Source: Bacteroidota bacterium (GTDB taxonomy: Bacteria > Bacteroidota > Ignavibacteria > Kapaibacteriales > NICIL-2). Taken from it: DNA of 60,924 nt. The position numbers were made by a program, and so were the translations under genes. Below are positions 1-60,924 of this stretch, one piece after another. How positions within the stretch are numbered: position 1 is the stretch's first letter; each line of letters starts with the position of its first letter. Location: NCBI GenBank assembly GCA_019695345.1, contig JAIBAE010000019.1, forward strand, positions 1 to 60,924, given 5' to 3'. The notes beneath the pieces are model-generated. The model was not told the DNA's origin. It worked only from the letters and a program-made list of their open reading frames with translations, and searched no databases.

Positions 1-127
1 TGCTATTACTCACATAATAGCAAACAAAGAACGATACATTAGCCAAGCCGAAGCAATAGCCAAACTGTACAACAGGGAATCGCAAGAAGAGATTATCCTT
101 AAGATATATACGAATCTTGTACGGTAG
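1..127 (+). CDS. C-terminal fragment of an unidentified protein cut by the left edge
   Basis: Reading frame 2 is open from base 2 to a TAG at 125-127 and encodes 41 residues that look like normal soluble helical protein (ends IYTNLVR). It is rich in Ala, Glu, Ile and Lys with no low-complexity signs. The last 29 bases overlap the 3' end of the convergent lipoprotein gene. No family can be recognised from so short a piece, and chance openness over 41 codons cannot be excluded. Confidence 0.4.
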   Translation, partial: AITHIIANKERYISQAEAIAKLYNRESQEEIILKIYTNLVR

Positions 128-1097
128 TAGTTGATTCTGTTGTTGGTACAACCGGTGTTGTAGTTGTGGGCAACGGTTTTTTGTCTCTCAACTTTTTTAC
201 AAACCTTCTACCAATAACAAACAGAACAATCAAGATTAGCCAAATGTGCCATGCACCAATAAACCATATTACAAACCACTGTAAACTTTTCCAGCCGTTT
301 GTAATTGCGCTCCACACGCGGGCAAAGAATGTATCTTCAGGTGCTGTAATGGTGCTGCCCGCTACATACTCGGAATACGTTAACGTTATGGTGCTATACG
401 TTGCCTGATTTTGCAGGTACTTTTGTCTTCCTTCCAGAACATCAATTTCTTCGCGAACATTTTTAATGTAGTCCTGAACTTGCAGAATATCCTCAATCTT
501 ATGTGCCTGCTTTAACACCGAATAATACTGTTCTTCGGTTGCATGTTTAGCGCGCAATCGTGCTTCATTATCGTGAAACTCAGCAGTTACATCGTTGGCT
601 TGTACTTCTTTACTCAGAACAGAATACGCAAGTTTGCATAAACCATCCAGTAGCTCGTTAAACTTAGCTGTTTCAATTCGGGCAGTTATCGTTCCTTCAC
701 GAGAGTTACCTTCCGTAGATTCATTCACCGATGAAATATATCCACCTTTGGTAGTTACAAGTTGTTGCAGTTTCTGCGATGTTTCGGTAAAGTTCTCAAC
801 CCTGCAACGGACTGTAGCTGTTTTGATAATCAGTTTATCGGGTTGTGGAATATCTGCAGCAGCCGATGTTGCATTTGAACTTACCTGACGTGCTACTGAA
901 AGTGAACCATGTGATGTATTACCATTGCTTGTTGCAATGGTGCCGCCTGTTACTGACCAGTTATACGTATTTCCTCCATCATTTGATTTTTCCTTGACCT
1001 GGGAAGTTGGAGATTGCAAGGTGATATCACTTTGCTGTTGTAGTTTATCGCACGATAGCAATGAGCATAGAAGAAATGCAGAGAGTAATAAACGCAT
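99..1097 (-). CDS. DUF4349 membrane-anchored lipoprotein
   Basis: 332 residues. The N-terminus is a lipoprotein signal peptide with Cys16 after LLS. Residues ~35-80 are low-complexity Ser/Thr/Gly/Asn. Residues ~85-255 match the DUF4349 pattern: a strand-rich part beginning IIKTATVRCRVEN, then a long coiled coil (ANDVTAEFHDNEARLRAK and following), then the closing TYSTITLTYSE strand. A single transmembrane helix at about 270-297 is followed by KK-rich and Thr/Pro-rich cytoplasmic residues. DUF4349 proteins are envelope proteins of unknown function; a lipid anchor plus a C-terminal helix could tether both ends. Monocistronic; it diverges from the outer-membrane protein gene at 1333 with repeat A between them. 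Confidence 0.85.
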   Translation of the reverse strand: MRLLLSAFLLCSLLSCDKLQQQSDITLQSPTSQVKEKSNDGGNTYNWSVTGGTIATSNGNTSHGSLSVARQVSSNATSAAADIPQPDKLIIKTATVRCRVENFTETSQKLQQLVTTKGGYISSVNESTEGNSREGTITARIETAKFNELLDGLCKLAYSVLSKEVQANDVTAEFHDNEARLRAKHATEEQYYSVLKQAHKIEDILQVQDYIKNVREEIDVLEGRQKYLQNQATYSTITLTYSEYVAGSTITAPEDTFFARVWSAITNGWKSLQWFVIWFIGAWHIWLILIVLFVIGRRFVKKLRDKKPLPTTTTPVVPTTESTTTVQDSYIS

Positions 1098-1176
1098 AGA
1101 TACCTCAAGTTTGTATAATGAACCAGAGAGCGCATTTGGATATACAAAGTTACATCGTAAAAATGTTAAAATTGAA

Positions 1177-1263
1177 TTTTATGCTATCGCAAACCGCACC
1201 GAACGTACATGCACAGGCAGAAAATTTTCTGCCCCAACAACCCCTAACCTTGCGGGAGAGAAC
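1177..1263 (+). repeat. Family A intergenic repeat, forward
   Basis: Begins TGCTATCGCAAACCGCACC and ends TTGCGGGAGAGAAC, the two conserved ends of family A, with a divergent centre. It lies in the divergent intergenic region and is the left partner of the reverse copy at 2232. Confidence 0.7.
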
Positions 1264-1332
1264 GCCGAATGAAACAAGCACCGTAACCGTGTGTTGATAG
1301 AACTGATACGTACCTAATACATTAGTAAACCC

Positions 1333-2193
1333 ATGATGAATTTCAGAATAATTATATACTGTTGTATACTGTGTTTGCCATATACAGCATACTCGCAATG
1401 CTCCGATGCAGGGATTTGCACATTGGCACACACACAAAGTAAAGAACAAGATACGTCGGCATCTGTAACAGTAGCGTTATTACTACAAAGTTCAGCGAGT
1501 GCAAAACAAGATGGAATTCGATACACCATAGTACAGCCCGAAATACATTATTCTATAACAAACGATGTTAGCATTCACGGTAAGTTCCCGTATTCATGGC
1601 AAAAAGGCCCGCAAGGAAGAGTATGGGGAATAGGTGACCCACTGGTAAGTGGACTCTATCGAATCTATAACGACACAGAGCGCTCTGGCTATTTATCAGC
1701 CGGAGTACGTATTACCTTTGGGAACGATAAGGAGCAAAGTTTACCACAAGCATATCAAAGCAGCTTAGGTGCTACCGATTACTTATTTGGTGCAATGTAT
1801 TCGGAGTTTGGTTGTACGGTAACAGCAGGCTATCAGTTTGCAGGCGGAAGGAACAACAATATTACCCAACTGGAACGCGGTGATGATGTTTTGTTTGGAC
1901 TAAACTATAGCTACCAAGTTATGGAGAAACTACACATCAAACCGGAAGTATTGTTTATTAAACGCTTAAGCGAATCTACCACTATTGATACCAGAACATT
2001 TCCTTATCAATACATAATAGTTCCCAATAGCGCCCAAACGCAATTGAATATTGGGTTGGGTGCATCGTACATGGTTAACAAAAAAAGTAATGTGCGTATA
2101 TATGCTGCATTCCCAACCCTGAAACGTGAGGTGAATGTAGATGGCTTAACCCGTGCATATACAATCTCGGTTGGGTACGAAGTGAAATTTTAA
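1333..2193 (+). CDS. Putative outer-membrane beta-barrel protein
   Basis: 286 residues. A hydrophobic signal peptide (about residues 3-20, ending TAYSQ) precedes a short linker and then alternating polar/aromatic strands throughout (for example SGYLSAGVRITFG, LNIGLGASYMVN). The last residues are SVGYEVKF; a C-terminal Phe preceded by alternating hydrophobic residues is the usual signal for BAM-assembled barrels. The length suggests 10-12 strands. It resembles the MetA-pathway or transporter-type barrels common in Bacteroidota, but no specific family is recognised. Standalone gene, bracketed by inverted A repeats (1177 forward, 2232 reverse). Confidence 0.7.
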   Translation: MMNFRIIIYCCILCLPYTAYSQCSDAGICTLAHTQSKEQDTSASVTVALLLQSSASAKQDGIRYTIVQPEIHYSITNDVSIHGKFPYSWQKGPQGRVWGIGDPLVSGLYRIYNDTERSGYLSAGVRITFGNDKEQSLPQAYQSSLGATDYLFGAMYSEFGCTVTAGYQFAGGRNNNITQLERGDDVLFGLNYSYQVMEKLHIKPEVLFIKRLSESTTIDTRTFPYQYIIVPNSAQTQLNIGLGASYMVNKKSNVRIYAAFPTLKREVNVDGLTRAYTISVGYEVKF

Positions 2194-2231
2194 ATACTCT
2201 TAAACAATAACCGATGTTGAGTATAAGCAAG

Positions 2232-2299
2232 GGGTCATCCCGCAAGGCATTGGTATGTAGGTAGTGAGGTTAGGTTAGGTGCGGTCTTGCGTTAGCAAA
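2232..2299 (-). repeat. Family A intergenic repeat, reverse, degenerate
   Basis: Contains TCATCCCGCAAGG at the inner end and GGTGCGGTCTTGCGTTAGCA at the outer end, i.e. the reverse complement of family A with a few changes. It sits between two convergent genes. Confidence 0.6.
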
Positions 2300-2304
2300 T
2301 GCTA

Positions 2305-3003
2305 TTATATTGTTTGTAGCAGTTGTATAACCTTGCTGCGAAGTTCTTCGGTAAATTGTTTTTCCTCGGTTCGTCCCGGTAGCGGTGGTGGAATAACATT
2401 CTCTCCCATACTTATTGTAACAGCACCCGATGTAAACGTGTACGTATCAGGCGGTACAATTTTCTCCGTTCCGCTTATGGCAACTGGAATTACCTGTTTA
2501 CCCGACCGTGCTGCAAGAACAACAGCTCCGCGTTTAAATGGTAATACATCTTGTGTGGTTGACCACGTTCCTTCGGGAAAGAGAAGCACCGAAGCACCTT
2601 CTCGGATTTGCTCTACAGCCGCATCAATACTTGCTACAGCATCTTTGGCATCGGCGCGGTTCACGGCAATAAACGGCGAGAGCGCAAGTATCCAACCAAA
2701 CACCGGAATGCGGTTCAACTCGTGTTTGTACATAATGCGGATGTCGTCGGTTATGCTTGCCAACACACACGGAATATCAAACAAACTGCGGTGATTACAA
2801 ATGTAAATACATGGCTCGGGTTGTGTAGTGTTGTTACCCCTTATAGTTAACCGTACGTTACCAAGCTTACACATACACTTAGCCCACAACCGTGCAGTTG
2901 CATAAAAGAATGCATCGCTACGTATAACAACATATAATGGTAAAAAGAGTAGCGATGCCACAAACGTTGTTGTTACTATTACTATGCCGCGAAGTTTATT
3001 CAT
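2305..3003 (-). CDS. plsC: 1-acyl-sn-glycerol-3-phosphate acyltransferase (PlsC)
   Basis: 232 residues from the ATG at 3003. Shows the acyltransferase signature: NHRSLFD (HX4D catalytic block I) near residue 75 and FPEGTWS (block III) near 150, plus an N-terminal hydrophobic anchor of ~25 residues. It transfers an acyl chain to lysophosphatidic acid to give phosphatidic acid at the inner membrane. An in-frame ATG at 3042 exists but lies inside the terminator hairpin of the upstream gene (3025-3065), so the MNKLRG start at 3003 is preferred. There is no clear Shine-Dalgarno, as is common in Bacteroidota. The terminator means it needs its own promoter or readthrough. Confidence 0.88.
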   Translation of the reverse strand: MNKLRGIVIVTTTFVASLLFLPLYVVIRSDAFFYATARLWAKCMCKLGNVRLTIRGNNTTQPEPCIYICNHRSLFDIPCVLASITDDIRIMYKHELNRIPVFGWILALSPFIAVNRADAKDAVASIDAAVEQIREGASVLLFPEGTWSTTQDVLPFKRGAVVLAARSGKQVIPVAISGTEKIVPPDTYTFTSGAVTISMGENVIPPPLPGRTEEKQFTEELRSKVIQLLQTI

Positions 3004-3024
3004 GTGCTTGCTGTTTTTATGCAA

Positions 3025-3065
3025 AATAAAACCTCTGCACAAAACACAGTGGAGAGGTTTTATTA
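3025..3065 (-). terminator. Intrinsic terminator of the 3079-3771 gene
   Basis: Stem AATAAAACCTCT / AGAGGTTTTATT around a 17-nt centre; the leftward transcript ends in a T-rich tract. The first arm and loop are nearly identical to those of the terminator at 3842, which follows the paralogous gene. Confidence 0.75.
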
Positions 3066-3078
3066 TATAATAGGGAAT

Positions 3079-3771
3079 CTATTTTTGTAGTGTTGGGTAA
3101 GTACCGTCCCAAAAATATAAGTTATTGGAGCCCAGAAATACTTCTCCAAAATATCCTCCTGTAACTCTTGAACGCAGTCCAAAAGGTTTGTACTTGTCAA
3201 TAATAGACTCCTTTACATCTTCGTATGTAAGCGTATTATCAGGATGTAGCTCAATATATTTTCTAAACTGAGTATTAAGTTGTTCACCCCATATAGAGTA
3301 CCAAAATCGCGCTTTATAGAATATTGTAGCAAAAAGTTTAGAATTACGTTTACTAAGAGTTATCTCGGAAAGTTGGTTTGATAAAGCACGAAATACTTGT
3401 TGCAATGAATCTTGCTTGTTGCTTGCCCACAGGTATGCTTCTTTATTTTGCCGAGACGGATATAATTGTGGAAGGCGGAACGCACTATCTAACAATCTTG
3501 CCTGCTCACGTATTGCATTTAATTTCAGTAAGTCTTTCTTGCTAAGTTTGCTATCAAACTCTTTCTTCCAAGACTGAATTTCAGGTACTACATTCTTCAC
3601 AACCCAAGCATCAAGTTCAGGTGGAATGGGAACAATCTTGTACTGAATTGGAGTATCGGGCTTGGAGTAATACCGTTGTTGTGGGCGTGTATAGTCGTTA
3701 TCCGTTGCAAGAACTGTGAATTGTAAAATAACATACAACAAAGCAACAAAAACAAACCGAATGGATTTCAT
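3079..3771 (-). CDS. Secreted protein of unknown function, paralogue of the neighbour
   Basis: 230 residues with a signal peptide (MKSIRFVFVALLYVILQ...LA). Residues ~50-100 carry the pattern AWVxxxVVPxxxxWKxxFDxKLxxxDLxxLNxxRxxARxL, which recurs in the protein encoded immediately upstream (3898-4905). The C-terminus has NLYFWDGTYPTL, echoing RFMLWDGGDIPEL of the neighbour. Predicted helical and periplasmic or extracellular. Unlike its paralogue it has no type IX sorting domain and no Met/His-rich segment. Function unknown; I do not recognise a Pfam family. Confidence 0.75.
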   Translation of the reverse strand: MKSIRFVFVALLYVILQFTVLATDNDYTRPQQRYYSKPDTPIQYKIVPIPPELDAWVVKNVVPEIQSWKKEFDSKLSKKDLLKLNAIREQARLLDSAFRLPQLYPSRQNKEAYLWASNKQDSLQQVFRALSNQLSEITLSKRNSKLFATIFYKARFWYSIWGEQLNTQFRKYIELHPDNTLTYEDVKESIIDKYKPFGLRSRVTGGYFGEVFLGSNNLYFWDGTYPTLQK

Positions 3772-3841
3772 ACATCCTCCTCGGGATATTGTGGTAGGGA
3801 TACAATTGTTGGTTGCAACTTAATAAAATGTGATATAAAAT

Positions 3842-3876
3842 AAAACCTCTGCACAAAACATCGTGCAGAGGTTTTT
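3842..3876 (-). terminator. Intrinsic terminator of the 3898-4905 gene
   Basis: Perfect 12-bp stem AAACCTCTGCAC / GTGCAGAGGTTT with an 8-nt loop; the leftward transcript continues into TTTTATTTTAT. Its left half is shared with the terminator at 3025. Confidence 0.85.
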
Positions 3877-3897
3877 ATAACGATACATTTAATGAGG

Positions 3898-4905
3898 TTA
3901 CTTGGAAACCGTCATTGTTTTACTTACGGTTCCAGATGGCGTTGTAAGTTTATAAACATACGCACCATTTGCCAGTGCTGATGTGTTAACGTCCACGGTG
4001 TTTTTACCGGCGGAATACATACCATCGGCAATGGTTGCAACAGTACGTCCGTTAGCATCAACAAGAAGTAACGATACGCGCTCGCTTTGTGGTAGTGTAA
4101 AGGTGATTGAGGTTTTATCAATTGTTACAGGGTTCGGATAATTCTGGTCGAGAGAGAGTGCATTATCGCTTCCTGTTACGGTGTTGATGCGTGGCATAGA
4201 TTCAGGCATAAACTGATTGCCATCCAGTTCCGGAATATCGCCGCCATCCCACAACATAAAGCGCGCCGCCATTTTTTTAGGGTTGTGTCCACCAAATCCC
4301 ATTTCTTTACCAAAGCCCATCATCATAGGCATAGCATGTCGCATCATGCCACGTTCTTCTATGTTGTTGTTCTTCATAAATGTTTCTGCTTTATCTTTAG
4401 CAGTTTGCATCCATTGTTGTACTTGTGGTTTAGCTGTTTCGCCAAGTTGTTTAAGTGCTTCTTTGTTCTTTTCGGCAAGTGGTTTTAGTTCGCGCATCAG
4501 TTGTTCATGCTTTTCAAACATTGCTTTCCACTCGGTACGGAGTTGTTCACCTGCGGCTTCGTCCTTGTTCATACGTGCTTCGTGCGAGCGTTTCATCAAG
4601 TCCATTGATTGCTTTTGTAACTCACGTGCGCGGCTACGCAAAGAGTTCAATGTTGTTAAATCGCCCGACTCCAACTTTGCATCAAACTGTTGTTTCCACG
4701 TGCGTACCACAGGAACAACATCTTGTTTAACCCATGCTTTCATATCTTGCATAAGCGGCTGGAACTTTTTCATCATCTCGCCCGGCTGTGCAGAACATTC
4801 TTTTTTACATTCGGCTTTATCGTTGCCGTGGCATTGTGCTTGTGCTACTAAACTCGAACTTGCCACCAAGGCAAGCGCAAGTAAAATGCGGTGTAGTTTT
4901 TTCAT
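3898..4905 (-). CDS. Secreted helical protein with type IX sorting domain
   Basis: 335 residues. Signal peptide MKKLHRILLALALVASS...AQA, then a short Cys/His cluster (CHGNDKAECKKEC). Residues ~45-180 are charged and helical, starting with the AWV/VVP/WK/FD motif shared with the downstream paralogue. A Met/His/Gly-rich stretch follows near 190-210 (MMRHAMPMMMGFG). The last ~80 residues (LDQNYPNPVTIDKTSITF ... GAYVYKLTT ... KTMTVSK) are a classic type A Por sorting domain, so the protein is probably exported by T9SS and anchored or released at the cell surface. Strong ribosome-binding site TTAAGGAGAG. The Cys/His/Met content could bind metal, but that is speculation. Confidence 0.88.
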   Translation of the reverse strand: MKKLHRILLALALVASSSLVAQAQCHGNDKAECKKECSAQPGEMMKKFQPLMQDMKAWVKQDVVPVVRTWKQQFDAKLESGDLTTLNSLRSRARELQKQSMDLMKRSHEARMNKDEAAGEQLRTEWKAMFEKHEQLMRELKPLAEKNKEALKQLGETAKPQVQQWMQTAKDKAETFMKNNNIEERGMMRHAMPMMMGFGKEMGFGGHNPKKMAARFMLWDGGDIPELDGNQFMPESMPRINTVTGSDNALSLDQNYPNPVTIDKTSITFTLPQSERVSLLLVDANGRTVATIADGMYSAGKNTVDVNTSALANGAYVYKLTTPSGTVSKTMTVSK

Positions 4906-5021
4906 AGGAACTCTCCTTAAGTAATAAATACAGTGGTGTTATAAGTACGTACATTGTTTTGTGTGCGTATTGACTAACCACTGCTATTTTACGTTTAAAC
5001 AAAAAATGTTAACATGATGTT

Positions 5022-5087
5022 ATTCTGCTATCGCCTGACGGCACCAACTCTCAATTACATCAAAGCCACCACTTGCCGGAAAGAACA
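5022..5087 (+). repeat. Family A intergenic repeat, forward
   Basis: TTCTGCTATCGCCTGACGGC at the left and CTTGCCGGAAAGAAC at the right. It fills the middle of the 334-bp divergent region 4906-5239. The rest of that region holds only AT-rich promoter-like sequence, with a -7-like TATATTTG at 5167-5174 for the rightward gene. Confidence 0.75.
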
Positions 5088-5239
5088 ATACTGCGTAAAA
5101 CAATCCTTATCGTTATAAACTGTACTTTTAGCCAACCCCTGTAAGCGAAATTACAATATGAAACCGTATATTTGTCTCAACACCAATTTGCGGAAGGGAA
5201 ATGCGTCAGTACCCACCGCACGTAACCGATGGAGACTGT

Positions 5240-5536
5240 ATGAATCAATATCTAGTAGAATTCGATTTACCCGATTCATTTACCGAGCAATTTATCTCGC
5301 TGATACCCGAGCAACGCGCACAAGTACAAAAACTGATGCGTAGTGGCAAACTTTCTAACTATGCACTATCGTTAGACAGAAAGAAGTTGTGGGCATTTTT
5401 CCGTGGCGAAAACGAACAGGAGATTGTGAATACTATAAATACATTCCCGTTAATTAACTACATGCACCCAACCATCCACGAACTCATGTTCCACGAGAAT
5501 GTGTTTCTGCAATTCCCCGTGATGTCGATGAATTAA
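5240..5536 (+). CDS. Muconolactone-isomerase-like small protein
   Basis: 98 residues from ATG 5240. The sequence MNQYLVEFDLPDSF...LIPEQRAQVQKLMRSG...LWAFFRGENEQEIVNTINTF has the length and pattern of the dimeric alpha+beta muconolactone delta-isomerase/YCII-like fold: an opening strand, a helix with E-QR, a central strand with W, and a second helix. In this phylum such proteins occur without aromatic-degradation genes, so the enzymatic name should not be taken literally. An upstream in-frame ATG (5201) would add 13 unlikely residues. It is followed by a clean terminator. Confidence 0.75.
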   Translation: MNQYLVEFDLPDSFTEQFISLIPEQRAQVQKLMRSGKLSNYALSLDRKKLWAFFRGENEQEIVNTINTFPLINYMHPTIHELMFHENVFLQFPVMSMN

Positions 5537-5557
5537 CACATAACAAAATATTCTAAG

Positions 5558-5588
5558 AAAATCCTACCGCAACCCGATAGGATTTTTT
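5558..5588 (+). terminator. Intrinsic terminator
   Basis: AAAATCCTA ... TAGGATTTTTTT hairpin with an 11-nt loop and a T tract, starting 22 bp after the stop of the small isomerase-like gene. Confidence 0.85.
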
Positions 5589-5670
5589 TGTTTGTAGTAT
5601 ATTCCATTACAACTCAAGGCACCCGAGTCGCAACGATGTTATTGACATTGGAGGGATTCTTCGCGGTGCT

Positions 5671-6118
5671 CAGAATGACAATCTTAACCGTCATACTGAA
5701 CGAAGTGAAGTATCTTGTAACGTAACAGATTCTTCGCGATGCTCAGAATGACAGAATGCAATTGGTGTTTTCGACGCGAGGCATCGCGCCGCTACGAAGG
5801 TGTTAAAATGGGAAAGGGTTTTCGCTTTGCTCAGAATGACAATCTTAACCGTCATACTGAACGAAGTGAAGTATCTTGTAACGTAACAGGTTCTTCGCGT
5901 TGCTCAGAATGACAGAACGCAATATGTGTTTTCGACGTGAGGCATCGCGCCGCTACGAAGGTGTTGAAATGGGAAAGGGTATTTGTGTTGCTCAGAATGA
6001 CAATCTTAACCGTCATACTGAACGAAGTGAAGTATCTTGTAACGTAACAGATTCTTCGCGTTGCTCAGAATCACAGAATGCAATTTGTGTTTTCGGCGCG
6101 AGGCATCGCGTCGCTACG
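5671..6118. repeat. 161-bp tandem repeat array, about 2.8 copies
   Basis: The phrase CAGAATGACAATCTTAACCG starts at 5671, 5832 and 5993, giving an exact 161-bp period with few substitutions. The third copy decays after about 6118. Each unit contains a 64-bp inverted element (GTCATACTGAACGAAGTGAAG ... CTTCGCGATGCTCAGAATGAC, family D) and a GAGGCATCGCGCCGCTACGA segment. Rightward open frames across it arise from the repeat and are not credible genes. Together with the reverse B repeat at 6160 it accounts for most of the ~780-bp gene-free stretch 5537-6314. Confidence 0.9.
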
Positions 6119-6159
6119 ATTACTGCAATTCGTAATCTGTAATTCGTCATTCGTAATTG

Positions 6160-6232
6160 ATTCGCGATGCTGAACGGTTGGAGCGGACCGGGTTGCCGCG
6201 CACGCGGCGCACTTCGGCAGTGGCGGGGAACA
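6160..6232 (-). repeat. Family B intergenic repeat, reverse
   Basis: Contains GCGGACCGGGTTGCCGCG and ends CGGCAGTGGCGGGGAAC, the reverse complement of the family B outer end (GTTACCCGCCTCTGCCG). Confidence 0.65.
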
Positions 6233-6314
6233 ACTATATTTATTACTGTAGTACTTGGGTTTTTACTTTTATATTTGCACGAGTGTTGGTGAATTACGCG
6301 GATTACCATTACAA

Positions 6315-9290
6315 ATGTCACGGATGACGAGTACCTTATTTTCTGCAAAATTATTGTTGTGTGTAGTAGTGTTGTTTGGCACTGCAACGTTTGCGTATGC
6401 ACAACTTCCTACCGCAGCATCGCCCGCACGATGGGTTTACCCCGATGGCAACAGTGAGGCAACTCGCAACCAACCTACTCCTTCGGCTAAACAAAACTTA
6501 GATTCAGTTGTTATCAAGTGGTCAACGAATGCTATTGCAGGTGATGTTCGTCCGCTGATAGGAAATATTATTAACAACAATAAGCTATCGCCTAATAACC
6601 CGTTTGCTCCGTTAGAGATTGCCGCTGTAATTGGCGGTAAACTTGTGATTGTAGATGCAACCGGACGCAACAAGCCACCTTCGGTGTTACCACCATTTGT
6701 TCGGAGTGTTAGCGTGTTATTGGATTCGGCTTCGTTGCCACAACAAGTGTATTCGCTCTTCCCATCGCTTATTGGATTGGAATCAATTGAAAATGCAAAG
6801 CCCGTTGGCGAGCAAGACTCTATTGCGTATTCGTACATTGCCGGTTACGATACAACACGCGATTCGATAGTAGTTCTGAAACGCTTGGCTTTGGATGTTC
6901 GCCCGTACGACCCAAATTTGTTTGCCGGTATTAAACCGGTGTTTGGGCGTCCGCTTGGGAATCAGGTAGTTATCAGTGCAATTGTGAGCATGAGTAATCC
7001 TACTATTCCGAGTATCCCAAGTATTACTCCGTTCTTTAGGGGATTAACAGTATTTCCATCGGGGTCGTTTATTGCTCCGTATGTTAAGGAAGTTGGCGAT
7101 ACAATTCCGGTGCGGTATACGGTGGGTCCGGATGTATCATTTTCACAGCCATCGGTTAGTTCGTTAACAGGTGGTAAATATGGATTGGTGTTTCCTAACT
7201 TTCCGGGACAAGTTGATTTTACCATACCCGACCCGTTAAACTCGCTCTCAACATATGTAAACCGTCCGTACTTAATGGGGCTTGAGTTACAAGGCGCAAC
7301 ACCTGCCGAAGCAATTGTACCAATTGATTTAGATTTTCTTTCAACAACTGGGCAAACATCAACTCGTCCGCGCATTAAGCCGTATTACATTACCGTAAAA
7401 GATGCTGGTGCAAGTAATGCTGTAAAAACAGTTCTGTTAGTTGCAGAAGAATATATGGGACGCGATAGCTCGTTTGGGAAATCGCGTTTGCATTTGTATC
7501 AAACAAACGGCGACCCCATAACCGCGCCAGATGACCCTACAAACCCCTCGTTTGTTGGTTCTATGAACCACGGTTGGTCGGTAGCAACGGGTGATGTAGA
7601 TGGATTAGATACCAATTTGTTATTGCCATATTATCCGCATAATCCCGGTAATGAAATCATACTAACGCAAACAACACGCGAGTTTGCTCACCCCGCATCG
7701 AAGTTAATGATTATGCGATACCGCACAGGTACTGCCATTCAGAAACCTGCACCACGCAATGCGTTCCTTAATCAATTGGATACTATTGTAACAACTAAAA
7801 TTACCGGATGGGTTGCAGCTGTAAATGATATTGATAACACAGGCGATGGAAAAGCAGAAATCTTTTTAGCCGATGGCAATGACCTTGTTGTATTGCACAT
7901 GCGTGATTACAACGACGAACGTTTCCTAACAGGTCAGCCATTTGATACCGTGTTTACGCACCATTTCCCAAGCGAGGTGATTAACCACATTGCCATTGCC
8001 GATGTTGATGGCGATTCGCTGAATGATGTTTTAGTAACAACCAATGTACGCTCGTATTTGTTTGGTGTGTTATCGCCAAACTCGCTTGTTGTTACAACCC
8101 CAAGCAGAATTACCTCCGGCACTACTTCGTTCTGCCGTGGCGATTCCGCCTCGGTAACGTGGTATAATGTTTTCCGCGGACAGCCCGCCGTTCGTGTAAA
8201 GTTTCAGGAGTATCGTAACAATGCTCCGTACGATACAGCAAGAGTTCTTGCAAAGAGTATAACTAACGTAACAGACACTGTATCATACAAATTCTTGCCG
8301 GACTCGCTACTTGCTGGAAAGATGGGACGGTTTATTATAGAAAGCACCTCTACTACAAGTATAAAAGACTCCAGTGCATTTGTTGAGTTTTATGCGCCCG
8401 GAATATCATTCGATACAACAATCCGCTCGCGCAGATATACAGCACTATCGCGTGGCATTGTAACAGGAATAATGCGCTGTACCGATTCACTCCGGTTGTA
8501 TTACTCGCTTGATGCAGGCAAAACATGGACGTATTTAGATTCCCTTATTCGTTCAACAGCAGATACAACGTTTTGGTTCGAGCCAAGTATGCCTTGCGTA
8601 CTATTTGGTTCGTGTACTTCGCCGTTGGATACCACAATAACATTTAAGGTAGAAGGATATAACAAAGCATTAAATGCAGTTCCGGTAACAAGTACAATTA
8701 GTGCAAAGATTATTCCGGCACAGATAACAACACGTGTCTATCCCGAACAAACTATGCTCACATCGCAACGGACTATTCTGTGGTTACTTCCGGCGGATTC
8801 AACCATCTGCGATTCTGTAATGTTGTTGCAATCAGCCGATGGCGGTAAAACATTTATTCCGCTTGCTGTTCAACCACGCTCTCAAAACGAATACGAGTAT
8901 CACCCCGATGCACAAACATCCGATACCATTATCTTCCGTATCTGCTGTGCGGCATCGTGTTACCGCACCGATACCGCCATTTATAATGCACGCTCAGTAT
9001 TGATACATGCTGTTGCGCCAAATCCGTTCGACCCCACAACCGATGTCTGCCAGATATTCTCATCGCCGCCGGCAACAACAACGGCAACCGTTAGGATATT
9101 CGACCAAAGTAATCATGTAATTATAGAGTTGGTAAACAACGAACTTCGTGATGCCGGAAAAGTATATACCGATACCTGGAACGGCATGAACGACAGCGGC
9201 AAATTTGTAGCAATGGGAATGTACTACATTGTTATAGAATTTGGCGACGGCTCGCGTGAGTTTTATCCCGTCTTTGTCCGCAAAAAATAA
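6315..9290 (+). CDS. Large secreted FG-GAP protein with FlgD-like C-terminal domain
   Basis: 991 residues from ATG 6315; an upstream in-frame start at 6255 adds 20 residues with no signal character and is rejected. Signal peptide (LLLCVVVLFGTATFAYAQ). Central segments VNDIDNTGDGKAEIFLADGN and IAIADVDGDSLNDVLVTTN are Ca-binding FG-GAP/VCBS-type propeller repeats. Several Ig-like strand-rich stretches follow. The C-terminal ~100 residues (APNPFDPTT ... VRIFDQSNHVIIEL ... WNGMNDSGKFVAMGMYYIVI ... PVFVRKK) are the FlgD-Ig/T9SS-like sorting domain. Probably a cell-surface or released adhesin-like protein. A -7-like TATATTTG lies at ~6271. Single gene between repeats. Confidence 0.85.
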   Translation: MSRMTSTLFSAKLLLCVVVLFGTATFAYAQLPTAASPARWVYPDGNSEATRNQPTPSAKQNLDSVVIKWSTNAIAGDVRPLIGNIINNNKLSPNNPFAPLEIAAVIGGKLVIVDATGRNKPPSVLPPFVRSVSVLLDSASLPQQVYSLFPSLIGLESIENAKPVGEQDSIAYSYIAGYDTTRDSIVVLKRLALDVRPYDPNLFAGIKPVFGRPLGNQVVISAIVSMSNPTIPSIPSITPFFRGLTVFPSGSFIAPYVKEVGDTIPVRYTVGPDVSFSQPSVSSLTGGKYGLVFPNFPGQVDFTIPDPLNSLSTYVNRPYLMGLELQGATPAEAIVPIDLDFLSTTGQTSTRPRIKPYYITVKDAGASNAVKTVLLVAEEYMGRDSSFGKSRLHLYQTNGDPITAPDDPTNPSFVGSMNHGWSVATGDVDGLDTNLLLPYYPHNPGNEIILTQTTREFAHPASKLMIMRYRTGTAIQKPAPRNAFLNQLDTIVTTKITGWVAAVNDIDNTGDGKAEIFLADGNDLVVLHMRDYNDERFLTGQPFDTVFTHHFPSEVINHIAIADVDGDSLNDVLVTTNVRSYLFGVLSPNSLVVTTPSRITSGTTSFCRGDSASVTWYNVFRGQPAVRVKFQEYRNNAPYDTARVLAKSITNVTDTVSYKFLPDSLLAGKMGRFIIESTSTTSIKDSSAFVEFYAPGISFDTTIRSRRYTALSRGIVTGIMRCTDSLRLYYSLDAGKTWTYLDSLIRSTADTTFWFEPSMPCVLFGSCTSPLDTTITFKVEGYNKALNAVPVTSTISAKIIPAQITTRVYPEQTMLTSQRTILWLLPADSTICDSVMLLQSADGGKTFIPLAVQPRSQNEYEYHPDAQTSDTIIFRICCAASCYRTDTAIYNARSVLIHAVAPNPFDPTTDVCQIFSSPPATTTATVRIFDQSNHVIIELVNNELRDAGKVYTDTWNGMNDSGKFVAMGMYYIVIEFGDGSREFYPVFVRKK

Positions 9291-9298
9291 CTACTACA

Positions 9299-9505
9299 TC
9301 TTTTGTTACCCGCTTCTGCCGATGCAACCCGCAAGCGCGCCAACCCGGTGCGAACCAATCCTTGTGCTTCGCGTGGGGATTGAGAGAATAGAAAGACTTG
9401 CTTCAATTACAAGAGATACGATAAAGATGTGAGAAAGTAGAAGGTTCTCTCCGGCAAGGTAAGGTACTGTTTTGCAGACGGTTTGGTGCCGTCGGGCGAT
9501 AGCAA
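9299..9505. repeat. B(forward)-A(reverse) inverted doublet
   Basis: Forward B from ~9299 to 9385 (GTTACCCGCTTCTGCCGATG, then GCAAGCGCGCC) is followed at 9443-9505 by reverse A (GTTCTCTCCGGCAAGG ... GTGCCGTCGGGCGATAGCA). It fills the 301-bp gap 9291-9591; nothing else is visible there besides the ribosome-binding site AAAGGGAG of the next gene. Confidence 0.7.
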
Positions 9506-9591
9506 AAAATATCGTGTGTGTTTGTGTTTACACTATTACATATTTTCGTGCGTAGTAATGCACTGAGATTTACTAAAGGGAGTATCATACG

Positions 9592-10287
9592 ATGAGAATT
9601 CTTGTTGTTGAAGATGAGCGCAAAGTTGCCAGTTTTATTAAACGTGGTTTAGAAGAAGAACGATATGTTGTTGAACTTGCCACCGATGGCGAAACAGGAT
9701 TGCAACTTGCATTGAATAATGTGTTTGATGCTATTGTGCTTGATGTAATGGTTCCGAAAAAAGACGGCTTTACCATTTTAAGTGAAATCCGCGAGGCAGG
9801 AAATAACACACCTGTTCTGATGCTTACTGCCCGCAGTACTATGGAAGACCGCGTTACGGGCTTAGACCTTGGTGCTGACGATTACTTGCCCAAACCGTTC
9901 CACTTTGAGGAACTTGCAGCACGCTTACGTTCCATAATGCGCCGCTCTGGGGCAGAAAAATCTACCAAACTTCAGGTTGGCGATTTGATTTTGGATACGG
10001 TAACACACATGGCATACCGTAACAACAAGGAAATTGAACTTACCACAAAAGAGTACGCATTGTTAGAATACCTGATGCGAAACAGAAACCGAATCCTTAG
10101 CCGTAGTATGATTATGCAACACGTGTGGAAGGTGAGCTTTGACCCTGAATCGAACATTATTGATGTGTATGTAAAACGTTTGCGTGCTAAAGTGGAAGCA
10201 GGCGGTGCGCGCTTTATTTACAGCATCCGTGGTGTTGGCTACCGTATTAAAGAGCAATCGCAAGAACCTGCCGAAAACGAAGAATAG
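9592..10287 (+). CDS. OmpR/PhoB-family response regulator
   Basis: 231 residues. Receiver domain 1-120 with acidic pocket E7/D8, phospho-acceptor Asp51 (IVLDVMVPKKDG), Thr in MLTARS, and Lys in LPKPF. The winged-helix Trans_reg_C domain follows (LTTKEYALLEYLMRN ... VYVKRLRAKV ... IRGVGYRI). It belongs to the CopR/CusR-like subgroup by its start MRILVVEDE. There is no histidine kinase beside it; the next gene is mazG, 7 bp downstream. The only kinase in the window is 7.6 kb away at 17897. Good ribosome-binding site AAAGGGAG. Confidence 0.93.
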   Translation: MRILVVEDERKVASFIKRGLEEERYVVELATDGETGLQLALNNVFDAIVLDVMVPKKDGFTILSEIREAGNNTPVLMLTARSTMEDRVTGLDLGADDYLPKPFHFEELAARLRSIMRRSGAEKSTKLQVGDLILDTVTHMAYRNNKEIELTTKEYALLEYLMRNRNRILSRSMIMQHVWKVSFDPESNIIDVYVKRLRAKVEAGGARFIYSIRGVGYRIKEQSQEPAENEE

Positions 10288-10294
10288 AATTAGC

Positions 10295-10642
10295 ATGAAT
10301 ATAGATTTACAAAACCTACAAACCGTTACAGAACAAAACCTGCAACAGGTTCAGCAGTTGTTTGATGAATACCAACGCGAAGCATTTACACAGCGTTCAC
10401 CCGAATTCTTTTGTTTGGAATTATGCGGCGAAGCAGGTGAACTTGCCAATTTAGAAAAGAAGAAATGGAAAGGTAAGGACATACAACACAGTGCCATAGC
10501 CGATGAAGCCGCCGATGTAATGATTGCGTTGTTAAATTACTCCAACGCACGTGGTATTGATTTGGGAATTGCTGTCCGCGATAAACTTATCCGCATAGAA
10601 GAAAAACGTAGTGCTTTAGCAGATAAAGGCGAGCTATATTGA
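10295..10642 (+). CDS. MazG-like nucleotide pyrophosphohydrolase
   Basis: 115 residues from ATG 10295, 7 bp after the response-regulator stop, so probably co-transcribed. It shows the all-alpha NTP-pyrophosphatase signature: ELCGEAGELANLEKK followed by DEAADVMIALLNYS (EExxE...ExxD metal-binding pattern). One-domain members hydrolyse noncanonical or excess NTPs. A longer in-frame ORF from 10184 overlaps the regulator and is spurious. Confidence 0.88.
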   Translation: MNIDLQNLQTVTEQNLQQVQQLFDEYQREAFTQRSPEFFCLELCGEAGELANLEKKKWKGKDIQHSAIADEAADVMIALLNYSNARGIDLGIAVRDKLIRIEEKRSALADKGELY

Positions 10643-10693
10643 TACTGTTATATTTTATAACAGATGTTGTAAACAGTCAAATGCTGTACAGAT

Positions 10694-10783
10694 TGTCATT
10701 CCCGAAAACGCTGATAAAGCGTTTATCGGGAATCCAGTATTTCTTATTACGTACAATGGATACCCATTTTCACGGGTATGACA
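10694..10783. repeat. Family C palindromic element, copy 1
   Basis: 90 bp: TGTCATTCCCGAAAACGCTG with its partner CGTTTATCGGGAATCC forms one hairpin; GGATACCCATTTTCACGGGTATGACA-type sequence forms the second. The outer ends TGTCATTCCCG / CGGGTATGACA are inverted. Other copies are at 27569 and 36217. Confidence 0.85.
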
Positions 10784-10798
10784 AACACGCGTTAATTC

Positions 10799-11617
10799 TT
10801 AAACAGTTTCTTCTGCCTGTTCCCGCAACGGAATACTCTGCACAACGTGAACAACATCCCACTCGCGGTATTCTTCAGGTCGGGGTGCAATATCCCATTT
10901 CCACTCATGGCGTTGTTTTGGGAGTGATATATGCTCAATTACATTTTCTGTATCAACAATTTTTCCGGTTGCATCAAGCAAATGTCTGTGTACATCGGTA
11001 ATAAGCAGTACAGAAGCGTTGAACTTGCGCAAGTACTCTAAATGTTGCTGCACCATACTGCTGTTAAAACCACGGAAGTCACTCTCTTTAAAACCACATG
11101 TTCGTTCTAAATATAACTGCGGCATAATAGGTAATTGCGACATAATGTTTACGCTTACCACCAAATCAATTTCGGAGTCATCTAACAAATATGTTGGTTG
11201 TACAGCGTGTGTTGGCAAACCACCTTTACCTTTCATAGTACCAAGTTCGTACAGTTGATTTACCATTTCGGTTACATCGTGGTGAACACACCGAACATTG
11301 GCAAACTGACGGCAATACTTTTCTACCTCGGGCACATGAATAATATCAATCAACAGCACTTCGGCAAACATTTGCGATAATTCCTGCACCGGAATATCTA
11401 AAAGCAAACCTGTTCCCATCAGTGCAACTTTACGGTGTTGTTTGCAAGTTCGGGCTGATTCTACAATCTGCTGTTTGGTGGTTTCTACGTGTTGTTGCCA
11501 ATGCTGTGTACAGCGGTTATAACGGGACTGAATAGCAAGAAGTTCTTTAAGGTATCCAATTTCCTTTAAGCGGGAAGGCGATGGAATGGTGAGATGTTTA
11601 AGAAACTCGATAATCAT
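10799..11617 (-). CDS. Putative SAM-dependent methyltransferase-like protein
   Basis: 272 residues. An N-terminal helical part (~1-60) is followed by a Rossmann-like core: KVALMGTGLLLDIPV (glycine loop), VLLIDIIHV (acidic residue after strand 2), VRCVHHDVTE, then DLVVSVNIMSQLP (motif IV-like), and ASVLLITDVHRHL. This is the layout of class I methyltransferases, but the glycine loop is atypical (GTG), so enzymatic activity is uncertain. No known family name is offered. The start codon at 11617 lies directly beyond the T tract of the rpmG terminator, so expression may depend on readthrough, or the start may be leaderless. Confidence 0.7.
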   Translation of the reverse strand: MIIEFLKHLTIPSPSRLKEIGYLKELLAIQSRYNRCTQHWQQHVETTKQQIVESARTCKQHRKVALMGTGLLLDIPVQELSQMFAEVLLIDIIHVPEVEKYCRQFANVRCVHHDVTEMVNQLYELGTMKGKGGLPTHAVQPTYLLDDSEIDLVVSVNIMSQLPIMPQLYLERTCGFKESDFRGFNSSMVQQHLEYLRKFNASVLLITDVHRHLLDATGKIVDTENVIEHISLPKQRHEWKWDIAPRPEEYREWDVVHVVQSIPLREQAEETV

Positions 11618-11630
11618 GATTTAAAACAAA

Positions 11631-11665
11631 AACGGTCGGGGGAAAGTATCTTCAGCCCGACCGTT
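11631..11665 (-). terminator. Intrinsic terminator of rpmG
   Basis: Perfect 10-bp stem AACGGTCGGG / CCCGACCGTT with a 15-nt loop; the leftward transcript runs into TTTGTTTTAA. Only ~13 bp separate it from the ATG of the next gene. Confidence 0.88.
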
Positions 11666-11674
11666 ATAGTAACG

Positions 11675-11854
11675 TTAACGTATTTCTTTGTGTACCGTAT
11701 GTCTGCGCAGGAACGGATTGTATTTTTTCAGTTCAATACGCTCTGTAGTATTTTGGCGATTCTTCATTGTTGTATAACGTGAAGCCGGTTTGCCTTCTTT
11801 TCCCGCTTCCGTACACTCCAGCGTAATGATAACGCGGGCGCCTTTTTTAGCCAT
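11675..11854 (-). CDS. rpmG: 50S ribosomal protein L33
   Basis: 59 residues: [18 protein letters not shown], then [18 protein letters not shown], then [17 protein letters not shown]. The C-terminal [15 protein letters not shown] block is diagnostic for L33. It is the zinc-free type: the usual CxxC pairs are absent (one Cys only). Ribosome-binding site GGAGAATATC just before the ATG, a near-consensus promoter at 11906-11935, and a terminator downstream make a complete monocistronic unit. In many genomes rpmG neighbours rpmB or tRNA genes; here it is alone. Confidence 0.96.
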
Positions 11855-11905
11855 GATATTCTCCGCTAAGGATGATTATTATTGTAATTTCAAAATTCAG
11901 GACTG

Positions 11906-11935
11906 CAAAAATACAGCACCAATAGGTTTTGGCAA
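11906..11935 (-). promoter_or_regulatory. Bacteroidota-type promoter of rpmG
   Basis: On the minus strand TTG (11935-11933), exactly 19 bp, then TATTTTTG (11913-11906), matching the primary sigma-factor consensus TTG-N19-TAnnTTTG of Bacteroidota. It lies about 52 bp upstream of the rpmG start. Confidence 0.75.
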
Positions 11936-11971
11936 AGCTAAATTTCATTTTGGTAGAATTTTGGGCTTTTT

Positions 11972-12038
11972 GGGCTACCGCCCGATGCCGCACCGCACCA
12001 TTTCCTACCAAAACCCCTGTTTTTGCCGGAGAGAACGC
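11972..12038 (+). repeat. Family A intergenic repeat, forward, divergent
   Basis: Left end GGGCTACCGCCCGATGCCGC followed by GCACC; right end TTTTTGCCGGAGAGAACGCC matches the A inner end well. It lies between rpmG and vapC; its partner in orientation is the reverse B copy at 12745 on the other side of vapBC. Confidence 0.55.
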
Positions 12039-12065
12039 CGATTTTTTATAAAAAGCGGTTATCGT

Positions 12066-12452
12066 TTAGATTGTTGCTGTGATATTGATGCCGGGAATAA
12101 ACTTAAAGTCCCGAACATTATAAGTAAACAAAGTAATGCCTGACTCAAGTGAAGATGCGGCAACAAATGCATCCGGTATCTGCAAGCCATGACTTTTGGA
12201 AAACTGAAGCATTAGCAGTTTTGTTGCTTCGGATATTGTTTCTGTAATTGGTAACGGTTGGAATGATGATAAATAATGCTGGATTATTTGTAATTCTTTT
12301 TTAGATGATGCTCCCTGATATAATTCCATCGCAACCAAATCGCTGACGTATATGGTATTATTCAGCAAAGAATTGGCAATTACGCTGTCGCCTCTAAAAA
12401 TATCAATAAAAACACACGAATCTACGATGTAGCTTGCCACTTTGCTCTCCAC
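12066..12452 (-). CDS. vapC: VapC-type PIN-domain toxin
   Basis: 128 residues. PIN-domain acidic residues are visible: Asp11 in SYIVDSCVFID, Glu in VAMELYQGAS, and Asp in LQIPDAFVAASS, with a late YNVRDFKFIPG. PIN toxins are Mg-dependent endoribonucleases that cut tRNA or rRNA. It overlaps the antitoxin gene by 31 bp (or less if a downstream GTG at ~12440 is used), implying translational coupling. Bracketed by a forward A and a reverse B repeat. Confidence 0.9.
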   Translation of the reverse strand: MESKVASYIVDSCVFIDIFRGDSVIANSLLNNTIYVSDLVAMELYQGASSKKELQIIQHYLSSFQPLPITETISEATKLLMLQFSKSHGLQIPDAFVAASSLESGITLFTYNVRDFKFIPGINITATI

Positions 12453-12658
12453 TCACGTTGTATGTCGGCTGACTCTTGTTCAGGTGCGAATCGGTCTTTC
12501 CAAATTCCAATAACAGATGAGTCTTCGTTAGAGATTGGTTCCAAACGAGCAATTGGTTTAGCGCCATCTGTTATTATTACTTCATTGCCATCAAGAACCG
12601 AATGTAGCAATTCGTCATATCGGGCAACTACTTCATCTTGGCGTACAGTGTATGTCAT
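12422..12658 (-). CDS. Antitoxin of the VapBC pair (Phd/YefM-like)
   Basis: 78 residues from ATG 12658 (MTYTVRQDEVVARYDELL); an upstream start at 12697 adds 13 unlikely residues. The N-terminal half (DEVVARYDELLHSVLDGNEVIITDGAKPIARLEP) is the prevent-host-death/YefM-type DNA-binding fold. The C-terminal tail (FAPEQESADIQREWRAKW) is the disordered part that would wrap the toxin. It lies immediately upstream of the PIN toxin, the usual order, and probably represses its own promoter. Confidence 0.88.
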   Translation of the reverse strand: MTYTVRQDEVVARYDELLHSVLDGNEVIITDGAKPIARLEPISNEDSSVIGIWKDRFAPEQESADIQREWRAKWQATS

Positions 12659-12744
12659 AGGTTGTATCTCTGTAATTGTTATTAGTAGATTACACATTCG
12701 GTTGACTGCAACTTAACATTATTATTGTTGATAATCCACCATTT

Positions 12745-12822
12745 ACCCGCGATGCTGTAACGGTTGTTCCCGACCGGGTTGCGGTGCTGAACGTTTGCTA
12801 CGGCAGATGTGGGTAACCACTA
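12745..12822 (-). repeat. Family B intergenic repeat, reverse
   Basis: GCGATGCTGTAACGGTTG inner part, CCCGACCGGGTTGCGG centre, and CTACGGCAGATGTGGGTAACC at the outer end. It lies between the antitoxin start and the convergent-side end of the muramidase gene. Confidence 0.65.
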
Positions 12823-12828
12823 TCAGTT

Positions 12829-13656
12829 CTATCCTGCATAGCCGTTTTTTACAGCATCGTTGTATGCGTTGCGTAGTTTTGTTTCGTAGTCGTTTTCTAA
12901 GTAGTGTGCGCCGTTGTAGTGTTTGGCAAACTCTAACCAGTTTTTGGATTGCAGATATTGTGTGTATCCAAGTGAGGTTATGAAGTTGCCAAATGCTATT
13001 AGTTGTTCGCGCTCGGATTTTTGCATGGCGGCTACGTAATCGGCTACGGATGCAAAGCCGCTTGTTTTATAGTTGAACCCCATTATCTGGAATAACCCCC
13101 ATGATGTTGAAGCATTGGCAGCTTCTACATGGATTTTTTTTGCCCGCTCTAAACGGTCGTATTCTTCGGGACCGTTTTTGTAATAGGCTCGCGTCCAGTT
13201 TTGGAATACGATGTCAGGGTTTTTAGCTGTGTAGTCAGTTGGTTTGAGTCCACGTTTTTCGAGTTCCTTCCAGAAGATATGTCCCTCGAAACGGATTTTA
13301 GGTTTTCCGTTATCAAAAAATCCTTTGCCGCTTGCTTCAACAAAGCATACAGCTTGCATGGTTGCCGGGGCAATGTTCAGTTTTTTAGCGGCGTTTACAA
13401 TGTCATCCCGAGTTAATGATGTAGAGGTAGCAACAGGTGTTACAACAAATCCTTGTGTGGCTGCAACTTTTACCGTTGCGGAATCAACTTCGCCGGTTTG
13501 TGGTAGCTTGTTGGCTGCCTGATATGCCATTGTTGCTTTAGCGGTAAAATCGCCATAACTGCCTTCTGGCTGACCGTTAAAGAACTTTTTAGTTTGCAAA
13601 AACTGCTGCCAACGGAGTACATCGCTTCCTTTGCTACCTTTTTTCAGAATATCCAT
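12829..13656 (-). CDS. Peptidoglycan-binding N-acetylmuramidase (endolysin-like)
   Basis: 275 residues from ATG 13656 (MDILKKGSKGSDV); the longer ORF upstream overlaps rlpA and is rejected. Residues 1-65 are a PG_binding_1 domain (GSKGSDVLRWQQFLQ ... AYQAANKLPQTGEVD). Residues ~90-270 match the DUF3380 N-acetylmuramidase family: AVCFVEASGKGFFDNGKPKI (putative catalytic Glu), RFEGHIFWKEL, SWGLFQIMGFN, LQSKNWLEFAKHYNGAHY, ending in the YETKLRNAY helix. These enzymes cleave the glycan strand and are typical of phage lysins, but no phage gene or holin is near and no signal peptide is present. Divergent from rlpA. Confidence 0.88.
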   Translation of the reverse strand: MDILKKGSKGSDVLRWQQFLQTKKFFNGQPEGSYGDFTAKATMAYQAANKLPQTGEVDSATVKVAATQGFVVTPVATSTSLTRDDIVNAAKKLNIAPATMQAVCFVEASGKGFFDNGKPKIRFEGHIFWKELEKRGLKPTDYTAKNPDIVFQNWTRAYYKNGPEEYDRLERAKKIHVEAANASTSWGLFQIMGFNYKTSGFASVADYVAAMQKSEREQLIAFGNFITSLGYTQYLQSKNWLEFAKHYNGAHYLENDYETKLRNAYNDAVKNGYAG

Positions 13657-13807
13657 ATTTCTGCTTAATATTTGTGTAAACGTGCTAAATTTCTTGTAAA
13701 ATACACTATTTAGCTGTGTTGGCAAGATGATTGCATTATTCCCTGTGTTTGTTTTACTCATAACAAAGTGGTGCATCATGGACGCACTGTACCTTATTGC
13801 CAAGAAC

Positions 13808-14293
13808 ATGGATGTTAGGCATTATGCCAACAAACACACCCTGATGCTATTAGCTGTAAGCAGTTTACTGTTTATAGTAGCATGTAGCTCATCGGTTCGT
13901 TATACCTCGGTTGGTAATGCCGGCTATTCCGGAAGTATTGCCGTTAATCCACGCCCAACATCAAACCAAACGGGGAATGATGTTAAAGTAATTATTCCCG
14001 GGCAAGAAATCCGTGGCTTTGCTTCGTTTTACGGTGATGAATTTGACGGGCGGTTAACATCGAACGGTGAGGTATTTGACCAACGTAAATACACTGCCGC
14101 ACATAAAACACTTCCATTTGGAACCAAACTCAAAGTAAAAAATCTGAAAAACAACAGAGTTGTGTATGTGCGTGTAAACGACCGCGGACCATTTGTAGAA
14201 GGCCGCGAATTAGATTTATCGCGCGTGGCAGCAGAACGATTAGAAATGGTAAACGATGGCGTTGCTCAGGTTTCCATTACAGTAATGCAATAA
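13808..14293 (+). CDS. rlpA: RlpA-like septal-ring lipoprotein
   Basis: 161 residues from ATG 13808 (MDVRHYANKHTLMLL). Lipoprotein signal ending IVAC with Cys26. A Gly/Asn/Pro-rich linker is followed by the double-psi beta-barrel domain: GFASFYGDEFDGRLTSNGE, HKTLPFGTKLKVKN, VYVRVNDRGPF, ELDLSRVAAERL. RlpA is a lytic transglycosylase acting on denuded glycan strands; there is no SPOR domain here. It shares its 150-bp upstream region with the divergent muramidase gene, pairing two glycan-strand-cleaving proteins. Upstream in-frame starts (13727, 13778) would sit inside that shared region. Confidence 0.9.
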   Translation: MDVRHYANKHTLMLLAVSSLLFIVACSSSVRYTSVGNAGYSGSIAVNPRPTSNQTGNDVKVIIPGQEIRGFASFYGDEFDGRLTSNGEVFDQRKYTAAHKTLPFGTKLKVKNLKNNRVVYVRVNDRGPFVEGRELDLSRVAAERLEMVNDGVAQVSITVMQ

Positions 14294-14295
14294 CA

Positions 14296-15081
14296 TTACA
14301 TAGAAGGTTTTTTGCCTACAAACTGTTCTTTTACGGTGCGCCGCAAACCGGAAGGAACTAACCCAAAGAAAAAAGTACGAATCAATTTCAAATTCCAGAT
14401 GAACCGCTCGGTGCGGTTCATCACGCGGCGTTTGGAATAGTCAATGGTAACTCCCATGCCTTCTATAATCTTTGCAGAGCGGTACTCCCACACTTTTTTT
14501 ATTACAGTATTTCGGTTGGGGAAGTAGTCAAACTTGGTTGCGTAAAATCCATCAAGATCATCTGCCCGTTCCGAGCCATAATACTCAAACTCCCAAGCGT
14601 TCTCACCATTCTTTAACAGCTGTAGTAACGCTTCTTTCTTAAACAACGGCATCACAACCGAAGCTCGGTAAACAGTACCTTTCGATACATAATCTACAAG
14701 TTCGTTATGCGGAACGTCGCCACGTACAGTTGGGTTCATACGCACATAATTAACGTTGTTTTCAATTGCCCACATGAATACTTTCTCAACATTGCTGTTG
14801 TTAATTGTATTTACCAACATTAAATCTTCAAGCATCATAAAAACATAATCCTGCGGAATATGCGCTAATGCGTTGATGATATTATCCGACCACGAAACAT
14901 CATTACCAACTGGTATCACCGAAACGTTCTCATAAGCAGGTTGTTCGAAATTGGTAATCAGATACACAGGCAGGCGGCAATCGCTCCAGAATCTTTTAAA
15001 CAACGTAAAGAACGGTTGCCAAAGGTCTTTGTAGTTATCGCATGTTACAACTAGCACGGCGCAACGTTCGGGAAGATTCAT
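14296..15081 (-). CDS. Putative GT-A-type glycosyltransferase
   Basis: 261 residues. It begins CAVLVVTCDNYKDLWQPFF (strand plus nucleotide-binding loop), continues with PVYLITNFEQ, VSWSDNIINAL, then YVFMMLEDLMLVN, which looks like the DxD-containing segment, and later YRASVVMPLFKKEALL and AWEFEYYGSERA. This is consistent with a small polysaccharide glycosyltransferase acting at the cytoplasmic face. A basic C-terminus (KRRVMNRTERF ... GLRRTVKE) could associate with the membrane. Its stop codon is 3 bp from that of rlpA (convergent). A consensus promoter lies at 15108-15137. Confidence 0.65.
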   Translation of the reverse strand: MNLPERCAVLVVTCDNYKDLWQPFFTLFKRFWSDCRLPVYLITNFEQPAYENVSVIPVGNDVSWSDNIINALAHIPQDYVFMMLEDLMLVNTINNSNVEKVFMWAIENNVNYVRMNPTVRGDVPHNELVDYVSKGTVYRASVVMPLFKKEALLQLLKNGENAWEFEYYGSERADDLDGFYATKFDYFPNRNTVIKKVWEYRSAKIIEGMGVTIDYSKRRVMNRTERFIWNLKLIRTFFFGLVPSGLRRTVKEQFVGKKPSM

Positions 15082-15107
15082 AGACGTTAAATAGTATTAC
15101 ACTTCTG

Positions 15108-15137
15108 CAAAGTTATAGCTTATGGTTGGTTTGCCAA
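15108..15137 (-). promoter_or_regulatory. Bacteroidota-type promoter of the glycosyltransferase gene
   Basis: Minus-strand TTG (15137-15135), 19-bp spacer, TAACTTTG (15115-15108): a perfect match to TTG-N19-TAnnTTTG, 27 bp upstream of the ATG. Confidence 0.78.
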
Positions 15138-15154
15138 ACTTATGTGTGTAGTTG

Positions 15155-15217
15155 TTGCTATCGCCAGACCGCATCAAACGTTTGCATACAGCCGCAACTT
15201 TCCATGCGGGATAGAAC
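15155..15217 (+). repeat. Family A intergenic repeat, forward
   Basis: TGCTATCGCCAGACCGCATC at the left, CCATGCGGGATAGAAC at the right. It lies in a divergent region 20 bp beyond the glycosyltransferase promoter. Confidence 0.7.
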
Positions 15218-15303
15218 ATTGGTTCAAGTAATAGTATTTGTATTGAGTAAAATTTGTGTAGTTTATTGGCAACCGCAACATCAATACATAATGGAATATT
15301 ACT

Positions 15304-16596
15304 ATGAAGCTGCCTTGCCGCATAGACCGAATCTATACAATATCCGTAATGATTTTTCTGTGCTTAACTATCCTACAAGGTACCACTAAAGCCCAGTGCC
15401 TGCGAATGTACTACCCAAACGAACCTGAGTACGGGTTTTTCAATCCGGATTCGGTTATGATTGATACGTGTGACAAACGATTGGTAAAAGATTTTGAAAA
15501 GATGTATGCCAAGAAATATTTCTCAATCATTTTTAAAACATCACCCTTCGGAATACTTGATATTAAACCGGAAAATGACACAACAACCTATCATGTACGC
15601 GATATGCAATCACAGTTTGTTGATGCTATTGCTGCTTTTACCGAACTAGAAAAACGATGGGGAGTTTTTTCGTTAACAAGAAAGTTTCCGTATATCAATG
15701 ATACATCGTTATTATCCGGCAGAACGTTTATGTTGAGGTTTGATTCATATGTTAAAATTACGGATGTACTAAAGTATTTGAACTCACTAACATCCGAGCA
15801 ATCAACGTTTGTTGTAAGGATGGAAGCCAACTTTACCTCCAGTATGGGTGTTATACCTTTGGAACTACCCAAGGTTGCCGGAAAACAATTTAATTTAGAT
15901 TGTACAAGTTATACCGTGTGGTTTACTTCGGAAACTCCGTTTACAATTTCAGTACAGAAAGATTCAAATTGTATTGTGCGTTATCCTGACTCATTACCTA
16001 CGTTTAAACAAGTAGAGGTAATAGTTATGGTAAAGAATGCAAGCCAACCAGCTCGATTTACAATAGCTGCTCTAAATAAATTAGCAAGAACTGAAGTGCG
16101 GGATAGTATTATGCCAATTATACAACCAACATACACTCGGCAACAAGATACACTTACTGTTCATGCACCAGCATATTGTAGTCTGAAGTGGTATTATCAA
16201 TGGGCTCCAATGGAGCCGGCTGAAACTACTTCTACTATAGTTATGAAAGAGTATGGAACATATTGGTGTGATGTAACATTTAATAATGCGTGTGTGTTAA
16301 AAAAGATTGGAGAGACCACAAAGATTAAGATTGATCCGACGGTAGTGGAAGAAGATCTGATAGATGGAATTCATGTTTACCCCAATCCGGTAGCGGAAAC
16401 CGCAATTCTAACAACTAACCAAGATATAACCAATGTGATCTTGTACTCAATGGTTGGAGCCGAAGTGTGTACTTGGAATACTGTTTCTAAGAATCAGCCA
16501 GTAACCTTGCCAGTGCTTACTGATGGTGTGTATTATATACGGTATTTGTTGAATTCGAGATATTCTACAATACCACTTGTTGTCAAAAAGCACTAA
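15304..16596 (+). CDS. Secreted T9SS cargo protein of unknown function
   Basis: 430 residues. The start at 15304 gives a normal signal peptide (MKLPCRIDRIYTISV..., cleavage near TTKAQ); the alternative ATG at 15349 lacks the basic n-region. The bulk has no recognised domain. A late segment DTLTVHAPAYCSLKWYYQW ... GTYWCDVTFNNACVL is an Ig-like region. The last ~80 residues (IHVYPNPVAETAILTT ... VILYSMVGAEVCTW ... DGVYYIRYLL ... PLVVKKH) form a type A Por sorting domain. Exported to the cell surface by inference. Bracketed by inverted A repeats (15155 forward, 16642 reverse). Confidence 0.8.
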   Translation: MKLPCRIDRIYTISVMIFLCLTILQGTTKAQCLRMYYPNEPEYGFFNPDSVMIDTCDKRLVKDFEKMYAKKYFSIIFKTSPFGILDIKPENDTTTYHVRDMQSQFVDAIAAFTELEKRWGVFSLTRKFPYINDTSLLSGRTFMLRFDSYVKITDVLKYLNSLTSEQSTFVVRMEANFTSSMGVIPLELPKVAGKQFNLDCTSYTVWFTSETPFTISVQKDSNCIVRYPDSLPTFKQVEVIVMVKNASQPARFTIAALNKLARTEVRDSIMPIIQPTYTRQQDTLTVHAPAYCSLKWYYQWAPMEPAETTSTIVMKEYGTYWCDVTFNNACVLKKIGETTKIKIDPTVVEEDLIDGIHVYPNPVAETAILTTNQDITNVILYSMVGAEVCTWNTVSKNQPVTLPVLTDGVYYIRYLLNSRYSTIPLVVKKH

Positions 16597-16641
16597 TATT
16601 CATGTGCTTGATCTATAACGATGAAGACCATTCCTTGCTAT

Positions 16642-16707
16642 AGGTTATCTCCCGCAAAACAAACGTTAGTTTTGTGAATGTGGATTGGCGCGGATTGCGG
16701 TAGCAAA
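16642..16707 (-). repeat. Family A intergenic repeat, reverse, divergent
   Basis: GTTATCTCCCGCAAAACAAAC at the inner end (ends at the expected spacing) and GCGGATTGCGGTAGCAAAA at the outer end correspond to reverse-complement A. It sits between convergent genes, next to the trxA terminator. Confidence 0.55.
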
Positions 16708-16712
16708 AGATA

Positions 16713-16747
16713 AAAAAGGCGGAAGAGATAATTCTTTTCCGCCTTTG
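16713..16747 (-). terminator. Intrinsic terminator of trxA
   Basis: AAAGGCGGAAGAG / TTCTTTTCCGCCTTT hairpin; the leftward transcript ends in TTTTTTA. Confidence 0.85.
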
Positions 16748-16766
16748 TACTATTAGATAGGTGCGC

Positions 16767-17102
16767 TTAGTTATTAAGGTATTGCTCTAAGCGTTCCATG
16801 ATAAGTTTTTTAGGTACAAGCCCAACAATTGTATCCACCATTTTGCCTTCGTGGAAAATCATTAATGCCGGGATTGAACGAACACCGTAGTCCATTGAAA
16901 CTGCGGGATTGTTATCTACATCCAGTTTGCCGATTTTTACTTTGCCGTCTAACTCGGTTGCAAGTTCGTCGATAATTGGTGCTATCTGGCGGCAAGGTCC
17001 GCACCATGCTGCCCAGAAATCTATAAGAACGGGTAAGTTTGATTCGAGAACTTCTGTTTGAAAGTTATCGTCGGTTATGTGGAATGGCTGTACTGCTTCC
17101 AT
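16767..17102 (-). CDS. trxA: Thioredoxin
   Basis: 111 residues, full family length. Active site WAAWCGPCRQ with the preceding conserved LIDFWA strand, the cis-Pro region RSIPALMIF, and Asp in KLDVDNNP. Cytoplasmic disulfide reductase; a possible electron donor for the thioredoxin-type arsenate reductase encoded at 24873. Ribosome-binding site AACAGGAGTTT and a -7-like TATTTTTG about 45 bp upstream. Monocistronic with its own terminator. Confidence 0.95.
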   Translation of the reverse strand: MEAVQPFHITDDNFQTEVLESNLPVLIDFWAAWCGPCRQIAPIIDELATELDGKVKIGKLDVDNNPAVSMDYGVRSIPALMIFHEGKMVDTIVGLVPKKLIMERLEQYLNN

Positions 17103-17277
17103 GGTAAACTCCTGTTATAATTGTAAATGATACTCGAAATTTGGAGGTGCAAAAATAGAAATTTGTTAGTACGTGCGCCTCTTCCCACGGGTAAAAGTTC
17201 TCCACTTGGAAAACTTTACGGCGGTGGGTGGCAATAGACGAAATAGTTTTGTGTGTTGTTGTAAATTGGAGTTCCCT

Positions 17278-17826
17278 ATGGAAATAGTGCCTGCTACACT
17301 TGAACACAAACTGTTGTTAGAAAACCTGCTTGAATTGTATATGTACGAGCTTTCGGCATTACACCCCGAAGGATTTACCGTGGATTCCACCGGCAGATTT
17401 GGCTATAAATACACACCATTATATTTTACCGAACCACACCGCCATGCGTTTATAGTTTACCAGAGTGACGAGCCATGTGGTTTTGTACTAGTGAATAATG
17501 ATTGCCGTTTTGATAACAGCGATTTCTGGATGGCGGAGTTCTTTATTATGAGGAAGTTCCAACGGAGAGGATTGGGAACAGAAGTCGCACATGAGATATT
17601 CCGCAAATTCAACGGTAATTGGGAAGTTGGTGTTGCATATACTGCCATTGGCGAGCAAGACTTCTGGCGGAAATGTATATATAGATTTACAGAATCATTC
17701 ACTGAAGAGCAAACCACAAAAGAACACCACAACTGGCGCGGAGTGATATTTAGATTCCGAACTGATAGCACTGCTACAGAACATAGCAACAGAGCGGATT
17801 TGGCAGGTACTGCGTATTTACAGTAA
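17278..17826 (+). CDS. GNAT-family N-acetyltransferase
   Basis: 182 residues from ATG 17278, chosen for the GGAG ribosome-binding site 5 bp upstream; the ORF start at 17173 is rejected. The acetyl-CoA binding motif RKFQRRGLGTEVAHEIF (R/QxxGxG/A) is clear, preceded by WMAEFFIM and followed by WEVGVAY and the conserved late NAPAQDFW-like block (AIGEQDFWRKCI). The substrate cannot be inferred. Its C-terminus (TATEHSNRADLAGT) is a divergent tail. Diverges from trxA. Confidence 0.88.
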   Translation: MEIVPATLEHKLLLENLLELYMYELSALHPEGFTVDSTGRFGYKYTPLYFTEPHRHAFIVYQSDEPCGFVLVNNDCRFDNSDFWMAEFFIMRKFQRRGLGTEVAHEIFRKFNGNWEVGVAYTAIGEQDFWRKCIYRFTESFTEEQTTKEHHNWRGVIFRFRTDSTATEHSNRADLAGTAYLQ

Positions 17827-17896
17827 TATGCTCACAAAATTGGGGGTAAGTGCCGATACTACTGCAAACTGTATGTAGTATGTTTACCAGATAATA

Positions 17897-19465
17897 ATGC
17901 ACTATACCGAAGACTTGTTACACGCTGCAAATCGCCTGAAATTTCCGGGGATTATAGAGCGTGAGTTTAGGGAAACGCATTATAATGTAAAGGCACATTT
18001 ATTTATATCGCGGTGGGGATTAATTCCTGCAATTTGTATTCTCTGTGCCTTTTGGGCAGGTGACTTTGTTGGGTTTACCCGGCATTTGGAATTTATCAGT
18101 ATCATACGTGTAGTATCTATTCTTCCTTTGGTTGTAATGTATGCCACGCGTAATACAAACTTTATGCGCAATTACATCCGCGATGTTGCTTGCGTGTATT
18201 TGTTTTTGTTAGCGTGTAGTGTGTTAACTATAATTAGCATTACACCCGATACCGATTTTGCCCACCGTGGTTATACACTATCGTTTCCAATGGTGATATT
18301 TATTATCTTCTTAGCCAAGCCACGGCTATGGCTTGGAAGTTTACTTACGTTGCTGTTTACCTTGCTGTTAACAACTGTAGATATTATCTACGATATACGC
18401 CCAATTGGACTGCACCATATTGGCTCACAGATTCATGTTAATCTGGTTATGGTGTCATCGGTTGTAATTGGCGCCGTAACATGCTATGTATTGGAAGTAG
18501 CCGAACGACGTGAGTTTATTCAGAAGCGAATTATTGAGCAGGATAAAGAACAGATATTACTACAACAGTTAGAACTTGCCGATGTAGTAAAACAAATCCA
18601 GCAGGCAAACCAAAAGTTATCGGAACAGAATGAACATCTGGACCAATTAGACAAAGAGAAGAACGAATTCTTGGGAATTGCCGCACACGATTTAAAAAAT
18701 CCACTAACGGGAATAGCAGTAAATGTTGCCAATGTAAAACGCTACATCCACCGCATGCAAACAAGCGATGTAATCAGCACAATGGATTCCATAGAAAAAA
18801 CAGTGGTACGTATGCGCGATATTGTAGTACACCTGCTTGATATAAATGCAATTGAATCCGGAAAAATGGATGTTACCATACAACCATGCAACGTAAGTAC
18901 GGTTGTTACAACAATTCTCCGGGATTATTCCATCCGTGCCGCGGCTAAAAACATTACTCTTGCAACAGAAGATACAACCAATAAAACTCTTTTGTGTTTG
19001 GCTGATAGTACCATTCTTTATCAGGTGTTGGATAATCTTGTTTCTAATGCCATAAAGTTCTCGCCTTCGGGTAAAACCGTTACTATACGAACAAGGTATA
19101 GTTCGGTAAACGGAGGTTCTGTCATGCACATAGAGGTGCAGGACGAAGGTCCGGGGCTAACCGCTGATGACATGAAAAAACTCTTCAATAAATATCAGCG
19201 ATTATCCGCTAAACCAACCGCAGGCGAACACTCCACGGGATTAGGTCTTTCTATTGTTAAAAAAATGGTAGAAAACATGAACGGAAAGGTTTGGTGTAGC
19301 TCGGAAGTAGGTCACGGTGCTTTGTTTACACTCGAACTTCCAACCACATCGGTTCAGGAAGAGCAGAGCGAGATTGGTAAACCTGATTTTATGCTATCGC
19401 AGACTGCACCGCTCGTTTCCGGTAACAATACCGTTGCCATGCAGAGTAGTTCCGTACACCAATAA
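17897..19465 (+). CDS. Membrane sensor histidine kinase
   Basis: 522 residues. Six hydrophobic helices in residues ~40-200 form a 6-TM input domain with no recognised sensor family. A coiled coil (205-255) leads into HisKA with phospho-acceptor His264 (LGIAAHDLKNPLTG). HATPase_c follows: N box VSNAIKFSPSG, G1 DEGPGL, F box MKKLFNKYQ, G2 GLGLSIVKKMV. No response regulator is adjacent. The last ~35 residues follow the catalytic core and carry DNA resembling half of repeat family A (19388-19412), so the tail may be repeat-derived. Confidence 0.92.
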   Translation: MHYTEDLLHAANRLKFPGIIEREFRETHYNVKAHLFISRWGLIPAICILCAFWAGDFVGFTRHLEFISIIRVVSILPLVVMYATRNTNFMRNYIRDVACVYLFLLACSVLTIISITPDTDFAHRGYTLSFPMVIFIIFLAKPRLWLGSLLTLLFTLLLTTVDIIYDIRPIGLHHIGSQIHVNLVMVSSVVIGAVTCYVLEVAERREFIQKRIIEQDKEQILLQQLELADVVKQIQQANQKLSEQNEHLDQLDKEKNEFLGIAAHDLKNPLTGIAVNVANVKRYIHRMQTSDVISTMDSIEKTVVRMRDIVVHLLDINAIESGKMDVTIQPCNVSTVVTTILRDYSIRAAAKNITLATEDTTNKTLLCLADSTILYQVLDNLVSNAIKFSPSGKTVTIRTRYSSVNGGSVMHIEVQDEGPGLTADDMKKLFNKYQRLSAKPTAGEHSTGLGLSIVKKMVENMNGKVWCSSEVGHGALFTLELPTTSVQEEQSEIGKPDFMLSQTAPLVSGNNTVAMQSSSVHQ

Positions 19466-19541
19466 CTGCCTTTATCGTGAATAGACGAATTTTTTTTCGT
19501 ACTTTGCAAGCGTAAACATCACAAATAATAAACAAAGAAGT

Positions 19542-19853
19542 ATGGACCAGATTCTTTCCTTAATTGGCGATAACATCCAAATGATTTACATCATTATTCT
19601 ATCCATATTTGTTGGGGTGGAAGTTATCGGTAAAGTTCCCGCAGTATTACACACGCCACTTATGTCCGGCGCAAATGCAATCCACGGAGTAGTTATTGTT
19701 GGTGCTATCATTGTTATGGGGCACACCGACCCAAGTAACATTGTTGGATTGTTGTTAGGATTTGTTGCCGTAGTTCTTGGAACATTGAACGTTGTTGGTG
19801 GCTTTGTTGTAACCGACCGTATGTTGGAAATGTTCAAGAAGAAAGCCCGTTAA
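19542..19853 (+). CDS. pntA2: NAD(P) transhydrogenase alpha subunit, membrane part (PntA2-type)
   Basis: 103 residues, three to four transmembrane helices. The sequence VGVEVIGKVPAVLHTPLMSG followed by NAIHGVVIVGAI is the hallmark of the PNTB_4TM domain (PntAb/PntA2) of proton-translocating transhydrogenase. In three-subunit enzymes it is encoded between pntA1 (NAD-binding) and pntB (NADP-binding plus membrane). Neither partner is present here: a kinase precedes and crcB follows one base after the stop. Either the partners are elsewhere or this is a relic. The reading frame is intact. Confidence 0.9.
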   Translation: MDQILSLIGDNIQMIYIIILSIFVGVEVIGKVPAVLHTPLMSGANAIHGVVIVGAIIVMGHTDPSNIVGLLLGFVAVVLGTLNVVGGFVVTDRMLEMFKKKAR

Positions 19854-19854
19854 C

Positions 19855-20220
19855 GTGCGGGAGGTTTTTCTGGTTGGTATTGGCGGCATGGTAGGCAGCA
19901 TTGCCCGCTATGGCATTTCATCGTTATTCTCATCGTATATAACTCAATTTCCGTTTGCAACGTTTATTGTAAATGTTGTCGGGTGTTTGCTGATTGGTAT
20001 CGTATTCGGATTACTTGAACGCAACGTTATTGGCAGCGATATGCGCTTATTACTTGCTACCGGAGTATGCGGCGGATTCACCACCTTCTCAACCTTCTCT
20101 GCCGAAACTCTTTTTCTACTACGCGATGGTTTTACCATTACTGCCTTGCTCTACGTTTTGTTAAGTATAATTCTATGTGTGGTTTTTACGTTTGTTGGTC
20201 TTTGGATTACCAAACCATAG
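19855..20220 (+). CDS. crcB: Fluoride channel CrcB/Fluc
   Basis: 121 residues, GTG start one base after the pntA2 stop, so translationally coupled. Four helices with the Fluc signature: GGMVGSIARYGIS, TFIVNVVGCLLIG (the Asn/Gly-rich break), and GVCGGFTTFSTFSAET with the conserved FSTFS phenylalanine track. It exports F- as a dual-topology dimer. No fluoride riboswitch was recognised in 19466-19541, although that is where one might sit. Confidence 0.93.
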   Translation: MREVFLVGIGGMVGSIARYGISSLFSSYITQFPFATFIVNVVGCLLIGIVFGLLERNVIGSDMRLLLATGVCGGFTTFSTFSAETLFLLRDGFTITALLYVLLSIILCVVFTFVGLWITKP

Positions 20221-20314
20221 CCGATAATTAGGCTTTGGTATCGGTGTGTTGGAAACGCACCGGAAGCCATACTGTTACATTGGAAGTACAATAACCGGAA
20301 TTACACCGGACATC

Positions 20315-22303
20315 ATGCATATCGTTTATACACTAAAACACATTCTTCTACTCTTGGTAATTACACTTGGTTGTACAACTGTAACTATAAGTAGTGTTCA
20401 TGTAGATAAAACGGTTGGCATCACAGATGAAAACTTAGACTCAACCCTGGCAAGCGATTCACTTGCGCCATTGTATATCGACACTTACTCCCGCGAGCCA
20501 CGTACTCCACAAGAAGCAACACAGTTTGAAATCTTTATCTCAGAACACGCTCCGGAAGACACTGCATTTATTGCACTTCAGCGTCTTGCTGCGCCAATGT
20601 TACGCAACGGTGAATTCCAGAAAGTTGCTGAACTCTACGAAAAATTTCAACTTGATTTTCCAAACCGTCGGAAATCCATTGCTACTGTATTAGAAGTAGT
20701 TCGTGACCAGTATCCGCGATACCTTATCCAAAATATGGGAAGTGCAATCAATACACGTGGCGATGAGTTTAGCCCGGTTCCTGCTATGCGAGATTATCCC
20801 ATGCGTTTGTTTTTTGGTGTTGCACGGCGTCCCGATTGCCGCTCGGTAGAAGACATCTTTTACTCTGAATACGAAGTAATACGTTGGGTTGGAGGGCGGC
20901 CATTAGCCAACTACGGAAACAATGCTAGTGATGTTCCTACAGCAATGAATGAGGCCGGAACACAAATGATGCTATACAGAAATACTGCACCGCGCGGAGT
21001 TATGAACTTTGCACGATGCGATAAAGATACAACGCGTAGTTCATACCCCGACTCTGTATTATTTAAGCTGACCCAACAAGATGGCGACGTATTCCAAAGC
21101 AACGGAAGGTTTTTGTTTTGGAAACAACTGAGTGATTTTTTATACCCGGTTCGTTCTGCATCATTCGAGAGTGATGCACAGATGGTTGATAATGGAAAAG
21201 CATTATTGTTTGTAAGCGACCGACCCGAATGTACCGGAATACAAGTCCGTAAACCTACACCAAATCAACCTGATTACCACGGCGACCGCTGGGGAAACAC
21301 CGATATCTTTGTGTGCATCCGCACGCCCGATGGTTGGAGCAAACCAATTAACCTTGGTTCAAAAATCAACACTCCATTTGCAGAGCGCACACCGTTTCTC
21401 TCGAGCGATGGTAAAACACTCTACTTTGCAAGTGACGGACATCCGGGGTTGGGAAGGTTAGACATCTATCGTTCCGAACGCATCAATCCAAATTCCTGGA
21501 CGGAATGGACAACTCCCGAAAATCTTGGCAAAGAAGTTAACTCAGGTGATGACGACTGGGGCTTCAGAGAGGCCTTTGGTGGCGATAGCGCATTCTTTGC
21601 ATCGCGAAACCGAGCCGATGGTTTTGGCGGACTTGATATTTACTCGGCAAAGTTAGCGCCGCCGCCGCCTCGGTACTCATTAGTAGTTGGCAGTATCAGA
21701 GATTACTACAACCAGCCGTTGGTGGCTGATTTACGTTTTATGGATGCAACCGATGACCCGTTGTTTATCCGCTCTAAAACCGATAGCTCCGGTATGTTCT
21801 CGGTAACTTTACCGCGCGGACGTGATTACATCTGGATTGGAAAAAGAGAAGGATACTACCCAACAACCCGAAACTTCCGTATTAAAAATGCCGATGCCGA
21901 TAGCATTATAACAGGGCTGAACATGACGCTTATGCCCATGCACGATTCCCCCGAACGCGACACGGCTGTATTACACATCGAGAACATTCTCTTTGAATAC
22001 AACAGTGTTGCCGTACGACCACACTATGTTAACCAACTTCAACAAATTGTAGATTACCTGCAAAACCAGCCCGTGTTATATATCGAAGTTACGGGCCACA
22101 CCGATAGCGAAGGCGCAGCTGAATACAATCAAATTCTATCGCGCCGCCGAGCTGAAGCAGTACGCAAGTTTCTTGTACAACTTGGATGCCATCCGCAGCG
22201 CATCAAAGTAACCGGCTTGGGATTTGGCAAACCACTTGGCAATAACGATACCGAAGAAGGCCGTGCCTTAAACCGCCGTGTGGAAATTCGTTTAACCAAT
22301 TAA
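20315..22303 (+). CDS. OmpA-family protein with PD40 (WD40-like) repeats
   Basis: 662 residues from ATG 20315 (MHIVYTLKHILLLLVITLGC); the ORF start at 20246 adds 23 non-signal residues. After the hydrophobic signal comes a helical/TPR-like region (~60-150). PD40 propeller blades follow (MVDNGKALLFVSDRPE, RTPFLSSDGKTLYFASDGHP, LDIYRSERI, DSAFFASRNRADGFGGLDIYS). A carboxypeptidase-regulatory-like beta domain comes next (VVGSIRDYYNQPL ... DSSGMFSVTLP). The OmpA C-terminal peptidoglycan-binding domain closes the protein (IEVTGHTDSEGAAEYNQILS ... NRRVEIRLTN). This architecture is common in Bacteroidota, including T9SS-associated proteins (PorE-like), and would tie an outer-membrane assembly to the cell wall. 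Confidence 0.92.
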   Translation: MHIVYTLKHILLLLVITLGCTTVTISSVHVDKTVGITDENLDSTLASDSLAPLYIDTYSREPRTPQEATQFEIFISEHAPEDTAFIALQRLAAPMLRNGEFQKVAELYEKFQLDFPNRRKSIATVLEVVRDQYPRYLIQNMGSAINTRGDEFSPVPAMRDYPMRLFFGVARRPDCRSVEDIFYSEYEVIRWVGGRPLANYGNNASDVPTAMNEAGTQMMLYRNTAPRGVMNFARCDKDTTRSSYPDSVLFKLTQQDGDVFQSNGRFLFWKQLSDFLYPVRSASFESDAQMVDNGKALLFVSDRPECTGIQVRKPTPNQPDYHGDRWGNTDIFVCIRTPDGWSKPINLGSKINTPFAERTPFLSSDGKTLYFASDGHPGLGRLDIYRSERINPNSWTEWTTPENLGKEVNSGDDDWGFREAFGGDSAFFASRNRADGFGGLDIYSAKLAPPPPRYSLVVGSIRDYYNQPLVADLRFMDATDDPLFIRSKTDSSGMFSVTLPRGRDYIWIGKREGYYPTTRNFRIKNADADSIITGLNMTLMPMHDSPERDTAVLHIENILFEYNSVAVRPHYVNQLQQIVDYLQNQPVLYIEVTGHTDSEGAAEYNQILSRRRAEAVRKFLVQLGCHPQRIKVTGLGFGKPLGNNDTEEGRALNRRVEIRLTN

Positions 22304-22312
22304 TAAAATTAT

Positions 22313-22455
22313 CTGCTAACGCCAGACCGCACCAAACCTTGTAGTAATACAGGGCATTCTTATTTGCGGGAAGGAACAACTCTGCGCCGCACAAGGTTGG
22401 GTTCGGACCGGGTTGCCGCGCTGGCGCGGTTGCTACGGCAGTAGCGGGTAACCCA
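22313..22455. repeat. A(forward)-B(reverse) inverted doublet upstream of ars
   Basis: Forward A 22313-22377 (CTGCTAACGCCAGACCGC ... TTTGCGGGAAGGAAC) followed closely by reverse B (GGACCGGGTTGCCGCG ... CTACGGCAGTAGCGGGTAACC). The outer cores CTGC-N4-GC-ACCGC of A and B can pair with one another, which supports their kinship. Confidence 0.75.
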
Positions 22456-22485
22456 AAAATTTTTATTATAGATAAAAAAAATGAT

Positions 22486-22521
22486 TTGCGTTGTGAAATC
22501 TTTATCGTAATATTGCAATAT
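22486..22521 (+). promoter_or_regulatory. arsR promoter with overlapping ArsR operator
   Basis: TTG (22486-22488), 19-bp spacer, TAATATTG (22508-22515, one mismatch to TAnnTTTG). The perfect palindrome ATATTGCAATAT at 22510-22521 overlaps the -7 element, the expected place for an ArsR/SmtB repressor to block RNA polymerase. About 30 bp separate it from the arsR start. Confidence 0.75.
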
Positions 22522-22552
22522 ACCGATTGAAAAATATTAACAAAGACGTACT

Positions 22553-22882
22553 ATGGGTGCAACAAAAGCAGAACACTTTACAGCTAAGCAAAACAAGATT
22601 GCAGCTATGATAAAAGCATTAGGGCACCCTGCCCGAATTGCAATTATAGAATACCTGATGAAAGTAAATGTGTGCATCTGTGGCGATATTGTAAACGAAC
22701 TTCCGCTATCGCAGGCAACGGTCTCGCAACACTTAAAAGAACTAAAGTCTGCAGGGCTTATTAAGGGAAACATAGAAGGCAATGCCATTTGCTATTGTAT
22801 AGATGAAAAAGCTATCAACACACTTAGCGAATACTTGCAGGCAATATCACAAAGAATTACCACCACAAAAAACTGTTGTTAA
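22553..22882 (+). CDS. arsR: ArsR-family arsenic-responsive repressor
   Basis: 109 residues. Winged helix with LGHPARIAIIEYLM, the metalloid-binding helix containing Cys41-x-Cys43 (NVCICGDIV), and recognition helix LSQATVSQHLKELKSAGLI. The C-terminal NCC could supply a third thiol. First gene of arsR-arsM-acr3-arsC; a 19-bp gap to arsM. Presumed autorepressor released by As(III). Confidence 0.93.
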   Translation: MGATKAEHFTAKQNKIAAMIKALGHPARIAIIEYLMKVNVCICGDIVNELPLSQATVSQHLKELKSAGLIKGNIEGNAICYCIDEKAINTLSEYLQAISQRITTTKNCC

Positions 22883-22901
22883 ACAAACCAAAGGCACTAT
22901 A

Positions 22902-23738
22902 ATGGAAAACACCGATACCATTAAAGAACTCGTAAAACAAAAGTATAGCGAGATAGCTTTACAAAGCAAAGAAACAAACCTATCGTCATGCTGCGGTGCA
23001 GGCGGTTGCTCTACCGAAGTATATAGCATCATGAGCGATGATTACACAACGTTAGCCGGTTACAACCCCGATGCAGACTTGGGCTTGGGGTGCGGATTAC
23101 CTACGGAATTTGCACTTATAAAAAAGGGTGATACCGTAATTGATTTAGGCAGCGGCGCTGGTAACGATTGCTTTGTAGCCCGCAACGCCACAGGCGAAGA
23201 CGGCAGAGTAATTGGCGTTGACTTCACACCTGCTATGATAGAAAAAGCGCGTATCAATGCACAAAAGTTAGAATTTTATAATGTAGAATTCAGGCAAGGA
23301 GACATAGAGAATCTTCCTGTAACAGCCAACGTTGCCGATGTCGTTATCAGTAACTGTGTGCTAAACCTCGTGCCCAATAAGAACAAAGTATTCAGCGAGA
23401 TATTCAGAGTGCTAAAAACAGGCGGACACTTTAGTATATCGGATGTAGTGTTAATAGGCGTGTTACCCGAGGCACTTCGTAAAGATGCAGAGATGTATGC
23501 CGGTTGTGTTGCAGGTGCAATTCAGAAAGATGAATACCTTGGGCTTATTACAAGCAATGGTTTTTCTAACATAACAATCCAAAAAGAAAAACAAATTGTA
23601 ATACCCGATGATATTCTTAAAAACTATTTGAGCGATACTGAAATCACCGACTTCAAATCCGGCGTTACCGGAATTTTTAGTATCACCGTATTTGCCGAAA
23701 AATCCAAAAACTGTTGCGGAACAGATTGTTGCAATTAA
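22902..23738 (+). CDS. arsM: Arsenite methyltransferase
   Basis: 278 residues from ATG 22902. SAM-binding motif DTVIDLGSGAGNDCF and conserved ArsM cysteines: CC in LSSCCGAGGCS, Cys64 in LGLGCGLPTEF, Cys in ISNCVLNLVP and in MYAGCVAGAI. The C-terminus ends NCCGTDCC, a typical vicinal-Cys tail. It methylates As(III) to mono- and dimethyl species that are volatile or exportable. The longer ORF from 22803 overlaps arsR out of frame and is rejected. Confidence 0.94.
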   Translation: MENTDTIKELVKQKYSEIALQSKETNLSSCCGAGGCSTEVYSIMSDDYTTLAGYNPDADLGLGCGLPTEFALIKKGDTVIDLGSGAGNDCFVARNATGEDGRVIGVDFTPAMIEKARINAQKLEFYNVEFRQGDIENLPVTANVADVVISNCVLNLVPNKNKVFSEIFRVLKTGGHFSISDVVLIGVLPEALRKDAEMYAGCVAGAIQKDEYLGLITSNGFSNITIQKEKQIVIPDDILKNYLSDTEITDFKSGVTGIFSITVFAEKSKNCCGTDCCN

Positions 23739-23756
23739 ACAACACTCAACTGTAGT

Positions 23757-23790
23757 AATGTGTACACATCTTCAATGGTGTGTACACATT
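23757..23790. promoter_or_regulatory. Perfect inverted repeat in the arsM-acr3 spacer
   Basis: 12-bp arms AATGTGTACACA and TGTGTACACATT separated by 10 nt. Each arm contains the self-palindrome TGTGTACACA, and the two are 20 bp apart start to start, about two helical turns. It could be a tandem operator or an RNA hairpin attenuating acr3-arsC. No T tract follows, so it is not an intrinsic terminator. Confidence 0.6.
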
Positions 23791-23842
23791 GCATTTGTTG
23801 TTCTTCATGATGAATCACTTAGGTATTTACCAATAAACTACT

Positions 23843-24876
23843 ATGCAACCCAAACTCAAATTTGTAGATCGTTATCTTACCCTTTGGATATTTCTGGCAA
23901 TGGCACTTGGTGTTGCCATTGGGTATATATTTCCGGAAGTAAAAAATCTTAACCAATTACTCTCGGTTGGTACAACCAACATACCATTAGCAATAGGTTT
24001 GATTTTAATGATGTACCCTCCGCTTGCAAAAGTGGACTACTCGTTGTTACCAAAAGCAATTCAGGATAAAAAAGCAATTACGCTATCGTTAGTATTAAAC
24101 TGGATAATAGGTCCGGTTTTGATGTTCATACTTGCCATTGCATTCTTACGGAATGAGCCCCATTACATGGCAGGTTTAATACTAATTGGTCTTGCCCGTT
24201 GCATTGCAATGGTAATAGTGTGGAACGATTTATCGGGCGGGAACAGAGAGTACGGAGCATTATTGGTAGCACTTAACAGTGTGTTTCAGGTAGCAACCTA
24301 TAGTTTTTTCAGTTGGCTGTTTATCAACGTTCTACCACAGTATTTGGGTTTAGGAGAGTTTAATGTTGTAGTGCCTATGCAAGATGTAGCTCAAAGTGTG
24401 TTTATCTATCTTGGAATTCCATTTGTAGGTGGCGTAGTAAGTAGATATATCTTGATTAAACAAAATGGTAAAGACTGGTTTAACACAAAGTACATTCCGG
24501 TAATCTCTCCTATTACGCTTTATGCCTTATTGTTACCATTGTGCTGATGTTCAGCTTAAAAGGTGATGCAATTGTACAACTACCGTTCGACGTTATAAAA
24601 ATTGCAATACCGCTTACAGCATATTTTATGGTTATGTTTTTTGGCAGTTTCTTTATTGGCAAACTACTGCACATCCCATACGATAAAAATGCAGCCATCT
24701 CTTTTACAGCAACAGGCAATAACTTCGAGTTAGCTATTGCTGTTGCCATAGCCGTATTCGGAATCCATTCGCCAGAAGCATTTACAGGTGTTATTGGTCC
24801 TTTGGTCGAGGTTCCGGTTTTGATATTGTTAGTTAAGGCGAGTTTATACTTAAAAAAGAAATATTACACAGCATGA
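23843..24876 (+). pseudogene. acr3: ACR3 arsenite efflux permease, frameshifted
   Basis: Two overlapping frames together make one ACR3 (~344 residues): 23843-24547 carries TM1 to ~TM7, including the conserved Cys segment [19 protein letters not shown], and ends [11 protein letters not shown]-stop. 24541-24876 resumes with [11 protein letters not shown] and contains the essential Glu region [10 protein letters not shown]. One extra base near 24533-24540 (TTGTTACCATTGTG) would restore [16 protein letters not shown], the expected family sequence. So this is a one-base deletion: a real inactivating mutation, a phase-variable site, or a sequencing/assembly error. The acr3 end overlaps arsC by ATGA. 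Confidence 0.9.
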
Positions 24877-25292
24877 AAAAGATATTAGTTCTTTGTACGG
24901 GCAATAGTTGCCGAAGCCAAATGGCGGAAGGATATTTACGGTTCTTTGCAAACAGTAATGCAGAGATATACAGTGCCGGTGTAGAAACTCACGGACTCAA
25001 TCCAAAAGCCGTAGCATTTATGGAGGAAGATGGAATTGATATTTCACATCATACATCCAACAACGTTAACGAATACTCTGATATTAATTTTGATGTTGTA
25101 ATTACCGTTTGCGATAACGCCCAGGAACGTTGTCCTGTTTTTCCAACAAAGGCAATTAAAATACACCACAACTTTTCCGACCCCTCAAAAGTTACGGGTA
25201 CAGACAATGAAGTTGCCACAGCATTCCGCACAGTTCGCAATCAGATAAAAGAGTTCAGCAAGAATATCATAGATACATATATTGGTGAATAA
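24873..25292 (+). CDS. arsC: Arsenate reductase, thioredoxin-coupled
   Basis: 139 residues, low-molecular-weight phosphatase fold. P-loop [13 protein letters not shown] (nucleophile Cys8), plus Cys80 and Cys87-type pair in [15 protein letters not shown], the three-Cys relay of S. aureus pI258-type ArsC. It reduces As(V) to As(III) for efflux by ACR3 or methylation by ArsM. ATGA overlap with the preceding frame, implying coupled translation. Last gene of the ars operon. Confidence 0.94.
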
Positions 25293-25300
25293 TAGGTTGT

Positions 25301-25500
25301 TGCTATCGCAATCCGCACCAAACATACATTTCTAAACACCGTTGTCCTGCGGGAAAGAATGTTGTGCAATAAAGAATGTTTATCGTTAACGATAGGAGCT
25401 TACGTTTCCTTTGTTAAGGTTGTAAATGCACACCGTTCTCTCCGGCAAAATGAAGCTGTGCTTTGCTTGCGGCTTGGTGCCGTCTGGCGATAGCAGAAAA
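25301..25500. repeat. A-A inverted doublet downstream of ars
   Basis: Forward A 25301-25360 (TGCTATCGCAATCCGCACC ... CCTGCGGGAAAGAATG) and reverse A 25434-25500 (GTTCTCTCCGGCAAAATG ... GTGCCGTCTGGCGATAGCA) face each other across ~75 bp. It fills the convergent gap between arsC and the next gene. Confidence 0.8.
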
Positions 25501-25502
25501 TG

Positions 25503-26372
25503 TTATTTCTTTTTCTTCTTTTTTTGTTCTTTAAGAACGGGCTGAGTGTTTGGCGTTATGGGAGTAGTTGTTCGGTTTATGGTAAACTCGCCAATGGCAC
25601 TGTAGCCGTCGCCCGAACCGTACGCAATGCCATCAGGTCGTGTTGATATAAGGTGCCACACATAGTTACCATTGGCTACGGAATCGGGGATGTGCCATAC
25701 AAATGTGGGTGCATCGGTTACAATTGTTGTAAGCACTGGCTGATTGTTACGGATTGCCTGCGCCGGATTTACTGACCCCAAAGGATAACACTGTAACTTG
25801 TATAATATCTTTGGTGGCTTAGGTGTTACTGGATACCAACTGAAACGTATTGCCGATGTTGGTACAGAATCGTTATTAATGGGTGATAATAATACAGGTA
25901 ATGTATATGCTTTGATGGATGCCTTAGAACAAATAGGTTTTGCTAAAAAGGTAGTTCCGGTGGTATCGGTGATGTTAACACATACCGAGTAATTTCCCGA
26001 AGTTGTGAGCGCACCTGCACGTTTATCTAATGTACTGTGCTTTGTGAATAACCGCAGGGTGGATAATGGTAACACATCGGTGGTAGAGAGTGTTATACCT
26101 GCGCCGGGAAGCAGTGTGCGGACGGCAGCAAGAGCTGTGTTTGTTTTGGCGCACAAGGTGCCCTCCCTAACTATACTGATATCTATCTTATAATGTATTT
26201 CTTTCGATGAAGTGTTGTTGAGTGTAATCGAAAGACTCTGTAGTTCGCTCCACTCTACCATATATGGCGATAAAACCGTATCTACCTTGGCGGATATTTG
26301 CAACGGAAATTCCTCTGCCTTTACCAGAAGAGTGAAAAAGAAAAAGCAAATAATTCGTAGAGATAATTTCAT
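25503..26372 (-). CDS. Secreted protein of unknown function with poly-Lys tail
   Basis: 289 residues. Signal peptide MKLSLRIICFFFFTLLVKAE. The body is strand-rich (EWSELQSLSITLNNTSSKEI ... SGNYSVCVNITDTTG ... FVWHIPDSVANGNYVWHLIS), resembling fibronectin/Ig-like modules; the SPINNDSVPTSAIRFSW ... YKLQCYPL part is typical of FN3-like repeats in Bacteroidota surface proteins. Ends in seven lysines directly before the stop. There is no type IX sorting domain. No family recognised. Divergent from the isomerase gene. Confidence 0.7.
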   Translation of the reverse strand: MKLSLRIICFFFFTLLVKAEEFPLQISAKVDTVLSPYMVEWSELQSLSITLNNTSSKEIHYKIDISIVREGTLCAKTNTALAAVRTLLPGAGITLSTTDVLPLSTLRLFTKHSTLDKRAGALTTSGNYSVCVNITDTTGTTFLAKPICSKASIKAYTLPVLLSPINNDSVPTSAIRFSWYPVTPKPPKILYKLQCYPLGSVNPAQAIRNNQPVLTTIVTDAPTFVWHIPDSVANGNYVWHLISTRPDGIAYGSGDGYSAIGEFTINRTTTPITPNTQPVLKEQKKKKKK

Positions 26373-26446
26373 TGTGGCAAATTGTTTATTATCATTGCAT
26401 CAGTTTACAAAGATACATCATCCAAATTCAACAAAAGGATTACACT

Positions 26447-27520
26447 ATGGCTGCCAACGATTCATTGTTTCTGCCCGATAAAGCAGATATGTACAATGTG
26501 CTGTTAACATTCCCGGAACAAGTACGCCACGCCGTTGCAATTGGCGAAGACGCTCCGTTTTTTACTAACACACCGCAATCTAACGATATTGTTGTGTTGG
26601 GCTTAGGCGGCTCGGCAATTGGCGGCGATTTAGTTCGCTCGTATTGCGCTGCCACCAAAGGTGCAAACTCACTTAACATCAGCGTTAGCCGTGGATACAA
26701 TGTTCCCGGAACAGTGAACGATTCCACTTTGGTTGTTGCAAGCTCGTACAGCGGCGATACCGAGGAAACCTTAAGTGCGTACGCCGAAGCACGGAAACGT
26801 ACAAAGAACCTACTTGTTATCAGCACCGGTGGCAAAATCTCTGCGCAAGCAACAAAGCAACAAGTTCCGTTAATAGTTATCCCTAAAGGATTTCAGCCGC
26901 GTTGTGCATTGGGATATTCGTTCTTTCCGTTGTTGTACACGGTAATGCGCCATCCTTCTGTTACAAAGAATGCCGCATCGCTAACTAAAAAAGCAGTTAC
27001 CGAAACGATTGAAACCTTAGATAAACTATCGGAAGTTTATGCAAACCCTAACGGTAAAAATCCGGCGTTACGCCTTGCTAAAAAACTTCATGGAACGGCT
27101 CCGGTAGTTTATTCGGCAAGCGAGAGAATGGACGCAGTAAATTTACGTTGGCGCGGACAGATTCAGGAAAATGCCAAGAACGTAGCATTTGGGCATGTAC
27201 TACCGGAAATGAACCACAACGAGATTAACGGCTGGGGCTATCCTAAAAAAGTAACAAAGAATTTCTCTGTTGTGCTATTACGCGATGCCGAAGACCACCC
27301 ACGGGTAAGCATTCGATTTGATGCACTGAAAGATATTATTAAAAAGAATGTAAAGTCGGTTAACGAAATCAACCTACAAGGTGGTTCGTTGCTTGCACGC
27401 ATGTTTAGTGCAATATACCTTGGCGACTGGGTGAGTTATTACATGGCAATGCTTAACGGTGTTGACCCATCGCCCGTTCCTGTTATTATGAAACTTAAGG
27501 CACATCTTGCCGAAAAATAA
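26447..27520 (+). CDS. Bifunctional phosphoglucose/phosphomannose isomerase
   Basis: 357 residues from ATG 26447 with AAAAGGA upstream; a TTG start at 26372 would add 25 unlikely residues. SIS domains: VLGLGGSAIGGDLVRSY and ASSYSGDTEETLSAYAEA (conserved SYSGxT), then the C-terminal PGI/PMI region with PEMNHNEINGWG (catalytic Glu/His) and HPRVSIRF. This is the archaeal/bacterial PGI-PMI family (about 330-350 residues). It interconverts glucose-6-P, fructose-6-P and mannose-6-P in glycolysis and sugar-nucleotide supply. Confidence 0.92.
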   Translation: MAANDSLFLPDKADMYNVLLTFPEQVRHAVAIGEDAPFFTNTPQSNDIVVLGLGGSAIGGDLVRSYCAATKGANSLNISVSRGYNVPGTVNDSTLVVASSYSGDTEETLSAYAEARKRTKNLLVISTGGKISAQATKQQVPLIVIPKGFQPRCALGYSFFPLLYTVMRHPSVTKNAASLTKKAVTETIETLDKLSEVYANPNGKNPALRLAKKLHGTAPVVYSASERMDAVNLRWRGQIQENAKNVAFGHVLPEMNHNEINGWGYPKKVTKNFSVVLLRDAEDHPRVSIRFDALKDIIKKNVKSVNEINLQGGSLLARMFSAIYLGDWVSYYMAMLNGVDPSPVPVIMKLKAHLAEK

Positions 27521-27568
27521 ACTAATGAACTGGTTTAAGATTTTGGGTTGTTATTTCAACGTACTCAT

Positions 27569-27658
27569 TGTCATTCCCGAAAACGCTGATGAAGCGTTTA
27601 TCGGGAATCCAGTATTTTCAGGTACTTATTATGGATATCCGATTTCTCGGGTATGACA
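27569..27658. repeat. Family C palindromic element, copy 2
   Basis: 90 bp closely matching the copy at 10694: TGTCATTCCCGAAAACGCTG, GCGTTTATCGGGAATCC, closing CTCGGGTATGACA. Its last six bases supply the ATG of the following methyltransferase gene. Confidence 0.88.
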
Positions 27659-28897
27659 GTCGGTAATAATAATTTTAAACCGCTTTCATTTGATAATGTG
27701 ATAATAAAAGAAACCTTTCTGAGAGAACTTGCAAATGCGCTCGTGGCAATTATAGCCGACGGGCGCTTTGCTGATAGTGTACTTCAAAAAAAACTACGCG
27801 AACACAAATGGCTACCCGAAGAGCGCAGTTTATTTGCACAAGCAACCTACGATATCCTGCGCAACTGGCGCCGCGTGTGGTTTGCCATAGGGCAAGAACC
27901 ATCGCCCGAAATGCCGCGCGTGATAAAAGCCGTCTGTGCTTGGTTTGCAATGAATGGCTTTAAACTTCAACGCTCAGCATCATTACCCGATATTGATGTT
28001 GCTACTGTACGCAGTAAATGGCAACAAGCCGAAGGCGAACGAGCAATTAAATATTCATTACCCGATTGGCTAGATAAACGTGGCGCAAAAGAACTTGGCG
28101 AAGTATGGAACCAAACGGTACATGCGTTACACCACGAGCCGGTTGTTGCTTTGCGGGTAAACACCATTAAGGCAACACGCACCGATGTTCAGCAACAACT
28201 AAAAGCACTTGGCATACAAACAAATACAACGGCACTTGCCCCCGATGCACTTATCCTGCGCGAACACACCAACATTTTTGGTACCGAAGTGTTTAAAAAA
28301 GGGTTTGTAGAAATGCAAGATGTTGGCTCGCAATGTATAGCACCGTTTGTACAGCCCGAACCCGGAATGCGTGTAATAGATGCGTGTGCAGGAAGTGGCG
28401 GAAAATCCATACACCTTGCTGCGCTTATGTGCAACAAAGGTAAAATCATTGCGCTTGATACCGAAGAATGGAAACTAACCGATTTATCCAAACGTGCTCA
28501 ACGTAATGGCATTCACATCATAGAAACACGGCACATCAACACAACTAAAGTAATCAAGCGGTTAACAAACTCGGTCGAACGTGTGTTACTTGATGTACCA
28601 TGTTCCGGCTTGGGTGTATTACGCCGCAACCCCGATGCAAAATGGCATCTGCAACCCGAGGACATCAACAGTTTTATAACAACACAGCGCGACATCTTAA
28701 CGCGGTACTCGGCTATGATAACCGAAGGCGGTAAACTTGTCTACGCTACGTGCAGTGTATTGCCATCCGAGGGCGAAGAACAGGTACGGTGGTTTATACA
28801 GCAAAACCCAACATGGCACATCGAAGAAGAACGCCGCATCAATCCCCACACCGATAACTGCGATGGCTTCTACATGGCGCGTTTATCAAAACAGTAA
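27653..28897 (+). CDS. rsmB: RsmB/NOP2-family rRNA (cytosine-C5) methyltransferase
   Basis: 414 residues. N-terminal helical NusB-like part (ERSLFAQATYDILRNWRRVW). Catalytic domain with SAM loop VIDACAGSGGKSIHLAALM, motif IV LLDVPCSGLGVLRRNPDAKW (with the release Cys), and motif VI VYATCSVLPSEGEEQV (TC nucleophile). It modifies 16S rRNA C967-equivalent; other NOP2-type targets are possible. The annotated start lies inside repeat C; residues 1-15 (MTVGNNNFKPLSFDN) look unlike the family, so the native start may be slightly downstream. Confidence 0.9.
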   Translation: MTVGNNNFKPLSFDNVIIKETFLRELANALVAIIADGRFADSVLQKKLREHKWLPEERSLFAQATYDILRNWRRVWFAIGQEPSPEMPRVIKAVCAWFAMNGFKLQRSASLPDIDVATVRSKWQQAEGERAIKYSLPDWLDKRGAKELGEVWNQTVHALHHEPVVALRVNTIKATRTDVQQQLKALGIQTNTTALAPDALILREHTNIFGTEVFKKGFVEMQDVGSQCIAPFVQPEPGMRVIDACAGSGGKSIHLAALMCNKGKIIALDTEEWKLTDLSKRAQRNGIHIIETRHINTTKVIKRLTNSVERVLLDVPCSGLGVLRRNPDAKWHLQPEDINSFITTQRDILTRYSAMITEGGKLVYATCSVLPSEGEEQVRWFIQQNPTWHIEEERRINPHTDNCDGFYMARLSKQ

Positions 28898-28914
28898 ATT
28901 GTTCTTCCTATCAA

Positions 28915-29004
28915 ATGTTACATCAATTAGTCCTTTCGGATGTTACATCAATTAGTCCTGTCGGATGTTGCATCAATTAGTCCCGTCAGATGTTACATCT
29001 GACG
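28915..29004. repeat. 25-bp tandem repeat, 3.6 copies
   Basis: ATGTTACATCAATTAGTCC plus six bases recurs at 28915, 28940 and 28965, with a partial fourth at 28990. The last junction forms GTCAGATGTTACATCTGAC, an inverted repeat. A related string (ACGTCAGATGTACCATCCG) is found near 46697. It starts the 680-bp gene-free stretch 28898-29577. Confidence 0.85.
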
Positions 29005-29018
29005 TAAAGGATAGTATG

Positions 29019-29492
29019 GTTACCCGCCTCTGCCGTCGCAACCCGCAAGCGCGCCAACCCTGTGCGAACCGAACGTTCTACTTCGCAGTTAATCACGAAT
29101 TACGTGATGTTAAACAGATATGATATAATACTGTAGATAATAACCCCATGCTTTAGCGTGGGGATTTCAAACCTACAACATCCCCTCGGGACTTTAGTCC
29201 TGAGTAGTTGCAGGGCTAAAGCCCATTAGTACTTAGGTGCTTGTTTCTCCGCGCTAAAGCGGCGGAGTTATTGGGATACTGTGGATTTGTTACATTTGTT
29301 GTAATAAGTATTGTGTATTCATACATCAATGTAGTATTACATCAACGCAATCGTAGCGAGGCATCGCGTCGCTACGATTACAGTAATCTGTAATTCGTAG
29401 TTAAGAAGTCATTCGTACTTAACTGCGAAGCACAAGGAACGGTTCCGCCCGGGTGACGGCGCAGGCGGCGCGTTTCGGCAGAGGCGGGAACC
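29019..29492. repeat. B-B inverted doublet with nested hairpin cluster
   Basis: Forward B 29019-29092 (GGTTACCCGCCTCTGCCGTC ... CTTCGCAGTTAA) and reverse B 29420-29492 (TTAACTGCGAAG ... GGCAGAGGCGGGAACC). The outer and inner ends are both inverted with respect to each other. Between them are four CTTTAG/CTAAAG hairpins and a GAGGCATCGCGTCGCTACGA segment also found in the 161-bp array. Confidence 0.8.
29144..29266. repeat. Cluster of four hairpins with TTTAG/CTAAA loops
   Basis: CCCCATGCTTTAGCGTGGGG (29144-29163), CTCGGGACTTTAGTCCTGAG (29185-29204), GGGCTAAAGCCC (29213-29224), and CTCCGCGCTAAAGCGGCGGAG (29247-29267). Stems differ in sequence but all share the same loop core; the first two have TTTAG and the last two its complement, so the cluster is symmetric. 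Confidence 0.8.
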
Positions 29493-29577
29493 CACAAAAA
29501 ATAACCCACAGTATTTTTTTCGGTATTGCATAATTTGTTTGAAACAAAAGCAACAGAGCTAAGTCAGTCGGTTACGT

Positions 29578-30135
29578 ATGAGCAATACTCCATCTACATA
29601 CACGGATTTTGAACTTTACATGCAGTTATCTGCGGCACATTCCCGCGAGTCTGCATTTAAGGAGTTATACCGCAGGTACGAACAACGCGTGTGGGCGTAT
29701 TGTTGGGTATCGTTGCATAACGAGGATAAATCGAAGGATATAATTCAGGAAGCGTTTTTCCGGTTTTACAAGGCAGGTGAGAAAGGTGTTGCTGTTGATA
29801 ATGTTCCGGCGTACCTGATGCGGATTGTACGCAACCTTGTGATTGATGAACACCGTAAATCCGACCGACAGTTTGTTGATATTGACGATATAGATATTCC
29901 TGCTCCGGCAGATGGCTACGAACAGCGCGAGATGAATGCAATTATTGAAACCGCATTGCAGTTGCTTCCGGCAGAGTATAAAGATGCCCTTATTATGCAA
30001 ACGTACAGCGATATGAGTTACAACGAAATTGCCGAGGTACAAAACGTTCCGCTTACAACCGTGCGGAACAGAATTGTTAGGGCTAAAGCACGTATGCGCG
30101 AGATTCTCTCGGTGTACATTAACAACGGCGAGTAA
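29578..30135 (+). CDS. ECF-type RNA polymerase sigma factor
   Basis: 185 residues. Region 2: FKELYRRYEQRVWAYCWVSL ... KDIIQEAFFRFYKA (conserved QExF core). Region 4: IIETALQLLPAEYKDALIMQ ... SDMSYNEIAEVQNVPLTTVR, the helix-turn-helix contacting the -35 element. Directly followed (2 bp) by a membrane protein with an anti-sigma-like N-terminus. The pair probably forms a signalling module. The gene sits beside the large repeat region 28.9-29.5 kb. Confidence 0.93.
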   Translation: MSNTPSTYTDFELYMQLSAAHSRESAFKELYRRYEQRVWAYCWVSLHNEDKSKDIIQEAFFRFYKAGEKGVAVDNVPAYLMRIVRNLVIDEHRKSDRQFVDIDDIDIPAPADGYEQREMNAIIETALQLLPAEYKDALIMQTYSDMSYNEIAEVQNVPLTTVRNRIVRAKARMREILSVYINNGE

Positions 30136-30137
30136 GT

Positions 30138-31388
30138 ATGAATACACAGAATAATTATAGCGACCTGATTCAACTATTTCTGGATGGCGAATGTACAGAG
30201 GTAGAAAGCAGTGTGTTGTTTTCGGAAATGAGTAAGAATCCGCAACTGCAAGCAGAGTTTCAGCAAGCCGCGCAGTTTGGCGTGTTAATGCGCTCGCAAC
30301 AACAAATGGTAAAACCTCCGGTGGATTTATCGGGCATGGTTATGGGTAAAGTTGGGTTGGCTACAACAGCGGCTGTTGCTACATCTGTGTTTAGCATTGG
30401 TAAGACTTTATCGGCGTTGGGATTGGTATCGTTGGGCGTGGTATCGGCAGTTGTTGCGTTACGGTTTATACCCAATACGCCAAGTCAGCCACAAGTGCAA
30501 CAAGTTGCCCAACAACCGCAAGTAACGCCACCCGTTCAATCAGAGCAACACACAAACACTACAACCGAGCAACAACCTAAGCAAGTTATTAAGTACGTGT
30601 ATATTCAGCAACCTTTGCAACAACCGCTACAACAGCAAACCGTTCAACATCAGCCGGTTGTTACAGAGCAGCCTATTGTTGAAGCTCATTCTGATACGGA
30701 ACACGAACCTACTATTGCAGAAGCACCAACATCGTTGCAAGAAACACCAAACACAACAACCGAAGTTATGCAGTTTGCACCAACCATGGTGTACGGGTTT
30801 CAGAGTTTGCAACAACAACCACAGCCACGGTATGTATCGCCGGTTGTAGCACATTTGGATGTTGTGATTTCACCGCCCGAAGGACACAGCAGTTGGTTTT
30901 CTCCGCGGTATATTTCGCTTAGATCGGCTGTACCGATTGGAAAGTTGTTAAGTCAGGCAAGTATCGAAACCGGGGATAGAATTTTCTCGCTGCAATGGCC
31001 AATATCGCCAACCGGAAGTTTTGGTATTGAGTTAGGCAGGGCTTATTTACCAACGTATGCAGTTATTTCACAGGATAACATCAAAACATTTGTAAAGGAA
31101 GATTATATCGGGTGGTTTTCGCTTTCGATGCGCGAAGACGGCAGACCGGAATTTTTACAGTCAATAACTCCAAACGATGACAAGTTCCGCTGGACCGGTG
31201 AACTTTCTATTGGGTTAAGCAATGCAGGTATTATTACCAAAGCGGAAACGTATGCAACGTATAACATCTTTAACTCTATTTCTGTTTCGGCAGGACCCAC
31301 TGCCATCATTCAATTTCTGAACAACCAAGGGAACGCGCAAGTAGCTACACGCTTTGCCTTGATGTTTGGTGCCGGTTACGAATTTTAA
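30138..31388 (+). CDS. Putative trans-envelope anti-sigma factor with C-terminal beta domain
   Basis: 416 residues. Residues 1-60 (NYSDLIQLFLDGECTEVESS ... EMSKNPQLQAEFQQA) resemble the cytoplasmic anti-sigma helix bundle common in Bacteroidota, without the zinc-binding HxxxCxxC. One transmembrane helix at ~88-110. Residues ~111-230 are Gln/Pro/Thr/Val-rich and likely disordered. Residues ~236-416 are strand-rich with alternating patterns (RIFSLQWPISPTGSFGIELG, FRWTGELSIGLSNAG, ISVSAGPTAII, RFALMFGAGYEF) and end in Phe like an outer-membrane barrel of about eight strands. Seen: order of parts and C-terminal F. Inferred: sigma-factor sequestration and outer-membrane contact. Confidence 0.72.
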   Translation: MNTQNNYSDLIQLFLDGECTEVESSVLFSEMSKNPQLQAEFQQAAQFGVLMRSQQQMVKPPVDLSGMVMGKVGLATTAAVATSVFSIGKTLSALGLVSLGVVSAVVALRFIPNTPSQPQVQQVAQQPQVTPPVQSEQHTNTTTEQQPKQVIKYVYIQQPLQQPLQQQTVQHQPVVTEQPIVEAHSDTEHEPTIAEAPTSLQETPNTTTEVMQFAPTMVYGFQSLQQQPQPRYVSPVVAHLDVVISPPEGHSSWFSPRYISLRSAVPIGKLLSQASIETGDRIFSLQWPISPTGSFGIELGRAYLPTYAVISQDNIKTFVKEDYIGWFSLSMREDGRPEFLQSITPNDDKFRWTGELSIGLSNAGIITKAETYATYNIFNSISVSAGPTAIIQFLNNQGNAQVATRFALMFGAGYEF

Positions 31389-31406
31389 TATAAAGGTAAA
31401 CAATAT

Positions 31407-32219
31407 ATGAAAACACATCTTGCATTAGCATTATGCACAGTCGCGCTGTTGCTTCATTCATGTTCAAATCACACACTCGAACCAACCTACGATTGCGAAC
31501 TACCAACACTCGGTAATGCAACTGTTGGAACATACGGAGTATATCTCCATACAAATCTCGATTCGTTGGGTAATGTAGTAACAGGTATTGAAACCTACGA
31601 TACATTAACAATAATAAGTAAGTCTATAGCAAGCGATAACACGTTAACACTTGGCATTCAAGACCGTTTCTCTACCGACTTTGGCACAACATGGCGCACC
31701 GATACAATTACGTGGGTGATAACGGGAAATCAGTTTAAGGTACAAAACCACTGGCTGCAACAACAATGTACTTGTTTCGATGGATTATTGAAATATAGAA
31801 TCTACGATGACTGTTCATCCAACTCGACGATAATTGCAGATAATAAAACAGTAGCAGGCGATATCTTACCATCACTTGTACGCGATAACATGGGAAATCA
31901 GACCATAGTAAATACAACAACCAATGCAACAATATCTAACCTTTGTACAGCAAAGTATAACGAGAACATCATGCTTGGAACTCGTAAAATGCTTACTAAA
32001 AAATCCGAGTCTAACATTTCTTTTACGTACAGATTGCTGGAGCCGCAGGCAGCAACATTTGTTAACGGTAAGCGCACTTCAACTGTTACCGATAACTGCC
32101 ACGTGTGGGTAAACCACGAAGTAGGCCTGATAAAAGAACGAGTTATGGTTACAGAAGATACCCCCAACCCACACAACCTGTATTTTGAACGTGTAATGGT
32201 TCAGTATATAACAAAGTAA
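31407..32219 (+). CDS. Lipoprotein of unknown function, third gene of the sigma operon
   Basis: 270 residues, 18 bp after the preceding stop. N-terminal signal MKTHLALALCTVALLLHSC with a Cys at 19 (weak lipobox LHSC). The remainder is strand-rich and Thr/Asn-rich with several Cys (DCELPT, QQQCTCFDGL, DDCSSN, SNLCTAKYN, DNCHVWVN). No domain recognised. Its position suggests it functions with the sigma/anti-sigma pair, perhaps as an envelope sensor partner; that is inference. Confidence 0.7.
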   Translation: MKTHLALALCTVALLLHSCSNHTLEPTYDCELPTLGNATVGTYGVYLHTNLDSLGNVVTGIETYDTLTIISKSIASDNTLTLGIQDRFSTDFGTTWRTDTITWVITGNQFKVQNHWLQQQCTCFDGLLKYRIYDDCSSNSTIIADNKTVAGDILPSLVRDNMGNQTIVNTTTNATISNLCTAKYNENIMLGTRKMLTKKSESNISFTYRLLEPQAATFVNGKRTSTVTDNCHVWVNHEVGLIKERVMVTEDTPNPHNLYFERVMVQYITK

Positions 32220-32392
32220 TCTGTTACTCGCTTCTGCCGAAGCAACCCGCAAGCGCGCCAACCCTGTGCGAACCAATCGTTCTGCCTCGCAGTTAATTAC
32301 GGATTACAATATCATTGATTCGCGAAGCAGGAGGAACGGCTCCGCCCGGGTGACGGCGCACAAGGGTTGCTACGTCAAAACAAGGGGAACCA
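32220..32392. repeat. B-B inverted doublet
   Basis: Forward B (GTTACTCGCTTCTGCCGAAG ... GCGCGCCAACCCTGTGCG) and reverse B (GCGAAGCAGGAGGAACGG ... GCGCACAAGGGTTGCTACG ... GGGGAACC) separated by ~20 bp. The gap 32220-32567 otherwise shows a -7-like TATTTTTG at 32406-32413 for the tolC gene. Confidence 0.8.
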
Positions 32393-32567
32393 TCATATCT
32401 CTATGTATTTTTGTACTTCCTAAAAATAAATTACCGTGTGGTGCAACAAAAAGCAGGTGCTGCCGTTGTATGCGCGGATTTGTTTTGAGTTGTACCGAAA
32501 CATTGGTACGTAAAAAGTATCTAAACCAAAACGTATCTATAGAGTTACCTTCTTACGGAGTAGTGAT

Positions 32568-33914
32568 ATGATGTTCCGAATTTTGATGTTTGTTATGGTG
32601 TTTGCCGTTACATGTACTGCGCAAACAAGCGGCTCGGGGAAAGTATATACATTAGATGATTGCCTTAAAATTGCCGCAGAGAATAACTTAGATATACAAT
32701 CGGGTGCAGCGCAATATCAGGCACAAGGTGCGTATGTTACACAGGCGTTCGGAGCGTTTTTACCTACTATGGGTGCTTCTATGGGGTACTCGCGTCAGCT
32801 TAATGTAGAAGGCGGACGAACCGTTAACATTGGCGGACAGGTGATTCCTATTGCCGGTGCAGAGCCAAACTCGTATTCCATGAGTGCGTATGCTTCGTAT
32901 AATATTTTTAATGGCTTTGCCCGCGAAGCAAACTATAACCGAACAAAACAAGAACTTAGCGCCACCGATTTTAACTTCCGCCGGATTCGCCAAACAGTTG
33001 GTTACACAGTACGCTCGCAATACATTAGTGTGTTACGTGCCATGCAAATCAATAAAATCCGCAAAGAGAATATAGAACTTGGTAAAAAAGAAGTTGAACG
33101 TATGCAGGCATTGTTCGATGCCGGTCGCGTTCCTATTGGTAACGTTCTGAGCCAACAAGCCGATTTGGGCTCGCGCGAGTTAGATGAAGTGAATTCCGAT
33201 AATCAGGTAAACCAAGCCAAAGCACAAATACTAACAACGCTTGCTGTTCAGCCCGACCAACGGTCGGAGTTTATGGAATCTGCAATACCTTCAACAGTTG
33301 ATGATAACACGTTAACAGAATTCCGCAAAGAGATTGGCAGTTACAACGCCGCCGTAAAAAAAGCGTTAGAATCACGTCCGGATTTTCAGGCATTTACAGC
33401 TCGCATCGAAGCGGCAAGCAGTTCTGTAACTGCAGCCCATTCCGGTAGAATGCCCGACCTTAATGCAAGTGGCGGATGGTCGTGGTCTAACTCGCAGTTT
33501 AACAACTTCGGCAACAACGGGCGTTATTACATCAGCATGAATCTCTCCGTTCCAATCTTCGATAACTTCAACACTTCCACCCAAATACAAACGGCAAACG
33601 TGGCATTGCGCCAACGCGAGATAGAAAGTCAGCAATCGGAAATGAAAATTCGTTCGGAAGTACAAAGTGCCTTCCTTAATCTCGAAGCCGCCGAAAAACA
33701 ATTAGAAATAACAAGCCGTGCGTTAAAATCAGCCGAGCAAAATTTTAAAAGTGCACAAGAGCGTTTAAACGTTGGTGCAGCAACTGTGCTCGATTACCTT
33801 ACGGCAAACAATCTGTTAATCAATGCAAAAATCAATCGTGTAAATGCGGTATATAATTACTTCGATGTTCAATTTCAGGTTCGCTACGCAATTGGAACTC
33901 TGAAAGAAGGATAA
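32568..33914 (+). CDS. TolC-family outer-membrane efflux protein
   Basis: 448 residues. Signal peptide (MMFRILMFVMVFAVTCTAQ), then the internal two-fold OEP repeat: YTLDDCLKIAAENNLDI, long helices (KIRKENIELGKKEVERMQAL, GRVPIGNVLSQQADLGSREL), strands around ISMNLSVPIFDNFNTSTQI, and the second helical pair (SQQSEMKIRSEVQSAFLNLE ... RLNVGAATVLDYLTANNLL). It forms a trimeric outer-membrane/periplasmic channel. First gene of a co-oriented exporter locus with a membrane-fusion protein, ATPase and two permeases. Confidence 0.93.
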   Translation: MMFRILMFVMVFAVTCTAQTSGSGKVYTLDDCLKIAAENNLDIQSGAAQYQAQGAYVTQAFGAFLPTMGASMGYSRQLNVEGGRTVNIGGQVIPIAGAEPNSYSMSAYASYNIFNGFAREANYNRTKQELSATDFNFRRIRQTVGYTVRSQYISVLRAMQINKIRKENIELGKKEVERMQALFDAGRVPIGNVLSQQADLGSRELDEVNSDNQVNQAKAQILTTLAVQPDQRSEFMESAIPSTVDDNTLTEFRKEIGSYNAAVKKALESRPDFQAFTARIEAASSSVTAAHSGRMPDLNASGGWSWSNSQFNNFGNNGRYYISMNLSVPIFDNFNTSTQIQTANVALRQREIESQQSEMKIRSEVQSAFLNLEAAEKQLEITSRALKSAEQNFKSAQERLNVGAATVLDYLTANNLLINAKINRVNAVYNYFDVQFQVRYAIGTLKEG

Positions 33915-33927
33915 GAATAATTTTGGT

Positions 33928-34000
33928 AACCGTCCGGCAGCCGAAGCAACCCTTCAGCGCCGTCACGCAGGCGGAGCCAATCGGTACAGCATCGCAGGTT
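33928..34000 (+). repeat. Family B intergenic repeat, forward
   Basis: GGTAACCGTCCGGCAGCCGAAG, then GCAACCCTTCAGCGCCGTC and CATCGCAGGTTAATTACG: the B framework with substitutions. It is followed at 34046-34065 by a separate hairpin AGACGCGATGCTTCGCGTCT. Confidence 0.6.
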
Positions 34001-34122
34001 AATTACGAATTTCAAATTACGGATTACGTTTAGGTAAATCTGTAGAGACGCGATGCTTCGCGTCTGATGAGAAACTCTAAACACATACACCGACAATCAA
34101 ATTACAGTTAAGGATATAAACG

Positions 34123-35403
34123 ATGGCTAAGAAATCAAAAAAGAGAATTTGGATTGCAGTTGGGATAATTGCAACATTACTTATTGCTGCAGTTGTACTG
34201 ATTGTAATCAAAAGTTCAGACCAAAAAACAAAAGTACAGGTTGAGAAAATCGGGCGCAGAACCATTACACAAACTGTATCGGCAATTGGTAAAATACAAC
34301 CAGAAACCGAAGTAAAAATTTCACCCGAAGCAAGTGGAGAGATTGTTACGCTTAATGTAAAAGAAGGCGACTTTGTACAAAAGAACCAATTGCTTGTGCG
34401 CATCAAACCCGATTTGTTTGAAACGCAGTTAGACCAATTCCGCGCATCGGTTAAATCGGCATCGGTTGCTATTGAAATGGCAAAAGTTGAAGTAGAACGC
34501 AGCGAGTTGGAAATGAAACGAGTTGGCGAGTTATACAAAAAGGAGTTTGCATCCAAACAAGAATGGGAAACTGCCAAAGCGGGATACGACAGAGCGCAGG
34601 CACAATACCAACAAATGATAACCGATAAAACCCGCGCCGAAGCTGCATTGCGTCAGGTGGAGGTATCGGCATCGCGCACAACCATCTACGCACCTATGGC
34701 AGGAACCGTAACCAAACTGCTTGTTGAAAACGGTGAGAAGGTTGTTGGTACGGCGCAAATGCAGGGAACAGAAATGATGCGCGTATCGGACTTAAACGTA
34801 ATGAACGCAATTGTAGATGTTGATGAGAATGATGTTGTTAAAGTTAAACTTGGCGATACAGCAAAAGTTAAGATTGATGCTTTTCCTGATAAAACATTCC
34901 GAGGGTATGTGTATGAGATTTCGCACTCACCAAAGCAACAAAGTATAGGAACGCAAGATGAAGTGATAAACTTTGAGGTAAAAATTAGGTTGATAGATAA
35001 AGAGATTGAGTTGCGTCCCGGAATGAGTTGTAGTGTTGATATACAAACAGAAACACATCCTGATGTTGTTTCGGTGCCACTACAATCTGTAACAATTCGT
35101 GCTGCCGATGATAAAAAAGAAATGGAAGGTAACGGACGTGAGATTAAGACTGAAAAAGTTGGCGATGACAAAAAACAAGAGGAACGTCCGCCGCAAGTTG
35201 TGTTTGTGTACGATGCCGGAAAAGTTAAACAAGTTAAAGTTGAAACCGGTATTAGTGATAAAGGCTATATTGAGGTAAAGAGCGGAGTAAACGAAGGTCA
35301 GACCATTGTTAGCGGTAGCTTTAACACAATAGCCAAAGTGTTAAACGATGGCATGAAGGTTCAGATTGACTCCACAAGTAACAAGAAGAAGAAACCGAAC
35401 TAA
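34123..35403 (+). CDS. Periplasmic membrane-fusion protein (MacA/HlyD type)
   Basis: 426 residues. Inner-membrane anchor (residues 8-28, [20 protein letters not shown]). Barrel-sandwich hybrid halves [19 protein letters not shown] and [20 protein letters not shown] flank an alpha-hairpin rich in charged heptads (~85-165). A beta-barrel domain ([20 protein letters not shown]) and a membrane-proximal domain follow ([19 protein letters not shown]). The loop at ~325-350 is highly charged ([17 protein letters not shown]). C-terminus ends NKKKKPN. It links the ABC permeases to TolC. Confidence 0.92.
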
Positions 35404-35458
35404 CGGAAATATATACGGTAGGTTAACGTATTCTATCATCACACAAACAACACACGGT

Positions 35459-36184
35459 ATGCAAACCACAACACCAAACGAAGTACTGATACAGATTGAG
35501 CATATCAGCAAAATATATACAATGGGCGATGAAAAGGTATTTGCCTTGCGCGATATATCTCTTACTCTGCACCGAAATGAATACGTTGCTATTATGGGTC
35601 CATCGGGTTCGGGTAAATCAACGCTTATGAATATGCTTGGTTGCCTTGATACTCCAACCAGCGGCGAGTATTGGTTAAACGGACAGGACGTTAGCAAAAT
35701 GGATGATGCTGAACTTGCCGAAGTACGCAATAAACAAATTGGTTTTGTGTTCCAGACCTTTAACTTGTTAGCCCGTGCCTCTACACTTAAAAATGTTGAG
35801 CTTCCGTTGGTGTATGGTGGAATAAAAGGTGAAGCACGGAAAGAACGTGCAGAGCGTGCTTTGCAAGATGTTGGTCTAGGCGATAGAATGGGTCACAAAC
35901 CTAACGAGTTATCGGGAGGGCAGAGACAGCGTGTTGCAATTGCCCGCGCATTGGTTACAAAGCCATCTATTATCCTTGCCGACGAGCCAACCGGAAACTT
36001 AGATAGTAAAACAGGAGTAGAAATTATGCGCTTGTTTGAAGAAATCTGGAAACAAGGTAATACCGTTATTCTTGTTACGCACGAAGATGATATAGCACGC
36101 CATGCTCGCAGAATTATCCGTGTGCGGGATGGATTGGTTGAGAGTGATTTGGTAAATCCAAATCCGGTTACGTTGTTGGATTAA
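35459..36184 (+). CDS. MacB-type ABC transporter ATPase
   Basis: 241 residues from ATG 35459 ([20 protein letters not shown]); the ORF start at 35366 overlaps the previous gene. Walker [11 protein letters not shown]-loop [13 protein letters not shown], signature [15 protein letters not shown], Walker [15 protein letters not shown]-loop VTHEDD. In this branch of the family (LolD/FtsE/MacB-like) the ATPase powers mechanotransmission rather than transport through its own membrane domain. A C-type and a B-type repeat separate it from the first permease. Confidence 0.95.
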
Positions 36185-36216
36185 CACCATTTTTGATGAG
36201 TGCGGATATTAGGGTT

Positions 36217-36307
36217 TGTCATTCCCGAAAACGCGGAGAAGCGTTTATCGGGAATCCAGATTTTACCGCTCTGAGAATGCTGGATACCTGTTTTCACGGG
36301 TATGACA
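36217..36307. repeat. Family C palindromic element, copy 3
   Basis: TGTCATTCCCGAAAACGCGG ... GCGTTTATCGGGAATCC ... TTTTCACGGGTATGACA, the same layout as at 10694 and 27569. It is inserted inside the exporter operon between ATPase and permease genes. Confidence 0.85.
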
Positions 36308-36355
36308 ATCAATGAACAGTTTTTATAAGAAGTTTGAGAACGAACGTATTTAAAG

Positions 36356-36402
36356 GGTCGGGGCGGACTGGGTTGCCGCAGACGAGGCGGTGAAACCCTG
36401 TG
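36356..36402 (-). repeat. Family B intergenic repeat, reverse, partial
   Basis: GGGGCGGACTGGGTTGCCGC followed by GAGGCGGTGAAACCC matches reverse-orientation B copies at 6160 and 22396 over about 45 bp. Confidence 0.5.
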
Positions 36403-36427
36403 AGAGTACCACAAATAATCTACATGA

Positions 36428-37672
36428 GTGATAGCATCTGAATACATAGAATCTTTTTCGATAGCATTTGCGGCATTACGCCAGAACAAACTTCGTGCGG
36501 TTTTAACAACACTTGGTATTGTGATTGGGATTGCCGTTGTCACGCTTATGGGTTGGGCACTGAACAGTTTGGATGCTGCCTTTGATGCTACGATTGACAT
36601 TTTGGGTAATGATATGTTGTACGTTGATAAATGGAGTTGGGCGGGTGGTAATAATTGGAGATTGATGGAATCGAGAAAGAACATTACCATTGAACAAGCA
36701 GAAGAATTAATTGAACGATTAAAGACGCCACAAGTTGCCGTACCTATGGGAAGTTTGTGGGGACGTAGTATAATTTATAACGACCTTAAGGCAAATGGTT
36801 TTACTGTTACCGGCGTACGTGCAACGTACACACAAACTCCGGCAGGCAATGTGGACGAAGGAAGATTTTTCTCGGAGATTGAAGACAGGTACAGCGAGAA
36901 TGTTGTGGTGGTTGGGTATGGCGTGAAGAAAGTGTTCTTCCCAAACTCCGACCCCATTGGCAAGACGATTAAAATTAACGGAATGCAGTTTACCATTATT
37001 GGAGTAATTGCAAAACGTGGTACTGCACTAATGGACTTTGTAGATAACCAGGTGTTTATTCCGTTGAATTCGTTTTTTGGATTGTATGGAAAAAGTATTC
37101 GTTCTATTTCGATTGCAGTTAAGGCGGGTTCGCCGGAGTTGTTGGATGATGTACGGTCGGAAGTTGTAGGTACCATGCGTATTGTGCGGAACTTACCGCC
37201 CGGCAAAGACGAAGACTTCTCTATTAACGAGAGCCAGATGTTCCATGAGCAAGTTGCCGAGATTAGATTTTACATATGGGCAATTGGAATCTTCTTAACC
37301 GCTATGAGTTTTATAGTTGGTATGATTGGTATTATGAATGTAATGTTTGTTTCCGTTACCGAACGTACCAAAGAGATTGGAATACGTAAGGCAATAGGCG
37401 CAAAACGACTTTCTATTCTGATGCAGTTTTTGGTAGAGGCAGCTACGCTTTGTGTTGCCGGTGCTATTGTTGCAATACTGTTGTGTATTGTTGCTGCAGC
37501 AGGTATTTACTTTGCCTTTAAAGAGCAAGCGCCATTTCTTACGCCGTATATTCCGGTTCCAATTTTAATAATAGCAATAGTTGTATCGGTAGTGGTTGGC
37601 ATACTTGCCGGATTGTTCCCTGCATTACGTGCGGCACGAATGAACCCCGTTGACGCACTCCGTTACGAATAA
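36428..37672 (+). CDS. MacB/FtsX-like ABC permease, first of two
   Basis: 414 residues, GTG start at 36428 (a nearby ATG at 36424 is out of frame and closes at once). Layout of MacB membrane proteins: TM1 near residue 30 (LTTLGIVIGIAVVTLMGWAL), a large periplasmic MacB_PCD domain (~45-280), then three C-terminal helices of FtsX (IGIFLTAMSFIVGMIGIMNV, ERTKEIGIRKAIGAKR, IVVSVVVGILAGLFPALRAA), ending NPVDALRYE. It probably pairs with the next gene product as a heterodimer. Substrate unknown. Confidence 0.92.
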   Translation: MIASEYIESFSIAFAALRQNKLRAVLTTLGIVIGIAVVTLMGWALNSLDAAFDATIDILGNDMLYVDKWSWAGGNNWRLMESRKNITIEQAEELIERLKTPQVAVPMGSLWGRSIIYNDLKANGFTVTGVRATYTQTPAGNVDEGRFFSEIEDRYSENVVVVGYGVKKVFFPNSDPIGKTIKINGMQFTIIGVIAKRGTALMDFVDNQVFIPLNSFFGLYGKSIRSISIAVKAGSPELLDDVRSEVVGTMRIVRNLPPGKDEDFSINESQMFHEQVAEIRFYIWAIGIFLTAMSFIVGMIGIMNVMFVSVTERTKEIGIRKAIGAKRLSILMQFLVEAATLCVAGAIVAILLCIVAAAGIYFAFKEQAPFLTPYIPVPILIIAIVVSVVVGILAGLFPALRAARMNPVDALRYE

Positions 37673-37690
37673 TAATAAACGCAATAAACT

Positions 37691-38920
37691 TTGAATATTC
37701 TCGAGAGCATACTAACCGCATTATCTTCAATCCGCAGTAATACATTGCGGTCGGTACTAACGTTGTTAAGTATATCGTTAGGTACATTTGCTATTGTATC
37801 GGTAGGTATAGCAACAACTACCTTAAATGATACCATAACCGGTGCCATTGATGAAGTTGGTGGAAACTCGTTTGTTATTAAACGTACACCAAGTATCAAC
37901 ATGGGAAATAGTTGGCGCAAGTATCGTAACAGAAAAGTAATTGGTGTAAATCAGGCAGAAGAATACAAAAAACAAATTGGTAATTCTGCATTGGTATCTG
38001 TTGCCGATGAAGATATGGGTAAGACCATAAAATCCGGAACACTCTCAACAAACCCCGATGTAATGATTTGGGGTGTTGATGAAAACTACTTTACTTTGCG
38101 CCAAAAAACATTTAGCGATGGGCGACCAATTTTAGAAGAAGACTTACACAGCGGGCGCATGGTTGCAGTAATTGGTAACGATGTAAAAGTAAAACTGTTT
38201 CCGTATTCCAACCCAATTGGTCAGCAGATTACCATTGATAATTATCGCTTTGATATTATAGGCGTGTTGGAACCCAAAGGCGCTGTACTTGGGCAAAGTC
38301 AGGATAACGAAGTATATCTGCCGTTAACGGCGTATGTAAAGGGCTTTGCAAACGAATCACGTTTTAGTGCAACCATAACCGTTAAAGCAAACAGTGCAGA
38401 AACATTCCATAGTGTGTTTGATGAATCAATCGGCATCATGCGTTCGTTACGTAACTGCAAACCGTGGGAAGAAAATAATTTTGAAATAGAAGATAACTCT
38501 ACCATTAAAGAACAGTTTGAAACAATTGTAAACTTCATGGGATACTTTGCAGGGTTTATTGCATTTTTTGCATTGGCTGCTGCGGGTGTAGGAATTATGA
38601 ATATCATGCTTATTAGTGTTAAGGAACGCACTCGCGAAATTGGAATTCGTAAAGCACTTGGCGCAACTAAGAATGCAATACTTACACAGTTCTTAATAGA
38701 AGCTGTTACTCTCTGCCAGCTTGGTGGACTTGGAGGAATTCTGTTTGGCTTAGGGCTTATTGGGATTCTATCACTTTCCTTTTCTTTTACTTTCTCGTTT
38801 CCGGTAAATTGGGTTGTTGCCAGTATTGTTATTTGTACGGTTATCGGTATTGCCTTTGGTATTTATCCCGCTTGGCGTGCCGCACGGTTAGACCCAATAG
38901 AAGCACTCCGTTACGAATAA
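37691..38920 (+). CDS. MacB/FtsX-like ABC permease, second of two
   Basis: 409 residues with a TTG start at 37691, 18 bp after the first permease; no ATG in a suitable place. Same fold: LRSVLTLLSISLGTFAIVSV as TM1, periplasmic core, then GIMNIMLISVKERTREIGIR, GIRKALGATKNAIL, and a final AWRAARLDPIEALRYE. Divergent from its neighbour but clearly paralogous. Having two full permeases implies an obligate heterodimer on one ATPase. Confidence 0.92.
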   Translation: MNILESILTALSSIRSNTLRSVLTLLSISLGTFAIVSVGIATTTLNDTITGAIDEVGGNSFVIKRTPSINMGNSWRKYRNRKVIGVNQAEEYKKQIGNSALVSVADEDMGKTIKSGTLSTNPDVMIWGVDENYFTLRQKTFSDGRPILEEDLHSGRMVAVIGNDVKVKLFPYSNPIGQQITIDNYRFDIIGVLEPKGAVLGQSQDNEVYLPLTAYVKGFANESRFSATITVKANSAETFHSVFDESIGIMRSLRNCKPWEENNFEIEDNSTIKEQFETIVNFMGYFAGFIAFFALAAAGVGIMNIMLISVKERTREIGIRKALGATKNAILTQFLIEAVTLCQLGGLGGILFGLGLIGILSLSFSFTFSFPVNWVVASIVICTVIGIAFGIYPAWRAARLDPIEALRYE

Positions 38921-38922
38921 AA

Positions 38923-38988
38923 TTTTCTGCTATCGCCTGACCGCACCGAATGTTCAGCACTACACACTGTTCACTTGCGGGAGAGAAA
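38923..38988 (+). repeat. Family A intergenic repeat, forward (left of TA cassette)
   Basis: TTTTCTGCTATCGCCTGACC and CACTTGCGGGAGAGAA at the ends: the best-preserved A copy. It starts 3 bp after the permease stop. Confidence 0.85.
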
Positions 38989-39056
38989 AGTAGTAATTTT
39001 TATACACATCGTTCTTATTACCTATGTTTGTATAGATTCATTATCATACAAGTACT

Positions 39057-39263
39057 ATGAAAATACTCATTGATATACCCGATACAAAAGCAGATGCCTT
39101 TATGGATGTACTGAATAGTATAACCTTTGTAAAAGCAAAACAACTTACCGAAAGCAAAGCCCAGGCATTAAAAGAAGTTCGTGATGCAGTAGTAGAAATG
39201 AAACAGATTAAAACAGGAAAGAAAAAATCCAGAAGTGCAACAGAGTTTCTTAATGAGTTATAA
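39057..39263 (+). CDS. Antitoxin of a RelE/ParE-type pair
   Basis: 68 residues: MKILIDIPDTKADAFMDVL opens like a ribbon-helix-helix or strand-helix antitoxin. The mid part (KAKQLTESKAQALKEVRDAV) is helical and the basic tail (TGKKKSRSATEFLNEL) would contact the toxin. Not assigned to a named antitoxin family with certainty; the identity rests mainly on its 11-bp overlap with the toxin gene. A -7-like TATGTTTG lies at 39023-39030. Confidence 0.82.
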   Translation: MKILIDIPDTKADAFMDVLNSITFVKAKQLTESKAQALKEVRDAVVEMKQIKTGKKKSRSATEFLNEL

Positions 39264-39588
39264 TGTTGAGACCATACCGGTTTTTGAGAAACAAGTAAAA
39301 CGTTTGATTCGTAAGTACCCATCTTTAAAACAAGAGTTGTTTACTGTAGTTGCTCAATTACAAGACAATCCGTTTCTTGGTATTTCATTAGGAAATAGTT
39401 GTTATAAAATACGTATCGCAATAGCTTCCAAAGGAAAAGGAAAACGTGGTGGCGCAAGAATAGTTACTCATATTGTTGTAAGCACAACCACGGTCTATCT
39501 ACTCAATATTTTTGATAAAAGTAATAAAGAGACCCTTACAGATTCAGAATTAGAACAACTATTGCAATTTATACCTACAGCTGAGTAA
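39253..39588 (+). CDS. RelE/ParE-superfamily toxin
   Basis: 111 residues from ATG 39253, overlapping the antitoxin stop by 11 bp (ATGAGTTATAA). The pattern is typical: VFEKQVKRLIRKYPSLKQEL helix pair, DNPFLGISLGNSCYKIRIAI (central strands), RGGARIVTHIVVSTTTVYLL, and a final IFDKSNKETLTDSELEQLL. Probably a ribosome-dependent mRNase or gyrase inhibitor; the substrate cannot be told from sequence. The whole TA pair lies between inverted A repeats. Confidence 0.88.
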   Translation: MSYNVETIPVFEKQVKRLIRKYPSLKQELFTVVAQLQDNPFLGISLGNSCYKIRIAIASKGKGKRGGARIVTHIVVSTTTVYLLNIFDKSNKETLTDSELEQLLQFIPTAE

Positions 39589-39594
39589 TACCTT

Positions 39595-39658
39595 TCCTTC
39601 CGGCAAGCAACGGCTGTTTGGTTGTTGAGGTGCGGTGCCGTCCGGCGATAGCAAAAAA
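39595..39658 (-). repeat. Family A intergenic repeat, reverse (right of TA cassette)
   Basis: CCTTCCGGCAAGCAACGG at the inner end and GGTGCCGTCCGGCGATAGCA at the outer end, inverted relative to the copy at 38923. Confidence 0.82.
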
Positions 39659-39695
39659 ATATAGTATTGTACAGCACATTCTTGTATTTTGTACC

Positions 39696-40181
39696 ATGAA
39701 CAGTACGCAACAAAACAGAGATTTTACCCGGGTAGGAAAATCAAAGATTCACGGCACAGGCGTTTTTGCCAAACGGAAGATTCCAAAAGGCACGCGCATT
39801 TTTGAATACAAAGGCAAGCGGGTTCGTAAAGATGCGTTGATGCTTGAGGTGGAAAAAGGAAGATCGTCGTTGATGTATGTTTTAAACGTTAATCCAACGC
39901 AAGCAGTAGATGGCGAGCAAGGCGGTAACGAAGCACGTTTTATAAATCATAGTTGCGCACCCAACTGCGAGGTGTATGTGTTTGATGATACACCATACAT
40001 CTATGCAATGCGCGATATTATTCGCGGCGAGGAGTTAACCTTTAATTACCAACTACAGTCTGTTAGCGGCAAACGTCTTACACCTAAAAAACAACGTGAA
40101 ATGTTTCCGTGTTACTGTGGAGCATCTGATTGCCGCGGAACCATGGTTGCAAAACAACAACAAAACAAACGCACAGAATAA
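39696..40181 (+). CDS. SET-domain protein-lysine methyltransferase
   Basis: 161 residues from ATG 39696. SET core: GKSKIHGTGVFAKRKIPKGT (SAM-binding GxG), FEYKGKRV, EARFINHSCAPNCEV (the NHSC knot motif), and GEELTFNYQ (catalytic-site Tyr). A post-SET zinc triad follows: CYCGASDCRGTM. The whole domain is present and compact. Bacterial SET proteins are thought to come from eukaryotes or to be ancient transfers; targets are mostly unknown. Cytoplasmic. Flanked by the TA cassette on the left and a secreted repeat protein on the right. Confidence 0.92.
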   Translation: MNSTQQNRDFTRVGKSKIHGTGVFAKRKIPKGTRIFEYKGKRVRKDALMLEVEKGRSSLMYVLNVNPTQAVDGEQGGNEARFINHSCAPNCEVYVFDDTPYIYAMRDIIRGEELTFNYQLQSVSGKRLTPKKQREMFPCYCGASDCRGTMVAKQQQNKRTE

Positions 40182-40216
40182 CTCCTGTGTAATCATTCAC
40201 TCAGAGCGAGGTACGT

Positions 40217-40732
40217 ATGAAGAAAAACAATAAACGAAATACTGCAAAAGCGGCTTCCACACTTGCTTTGGCGGGCAGTTTACTGATGCTGCCCGGTGTG
40301 TATCAAACATCAAAAGCACAAGATGATGGTGCTGCACAACGCGCTACAGGACAACACATAAAATCGGCTAAAAGTGTTGATTCGTTTACCTGGAAACTGA
40401 GCAGTAAGTTTGTGAAAATGGGCAACGATATCAGCATTGCCGGTTTAGAAAAAGGTGTACCTGTTTACAAGAATTCAAAAGGTGAGTACTTTACCGTAAA
40501 TCCAACCACCGGCGATTTGAAATATCTTGCAAATGATATCTTTATTAAGATGGAGTATATCAAGTTCGATGGAATTAAGGGCGAGGCATCCGGACGTTTT
40601 AAAGGAATTAAATACGATGGCAGTTACAGCATTGTTGGCTTAGATAACGCCGGACACACCATCCTTAAAAACTCACGCGGCGAAACGTTTTATCTTAATC
40701 CCGAGAACGGCGATTTTGTGTACGTAAAGTAA
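40217..40732 (+). CDS. Secreted protein with an internal duplicated beta module
   Basis: 171 residues. Signal peptide (KAASTLALAGSLLMLPGVYQTSKAQ). Two ~38-residue modules: ISIAGLEKGVPVYKNSKGEY with TVNPTTGDLKYL, and YSIVGLDNAGHTILKNSRGE with YLNPENGDFVYV. Each is preceded by a VKM/IKF-type strand. Pattern: [I]xGLxxxxxxxKNSxGExFxxNPxxGDxxY. No known domain name. A clean terminator lies 20 bp downstream. Confidence 0.75.
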   Translation: MKKNNKRNTAKAASTLALAGSLLMLPGVYQTSKAQDDGAAQRATGQHIKSAKSVDSFTWKLSSKFVKMGNDISIAGLEKGVPVYKNSKGEYFTVNPTTGDLKYLANDIFIKMEYIKFDGIKGEASGRFKGIKYDGSYSIVGLDNAGHTILKNSRGETFYLNPENGDFVYVK

Positions 40733-40751
40733 TGTAGCTATTTGGAAAAGC

Positions 40752-40783
40752 AAAGGCATTGGGAAAATCTCAATGCCTTTTTT
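40752..40783 (+). terminator. Intrinsic terminator
   Basis: AAAGGCATTG / CAATGCCTTT stem (10 bp) with a 9-nt loop and TTTTTT tail, 20 bp after the secreted repeat protein. Confidence 0.9.
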
Positions 40784-40799
40784 CTTGAAGCTTGTAATT

Positions 40800-40862
40800 G
40801 TTGGGTATCGCTCACGCAAACTAAAATCCTTCAGCGCGCCAACCCAGTGCGCTCCCACCGTT
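40800..40862 (+). repeat. Family B intergenic repeat, forward, degenerate
   Basis: GGGTATCGCTCACGCAAAC and CTTCAGCGCGCCAACCCAGTG recall the forward B copies (GCAAGCGCGCCAACCCTGTG). Confidence 0.45.
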
Positions 40863-40890
40863 GTTAAAACAAAATGCTTCTCTATATTTG
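40861..40890 (+). promoter_or_regulatory. Bacteroidota-type promoter of the endonuclease I gene
   Basis: TTG (40861-40863), 19-bp spacer, TATATTTG (40883-40890): perfect consensus, 22 bp before the ATG at 40913. This supports 40913 rather than the upstream in-frame start at 40874, which would lie inside the promoter. Confidence 0.8.
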
Positions 40891-40912
40891 GAAAAACATT
40901 AACCTTATAACA

Positions 40913-42565
40913 ATGAAGAAATCATACGCAGTAATCCTAATCGTATTTATAAGTACGTTATCAATTCAGGCACAAGTTTGTTCTGTAAGTACAAATAAGT
41001 CCGAATTTGAATTTAATAATCAAAAAGTCGGTGCAATGTTAGACATCCCATTCGAGATAACCAATACCGGAAACAAGCCATTATTTATTAACGACATCAA
41101 GTATGTAAATAGCAGAATTTATAATGATATCAGTGTTAGATTCCACGGCAGTACAAACGATGTGGTAATTGTTCCGCAGAGTTCACTTAATCTTGTGTTA
41201 GAGATTCATTTTAATCATAATGTAGTGCATAATGGATACATTCAGTTTACCACATCATGCGGCTGTAGGGAGCAGTTACATTTTATTCCAATAAAGGGAA
41301 ATACACTGCAAAATTCGGATGTGTATTTCTACACCACTAATCTCGAATATGATTCACTCTATTCTGCTTTACAAGCAAAGGTAGTTAACCATAACTCGCT
41401 TACATACAAGCCTGCACGCGAAGTAATGTTTGGCAAAGCTGATAATATTAGAGACAGCGTTGAATGTATTTACACAGGGCGTAAACTGAAAACAGCAGGT
41501 ATACCACCAAACGGAGAATTCAATACCGAACACACGTGGCCACAAAGTTATGGTTCAAGTAACGAGCCAAACAAAAGCGATATCAATCATCTGTATCCAA
41601 CGTATCCAAATGCAAATTCTATACGGGCTAATTATCCTTTTGGAAAAGTAATTACAGTATGGAAAGATGCCGGAGGTGGCTCTAAACTTGGGTTTACAGC
41701 CAAAGGCGATACCGTGTTCGAGCCGCGCGATATTAGTAAAGGCAATATTGCCCGTAGCATCTTTTATTATATGGTACGGTACGGAAATCTTATGAACTAC
41801 TACACAACACCTTACTCAATGGATGCCGATTTACGTTTGTGGAATCGCGCTGACCCACCCGATGATAAAGAACTCCGCCGGTGCGATACCATTGCCGCTT
41901 ATCAAGGTAAGCGTAATCCGTTTGTTGATTTCCCTGAACTGGTAGAACGCTTAGAGTTTGTACCAGCTAACCATAAAAACGATGTTGGTGTAACAACAAA
42001 CGTTATTGTGTTTGCACCCGAAAACAAAGACACCTTACAATGTGTACTCTACAACAAATGGAAAGACACTACAACAGTTACATCGGTATTTTTAACCGAT
42101 ACGACAAACTTTACAACTGATGTAAAAGTTGGTGATGTACTTACGCCACACACTCTGCGAATTGTAAACATCACTTACACAAAAGTATCGCCGCAAACGT
42201 TACGGGGCAGAACCTATTTAGTAAGTGGATATGGTAATGGTAAGTACGATACCCTTGAGTTTGATAATTGCGCAATAAACCCCGTTAAACAAGAACAACA
42301 GCCAGTGCAAACGCAAGTTCGTCCGCAACCGTTCGATAACACTGCAACTGTAGAGTGTTCGCTACGTGCAGAGGATATTACTCGTGTTGCATTATATAGT
42401 ATTGATGGGCGCGAAGTGTACGATATAACCAATCGCATTCTACCAACAAACAACGGCACGACACTGCACATAACCAAAACTGATACACAACAATACGGAC
42501 GCATTTTGGTAGTACGGTTTTATACATCAACATCGGTGGTATCGCAGATGGTTATTGCAGAGTAA
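40913..42565 (+). CDS. Secreted endonuclease I with T9SS sorting domain
   Basis: 550 residues. Signal peptide MKKSYAVILIVFISTLSIQAQ. Residues ~25-130 are an Ig-like, abnormal spindle/HYDIN-type domain (DIPFEITNTGNKPLFINDIK). Residues ~160-350 are endonuclease I (EndA): ECIYTGRKLK, NTEHTWPQSYG (metal-binding His), DINHLYPTYPNANSIRANYP. A second Ig-like stretch follows. The C-terminal ~75 residues (VRPQPFDNTATVECSL ... VALYSIDGREVYDI ... VSQMVIAE) form a type A Por sorting domain. Likely a surface nuclease for scavenging DNA. Confidence 0.93.
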   Translation: MKKSYAVILIVFISTLSIQAQVCSVSTNKSEFEFNNQKVGAMLDIPFEITNTGNKPLFINDIKYVNSRIYNDISVRFHGSTNDVVIVPQSSLNLVLEIHFNHNVVHNGYIQFTTSCGCREQLHFIPIKGNTLQNSDVYFYTTNLEYDSLYSALQAKVVNHNSLTYKPAREVMFGKADNIRDSVECIYTGRKLKTAGIPPNGEFNTEHTWPQSYGSSNEPNKSDINHLYPTYPNANSIRANYPFGKVITVWKDAGGGSKLGFTAKGDTVFEPRDISKGNIARSIFYYMVRYGNLMNYYTTPYSMDADLRLWNRADPPDDKELRRCDTIAAYQGKRNPFVDFPELVERLEFVPANHKNDVGVTTNVIVFAPENKDTLQCVLYNKWKDTTTVTSVFLTDTTNFTTDVKVGDVLTPHTLRIVNITYTKVSPQTLRGRTYLVSGYGNGKYDTLEFDNCAINPVKQEQQPVQTQVRPQPFDNTATVECSLRAEDITRVALYSIDGREVYDITNRILPTNNGTTLHITKTDTQQYGRILVVRFYTSTSVVSQMVIAE

Positions 42566-42567
42566 TA

Positions 42568-42709
42568 TTTTCTGCTATCGCATGACGGCTCCGCACGGCG
42601 CAACTATTACACACGTCACGTTGCCGGAAGGAACAGCAGCTAAGGAACTCAGCCGCACAGCAGTGGGAGTGAACAAGTAAACGCTCGGTGCGGTCGGGCG
42701 ATAGCAACA
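42568..42709. repeat. A-A inverted doublet
   Basis: Forward A 42568-42634 (TTTTCTGCTATCGCATGACG ... GTTGCCGGAAGGAAC) with a partial reverse A at 42680-42709 (CTCGGTGCGGTCGGGCGATAGCA). It fills the space between the endonuclease and the next gene. Confidence 0.75.
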
Positions 42710-42723
42710 ACACAAGGAAAATT

Positions 42724-43119
42724 ATGGAACCGGAAAACTCAACCCCAAACTACGATGACAGCGTTTACGAATTTGTGTTCGACCGATTACAAGAAGGCGC
42801 GCCTGCAACGGACATTGTAGATGAATTAGTTGAAAAAGGAATACCGCACCAAGATGCCGAAGACTTAGTACTGATGGCACAGCAGGTTGATGAATCCGGC
42901 GCGTTACATTCGGCATCGGCTCACTTACAAAATGCAGAAGACAGCCGGCAAATGATGTGGGGTGCAGTTATTGCTCTTGGCGGAATTATATGCTCCATTA
43001 CCTTCCAGCACTTTTTTCCTAAGGAAGTGTGGCTTGGATATATCTGCGTGTTGCCAATTGGATATGGCGCGTTACGTTTTTTTATGGCGCAACAACGGTT
43101 AAAACGGAGTGAGGAGTAG
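42724..43119 (+). CDS. Small two-helix membrane protein of unknown function
   Basis: 131 residues from ATG 42724 (MEPENSTPNYDDS), chosen for the AAGGAAA site upstream. The N-terminal ~70 residues are acidic and helical (EFVFDRLQEGAPATDIVDEL ... QDAEDLVLMAQQVDES), resembling a UBA-like or membrane-associated helical module. Two transmembrane helices near 78-97 and 105-122 (WGAVIALGGIICSITF; LGYICVLPIGYGALRFFM). No known family. Directly after an A-A doublet. Confidence 0.72.
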   Translation: MEPENSTPNYDDSVYEFVFDRLQEGAPATDIVDELVEKGIPHQDAEDLVLMAQQVDESGALHSASAHLQNAEDSRQMMWGAVIALGGIICSITFQHFFPKEVWLGYICVLPIGYGALRFFMAQQRLKRSEE

Positions 43120-43173
43120 CAAGTAAGAAAGAATAAGGAAGTAATTAATATGACTCTGTGAGCAATATTATGA

Positions 43174-43353
43174 CTACTGTATAATCTTGTTTTTTTTGCC
43201 AATAACTCTGTTGGTTTTTGTAACTGCCTTCTTGGTTGAATGTTTTCTTTTGTAGGTATTAATAAAATTACTAATAACTATTTCTTCTTCAGTTGTAATA
43301 GTTCTACTGTTGATAACAAAGTCAACGCCATTTGGCTCTTTTATATATCCCAT
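43174..43353 (-). CDS. Small basic protein, conserved in Bacteroidota by appearance
   Basis: 59 residues from ATG 43353: MGYIKEPNGVDFVINSRTIT, then EEEIVISNFINTYKRK, then a Lys-rich tail. The GYIKEP-VDFVI-S-TxEE pattern looks like a short protein I have seen conserved as a hypothetical in this phylum, but I cannot name it. AAAGAG precedes the start. A longer ORF (from 43506) overlaps the aminotransferase gene and is rejected. Confidence 0.6.
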   Translation of the reverse strand: MGYIKEPNGVDFVINSRTITTEEEIVISNFINTYKRKHSTKKAVTKTNRVIGKKNKIIQ

Positions 43354-43415
43354 AATGTTACTCTTTAAAGTATTTATGAATAACAATATTGTATATTGTA
43401 AAAAGTTATCTTCCT

Positions 43416-44699
43416 CTACACCAACTTCTGCAAAGCGGTACGCAAGGCATTCGTAATATCCTGAATATCCTCCATGGTACACGTACCAACCGATAAACGA
43501 TACCAACTTGATGTATCCGATGCACCAAACGCCGAGAACGGCACAACGGCAATTCCTGCTTCTGCAAGAACGTATTGCGTAACATCCTGTGTAGTTGCAA
43601 GAACAGTTCCGCTTTGGGTTGTTTTGCCGTGTAATGCTAATTGTATTGTAAGGTAAATAGCGGCTTCGGGGTCAATGGAGTCAACTGCAAAACCTTCCGC
43701 GCGTAGTTGCTGAAAACCTTTGTGGAAGCCATGCAAACGGTCTTCAATCTTTTGTTTTGTTTCGGTAAGGAACGCGGTGTATGATTCTTTTTCTTTAAGG
43801 TACACACCTGTTGCAACTTGTTCGGCTTTTGGTGCCCATGCCCCAATGTGCGATAAGATATTCTTCATCTTATCAATAATCTTTTTCGGACCAAATGCCC
43901 AGCCCACACGCACACCCGTAGCCGATAGCGATTTAGAAATGCCATCTACAAAAACGGTGTATGGGCGCATGGCAGGGCGCAACGAAACAGGGTCGTAATG
44001 CACAACATCGCCATACGTTAACGCAGAATAAATTTGGTCGTACATCACATACAATGGCTTTGCACCGGTAGCCAATCTGCGTTCGTTTTCTTCTAACACG
44101 GCATCGCAAATTTGTTCAAGGTCGTGTTTCTTAAACGTGGTTCCTGTTGGGTTTAACGGCGAACACAATGCAAGCAATGCGGCATCTGCCAAATGCGGAC
44201 GTAACTCATCGGCTGTTGGCATAAACTTATTTTGTGGTGTTGTTTCTACCGCGCATGGATTGGCGTGGGTTAAATATGTGTAGTGGTTGTTATTCCACGA
44301 TGGCACCGGAAACACAACGGTTTCGTTTGCATTAACCAATGTTTGGTACACCGCATAAATTAATGGGCGCGCGCCACCGGCAATCAGAATTTCGTTGTGG
44401 GCGTATTGCAGTGCTTGGTGGTTTGTAATCCATGCGCCAACAGCATCGCGTAAACTTAACATGCCATCGCCTGCGGGGTAATTGGTTTCACCTTTTTCGT
44501 AAGCGGCAATAATCTGGTTTTTCAGTTCAGCCGGAATAGGGAAAATCTTGGGGTTAAAATCGCCAATGGTCAGGTTATAAATGTGTTCGCCTTTGGCAAT
44601 ACGCGCATTTACTTCTGCGGCAAGTTTAATAATCTCAGACCCAATAATGTGCTCGGCAAGTTCGGAAACAAGAAGTTCCTCGGTTAGTGATGTTGGCAT
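43416..44699 (-). CDS. PLP-dependent aspartate/aromatic-type aminotransferase (class I/II)
   Basis: 427 residues from ATG 44699. Class I fold signatures: YNLTIGDFNPKIFP, NYPAGDGMLSLRDAVGAWI, CSPLNPTGTTF (NPTG), YVMYDQIYSALTYG (Asp/Tyr contacting PLP), and the Schiff-base Lys in FVDGISKSLSATGVRVGW. Near the C-terminus WYRLSVGTC carries the substrate-carboxylate Arg. The usual assignment is aspartate aminotransferase, but the exact substrate is uncertain. A TATATTTG -7 element and repeat A lie upstream. Confidence 0.92.
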   Translation of the reverse strand: MPTSLTEELLVSELAEHIIGSEIIKLAAEVNARIAKGEHIYNLTIGDFNPKIFPIPAELKNQIIAAYEKGETNYPAGDGMLSLRDAVGAWITNHQALQYAHNEILIAGGARPLIYAVYQTLVNANETVVFPVPSWNNNHYTYLTHANPCAVETTPQNKFMPTADELRPHLADAALLALCSPLNPTGTTFKKHDLEQICDAVLEENERRLATGAKPLYVMYDQIYSALTYGDVVHYDPVSLRPAMRPYTVFVDGISKSLSATGVRVGWAFGPKKIIDKMKNILSHIGAWAPKAEQVATGVYLKEKESYTAFLTETKQKIEDRLHGFHKGFQQLRAEGFAVDSIDPEAAIYLTIQLALHGKTTQSGTVLATTQDVTQYVLAEAGIAVVPFSAFGASDTSSWYRLSVGTCTMEDIQDITNALRTALQKLV

Positions 44700-44746
44700 G
44701 GTAATCAAAATGTATTCAAGATAACTGTGCAAATATACGGAGATAA

Positions 44747-44817
44747 TTTTCTGCTATCGCCTGACCGCACCAAAACGCTGCATTCTCTACAACCTTTGCG
44801 TGCGTGAGAGAGAGAAC
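44747..44817 (+). repeat. Family A intergenic repeat, forward
   Basis: TTTTCTGCTATCGCCTGACC at the left and GCGTGCGTGAGAGAGAGAAC at the right. It lies directly upstream of the aminotransferase promoter. Confidence 0.78.
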
Positions 44818-44925
44818 CTCCAATTCATACAATCCCGTTACCGTGATTGAGAAGTATATTATAAAAGTGTGTAGCAATGTTACCCTGCCAGATGTAGAAA
44901 TAGACAGAACACGAATTAATAATTA

Positions 44926-46557
44926 TCATTTAGATAATGTAATAATGCGCTCTGTTTTTTGTATGCCATTAGTTAAGCGTAGGATGTATGCGCCATTTGG
45001 TAAATCTGCTGTTTGAACGATAATGGTCATATTCTGCGCTCCATTTATTTGTTGTTGCCAAACAGTTTTAGCAAACTTTCCATCTATGGTAAACAGTTGT
45101 AGCTCAAATAAACCCATAGTGTGAATATGTATTGGTACTTGTAGCTGTGATGTGTTTTGTGGAACCGGGAAAGGATTTCCTACTGATAATAATTCGTTCC
45201 CATGTTCAGTATCATTTACACCTACCGTTTTCCAGTCTTTACCTTTTAGAATGACAAAAGTGTTTGGTTCAGAACCACCATGATAGAACATTGCCGCAAT
45301 ATCATTAATACCATCACCATTTATATCGCTTAAGGAATATATATCATTTACTAAAGTTCCATAAGGCTTTGGCAATGAATACGTATATCTTACAAATGGG
45401 ATGTTTACAGTTTGTGTTATCGAATATGTTATCAGTGCATCGTTAAAACCACGCGCCATATCTTCTATAAAGTCTCCATCTATACTATGGTCAAGCACAA
45501 GGCAGTCTGGACATCCACCTGTTTCTTCAAGTGTTAAGAAAGTATCATTCTGAATTTCAAATACAGGGTTTGAAGTAGTTAACAGAGTGTTGTTTATGGT
45601 ACTAACCACGGGATAGAATAATATTTTATCAAGGTGTTTAGAATTGTAGAGTGTACCACCACCATTTGTTGCCACCGGGCTCCAGTTGTTTTTGTAATAA
45701 TCGTCAGCGTGTTTTGCCCATTCGGGAGATTGGTATGAATCGAGTTTGGTGAGAGTTACTGTTGTACTGTCAAGTTGTTGTATAAACTCAACACTATATA
45801 ATCGTATTTCGGATTTTTCCGGGATGTTTACCCACTTACCCGGCGGTGGATTTTTGAAGAAAAAGTTTGCCCAAGTGTACGTTATCAATCGCCATAATCC
45901 TTGCTTGTTTTTGTATAAAACAACTGCTACTTCGTGCATGGTTGTATCACTCAATACAGGGCTTGTAATGTGTGCTGTTTTAATGTTACGTACATCGGCA
46001 TTACCAGTAATAATACTCATTAAGTACGGATAACTTTGGTCGGCTATGTGGTAATAGAATATATCATCTTTACCATCATTGTTTACATCTCCATACGTGT
46101 TCTTGCGGCTTCCGGCACGGATACCACTTGTATAGATTGGGTAATGTTGAGATGTATCAGGATAATCATTTTTTCTTCCAAGCAATAATCCTGCGCCTGT
46201 TGCATAATCTATTATACCATCACCATTGAAATCTATCTCACAAAGATTGTTTGATGCTCCTGGCAACCATGAGAATCTATTTATGGTATCGTTAGGATTT
46301 TCAAAGAGCCAAGACCTATCATATGTTGCAGCTCGTGAATAATTATAATAGTTCATTACAATCGCATTTTTGTTTGGCAGATTTGGTACATGTGATAGTA
46401 CTGAAAATCGTGAGCCCACTCCATATTGTTTTGGTGGAGCAAATGAAGAATCAATCCAACCTTTTACAATAGCCCACTCTTCAAGCGGTACCGGAGTTTG
46501 TGAATTACAGAATGTTGTTATTATACACAATACAACATAATAAGAGAAGTGTTTCAT
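44926..46557 (-). CDS. Secreted FG-GAP protein with T9SS sorting domain
   Basis: 543 residues. Signal peptide (MKHFSYYVVLCIITTFCNS). FG-GAP/EF-hand-like repeats: CEIDFNGDGIIDYATGAGLL, YGDVNNDGKDDIFYYH, and YSLSDINGDGINDIAAMF, each with the DxNxDGxxD Ca-binding loop of beta-propeller blades. The last ~80 residues (VGNPFPVPQNTSQLQ ... LFTIDGKFAKTVW ... NGAYILRLTNG ... RIITLSK) form a type A Por sorting domain. Function unknown, probably surface-displayed. Monocistronic. Confidence 0.85.
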   Translation of the reverse strand: MKHFSYYVVLCIITTFCNSQTPVPLEEWAIVKGWIDSSFAPPKQYGVGSRFSVLSHVPNLPNKNAIVMNYYNYSRAATYDRSWLFENPNDTINRFSWLPGASNNLCEIDFNGDGIIDYATGAGLLLGRKNDYPDTSQHYPIYTSGIRAGSRKNTYGDVNNDGKDDIFYYHIADQSYPYLMSIITGNADVRNIKTAHITSPVLSDTTMHEVAVVLYKNKQGLWRLITYTWANFFFKNPPPGKWVNIPEKSEIRLYSVEFIQQLDSTTVTLTKLDSYQSPEWAKHADDYYKNNWSPVATNGGGTLYNSKHLDKILFYPVVSTINNTLLTTSNPVFEIQNDTFLTLEETGGCPDCLVLDHSIDGDFIEDMARGFNDALITYSITQTVNIPFVRYTYSLPKPYGTLVNDIYSLSDINGDGINDIAAMFYHGGSEPNTFVILKGKDWKTVGVNDTEHGNELLSVGNPFPVPQNTSQLQVPIHIHTMGLFELQLFTIDGKFAKTVWQQQINGAQNMTIIVQTADLPNGAYILRLTNGIQKTERIITLSK

Positions 46558-46617
46558 GGAGTCTGGTAAATGATACTACCTTATACTGCAAACTAAGAAC
46601 TTTTTGTAAATACTATG

Positions 46618-46692
46618 CGGTGCTGTAACGCTATGCCCCGCCTGAGTGACGGTGCTGAAGGGTTGCTTCGGCAGAGGCGGGTAACCAAAATC
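46618..46692 (-). repeat. Family B intergenic repeat, reverse
   Basis: CGGTGCTGTAACGCTATGCC ... GGTGCTGAAGGGTTGCTTCG, closing GGCAGAGGCGGGTAACC. A 25-bp-array-like string (CGTCAGATGTACCATCCGAC) follows at ~46697. Confidence 0.75.
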
Positions 46693-46799
46693 AACTTTAC
46701 GTCAGATGTACCATCCGACGGGACTTTTAATTGAATATAGATGCTCTTGTTATTACCCGACGCCAAGCATCGCGTCGCTACGAAATGTAAAGATGATAA

Positions 46800-47684
46800 T
46801 TATACTTTTGGTTTTAGGATTTTCATTTGCAGGAGTGAGAGTGCAAGAAGTATGGCAAAGATGATGTATGCCAATGCCGAGGCGTAACCCATGGAGTCCG
46901 TAGAGCCAAAGGCATTACGATAGACCTCGTACACAAGTGTTGTTGTTGTGCCTTCAAGCGGGCCGCCTTTGGTCATTACGTATATCTCTACAAAGATTTG
47001 GAATGATTTGATGGAGTTAATAACAACCACAAACAAAATGGTTGGGCGCAACAGTGGCAATGTGATTTTTTTGAATTGCGTAAATGCCGATGCACCTGCA
47101 AGACTGGCGGCTTCGTATAAATCGTTGGGTATTGTTTGTAAACCTGCAAGGAACAACACCATATAATAACCCACACTCATCCAGACATCCATTGCCATTA
47201 TTGAACCAAGCGCAGTAGTAGGTTCTTGCAGCCAACCATATTTTTCCGGGTGGGGAAGTCCAATCATGTTGAACAGAACATTTACGTAGCCATCTTTTGC
47301 ATACAGGTTGGTAAAGATGAGTGCTATAACAACCAAGCTTGTTACCGTTGGCATAAAGTACGCTGCACGAAAGAAGCTTACAAACCGCACATACTTTTTG
47401 TTGAGTAGTACTGCAAGTAATAAAGCAAGTGTTGTTGTTACAGGTACCGTTCCAAATGTAAAGATGGTAGTGTTGGTTAGTGCTTTCCAAAAAAGCGTAT
47501 CGTGGAAAACGGCAACGTAGTTATCAAAGCCAATCCACGTTGCGGTATTACTAAGTGTTGAGTATTGCGTGAAGCTAAGATAGAGTGCATACGCTAATGG
47601 GTACAACCAAAACACCGCAAAGGTTATTATCCACGGTAATAATTGGGTGTACCCATACAGATGTTCGCGTACAATTGGTTTCAC
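46800..47684 (-). CDS. Sugar-type ABC transporter permease (MalF/UgpA class)
   Basis: 294 residues, six predicted helices. Cytoplasmic coupling motif LYEAASLAGASAFTQFKKIT matches the EAAx2Gx9 loop of binding-protein-dependent permeases, and the opening RPTILFVVVINSIKSFQIF and GGPLEGTTTTLVYEVY are typical of MalF/UgpA. GTG start at 47684 overlaps the stop of the upstream metalloprotease (TAGTG), so translation is probably coupled. No partner permease, ATPase or solute-binding protein is in the window. Confidence 0.92.
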   Translation of the reverse strand: MKPIVREHLYGYTQLLPWIITFAVFWLYPLAYALYLSFTQYSTLSNTATWIGFDNYVAVFHDTLFWKALTNTTIFTFGTVPVTTTLALLLAVLLNKKYVRFVSFFRAAYFMPTVTSLVVIALIFTNLYAKDGYVNVLFNMIGLPHPEKYGWLQEPTTALGSIMAMDVWMSVGYYMVLFLAGLQTIPNDLYEAASLAGASAFTQFKKITLPLLRPTILFVVVINSIKSFQIFVEIYVMTKGGPLEGTTTTLVYEVYRNAFGSTDSMGYASALAYIIFAILLALSLLQMKILKPKV

Positions 47685-50152
47685 TATTTTCTTGGGTTCA
47701 ATGCGTTATCAATCATTACCATCAAATCTTTGATGTGTGCTTTGGTTACGGCATCAGCTCCGGTTGCTTTTGCAAGTTTAGCTTTTAGGTTATCCAACTG
47801 CATTCTGGCAATTGCGCGTACATCGGTTTGATATACATTAGAACCCGGAAACGTAAACACAAACTGTCCCGGACTTACTGTTGGTGCTGACGGCGGAGTG
47901 ATTTTAGCAATCATAACATTTACATACTGGCGTTGCAAGTTACGGCGGTAAATATCACCTGTAAATGTTTTGCCTGCAAGTTCGCTGAATACTGCTTTCT
48001 CGACGTCATCAAACAATTCCTGAACGGTGTAGTTGTTTGCATTCATGGAACTGTACTCAACCAAGCGGGAAAGTTTATCGTTCGATAGTAATGTGTTGAG
48101 TACACCTGTTTGTAAACGTTGCACACGGTCGCTTGAGCCACTTGGTTCAATGCGGCGTAGAATTTCTTCGTTCAAAAACATGGTAGGTGTTGTAAATACT
48201 TTATCTGCTATAAACGCAACACATTGTTTCTGGCGTTCTTTGGGAACTGCTTCGTACACTTTACCTGCTTGTCCGGCATTTTTATATGTACCGTACACAC
48301 CGCCAACATTGTTGGCAACGTGACCAATCTCCTGGCGGTATTGACCGATAGTTTCGTTGTACATTTCGTCTAATAAATCGTAGTCTTTACCGTTGGTTGT
48401 TGTTGCATCAACTAAATACCCCATAATTCGTTCAATGTTTTTAATACCGTATGTTGAAGCTTTTATTGCATCATCGCCAAGGTCTTCCATTTGCGCCGAT
48501 GGGTCAACGGTTATCCATTGTTGGTCGCCATAGCGGAACATTGGATTCTTTTCCTGTTCTAACGTCCATTTGTTTAAGGTTTCCGTTTCATCTTCGGGAA
48601 CTTTGATGTTTGGTAGCACTCTGTATCCCCAGTTAACAGCAAACTTATCGTATGGGCCAACACGTGGCATCATGTGTGCGCCATCGCCGGGTTGTGCAAT
48701 GTAGTTGTAGCGGGCGTAATCCATAATGCTTGGCGCAGTGCCGTATTCTTTGGTAAACGTTGGCGAGCGTAGTGAATCCACCGGATACGAAAACGATGCT
48801 TTCATGTTGTGCGGGAATCCAATGGTATGCCCAAACTCGTGTGCCGCAACAACTGCAATCATTTCGCCCATAAGCGAATCGGAAAATGGAAGTTTGTGTG
48901 CCATAGGGTCGGCAACGGCTTGCGTAAAATACCAGTTCATTTGCAGGTTCATAATGTTATGAAACCAACCAATATCACTTTCTATAATTTCGCCACTGCG
49001 TGGGTCGTGAACGTTTGGACCATACGCATTCTCTATTGGAGAAGGGAAGTAGCGTATAACGGAATACCGTGCATCTTCTGGGCAGAACTCCGGGTCGGCA
49101 GTGGAATCGGGTGGATACAAACAACGGATTGCATTTTTGAATCCTGCTTTTTCAAATGCAGTATTCCAACTTTCAAGACCTTTTTTTAACCACGGTCTCC
49201 ACTTTAACGGGGTAGCGGGGTCGATGTAGTAGGTTATAGGTTTCACCGGCTCAACCAACTCACCGCGGAAATAGGCAGCACTATCTTTAGGTTCTAAACG
49301 CCAACGTAAAATGTATGCACGGCGTTCAGCTTTTTGAACATCCAAACCGTAATCGGTTTTGTACGTTCCAAAGAAACCAACGCGCCAATCCATAAGTCGG
49401 GGAGTCATTGGTTTTTCAGGCAGACGTACCATAGAATGGTGCATAGTAAAACTCATTGTGCGCGACGATTGATTTTGCGGTGAGTTCTCTGCACCAAACG
49501 TTAAAACATTTTCAACTTCAATATTAATAGGATAGCTGTGTACGTATTCAACATAACTTCTATCGGAAGAAAGCATCGTCATGCGGTATTGGTCGCGAAG
49601 ACTTTTTTGTGGTGTAAGAATGCCGATGTCGGTAGTAAATAACTGTGTGACATCAATAACCACGCTTGCGGAGTCTTTACCAAATGCCTGAATAGGAAAC
49701 GCCGCTAAAATTTCCTCGAAGTTTGCTGCATGCACTGCCCGCGCAATGGGAAGTGAATCTGCCGCAACGTTGGCATACGTAACAGCACGTAAAAGAATCT
49801 TATCAAACTTACGTTCCCAGCGTACAACTTCGGTGTTCGATGCCTCGCCACCATAACCAACCTGCGGTGTTTTGGCAATGCGTGTAACAAGCAAATACTC
49901 TTTGCCAAATTCCTTTACGGGGATTTCGTACATTACCTTTTCTTCTACGCGGTACACCGTAAACAAGCCGCTATCAGCTTTTGTACCGGTTGGAATAACT
50001 TCGGTAAATGGTTTAATCTTTTTTTCTTTGTCCCCAAACGGTTTGCTCATGCTTGGCGCACCTGTCGGGGTAGTGGAGGTTGTTGTTGTGGATGTTGACG
50101 AGCATCCCACCATTGCGATAGCAACAAAAAACGTTAGAAATATGCGAATCAT
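47684..50152 (-). CDS. Zinc metalloprotease lipoprotein (DUF4953/DUF5117/5118 type)
   Basis: 822 residues. Lipoprotein signal with Cys after AMVG (residue ~17), Ser/Thr linker, then an N-terminal domain (DUF5118/5117-like: EKVMYEIPVKEFGKEYLLVT). The catalytic region contains VVAAHEFGHTIGFPHN, the HExGHxxGxxH zincin motif, with SIMDYARYNYIAQPGD as a Met-turn-like segment. C-terminal helical region (~600-800). Family members are periplasmic or outer-membrane proteins of Bacteroidota and relatives, function poorly known. Its pairing with a sugar ABC permease is unusual. Confidence 0.93.
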   Translation of the reverse strand: MIRIFLTFFVAIAMVGCSSTSTTTTSTTPTGAPSMSKPFGDKEKKIKPFTEVIPTGTKADSGLFTVYRVEEKVMYEIPVKEFGKEYLLVTRIAKTPQVGYGGEASNTEVVRWERKFDKILLRAVTYANVAADSLPIARAVHAANFEEILAAFPIQAFGKDSASVVIDVTQLFTTDIGILTPQKSLRDQYRMTMLSSDRSYVEYVHSYPINIEVENVLTFGAENSPQNQSSRTMSFTMHHSMVRLPEKPMTPRLMDWRVGFFGTYKTDYGLDVQKAERRAYILRWRLEPKDSAAYFRGELVEPVKPITYYIDPATPLKWRPWLKKGLESWNTAFEKAGFKNAIRCLYPPDSTADPEFCPEDARYSVIRYFPSPIENAYGPNVHDPRSGEIIESDIGWFHNIMNLQMNWYFTQAVADPMAHKLPFSDSLMGEMIAVVAAHEFGHTIGFPHNMKASFSYPVDSLRSPTFTKEYGTAPSIMDYARYNYIAQPGDGAHMMPRVGPYDKFAVNWGYRVLPNIKVPEDETETLNKWTLEQEKNPMFRYGDQQWITVDPSAQMEDLGDDAIKASTYGIKNIERIMGYLVDATTTNGKDYDLLDEMYNETIGQYRQEIGHVANNVGGVYGTYKNAGQAGKVYEAVPKERQKQCVAFIADKVFTTPTMFLNEEILRRIEPSGSSDRVQRLQTGVLNTLLSNDKLSRLVEYSSMNANNYTVQELFDDVEKAVFSELAGKTFTGDIYRRNLQRQYVNVMIAKITPPSAPTVSPGQFVFTFPGSNVYQTDVRAIARMQLDNLKAKLAKATGADAVTKAHIKDLMVMIDNALNPRK

Positions 50153-50237
50153 ATATGTACAATATAGAATGTTAGCGGGTTGTGCTACGATATTACAAAA
50201 AGATTACAACATGGGTAAACAGATTGGGAAGAATTAT

Positions 50238-50523
50238 GGTTACCCACCTCTGCCGAAGCAAGCCGCAAGCGCGCAAACCCAGTGCGAGCCAAGCGTTGTG
50301 TGGCGCAATTCAATTACTGTGTGCTTTGTCATTCTGAGCAACGGGAAGAATCATGTTACCAAAGATGCTTCACTCCGTTCAGCATGACATTAAGAATATT
50401 GCCGGTTGATGTTCTGAGCAATACGAATAATCTATTGCATAACGTTTTCTTGCGACGCTGTACTGCTTTGCCCCGCCCGTGTGACGGCGCAGTACGGTGC
50501 GCTTCGGCTTGTGAGGGGATCAC
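50238..50523. repeat. B-B inverted doublet with nested D element
   Basis: Forward B (GGTTACCCACCTCTGCCGAAG ... AAGCGCGCAAACCCAGTG in part) and reverse B 50452-50523 (GCGACGCTGTACTGCTTTG ... GCGCTTCGGCTTGTGAGGGG). Inside, 50327-50389 is a D element: TGTCATTCTGAGCAACGG ... CCGTTCAGCATGACA, the 64-bp inverted unit of the 161-bp array. It fills most of 50153-50525. Confidence 0.75.
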
Positions 50524-50525
50524 TA

Positions 50526-51698
50526 TTATTTAATCAGCTTATTTGCCTCTAAAACATCCCACATGGTTTTGATTGAGTGTACCTGAACATTGTTATTTAT
50601 TGTGTAGCCGTGTGCTTTAGGTGTTATTATTATTTTAAGTGGTGCTTTGCTATCGGCAAATGCAAGAACACTACCTTTTGTTAGTGTTGGGGTGCTTGAA
50701 TATTTGATTTCAATAGCGGCAACTGTTTTTGTACCCCGTTGTAGAAGCAGATCTATTTCTGCACCATCTTGTGTGCGGTAGTAATAGGGAGTTATGCGTT
50801 CTGAAATGTTTGCAATAATTTGTTGTAGAACGTAACCTTCCCAGGATGTACCAAGTTTACTGCTTGCCGCAAGGTTGTCATGCGTTTCTATTTCGAGCAA
50901 CGAATGTAACATACCGGAATCGGTAATATAGATACGCGGTGCTTTTACAATTCGTTTTGTTGCATTGATGTGGTAGGGCTGTAGTCTGCGAATGATGAAA
51001 GCGTGTTCCAAGAAATCTATATACCGTTGTATTGTTGGAACTGATACGGACATGGATTGTGCAATTGAGCTATAATTGAGTATCCCTCCATGTATGTCTG
51101 CAAGAATATTGAGCAGTTGTTGCAGGCGTAATGGGTCGAGTGCAGAGCCAAGTGCAGGTAAATCCCGTTCTATATAAGTTTTGATAAATTGTTCTCGCCA
51201 GTTGTATGATGTACTGTCAGTATTTGAAAGAAGTGATTCTGGAAAACCGCCACGTAACCAATGGTTCTCCATCAAAATTCCTTTGGTTAGTTCACGGTAG
51301 TGTATAGGTTCCATTTTTATGGTAGCTATCCTTCCTGCCAAAGTTTCACTGCTTGATTGTAACAACACAGGCGATGCTGAACCAAGTAATATAAATCTTC
51401 CTGGTTTGCGATTGTCATCCACTAACGACCGTAATAACGGAAAAATATCGGGCATCGTTTGTATTTCATCAAGGATGATGGTTTTATCGGAGCGTGATTG
51501 TAAGTAGAGTTCAGGGTCGCGAAGTTTGTTTCTATCGGAGGTTCGTTCAAGGTCAAGATATAACGCTTTATCACCTTGTTGTTTGGCGTATTCTTTGGCA
51601 AAAGTAGTTTTACCTACTTGCCTTGCTCCAATTAATGCTACAACTGGGAACGTTTGAATGTAATTACTAAAAGCTACTGAAATAGAACGCTTAATCAT
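50526..51698 (-). CDS. AAA ATPase with DUF4143 domain
   Basis: 390 residues. AAA_14 domain: Walker A ALIGARQVGKTTFAKEY, Walker B KTIILDEIQTMPD, sensor RFILLGSASPVLL. C-terminal DUF4143 (EIDLLLQRGTKTVAAIEIKY) resembles a PD-(D/E)xK nuclease fold (E-x-D, E-I-K). Winged-helix-like middle (SVSVPTIQRYIDFLEHAFII). This family is abundant, spreads horizontally and has no settled function. It ends 3 bp from a B-B doublet. No signal peptide; cytoplasmic. Confidence 0.93.
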   Translation of the reverse strand: MIKRSISVAFSNYIQTFPVVALIGARQVGKTTFAKEYAKQQGDKALYLDLERTSDRNKLRDPELYLQSRSDKTIILDEIQTMPDIFPLLRSLVDDNRKPGRFILLGSASPVLLQSSSETLAGRIATIKMEPIHYRELTKGILMENHWLRGGFPESLLSNTDSTSYNWREQFIKTYIERDLPALGSALDPLRLQQLLNILADIHGGILNYSSIAQSMSVSVPTIQRYIDFLEHAFIIRRLQPYHINATKRIVKAPRIYITDSGMLHSLLEIETHDNLAASSKLGTSWEGYVLQQIIANISERITPYYYRTQDGAEIDLLLQRGTKTVAAIEIKYSSTPTLTKGSVLAFADSKAPLKIIITPKAHGYTINNNVQVHSIKTMWDVLEANKLIK

Positions 51699-51761
51699 AG
51701 AAGTATCCGAATTGTTATCCCTGCAAATTTAACATTCAATATTAAATTTACAGGGATGAAT

Positions 51762-52553
51762 TTACTTCAACTCTACCACAACAGGGCAATGATCGCTGCC
51801 AAATACATCGCTTCGTTGAACGCCGTTTGTTATGCGCGGTAGTAAATCGTTCGATGCAAAGTGATAGTCAATGCGCCAGCCAACATTTCGCTCGCGTGCT
51901 CCGCTTTGCTGGCTCCACCATGTGTAGTGTCCGCCCTCCGGTTGGAATAACCTGAACGTATCGGTAAAACCCATTGTTACTAATTCATCTAACCGTTTGC
52001 GTTCCATTTCCAAAAAGCCGGATGTTTGTGTGTTCTCTTTAGGGCGGGCTAAATCGATAGAAGTATGGGCTGTGTTGTAATCGCCACAAACAATTACGCT
52101 GCGACCTTTTTTCCGTAACGTTGAAATATACTCCCACAAGGCAGAATAGAATTCCATTTTATAGGTTAGGCGTGCAAGTTTTTTAGCATCGCCATTTGCT
52201 TCGCGCTCGCTGTATGCTTTAGGGAAGTACACATTAATCACAATAAAGTCGCCAAAGTCGGCTTGGATAACGCGTCCCTCCTGGTCGAACTGTTCAACAC
52301 CAAAACCATTGGTAACAGACTCAGGTTTGTGTTTGGTATAAATGGCTACGCCGCTATATCCCTTTTTGATTTTACATGGATTATAAAACGCATGATAACC
52401 TTCTGGAGCGCGTTTGTCTTCGTCAATTTGGTCGTACTCGGCGCGTACTTCCTGCAAACCGATAATATCAGGTTGTTCCTGATTCATGTAATCAAAAAAT
52501 CCTTTTTTATGTACGGCACGGATGCCATTTACATTCCACGATACTATTTTCAT
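51762..52553 (-). CDS. xthA: Exodeoxyribonuclease III
   Basis: 263 residues, full length. Endonuclease/exonuclease/phosphatase fold with MKIVSWNVNGIRAVHKKGF, the metal Glu in IIGLQEVRAEYDQ, VCGDYNTAHTSIDLARPKEN, GFTDTFRLFQPEGGHYTWWS, RIDYHFAS and the catalytic DHCPVVVELK. It is an AP endonuclease and 3'-5' exonuclease for base-excision repair. Overlaps mtgA by ATGA (52550-52553), so the two form a coupled operon. Confidence 0.96.
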   Translation of the reverse strand: MKIVSWNVNGIRAVHKKGFFDYMNQEQPDIIGLQEVRAEYDQIDEDKRAPEGYHAFYNPCKIKKGYSGVAIYTKHKPESVTNGFGVEQFDQEGRVIQADFGDFIVINVYFPKAYSEREANGDAKKLARLTYKMEFYSALWEYISTLRKKGRSVIVCGDYNTAHTSIDLARPKENTQTSGFLEMERKRLDELVTMGFTDTFRLFQPEGGHYTWWSQQSGARERNVGWRIDYHFASNDLLPRITNGVQRSDVFGSDHCPVVVELK

Positions 52554-53281
52554 TTCTTTTTGTCCTTTGATTTTTCTTTTTTCTTCTTTTGTTCGGTAAC
52601 TGCTTGCAACGAAATTGAACTCATGCGTGCAAGAATAAACCCTTTGCGTTTTACAATGTATCCTGTTGGTTTAGCGGCGTTCCAGCGGCGTGGGTTGGGG
52701 ACAACTGCCGCAAGCTGCGCGGCTTCGGCGGCGGTTAAATCCTTTGCTGATTTCTTAAAGTAAAACTGCGAGGCGGCTTCTATGCCATAAATGCCGTCGC
52801 CCCATTCAATCACGTTTACATATACTTCTAAGATGCGCTTCTTTCCCCATATTGCTTCTATCAACACGGTAAAGTATGCTTCCAGACCTTTGCGCACATA
52901 GTTGCGCCCATGCCACAGAAAAACATTCTTAGCTGTTTGCATGGAAATGGTACTTGCACCGTATAACTTTTTACCTTTTGCTTGCTCGTTTCGTTTCTTG
53001 GCGCGTTCAATGGCATCCCAGTCAAATCCTTCGTGAGTAAAAAACTTCCCGTCCTCGCCGGAAATCAATGCCTTAAAAACATTAGGGGAAATCTCCTCGT
53101 AGTTTTTCCACGTTTTGTTAATGCCAACGCTTTTACCGTTAAACCATCCTTCTGCAACACGTATAACCATAAGTGGCGTTAGTGGCGGACGGAAGACGGC
53201 ATACACAGCTACAAGTACGCACGACCCCACTATAAACCCCACAAGGATTCGTAACGACCAGATAAGTATTTTTTTGAACAT
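52550..53281 (-). CDS. mtgA: Monofunctional biosynthetic peptidoglycan transglycosylase
   Basis: 243 residues. N-terminal membrane anchor (LVGFIVGSCVLVAVYAVF), then GT51 motifs: GEDGKFFTHEGFDWDAIERA (catalytic Glu), GASTISMQTAKNVFL (second Glu region), RKGLEAYFTVLIE, KKRILEVYVNVIEWGDGIYG, and LTAAEAAQLAAVVPNPRRW. It polymerises lipid II into glycan strands. The C-terminus ends in a Lys-rich tail (EQKKKKEKSKDKKK). Upstream gene of a two-gene unit with xthA. Confidence 0.95.
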   Translation of the reverse strand: MFKKILIWSLRILVGFIVGSCVLVAVYAVFRPPLTPLMVIRVAEGWFNGKSVGINKTWKNYEEISPNVFKALISGEDGKFFTHEGFDWDAIERAKKRNEQAKGKKLYGASTISMQTAKNVFLWHGRNYVRKGLEAYFTVLIEAIWGKKRILEVYVNVIEWGDGIYGIEAASQFYFKKSAKDLTAAEAAQLAAVVPNPRRWNAAKPTGYIVKRKGFILARMSSISLQAVTEQKKKKEKSKDKKK

Positions 53282-53304
53282 AAGTAAAATATCTTATGGA
53301 AAAT

Positions 53305-53334
53305 TTGTCCATTATCCTAAATTTCTTAACTTCG
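53305..53334 (+). promoter_or_regulatory. Bacteroidota-type promoter of the Lrp gene
   Basis: TTG (53305-53307), 19-bp spacer, TAACTTCG (53327-53334, one mismatch to TAnnTTTG), 30 bp upstream of the ATG and just 24 bp from the divergent mtgA start. Confidence 0.68.
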
Positions 53335-53363
53335 CACTCAAATTAACAAGAAAATTTTCGGAT

Positions 53364-53828
53364 ATGGCTTCTGTAAGCGAAAAATTAAAAGATACCGACA
53401 AAATTATCTGTAAAATGCTTGAGAGCAACGCAAAAACGTCGCTCAGCGAAATTGCAGAAAAAGTTGGTCTCTCCGTACCATCCGTCAGCGAGCACATCAA
53501 AAAGCTTGAAGAGCAAGGCATCATAGAAGGATACTTCGCAAAGATAAACCACGAATACCTAAATCTTGATATTACTGCATTTATTTCTGTGCGGGTAGAT
53601 AGCAGTAGTAACTATGCAGGATTCATTGCCCAATGTAAAAAATCCCCCGAAGTATTGGAATGTCACGCTATAACCGGCGATGCTTCTCACTTGCTAAAGA
53701 TACGTGTGGAAAACACATCGGCGTTAGAGAAACTACTTTCGCGCATCCAGCAATGGAAAGGTGTTCAGCGCACCATGACGAATCTGGTACTCTCTACACA
53801 TATAGAATCGTTTGCGGTGGTTTCATAA
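53364..53828 (+). CDS. Lrp/AsnC-family transcriptional regulator
   Basis: 154 residues from ATG 53364. N-terminal winged helix (DTDKIICKMLESNAKTSLSE, IAEKVGLSVPSVSEHIKKLE) and C-terminal RAM/ligand-binding ferredoxin-like domain (ITAFISVRVDSSSNY, EVLECHAITGDASHLLKIRV, LSTHIESFAVVS). Responds to amino acids in other members. Lies upstream of glnN, suggesting a regulatory link to nitrogen assimilation, though a B doublet separates them. Divergent from mtgA. Confidence 0.94.
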   Translation: MASVSEKLKDTDKIICKMLESNAKTSLSEIAEKVGLSVPSVSEHIKKLEEQGIIEGYFAKINHEYLNLDITAFISVRVDSSSNYAGFIAQCKKSPEVLECHAITGDASHLLKIRVENTSALEKLLSRIQQWKGVQRTMTNLVLSTHIESFAVVS

Positions 53829-53944
53829 TCACGCAAATCGGCAAAGGTTGCAAAGGCGCAAAGTTCTTTCATATTCGTAGCGACGCGATGCTTCGCGACG
53901 GGAAATGCAAAGAAAATGTATTGAAAAATTATTGGATCTGTTGT

Positions 53945-54142
53945 GCGGTTTCAGGGCGTTCAGCGCGCCAACCCTGTGCGAACCGAACCATACAAATACA
54001 ATGTATGTGGAATGACTGTAACAACAACAAAATCTTTGCGCCTCTTACACTTTGCGTCTCTGCGAGAAAATTGCGATGCTGTAATCCTTGGTTCCGCCCG
54101 AGTGACGGCGCTGTAGGGTTGCTTCGGCAACAGCGGGAACCA
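53945..54142. repeat. B-B inverted doublet, left half truncated
   Basis: Forward B remnant 53945-53992 (TTCAGCGCGCCAACCCTGTG, then CGAACCGAACC) and full reverse B 54070-54142 (GCGATGCTGTAATCCTTGG, GTGACGGCGCTGTAGGGTTG, GCAACAGCGGGAACC). It occupies most of 53829-54208; a GTAGCGACGCGATGCTTCGC segment precedes it at ~53878. No gene seen there. Confidence 0.7.
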
Positions 54143-54208
54143 TATTAGACTGAACATAACATTGAAATGACTAACAAACAGTATTTGTTTAACTAATCTA
54201 ACACAAGT

Positions 54209-56389
54209 ATGTCTTCTTCTGTAACAAACGGAGTTATGGGTGCGGCAAAGAACTGGCACTCGAATGGAAAAACTGATAACACATCGCGCGATATTCGCGA
54301 GATATTTTCATCGTCGGTTTTTACGTTGGATGAAATGCGTTCACGGCTTTCTAAACCTGTGTACAAATCGTTATTGGCAACAGTTGAAAAAGGAACTGCG
54401 ATTGACCCAAGTATTGCTGATATTGTAGCTTTAGCAATGAAAGAATGGGCAACCGAAAAAGGTGCCACGCACTATACACACTGGTTCCAACCATTAACCG
54501 GTGGTACTGCCGAAAAACACGACAGCTTTATTACGCCCAACGCAGGCGGCGGTGCTGTTGCAGAGTTTAGCGGCAAAGAGTTGATTCAAGGCGAGCCGGA
54601 TGCATCGTCGTTTCCAAGTGGTGGATTACGTGCAACATTTGAAGCGCGTGGTTATACTGCATGGGACCCAACTTCGCCTGCATTTATAATTAACCATAGC
54701 AACGGCGCAACACTTGTTATCCCAACGGCGTTTGCTTCGTGGAATGGCGAAGCGCTTGATAACAAAACTCCGTTGCTTCGCTCTATTGATGCGTTGAACA
54801 AACAAGTGTTACGTGCATTGAATGTATTGGGAATTACCAATGTTAACCGCGCGTATGCTACACTTGGTTGTGAGCAAGAGTATTTTTTGGTTGATGAAGA
54901 ATTCTACTTCCGCCGTCCGGATTTATACCTTGCAGGGCGCACCTTATTTGGTGCAAAACCTCCACGCGGACAGGAATTAGAAGACCATTATTTTGGAACT
55001 ATCCCCGATAGAGTTCTTTCGTACATGAGTGATGTTGAACATCAGTTGTATACTTTGGGAGTTCCGGTTAAAACACGCCACAACGAGGTAGCTCCTGCGC
55101 AGTACGAGATAGCACCGATATTTGAACACGCAAACATTGCGGCAGACCACCAACAACTTGTAATGCAGGTATTACGTTCTACAGCTCGTAAATACGGTTT
55201 GGTATGTTTACTACACGAAAAACCATTTGCCGGAGTTAACGGAAGCGGTAAGCACGTTAACTGGTCTATTGCTACCGATACCGGAATGAATCTATTAGAA
55301 CCCGGACAAACACCAAGCGAGAATTTGGTATTCTTGTTCTTCTGCTCGGCAGTTATAAAAGCAGTGCATAAACATCAGGACTTATTACGTGTAAGTGTTG
55401 CATCGGCCGCAAACGACCACCGCTTAGGAGCAAACGAAGCACCACCTGCAATTATCTCTATCTTCCTTGGCGACCAGTTAACCGATGTCTTTACACAAAT
55501 ACATAAAGGCACCAACAAAAAAGCAAAACAAGGTGGCATGCTTGGTTTAGGTACAAATGTATTACCAAACTTACCGCGCCATGCCGGCGATAGAAATCGT
55601 ACCTCGCCATTTGCATTTACCGGAAATAAATTCGAGTTCCGTGCTGTAGGGTCATCGCAAAGTGTATCGTTCCCGGCAACCGTATTAAATACCATTGCTG
55701 CCGAAGCAATTGATGAACTCACAACCATGTTGGAAAAATCATTAAAAGGTAAAAAGAACCTTGCCGATGCAATGCACGGTTTAATTAAAGAGGTAATTGA
55801 TAACCACGGGCACGTAATATTTAATATGGATGGATATTCCGACGACTGGCAAAAAGAAGCAAAGAAACGCGGCTTGTTAAACCTGCGTACAACGTTAGAT
55901 GCAGTTTCATCGCTTGTTGCAAAAAAGAATATCCAACTCTTTAACAAGTACGGCGTGTTAAGTCCGCGCGAATTAGAAGCACGCGAAGAAATTTACTTCG
56001 ACCAATACTTCAAAACCATTAACATCGAAGCAGAAACAACCGAGCGCATTGCACAAACGGTGATGTTACCGGCAGCGTTGCAGTACATACATCAGCTATC
56101 GCAAACTGCAGAAGAACTCAGTGATTCCGGAATAAAATCCAAGGCAGTTATGTCTTCTTTAAAAGAAATTGTAGAACTCAGCGATGCACTCAGCGAATCA
56201 CTCACCGAATTACGTAAACAAAACAACGACCTTGGCGGTGATACCGTTCACCAGAAGTCCATTCACATGTTTAAAAGAGTAATTCCTGCAATGAACGCCG
56301 TACGCGAAGCATGCGATAATCTCGAACGAATCGTCCCAGAAAAACTCTGGCAAATGCCAAGCTACCGCGAAATGCTTTGGGTTAAGTAA
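54209..56389 (+). CDS. glnN: Glutamine synthetase, type III
   Basis: 726 residues, the ~720-residue length of GSIII (about 1.5 times GSI). GSIII N-terminal block ([20 protein letters not shown] ... [20 protein letters not shown]). Catalytic motifs: [67 protein letters not shown] with the usual [15 protein letters not shown] core. C-terminal helical region with [11 protein letters not shown] and [11 protein letters not shown]. Makes glutamine from glutamate, ammonia and ATP as a dodecamer. Terminator 23 bp downstream. Confidence 0.97.
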
Positions 56390-56411
56390 ATATAAATACA
56401 ACATACTGTAC

Positions 56412-56447
56412 AAGCCGTTTTATGCTCGCACGTAAAACGGCTTTTTT
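56412..56447 (+). terminator. Intrinsic terminator of glnN
   Basis: AAGCCGTTTTA / TAAAACGGCTT perfect 11-bp stem, 10-nt loop, TTTTTT tail. Confidence 0.92.
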
Positions 56448-56449
56448 GT

Positions 56450-56508
56450 TGCTGTCGCAGCCGTTCATAGTGGTAGTTCCAACAGCACCGCATCGCGCGG
56501 GACAGAAC
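56450..56508 (+). repeat. Family A intergenic repeat, forward, degenerate
   Basis: GCTGTCGCAGCCG at the left and CGCGCGGGACAGAAC at the right recall family A. The rest of 56509-56674 is AT-rich with no clear signal except the strong ribosome-binding site GAAAAGAAGGGA before the next ATG. Confidence 0.45.
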
Positions 56509-56674
56509 ATTGAACAAGAGAGAATCAATATCATGTTCAATAGTATCGTGCTGAACATAGGGTAACAAATTTACTATCTCAAAAACATGACATAAATCAT
56601 AGTATCTCTATGTGAGAATCTATAAGTTACCTGTAGAAAGATAAAGTGTTTATTCTTGAAAAGAAGGGATTGCT

Positions 56675-59600
56675 ATGAAAACGCTCACATCATCAACTTA
56701 CTACAGAATATTTGTCTACATGATAGTTGCAATTCTATTTAGCGGGTGTCCTGATAAAGAAAACCCGATTACACCTAGCGAAAATAATGTAGAGCTCGGA
56801 ACAGAAACGCAACTCAGCCAAACACAACAAGGTGCAGGATCGGTTGTTACTATCTCAAAACCGGGGAACCAACTTAACGGGATGACAATTACCATTCCCA
56901 ACGATGCATTTTCCGGCAGCAGACCATTTACTGTTACATCATTCGAGATTAAAAGTCACAAATTTGGAAGTAATGTTAACCCAATAACACCGCTTATTCG
57001 TGTGGCAAGTTCGGGAGGTTATGCCAACGGTATATACGAAATCAAGATTCCAATCACACTTCCACAAGGAGAGATTCCGTTAGTATTTATTTACGACGAA
57101 CAAACAGGTAAACTAGAACCGATGATTGTTCAGCATTACGGTGCATCTTCGGTTACTGTACTAACAAGGCATTTTACCACATCTTCTATTCACCCGAAAA
57201 GTTTATATAAACATGATAATGTCAACCTGCAAGGCCTTACAGAATACTCATCATTCTTTGTAAGTTCTTTAAATGAATCTCTACTTAATGCTGCCGGAAC
57301 TATTAGTACAGGATTTACTGTAGGTGTTGATGATTGGGAATTTGTAAACTGGGGGTCGTTCATATCTCCGGGTGGACATTGTGCCGGACAAAGCATCGGT
57401 GCAATGTGGTATTGGTACGAGAAGAAATCAAAAACCGGAGAAAAATTGTTTAACAAGTTTAGTGATAACCCAAATCTGTGGCAGGACAATGCTCGCGGCT
57501 ATCGGTTTAGTTCTGTATTGCAGAGTGACTTACTCCCTCAATCTCTTTTTACGGGGTTTATGCGTAACACAATCCGACTTGATACAAACATTGATAAAAT
57601 GAAATTCTTAACAACTGCAGGCGCACTGTATGTTACTCATGAACCTTTGTACATTTCAATTGCATATCAGGATGGAGTGTATTCCGATAACAAACCAAAA
57701 TATGCCGGGCACGCAATTGTTTGTTACGGCGTATCAATGAACGAGAAAAAATTACTTATTTCGGACCCTAACACACCAAATAACGCGCAGAGCATTGAGT
57801 TGATTAACGACCGGTTTAAACCATATCAATCCAAGCTGAATGGTAACGCTAATTCCATGCATTTTCCATTTATCTCCCCAATGGCAAAAACATCGCTTAT
57901 TGATTGGGCAAAGATTGAATCTCGTTACACCGAATTATTAAACGGAACTATTGGCAACGATAAGTTCCCTGCTTATACAACGTACGTAATAAGTACACCG
58001 GATATACCACTTACCAATAACTATGTAACAACTAACGATACACTACGCCTCTATACCGATTGCCCTACTGCCCCATGGGGGTGGAATGTTGACGGTAAAC
58101 GTAGAATACTGACAACTATATACAATTCTAACGGTAATGCAATTCAAATTAACGAGGGGAGCGGGTTATACAGAGTACAGTTAAGTGAAGGCGATAATAA
58201 ACTTGGTGTATTAGTGGAAGGGCAACAAGGACCTGATGCGTCGAATCTGGATGCTTGTTTTGTTGACTTCAAATGGATTACCGTAAAGTACAGCAAAATT
58301 ACACTTGCTGTTAACCCAAGCGAATACAATGGAATTGTTGGTAAAGAAAATTCATGGGACGCAGTTATCACCAATCTACCGAACAACATTAACTATACGG
58401 TAGTTTGGAATTTTGGCGACGGCACGCCAGAGCAAAAAGTTGAAAACAACACCGCAATTAAATACACATACGGTTCAACGGGCAGTTTTACCATTACAGT
58501 AAAACTGTTAGAAAAAAGTACAAATAAAAAACTAGCCGAAACAACAGCAAAATCTACTATTACCGGTACAGGGTTAGAACTGACAGGTATGTATCCAACC
58601 AAAGCAAGAGTTGGAAAAGACATAACTGTTAACGGTAAACTCCTTGGTGCAACGCAAGGTACTAAAGCAGTATATGTTGGCGATGTCCCCATTATGGCAG
58701 TTAAAAGTTGGAGTGATACTCGCATTGTATTTACCATACCCGCAAATACTGTTACTGGTCTGGTACGCGTTAAAAACGGAACAACATTTAGCAATGGTTT
58801 TATGCTTACTGTGGTACCTGAATTAAAGATTACATCCATTTCTCCAAACACCGCAACAGAAGGAACAACGGTAACTATTACCGGAACTGGCTTGGCAAGC
58901 GAAGATAATTCTACTGTTCAGGTATTTCTTTCCAACGTGTTTGGCTCTTATTGGTCGTTATTCGAAGCCGATTATATCAAACATACCGATACAGAAATCT
59001 CATTTAAAGTTCCAGCAGGCGTTGGTTCGGGTACTGTATATGTCTCCAACTCGTATGATTGGGTTAAAAGCAACATGCTATGGCTTACTGTAGCTGTAGA
59101 TTTATCCGTCTATAAATATGTAACTCTTGAGCCCGACAGAATACAGGGAACTTTTATAGATGAAAAAGGAAACACTTCAACCGATGTACTTCGGTACGTG
59201 TATATTTACGCCACCGTAAACAATGTTACAAGTAACGGTTTTAAAGCAGAATTCATTCAAGATACTACGGTTATTACCGACGGTAGCGGAGGAAAGTTTA
59301 CAACGCATTGGTATTCTAAGTATGTTATTACGGGTACATTAACCAACGATAGTAATCTTATTAGTAATATCAAAGGAACTAAATATTCGAAAACAACAAC
59401 AACTGCACCCGACGGTAAAGTTAGCTACTCACTCGATTCGGGTTATATAACCATAAGTAACATCAAATGGACGGCACGAACAACTCAGCCGGAAGTATAT
59501 AACGGATACAACATGGAGTTAAACTGCACGGATGTATTCAAACTTTGCACATTTGCCGAACACCGCGAAAGCTCGACTTATCAAGGAGAGAAAACATATA

Positions 59601-59677
59601 AAGCTCTTAAAGGTAATACTGTATCCGGAGTGAACAGCGGATGCAGGGTATATTTGAAATTCAGAAAATCAAGGTAA
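56675..59677 (+). CDS. Large lipoprotein with papain-like, PKD and IPT/TIG domains
   Basis: 1000 residues. Lipoprotein signal with Cys25 (LFSGC). Residues ~50-170: ZU5-like strand domain (VVTISKPGNQLNGMTITIPN). Residues ~225-385: papain-like pattern, GGHCAGQSIGAMWYWY (Cys236 at a helix start), KYAGHAIVCYGVSM (His346) and ISDPNTPNN (Asp364/Asn366). Then an Ig-like part (~460-540), a PKD domain (VVWNFGDGTPEQKVE), two IPT/TIG domains (GMYPTKARVGKDITVNGK; SISPNTATEGTTVTITGTGL), and a C-terminal strand domain (~815-1000). Probably an outer-membrane-anchored peptidase or adhesin; catalysis is inferred from the triad-like spacing only. Confidence 0.8.
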   Translation: MKTLTSSTYYRIFVYMIVAILFSGCPDKENPITPSENNVELGTETQLSQTQQGAGSVVTISKPGNQLNGMTITIPNDAFSGSRPFTVTSFEIKSHKFGSNVNPITPLIRVASSGGYANGIYEIKIPITLPQGEIPLVFIYDEQTGKLEPMIVQHYGASSVTVLTRHFTTSSIHPKSLYKHDNVNLQGLTEYSSFFVSSLNESLLNAAGTISTGFTVGVDDWEFVNWGSFISPGGHCAGQSIGAMWYWYEKKSKTGEKLFNKFSDNPNLWQDNARGYRFSSVLQSDLLPQSLFTGFMRNTIRLDTNIDKMKFLTTAGALYVTHEPLYISIAYQDGVYSDNKPKYAGHAIVCYGVSMNEKKLLISDPNTPNNAQSIELINDRFKPYQSKLNGNANSMHFPFISPMAKTSLIDWAKIESRYTELLNGTIGNDKFPAYTTYVISTPDIPLTNNYVTTNDTLRLYTDCPTAPWGWNVDGKRRILTTIYNSNGNAIQINEGSGLYRVQLSEGDNKLGVLVEGQQGPDASNLDACFVDFKWITVKYSKITLAVNPSEYNGIVGKENSWDAVITNLPNNINYTVVWNFGDGTPEQKVENNTAIKYTYGSTGSFTITVKLLEKSTNKKLAETTAKSTITGTGLELTGMYPTKARVGKDITVNGKLLGATQGTKAVYVGDVPIMAVKSWSDTRIVFTIPANTVTGLVRVKNGTTFSNGFMLTVVPELKITSISPNTATEGTTVTITGTGLASEDNSTVQVFLSNVFGSYWSLFEADYIKHTDTEISFKVPAGVGSGTVYVSNSYDWVKSNMLWLTVAVDLSVYKYVTLEPDRIQGTFIDEKGNTSTDVLRYVYIYATVNNVTSNGFKAEFIQDTTVITDGSGGKFTTHWYSKYVITGTLTNDSNLISNIKGTKYSKTTTTAPDGKVSYSLDSGYITISNIKWTARTTQPEVYNGYNMELNCTDVFKLCTFAEHRESSTYQGEKTYKALKGNTVSGVNSGCRVYLKFRKSR

Positions 59678-59680
59678 TAT

Positions 59681-59860
59681 CTGTGCTAACGCAGCCGCAT
59701 CAAACGGCATACATTATAGTACCGTAACCTGCGGGACAGAAATTCGAGTAAGTAAGAGTATGAATCTTGTACATTTAGCGTAGTTGTTAAAAGAAATCGT
59801 TCTCTCCGGCAGGTGGTGGGTGTTTGGCAGTGAAGGTGCGGTGCCGTCGGGCGATAGCAG
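59681..59860. repeat. A-A inverted doublet
   Basis: Forward A 59681-59742 (TGTGCTAACGCAGCCGCATC ... CCTGCGGGACAGAAATTC) and reverse A 59799-59860 (GTTCTCTCCGGCAGGTGG ... GGTGCCGTCGGGCGATAGCA). Convergent gap before secA. Confidence 0.8.
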
Positions 59861-59871
59861 AGAGTACAGAT

Positions 59872-59906
59872 AAAAAACGCCGTTTAGTGTAGTACCAAAC
59901 GGCGTT
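59872..59906 (-). terminator. Intrinsic terminator of secA
   Basis: AACGCCGTTT / AAACGGCGTT stem (10 bp) with an 11-nt loop; the leftward transcript ends in TTTTTTATC. Confidence 0.88.
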
Positions 59907-59923
59907 GTAGTTTTTAGTGTGCA

Positions 59924-60924
59924 TTACGCAATGTGCTTACCGTGACATTGCTTGTACTTTTTACCACTTCCGCACGGGCAAGGGTCGTTGCGGCCAACAC
60001 GTGGTTCTTCGCGGTAGACAGTTTGTACACTTGAACGAGGTTGTTCTTGTTGTTGATTGTTGTTCTCGTTGTTAACAGCAGCTGCGGCGTATTCTGCCGT
60101 TGTTGTTGGGTGCGAGAACTGCATGGATGATGTTGACATTCCTGTTGCAACAGGTACACCGTTCTCATCTACGGCTTGTTGGCGGCGTGCGCGGCGCATT
60201 GCAATTGGACGTGGTGCTTGTTCCTGGCGTTGCTCTACAACAGGGAAGTATTTAAATGCTGTATCAACTGCTGCTTTACTGATTTCAAAAATCAATTCCT
60301 CAAACATTCTGAATGCTTCACCTTTGTACTCAAGCAATGGATCTTTCTGACCATAAGCGCGTAAGTGAACACCTTCTTTAACTTCATCCATAATGCGTAA
60401 ATGTTCGCGCCATTTGTCATCGATAGATTGAATAATGGCATATTGTTCTAAGCGCAACATAAAGTCCGAGCCGAGCGATTCTTCTTTACGTGCGTAGAAT
60501 TCTTCAGCAGCATCAAGTACTCGTTGAATACACTCTTCGCGTTTCATGCCACGGAATTCATTCTCGCTTATGTTTACTTCGCACAACATGTACGTGCGTA
60601 CATTGTTTTTAAATGCTTCAAGTTCGCCTTCGGGTTGGTATTCATCGTACCAGCCGCCGGCAAGGTCTTCTACATAGGCAAAGATTTCACTCTTCATGCG
60701 TTCACCGCCTAAAGCATGGCGGCGACGGTCGTACACTACTTCGCGTTGTTTGTTCATTACGTCGTCGTAATCCAACAAACGTTTACGGATACCAAAGTTG
60801 TTTTCTTCTACTTTCTTTTGTGCCCGCTCTACGGATTTTGTTACCATGCCTGCTTCAATTGGTTCTCCTTCGGCAAGGTTAACTTTAAATGTTTGCATGA
60901 ATGATGTGATACGTTCGCCACCAA
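59924..60924 (-). CDS. secA: Preprotein translocase ATPase SecA, C-terminal part
   Basis: The frame is open to the right edge (reads [14 protein letters not shown] upstream of the first ATG at 60898), so the gene continues beyond the window. Visible: [20 protein letters not shown] and [20 protein letters not shown] (helical scaffold), [20 protein letters not shown] (helical wing), [18 protein letters not shown], a disordered Gln/Asn-rich linker, and the zinc-binding tail [20 protein letters not shown] (CxC...CH) that contacts SecB and phospholipid. Housekeeping Sec motor. Terminator downstream. Confidence 0.96.

Follow-up and report, generated by a model that had tools for sequence, protein, structure and literature searches.

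The window analysed here, the whole 60,924-nt stretch of contig JAIBAE010000019.1, contains three closely spaced forward-strand open reading frames (ORFs) between positions 29578 and 32219, which lie as an earlier note on this DNA had placed them: an ECF sigma factor of 185 aa (29578-30135; Pfam Sigma70_r2, E=4e-12, and Sigma70_r4_2, E=3e-14), followed after a spacer of only 2 bp by a protein of 416 aa with an ATG start (30138-31388), and then by a lipoprotein of 270 aa (31407-32219), recognised by a lipobox in its sequence (LHSC, within LLLHSC). That the second gene is a full-length fusion is supported by a family alignment, an AF2 model and nine copies in the source genome. Searches above cut-off found no Pfam domain in the 416-aa protein or the 270-aa lipoprotein, nor any NCBIfam family for either, and placed the sigma factor in no named NCBIfam subfamily, the general ECF model being its only match. 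For this locus and its relatives we computed domain make-up, predicted fold, gene pairing, conservation across the order, linkage to lipoproteins and motif enrichment.

Upstream of the sigma gene lies a putative ECF-type promoter (29540-29565, forward strand), composed of TGAAAC at 29540-29545, a spacer of 17 nt and GTC at 29563-29565, with the first start codon just ~13 nt past the GTC. Among hexamers upstream of sigma genes that accompany the 416-aa protein and its relatives (hereafter the family), TGAAAC ranks first, occurring in 12 of 30 regions against 1.7 expected from dinucleotide shuffles, a count equal to the maximum that a single hexamer attained over 200 shuffle rounds; a search for spaced pairs in the promoters of these genes gave nothing above shuffles. 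The TGAAAC-N17-GTC type looks as ECF promoters usually do, which suggests, from the DNA sequence, that the sigma operon may be autoregulated. The surrounding DNA also carries repeats. A GC-rich intergenic repeat (GGAACGGYTCCGCCCGGGTGACGGCGCA) is present on both flanks of the three genes (29436-29463 and 32333-32360), and its core, allowing up to two mismatches, has 69 copies in the genome versus 0 for a reversed control pattern, some of them close to further cassette copies (C50, C100). Also intergenic and upstream of the sigma gene is a near-perfect 14-nt inverted repeat with a 3-nt loop (AATCGTAGCGAGGC / GCGTCGCTACGATT; 29349-29379).

The first 83 residues of the 416-aa protein (30138-30386) can be assigned to the class I anti-sigma domains (ASDI), in keeping with the anti-sigma-like N-terminus that the earlier note had read from the sequence. 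In an AF2 model built from a 34-sequence family alignment, helices span residues 7-15, 21-33 and 35-57, forming a three-helix bundle (7-57, pLDDT mostly >95), and a further helix follows at 62-72; this corresponds to the plan by which ASDI are defined, namely a three-helix bundle, a linker and a fourth helix (PMC7406223). A sequence relationship was found in addition, as a profile of residues 1-78 compared with the PDB has RsiW (E=6.8e-5), RseA (E=0.0022) and DdvA (E=0.014) as its top three matches, those to RsiW and RseA covering positions 5-71. Domains of this class adjoin only 6% of Bacteroidetes ECFs (PMC7406223). ASDI contact their cognate ECF at sigma4 through helix 1 and at sigma2 through helix 4. 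In a joined model of sigma and anti-sigma, made from a paralogous pair by reading through the stop, the domains are well folded (pLDDT 89.7), but their relative placement is of low confidence, with a pTM of only 0.50; among the structure matches listed for it, sigma chains fill the list and no anti-sigma chain appears.

The comparison with RseA/sigma-E and RsiW/SigW thus extends to a homologous N-terminal domain, by profile search, and to a single transmembrane helix. However, RseA and RsiW, whose sigma factors are released by regulated proteolysis, end in the periplasm or outside the cell, with neither a long tether nor an outer-membrane barrel. The earlier note had named FecR-like anti-sigma factors as a related idea, yet the FecR domain has no Pfam match in the window protein and is absent from the families listed for 34 members, while the N-terminus resembles RsiW and RseA; an origin from FecR-like factors was consequently rejected. 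What is shared with FecR/FecA/FecI is that information from an outer-membrane barrel reaches, or in our case would reach, an ECF sigma factor, whereas in that system a TonB-dependent receptor, a protein of its own, supplies the barrel.

The anti-sigma domain is followed by a transmembrane helix (residues 92-109, 30411-30464; an AF2 helix of low pLDDT, with a hydropathy of 2.21 over 19 residues), and then by a disordered Gln/Pro/Thr-rich tether, predicted to be periplasmic (residues 110-250, 30465-30887; pLDDT <50). Such a tether had been proposed at a length of ~120 residues; its existence stands, and its actual length in the AF2 model is somewhat greater, ~140 residues. Across 37 family members the tether measures 88-185 aa (median 129). 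By our own estimate, the contour length is ~46 nm for 129 residues and ~32 nm for the shortest tether of 88, and a periplasm of 20-25 nm would be crossed only if the tether were stretched well past a relaxed coil. Since stretching would be needed, tension, or a failure of barrel insertion, could itself be the signal, although this is speculative.

Beyond the tether, residues 258-416 (30909-31385) form a predicted 8-stranded beta-barrel of outer-membrane type, so that the single polypeptide envisaged in the earlier note, in which an anti-sigma domain is joined through one transmembrane helix and a long tether to a C-terminal domain of outer-membrane type, is what the predictions return. In the AF2 model eight strands between residues 258 and 415 (pLDDT mostly 80-97) make a closed barrel, whose structural matches (VIA, Z 13.3-14.0) are the OprF N-domain (Z 14.0, 4rlc), NspA (Z 13.7, 1p4t), PagL and OmpA, with 1qjp at Z 12.5. 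Such a fold could also be read as a soluble barrel in the periplasm that resembles avidin or lipocalins and binds a small molecule, and avidin chains do align with the model (Z ~10). We regard this as very improbable, given that outer-membrane barrels align better (Z 13-14), that hydrophobic residues lie on the same face as the terminal aromatic residue, and that the C-terminus carries a conserved signal. This candidate Bam-type beta-signal, MFGAGYEF (31362-31385), has G at -6, Y at -3 and F at -1, and the last strand alternates strictly between hydrophobic and polar residues; in the C-termini of the family (n=37), F or L occupies -1 in 28 and G occupies -6 in 23, and position -3 is hydrophobic in most members. 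An avidin-like domain or soluble sandwich is accordingly disfavoured, the outer-membrane barrels having the higher scores.

The architecture is widespread in the order to which the source genome belongs (Kapabacteria). Nine full-length copies of the fusion are dispersed among the contigs of the source genome, and, of 119 genomes sampled from the order, 116 have the family, each with 1 to at least 15 matches (scoring went up to 15); recurrence on this scale puts the fusion far beyond chance. Many genomes of the order hold five to fifteen parallel copies. An ECF sigma gene lies directly upstream in all 38 copies examined (gaps of -14 to 214 nt), and so the pairing of sigma and fusion proposed for the window is conserved among homologues. 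Family members are 358-461 aa long and share ~20% identity with the window protein, having in common an N-terminal LxDGExxxxExxxLFxxL, the transmembrane helix, the tether and a strand-rich C-terminal domain in which certain Gly and aromatic residues are conserved. A search of genome contigs with the window protein as a single sequence produced no match; with a subset of the alignment, the close relatives named were MAGs that carry the labels Chlorobiota or Candidatus Kapabacteria/Kapaibacterium. In the NCBI taxonomy, Kapaibacteriota is given as a synonym of Bacteroidota (taxid 976). In the phylum sample outside the order, most matches are to the N-terminal part only, many of them in short ORFs, with the exception of one related family of the class (G235), which has a full-length match; this suggests that the fusion may have been built from an ordinary anti-sigma factor. 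Within the family, one copy (L015, G030:C33) has a normal N-terminus and upstream sigma gene, ends after 187 residues and has no barrel sequence beyond, and by its sequence is a natural variant without a barrel.

The earlier note knew of no described system with this architecture; however, the same architecture has been published, both for Phocaeicola vulgatus (PMC9308784) and for the Dma family of dual membrane-spanning anti-sigma factors in Bacteroides thetaiotaomicron (Pardue et al. 2024, as cited in PMC13088901). According to the account in PMC13088901, Dma proteins consist of an anti-sigma domain, a transmembrane helix, a long disordered tether and a C-terminal beta-barrel, their partners are ECF21 sigma factors (Das), and they control vesicle production. 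The Kapabacteria protein has the same domain order and an adjoining cognate ECF sigma gene, and dma2 is likewise described there as part of a three-gene operon. In Phocaeicola vulgatus, M0N98_03760/03761 includes an 'unusual' anti-sigma factor that is predicted to cross the periplasm and to carry an outer-membrane barrel; the pair responds to an envelope-damaging, membrane-targeting toxin, on exposure to which the sigma gene rises 33-fold and genes for NigD lipoproteins are strongly induced (PMC9308784, 2022). A similar pair, EcfO, exists in Bacteroides fragilis (PMC9308784).

These precedents also bear on a reading in which the linker is cut once the barrel has assembled in the outer membrane, so that one gene would yield two products that work apart, an anti-sigma factor and a small porin-like protein, both of an ordinary kind. 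A long disordered Gln/Pro-rich tether should indeed be accessible to proteases. Nevertheless, we think this explanation improbable, as the fusion is kept in nearly all members and the tether is never shorter than 88 aa, neither of which separate halves would need, and as Dma domains are reported in PMC13088901 to reach from the outer membrane to the cytosol.

For comparison with the Bacteroidia we assembled a reference set by architecture from genomes of the phylum, fetching natural sequences with a probe modelled on the typical N-terminus, which served for that purpose alone; the set is of Bacteroidia type and is not B. thetaiotaomicron Dma1/Dma2 itself. A sigma gene lies directly upstream in all of the 20 regions checked, and most of the proteins have a barrel-like C-terminal sequence.

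The third gene sets the Kapabacteria loci apart. Counting a downstream ORF when it starts within 320 nt of a family copy (54 copies), 42 of 54 are lipoprotein-like, while other ORFs of these regions are lipoprotein-like in 11 of 206 cases (Fisher p=2e-27, a value that is only indicative because related copies are not independent), and the three-gene order seen in the window is therefore found far above chance. With the same detector, only 1 of 13 ORFs downstream of Bacteroidia-type genes is lipoprotein-like (by eye, about 4 of 20 regions). The lipoprotein is consequently a regular partner of the barrel-ended anti-sigma factor in the order, and some family copies have no adjoining lipoprotein gene. 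With the Phocaeicola and EcfO pairs, both from Bacteroidales, the response induces NigD-like lipoproteins, whereas in Kapabacteria a lipoprotein gene is what usually lies next downstream. The cassette lipoproteins split into many unrelated clusters, their mature parts containing ASH/HYDIN Ig-like, DUF4397, META or I-set/Ig domains, or none that was recognised, and about half of them carry a motif directly after the lipid-anchored cysteine, C-x-[SN]-P-[LIV]-D-x-D-x-P-R (CxSPLDxDxPR), with D at +5 in 23 of 42 and R at +10 in 21 of 42. The lipoprotein of the window has the lipobox but not the motif after the cysteine, and none of the other cassette lipoproteins is detectably related to it. At four Bacteroidia-type loci (L150, L152, L164 and L168) the next gene is a lipoprotein-like ORF of ~430 aa, perhaps a partner common to them.

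We consider it likely that the three genes form an envelope-sensing cassette, in which the sigma factor is held by a dual-membrane anti-sigma factor and released on a signal from the outer membrane. In such a mechanism, the class I domain would bind the ECF sigma factor and keep it inactive at the inner membrane, while the remainder of the protein would pass the inner membrane once, extend through the periplasm as a disordered tether and end in an 8-stranded barrel inserted into the outer membrane by Bam. The trigger would arise at the outer membrane, for instance when barrel assembly goes wrong, when the membrane is damaged, or through a ligand or a change in which the third-gene lipoprotein takes part. 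It would expose the tether or the inner-membrane segment to proteases, with a site-1 cut followed by the action of an RseP-type site-2 protease, and the freed sigma factor would then transcribe its regulon, its own operon included, from promoters of the TGAAAC-N17-GTC type. The genome does encode a member of Peptidase_M50, the site-2 protease family, but its presence is weak evidence because such proteins are nearly universal. By analogy, the logic of this mechanism would have precedents in the Dma/Das pairs, as PMC13088901 presents them, and in the toxin-responsive pair of Phocaeicola (PMC9308784).

Whether the Kapabacteria proteins share this architecture with Dma by descent can be addressed by comparing the two halves and their sigma partners. 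A profile of the Kapabacteria anti-sigma part aligned with that of the Bacteroidia-type reference set (not Dma1/2) gives an hhalign probability of 0.8%; moreover, while the former matches RsiW and RseA, the Bacteroidia-type profile finds no anti-sigma match in the PDB, and its anti-sigma part is much shorter before the membrane. The Bacteroidia-type protein occurs in 0 of 61 genomes of the Kapabacteria order against 37 of 148 in a phylum-wide sample where, among the matches listed, none is in the class of the window. We also built a tree from the sigma partners of both groups and 16 further ECFs that the genome encodes. The partners of the family cluster there as one clade (97/91), apart from those 16, and a second clade (100/97) unites the Bacteroidia-type partners. 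All of these differences tell against a diverged Dma member, one that would share a fused ancestor with the Bacteroides proteins and whose anti-sigma half would have changed past recognition. The identical domain order within one phylum and the ECF partner directly upstream in both groups would fit common descent, as would a weak match over 40-50 columns between the barrel profiles, of a kind that any outer-membrane barrels might show; on balance we find this origin unlikely. The anti-sigma parts, which show no detectable homology, and the separate sigma clades argue instead for an independently assembled variant, and the Kapabacteria fusion was probably put together on its own from an RsiW/RseA-type anti-sigma domain. 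Convergence is favoured rather than proved, because the reference set stands in for Dma1/Dma2 and sequences that diverge fast can lose all trace of homology. Given these differences we do not file the Kapabacteria protein as a Dma member, but as one that would work like Dma.

The architecture itself is therefore already known, and what is new is apparently an independent, order-wide and multi-copy version of it, with at least 15 copies in some genomes and a lipoprotein as the usual third gene, along with the shared post-cysteine motif of the lipoproteins and the ECF-like TGAAAC element upstream. More tentatively, dual membrane-spanning control of sigma factors may have evolved at least twice in Bacteroidota, once in Kapabacteria from an RsiW/RseA-type domain. 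There it may have become a modular set of sensors working in parallel, where every anti-sigma factor with a barrel would have an exchangeable lipoprotein of its own that reads or gates it and docks by the shared motif just after the lipid anchor. If true, physical wiring of a sigma factor to the outer membrane would have been reached more than once and would not be peculiar to Bacteroides, a second, sequence-unrelated set would be available for asking what dual-membrane anti-sigma factors sense, and the lipoproteins, in which one short motif precedes varied domains (Ig-like, META, DUF4397), would offer a direct handle on the signal.

The sigma tree also contains groupings among the other ECFs of the source genome. 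Four of these (L176, L184, L193 and L194) form a clade (100/99). Directly behind each lies an ORF of ~440-460 aa or more whose N-terminus shows another pattern; these ORFs may encode an additional type of anti-sigma factor. Another, L191 (G000:C148), groups with the Bacteroidia-type partner sigma factors (90/86), and the reading frame next to it is only ~99 residues long.
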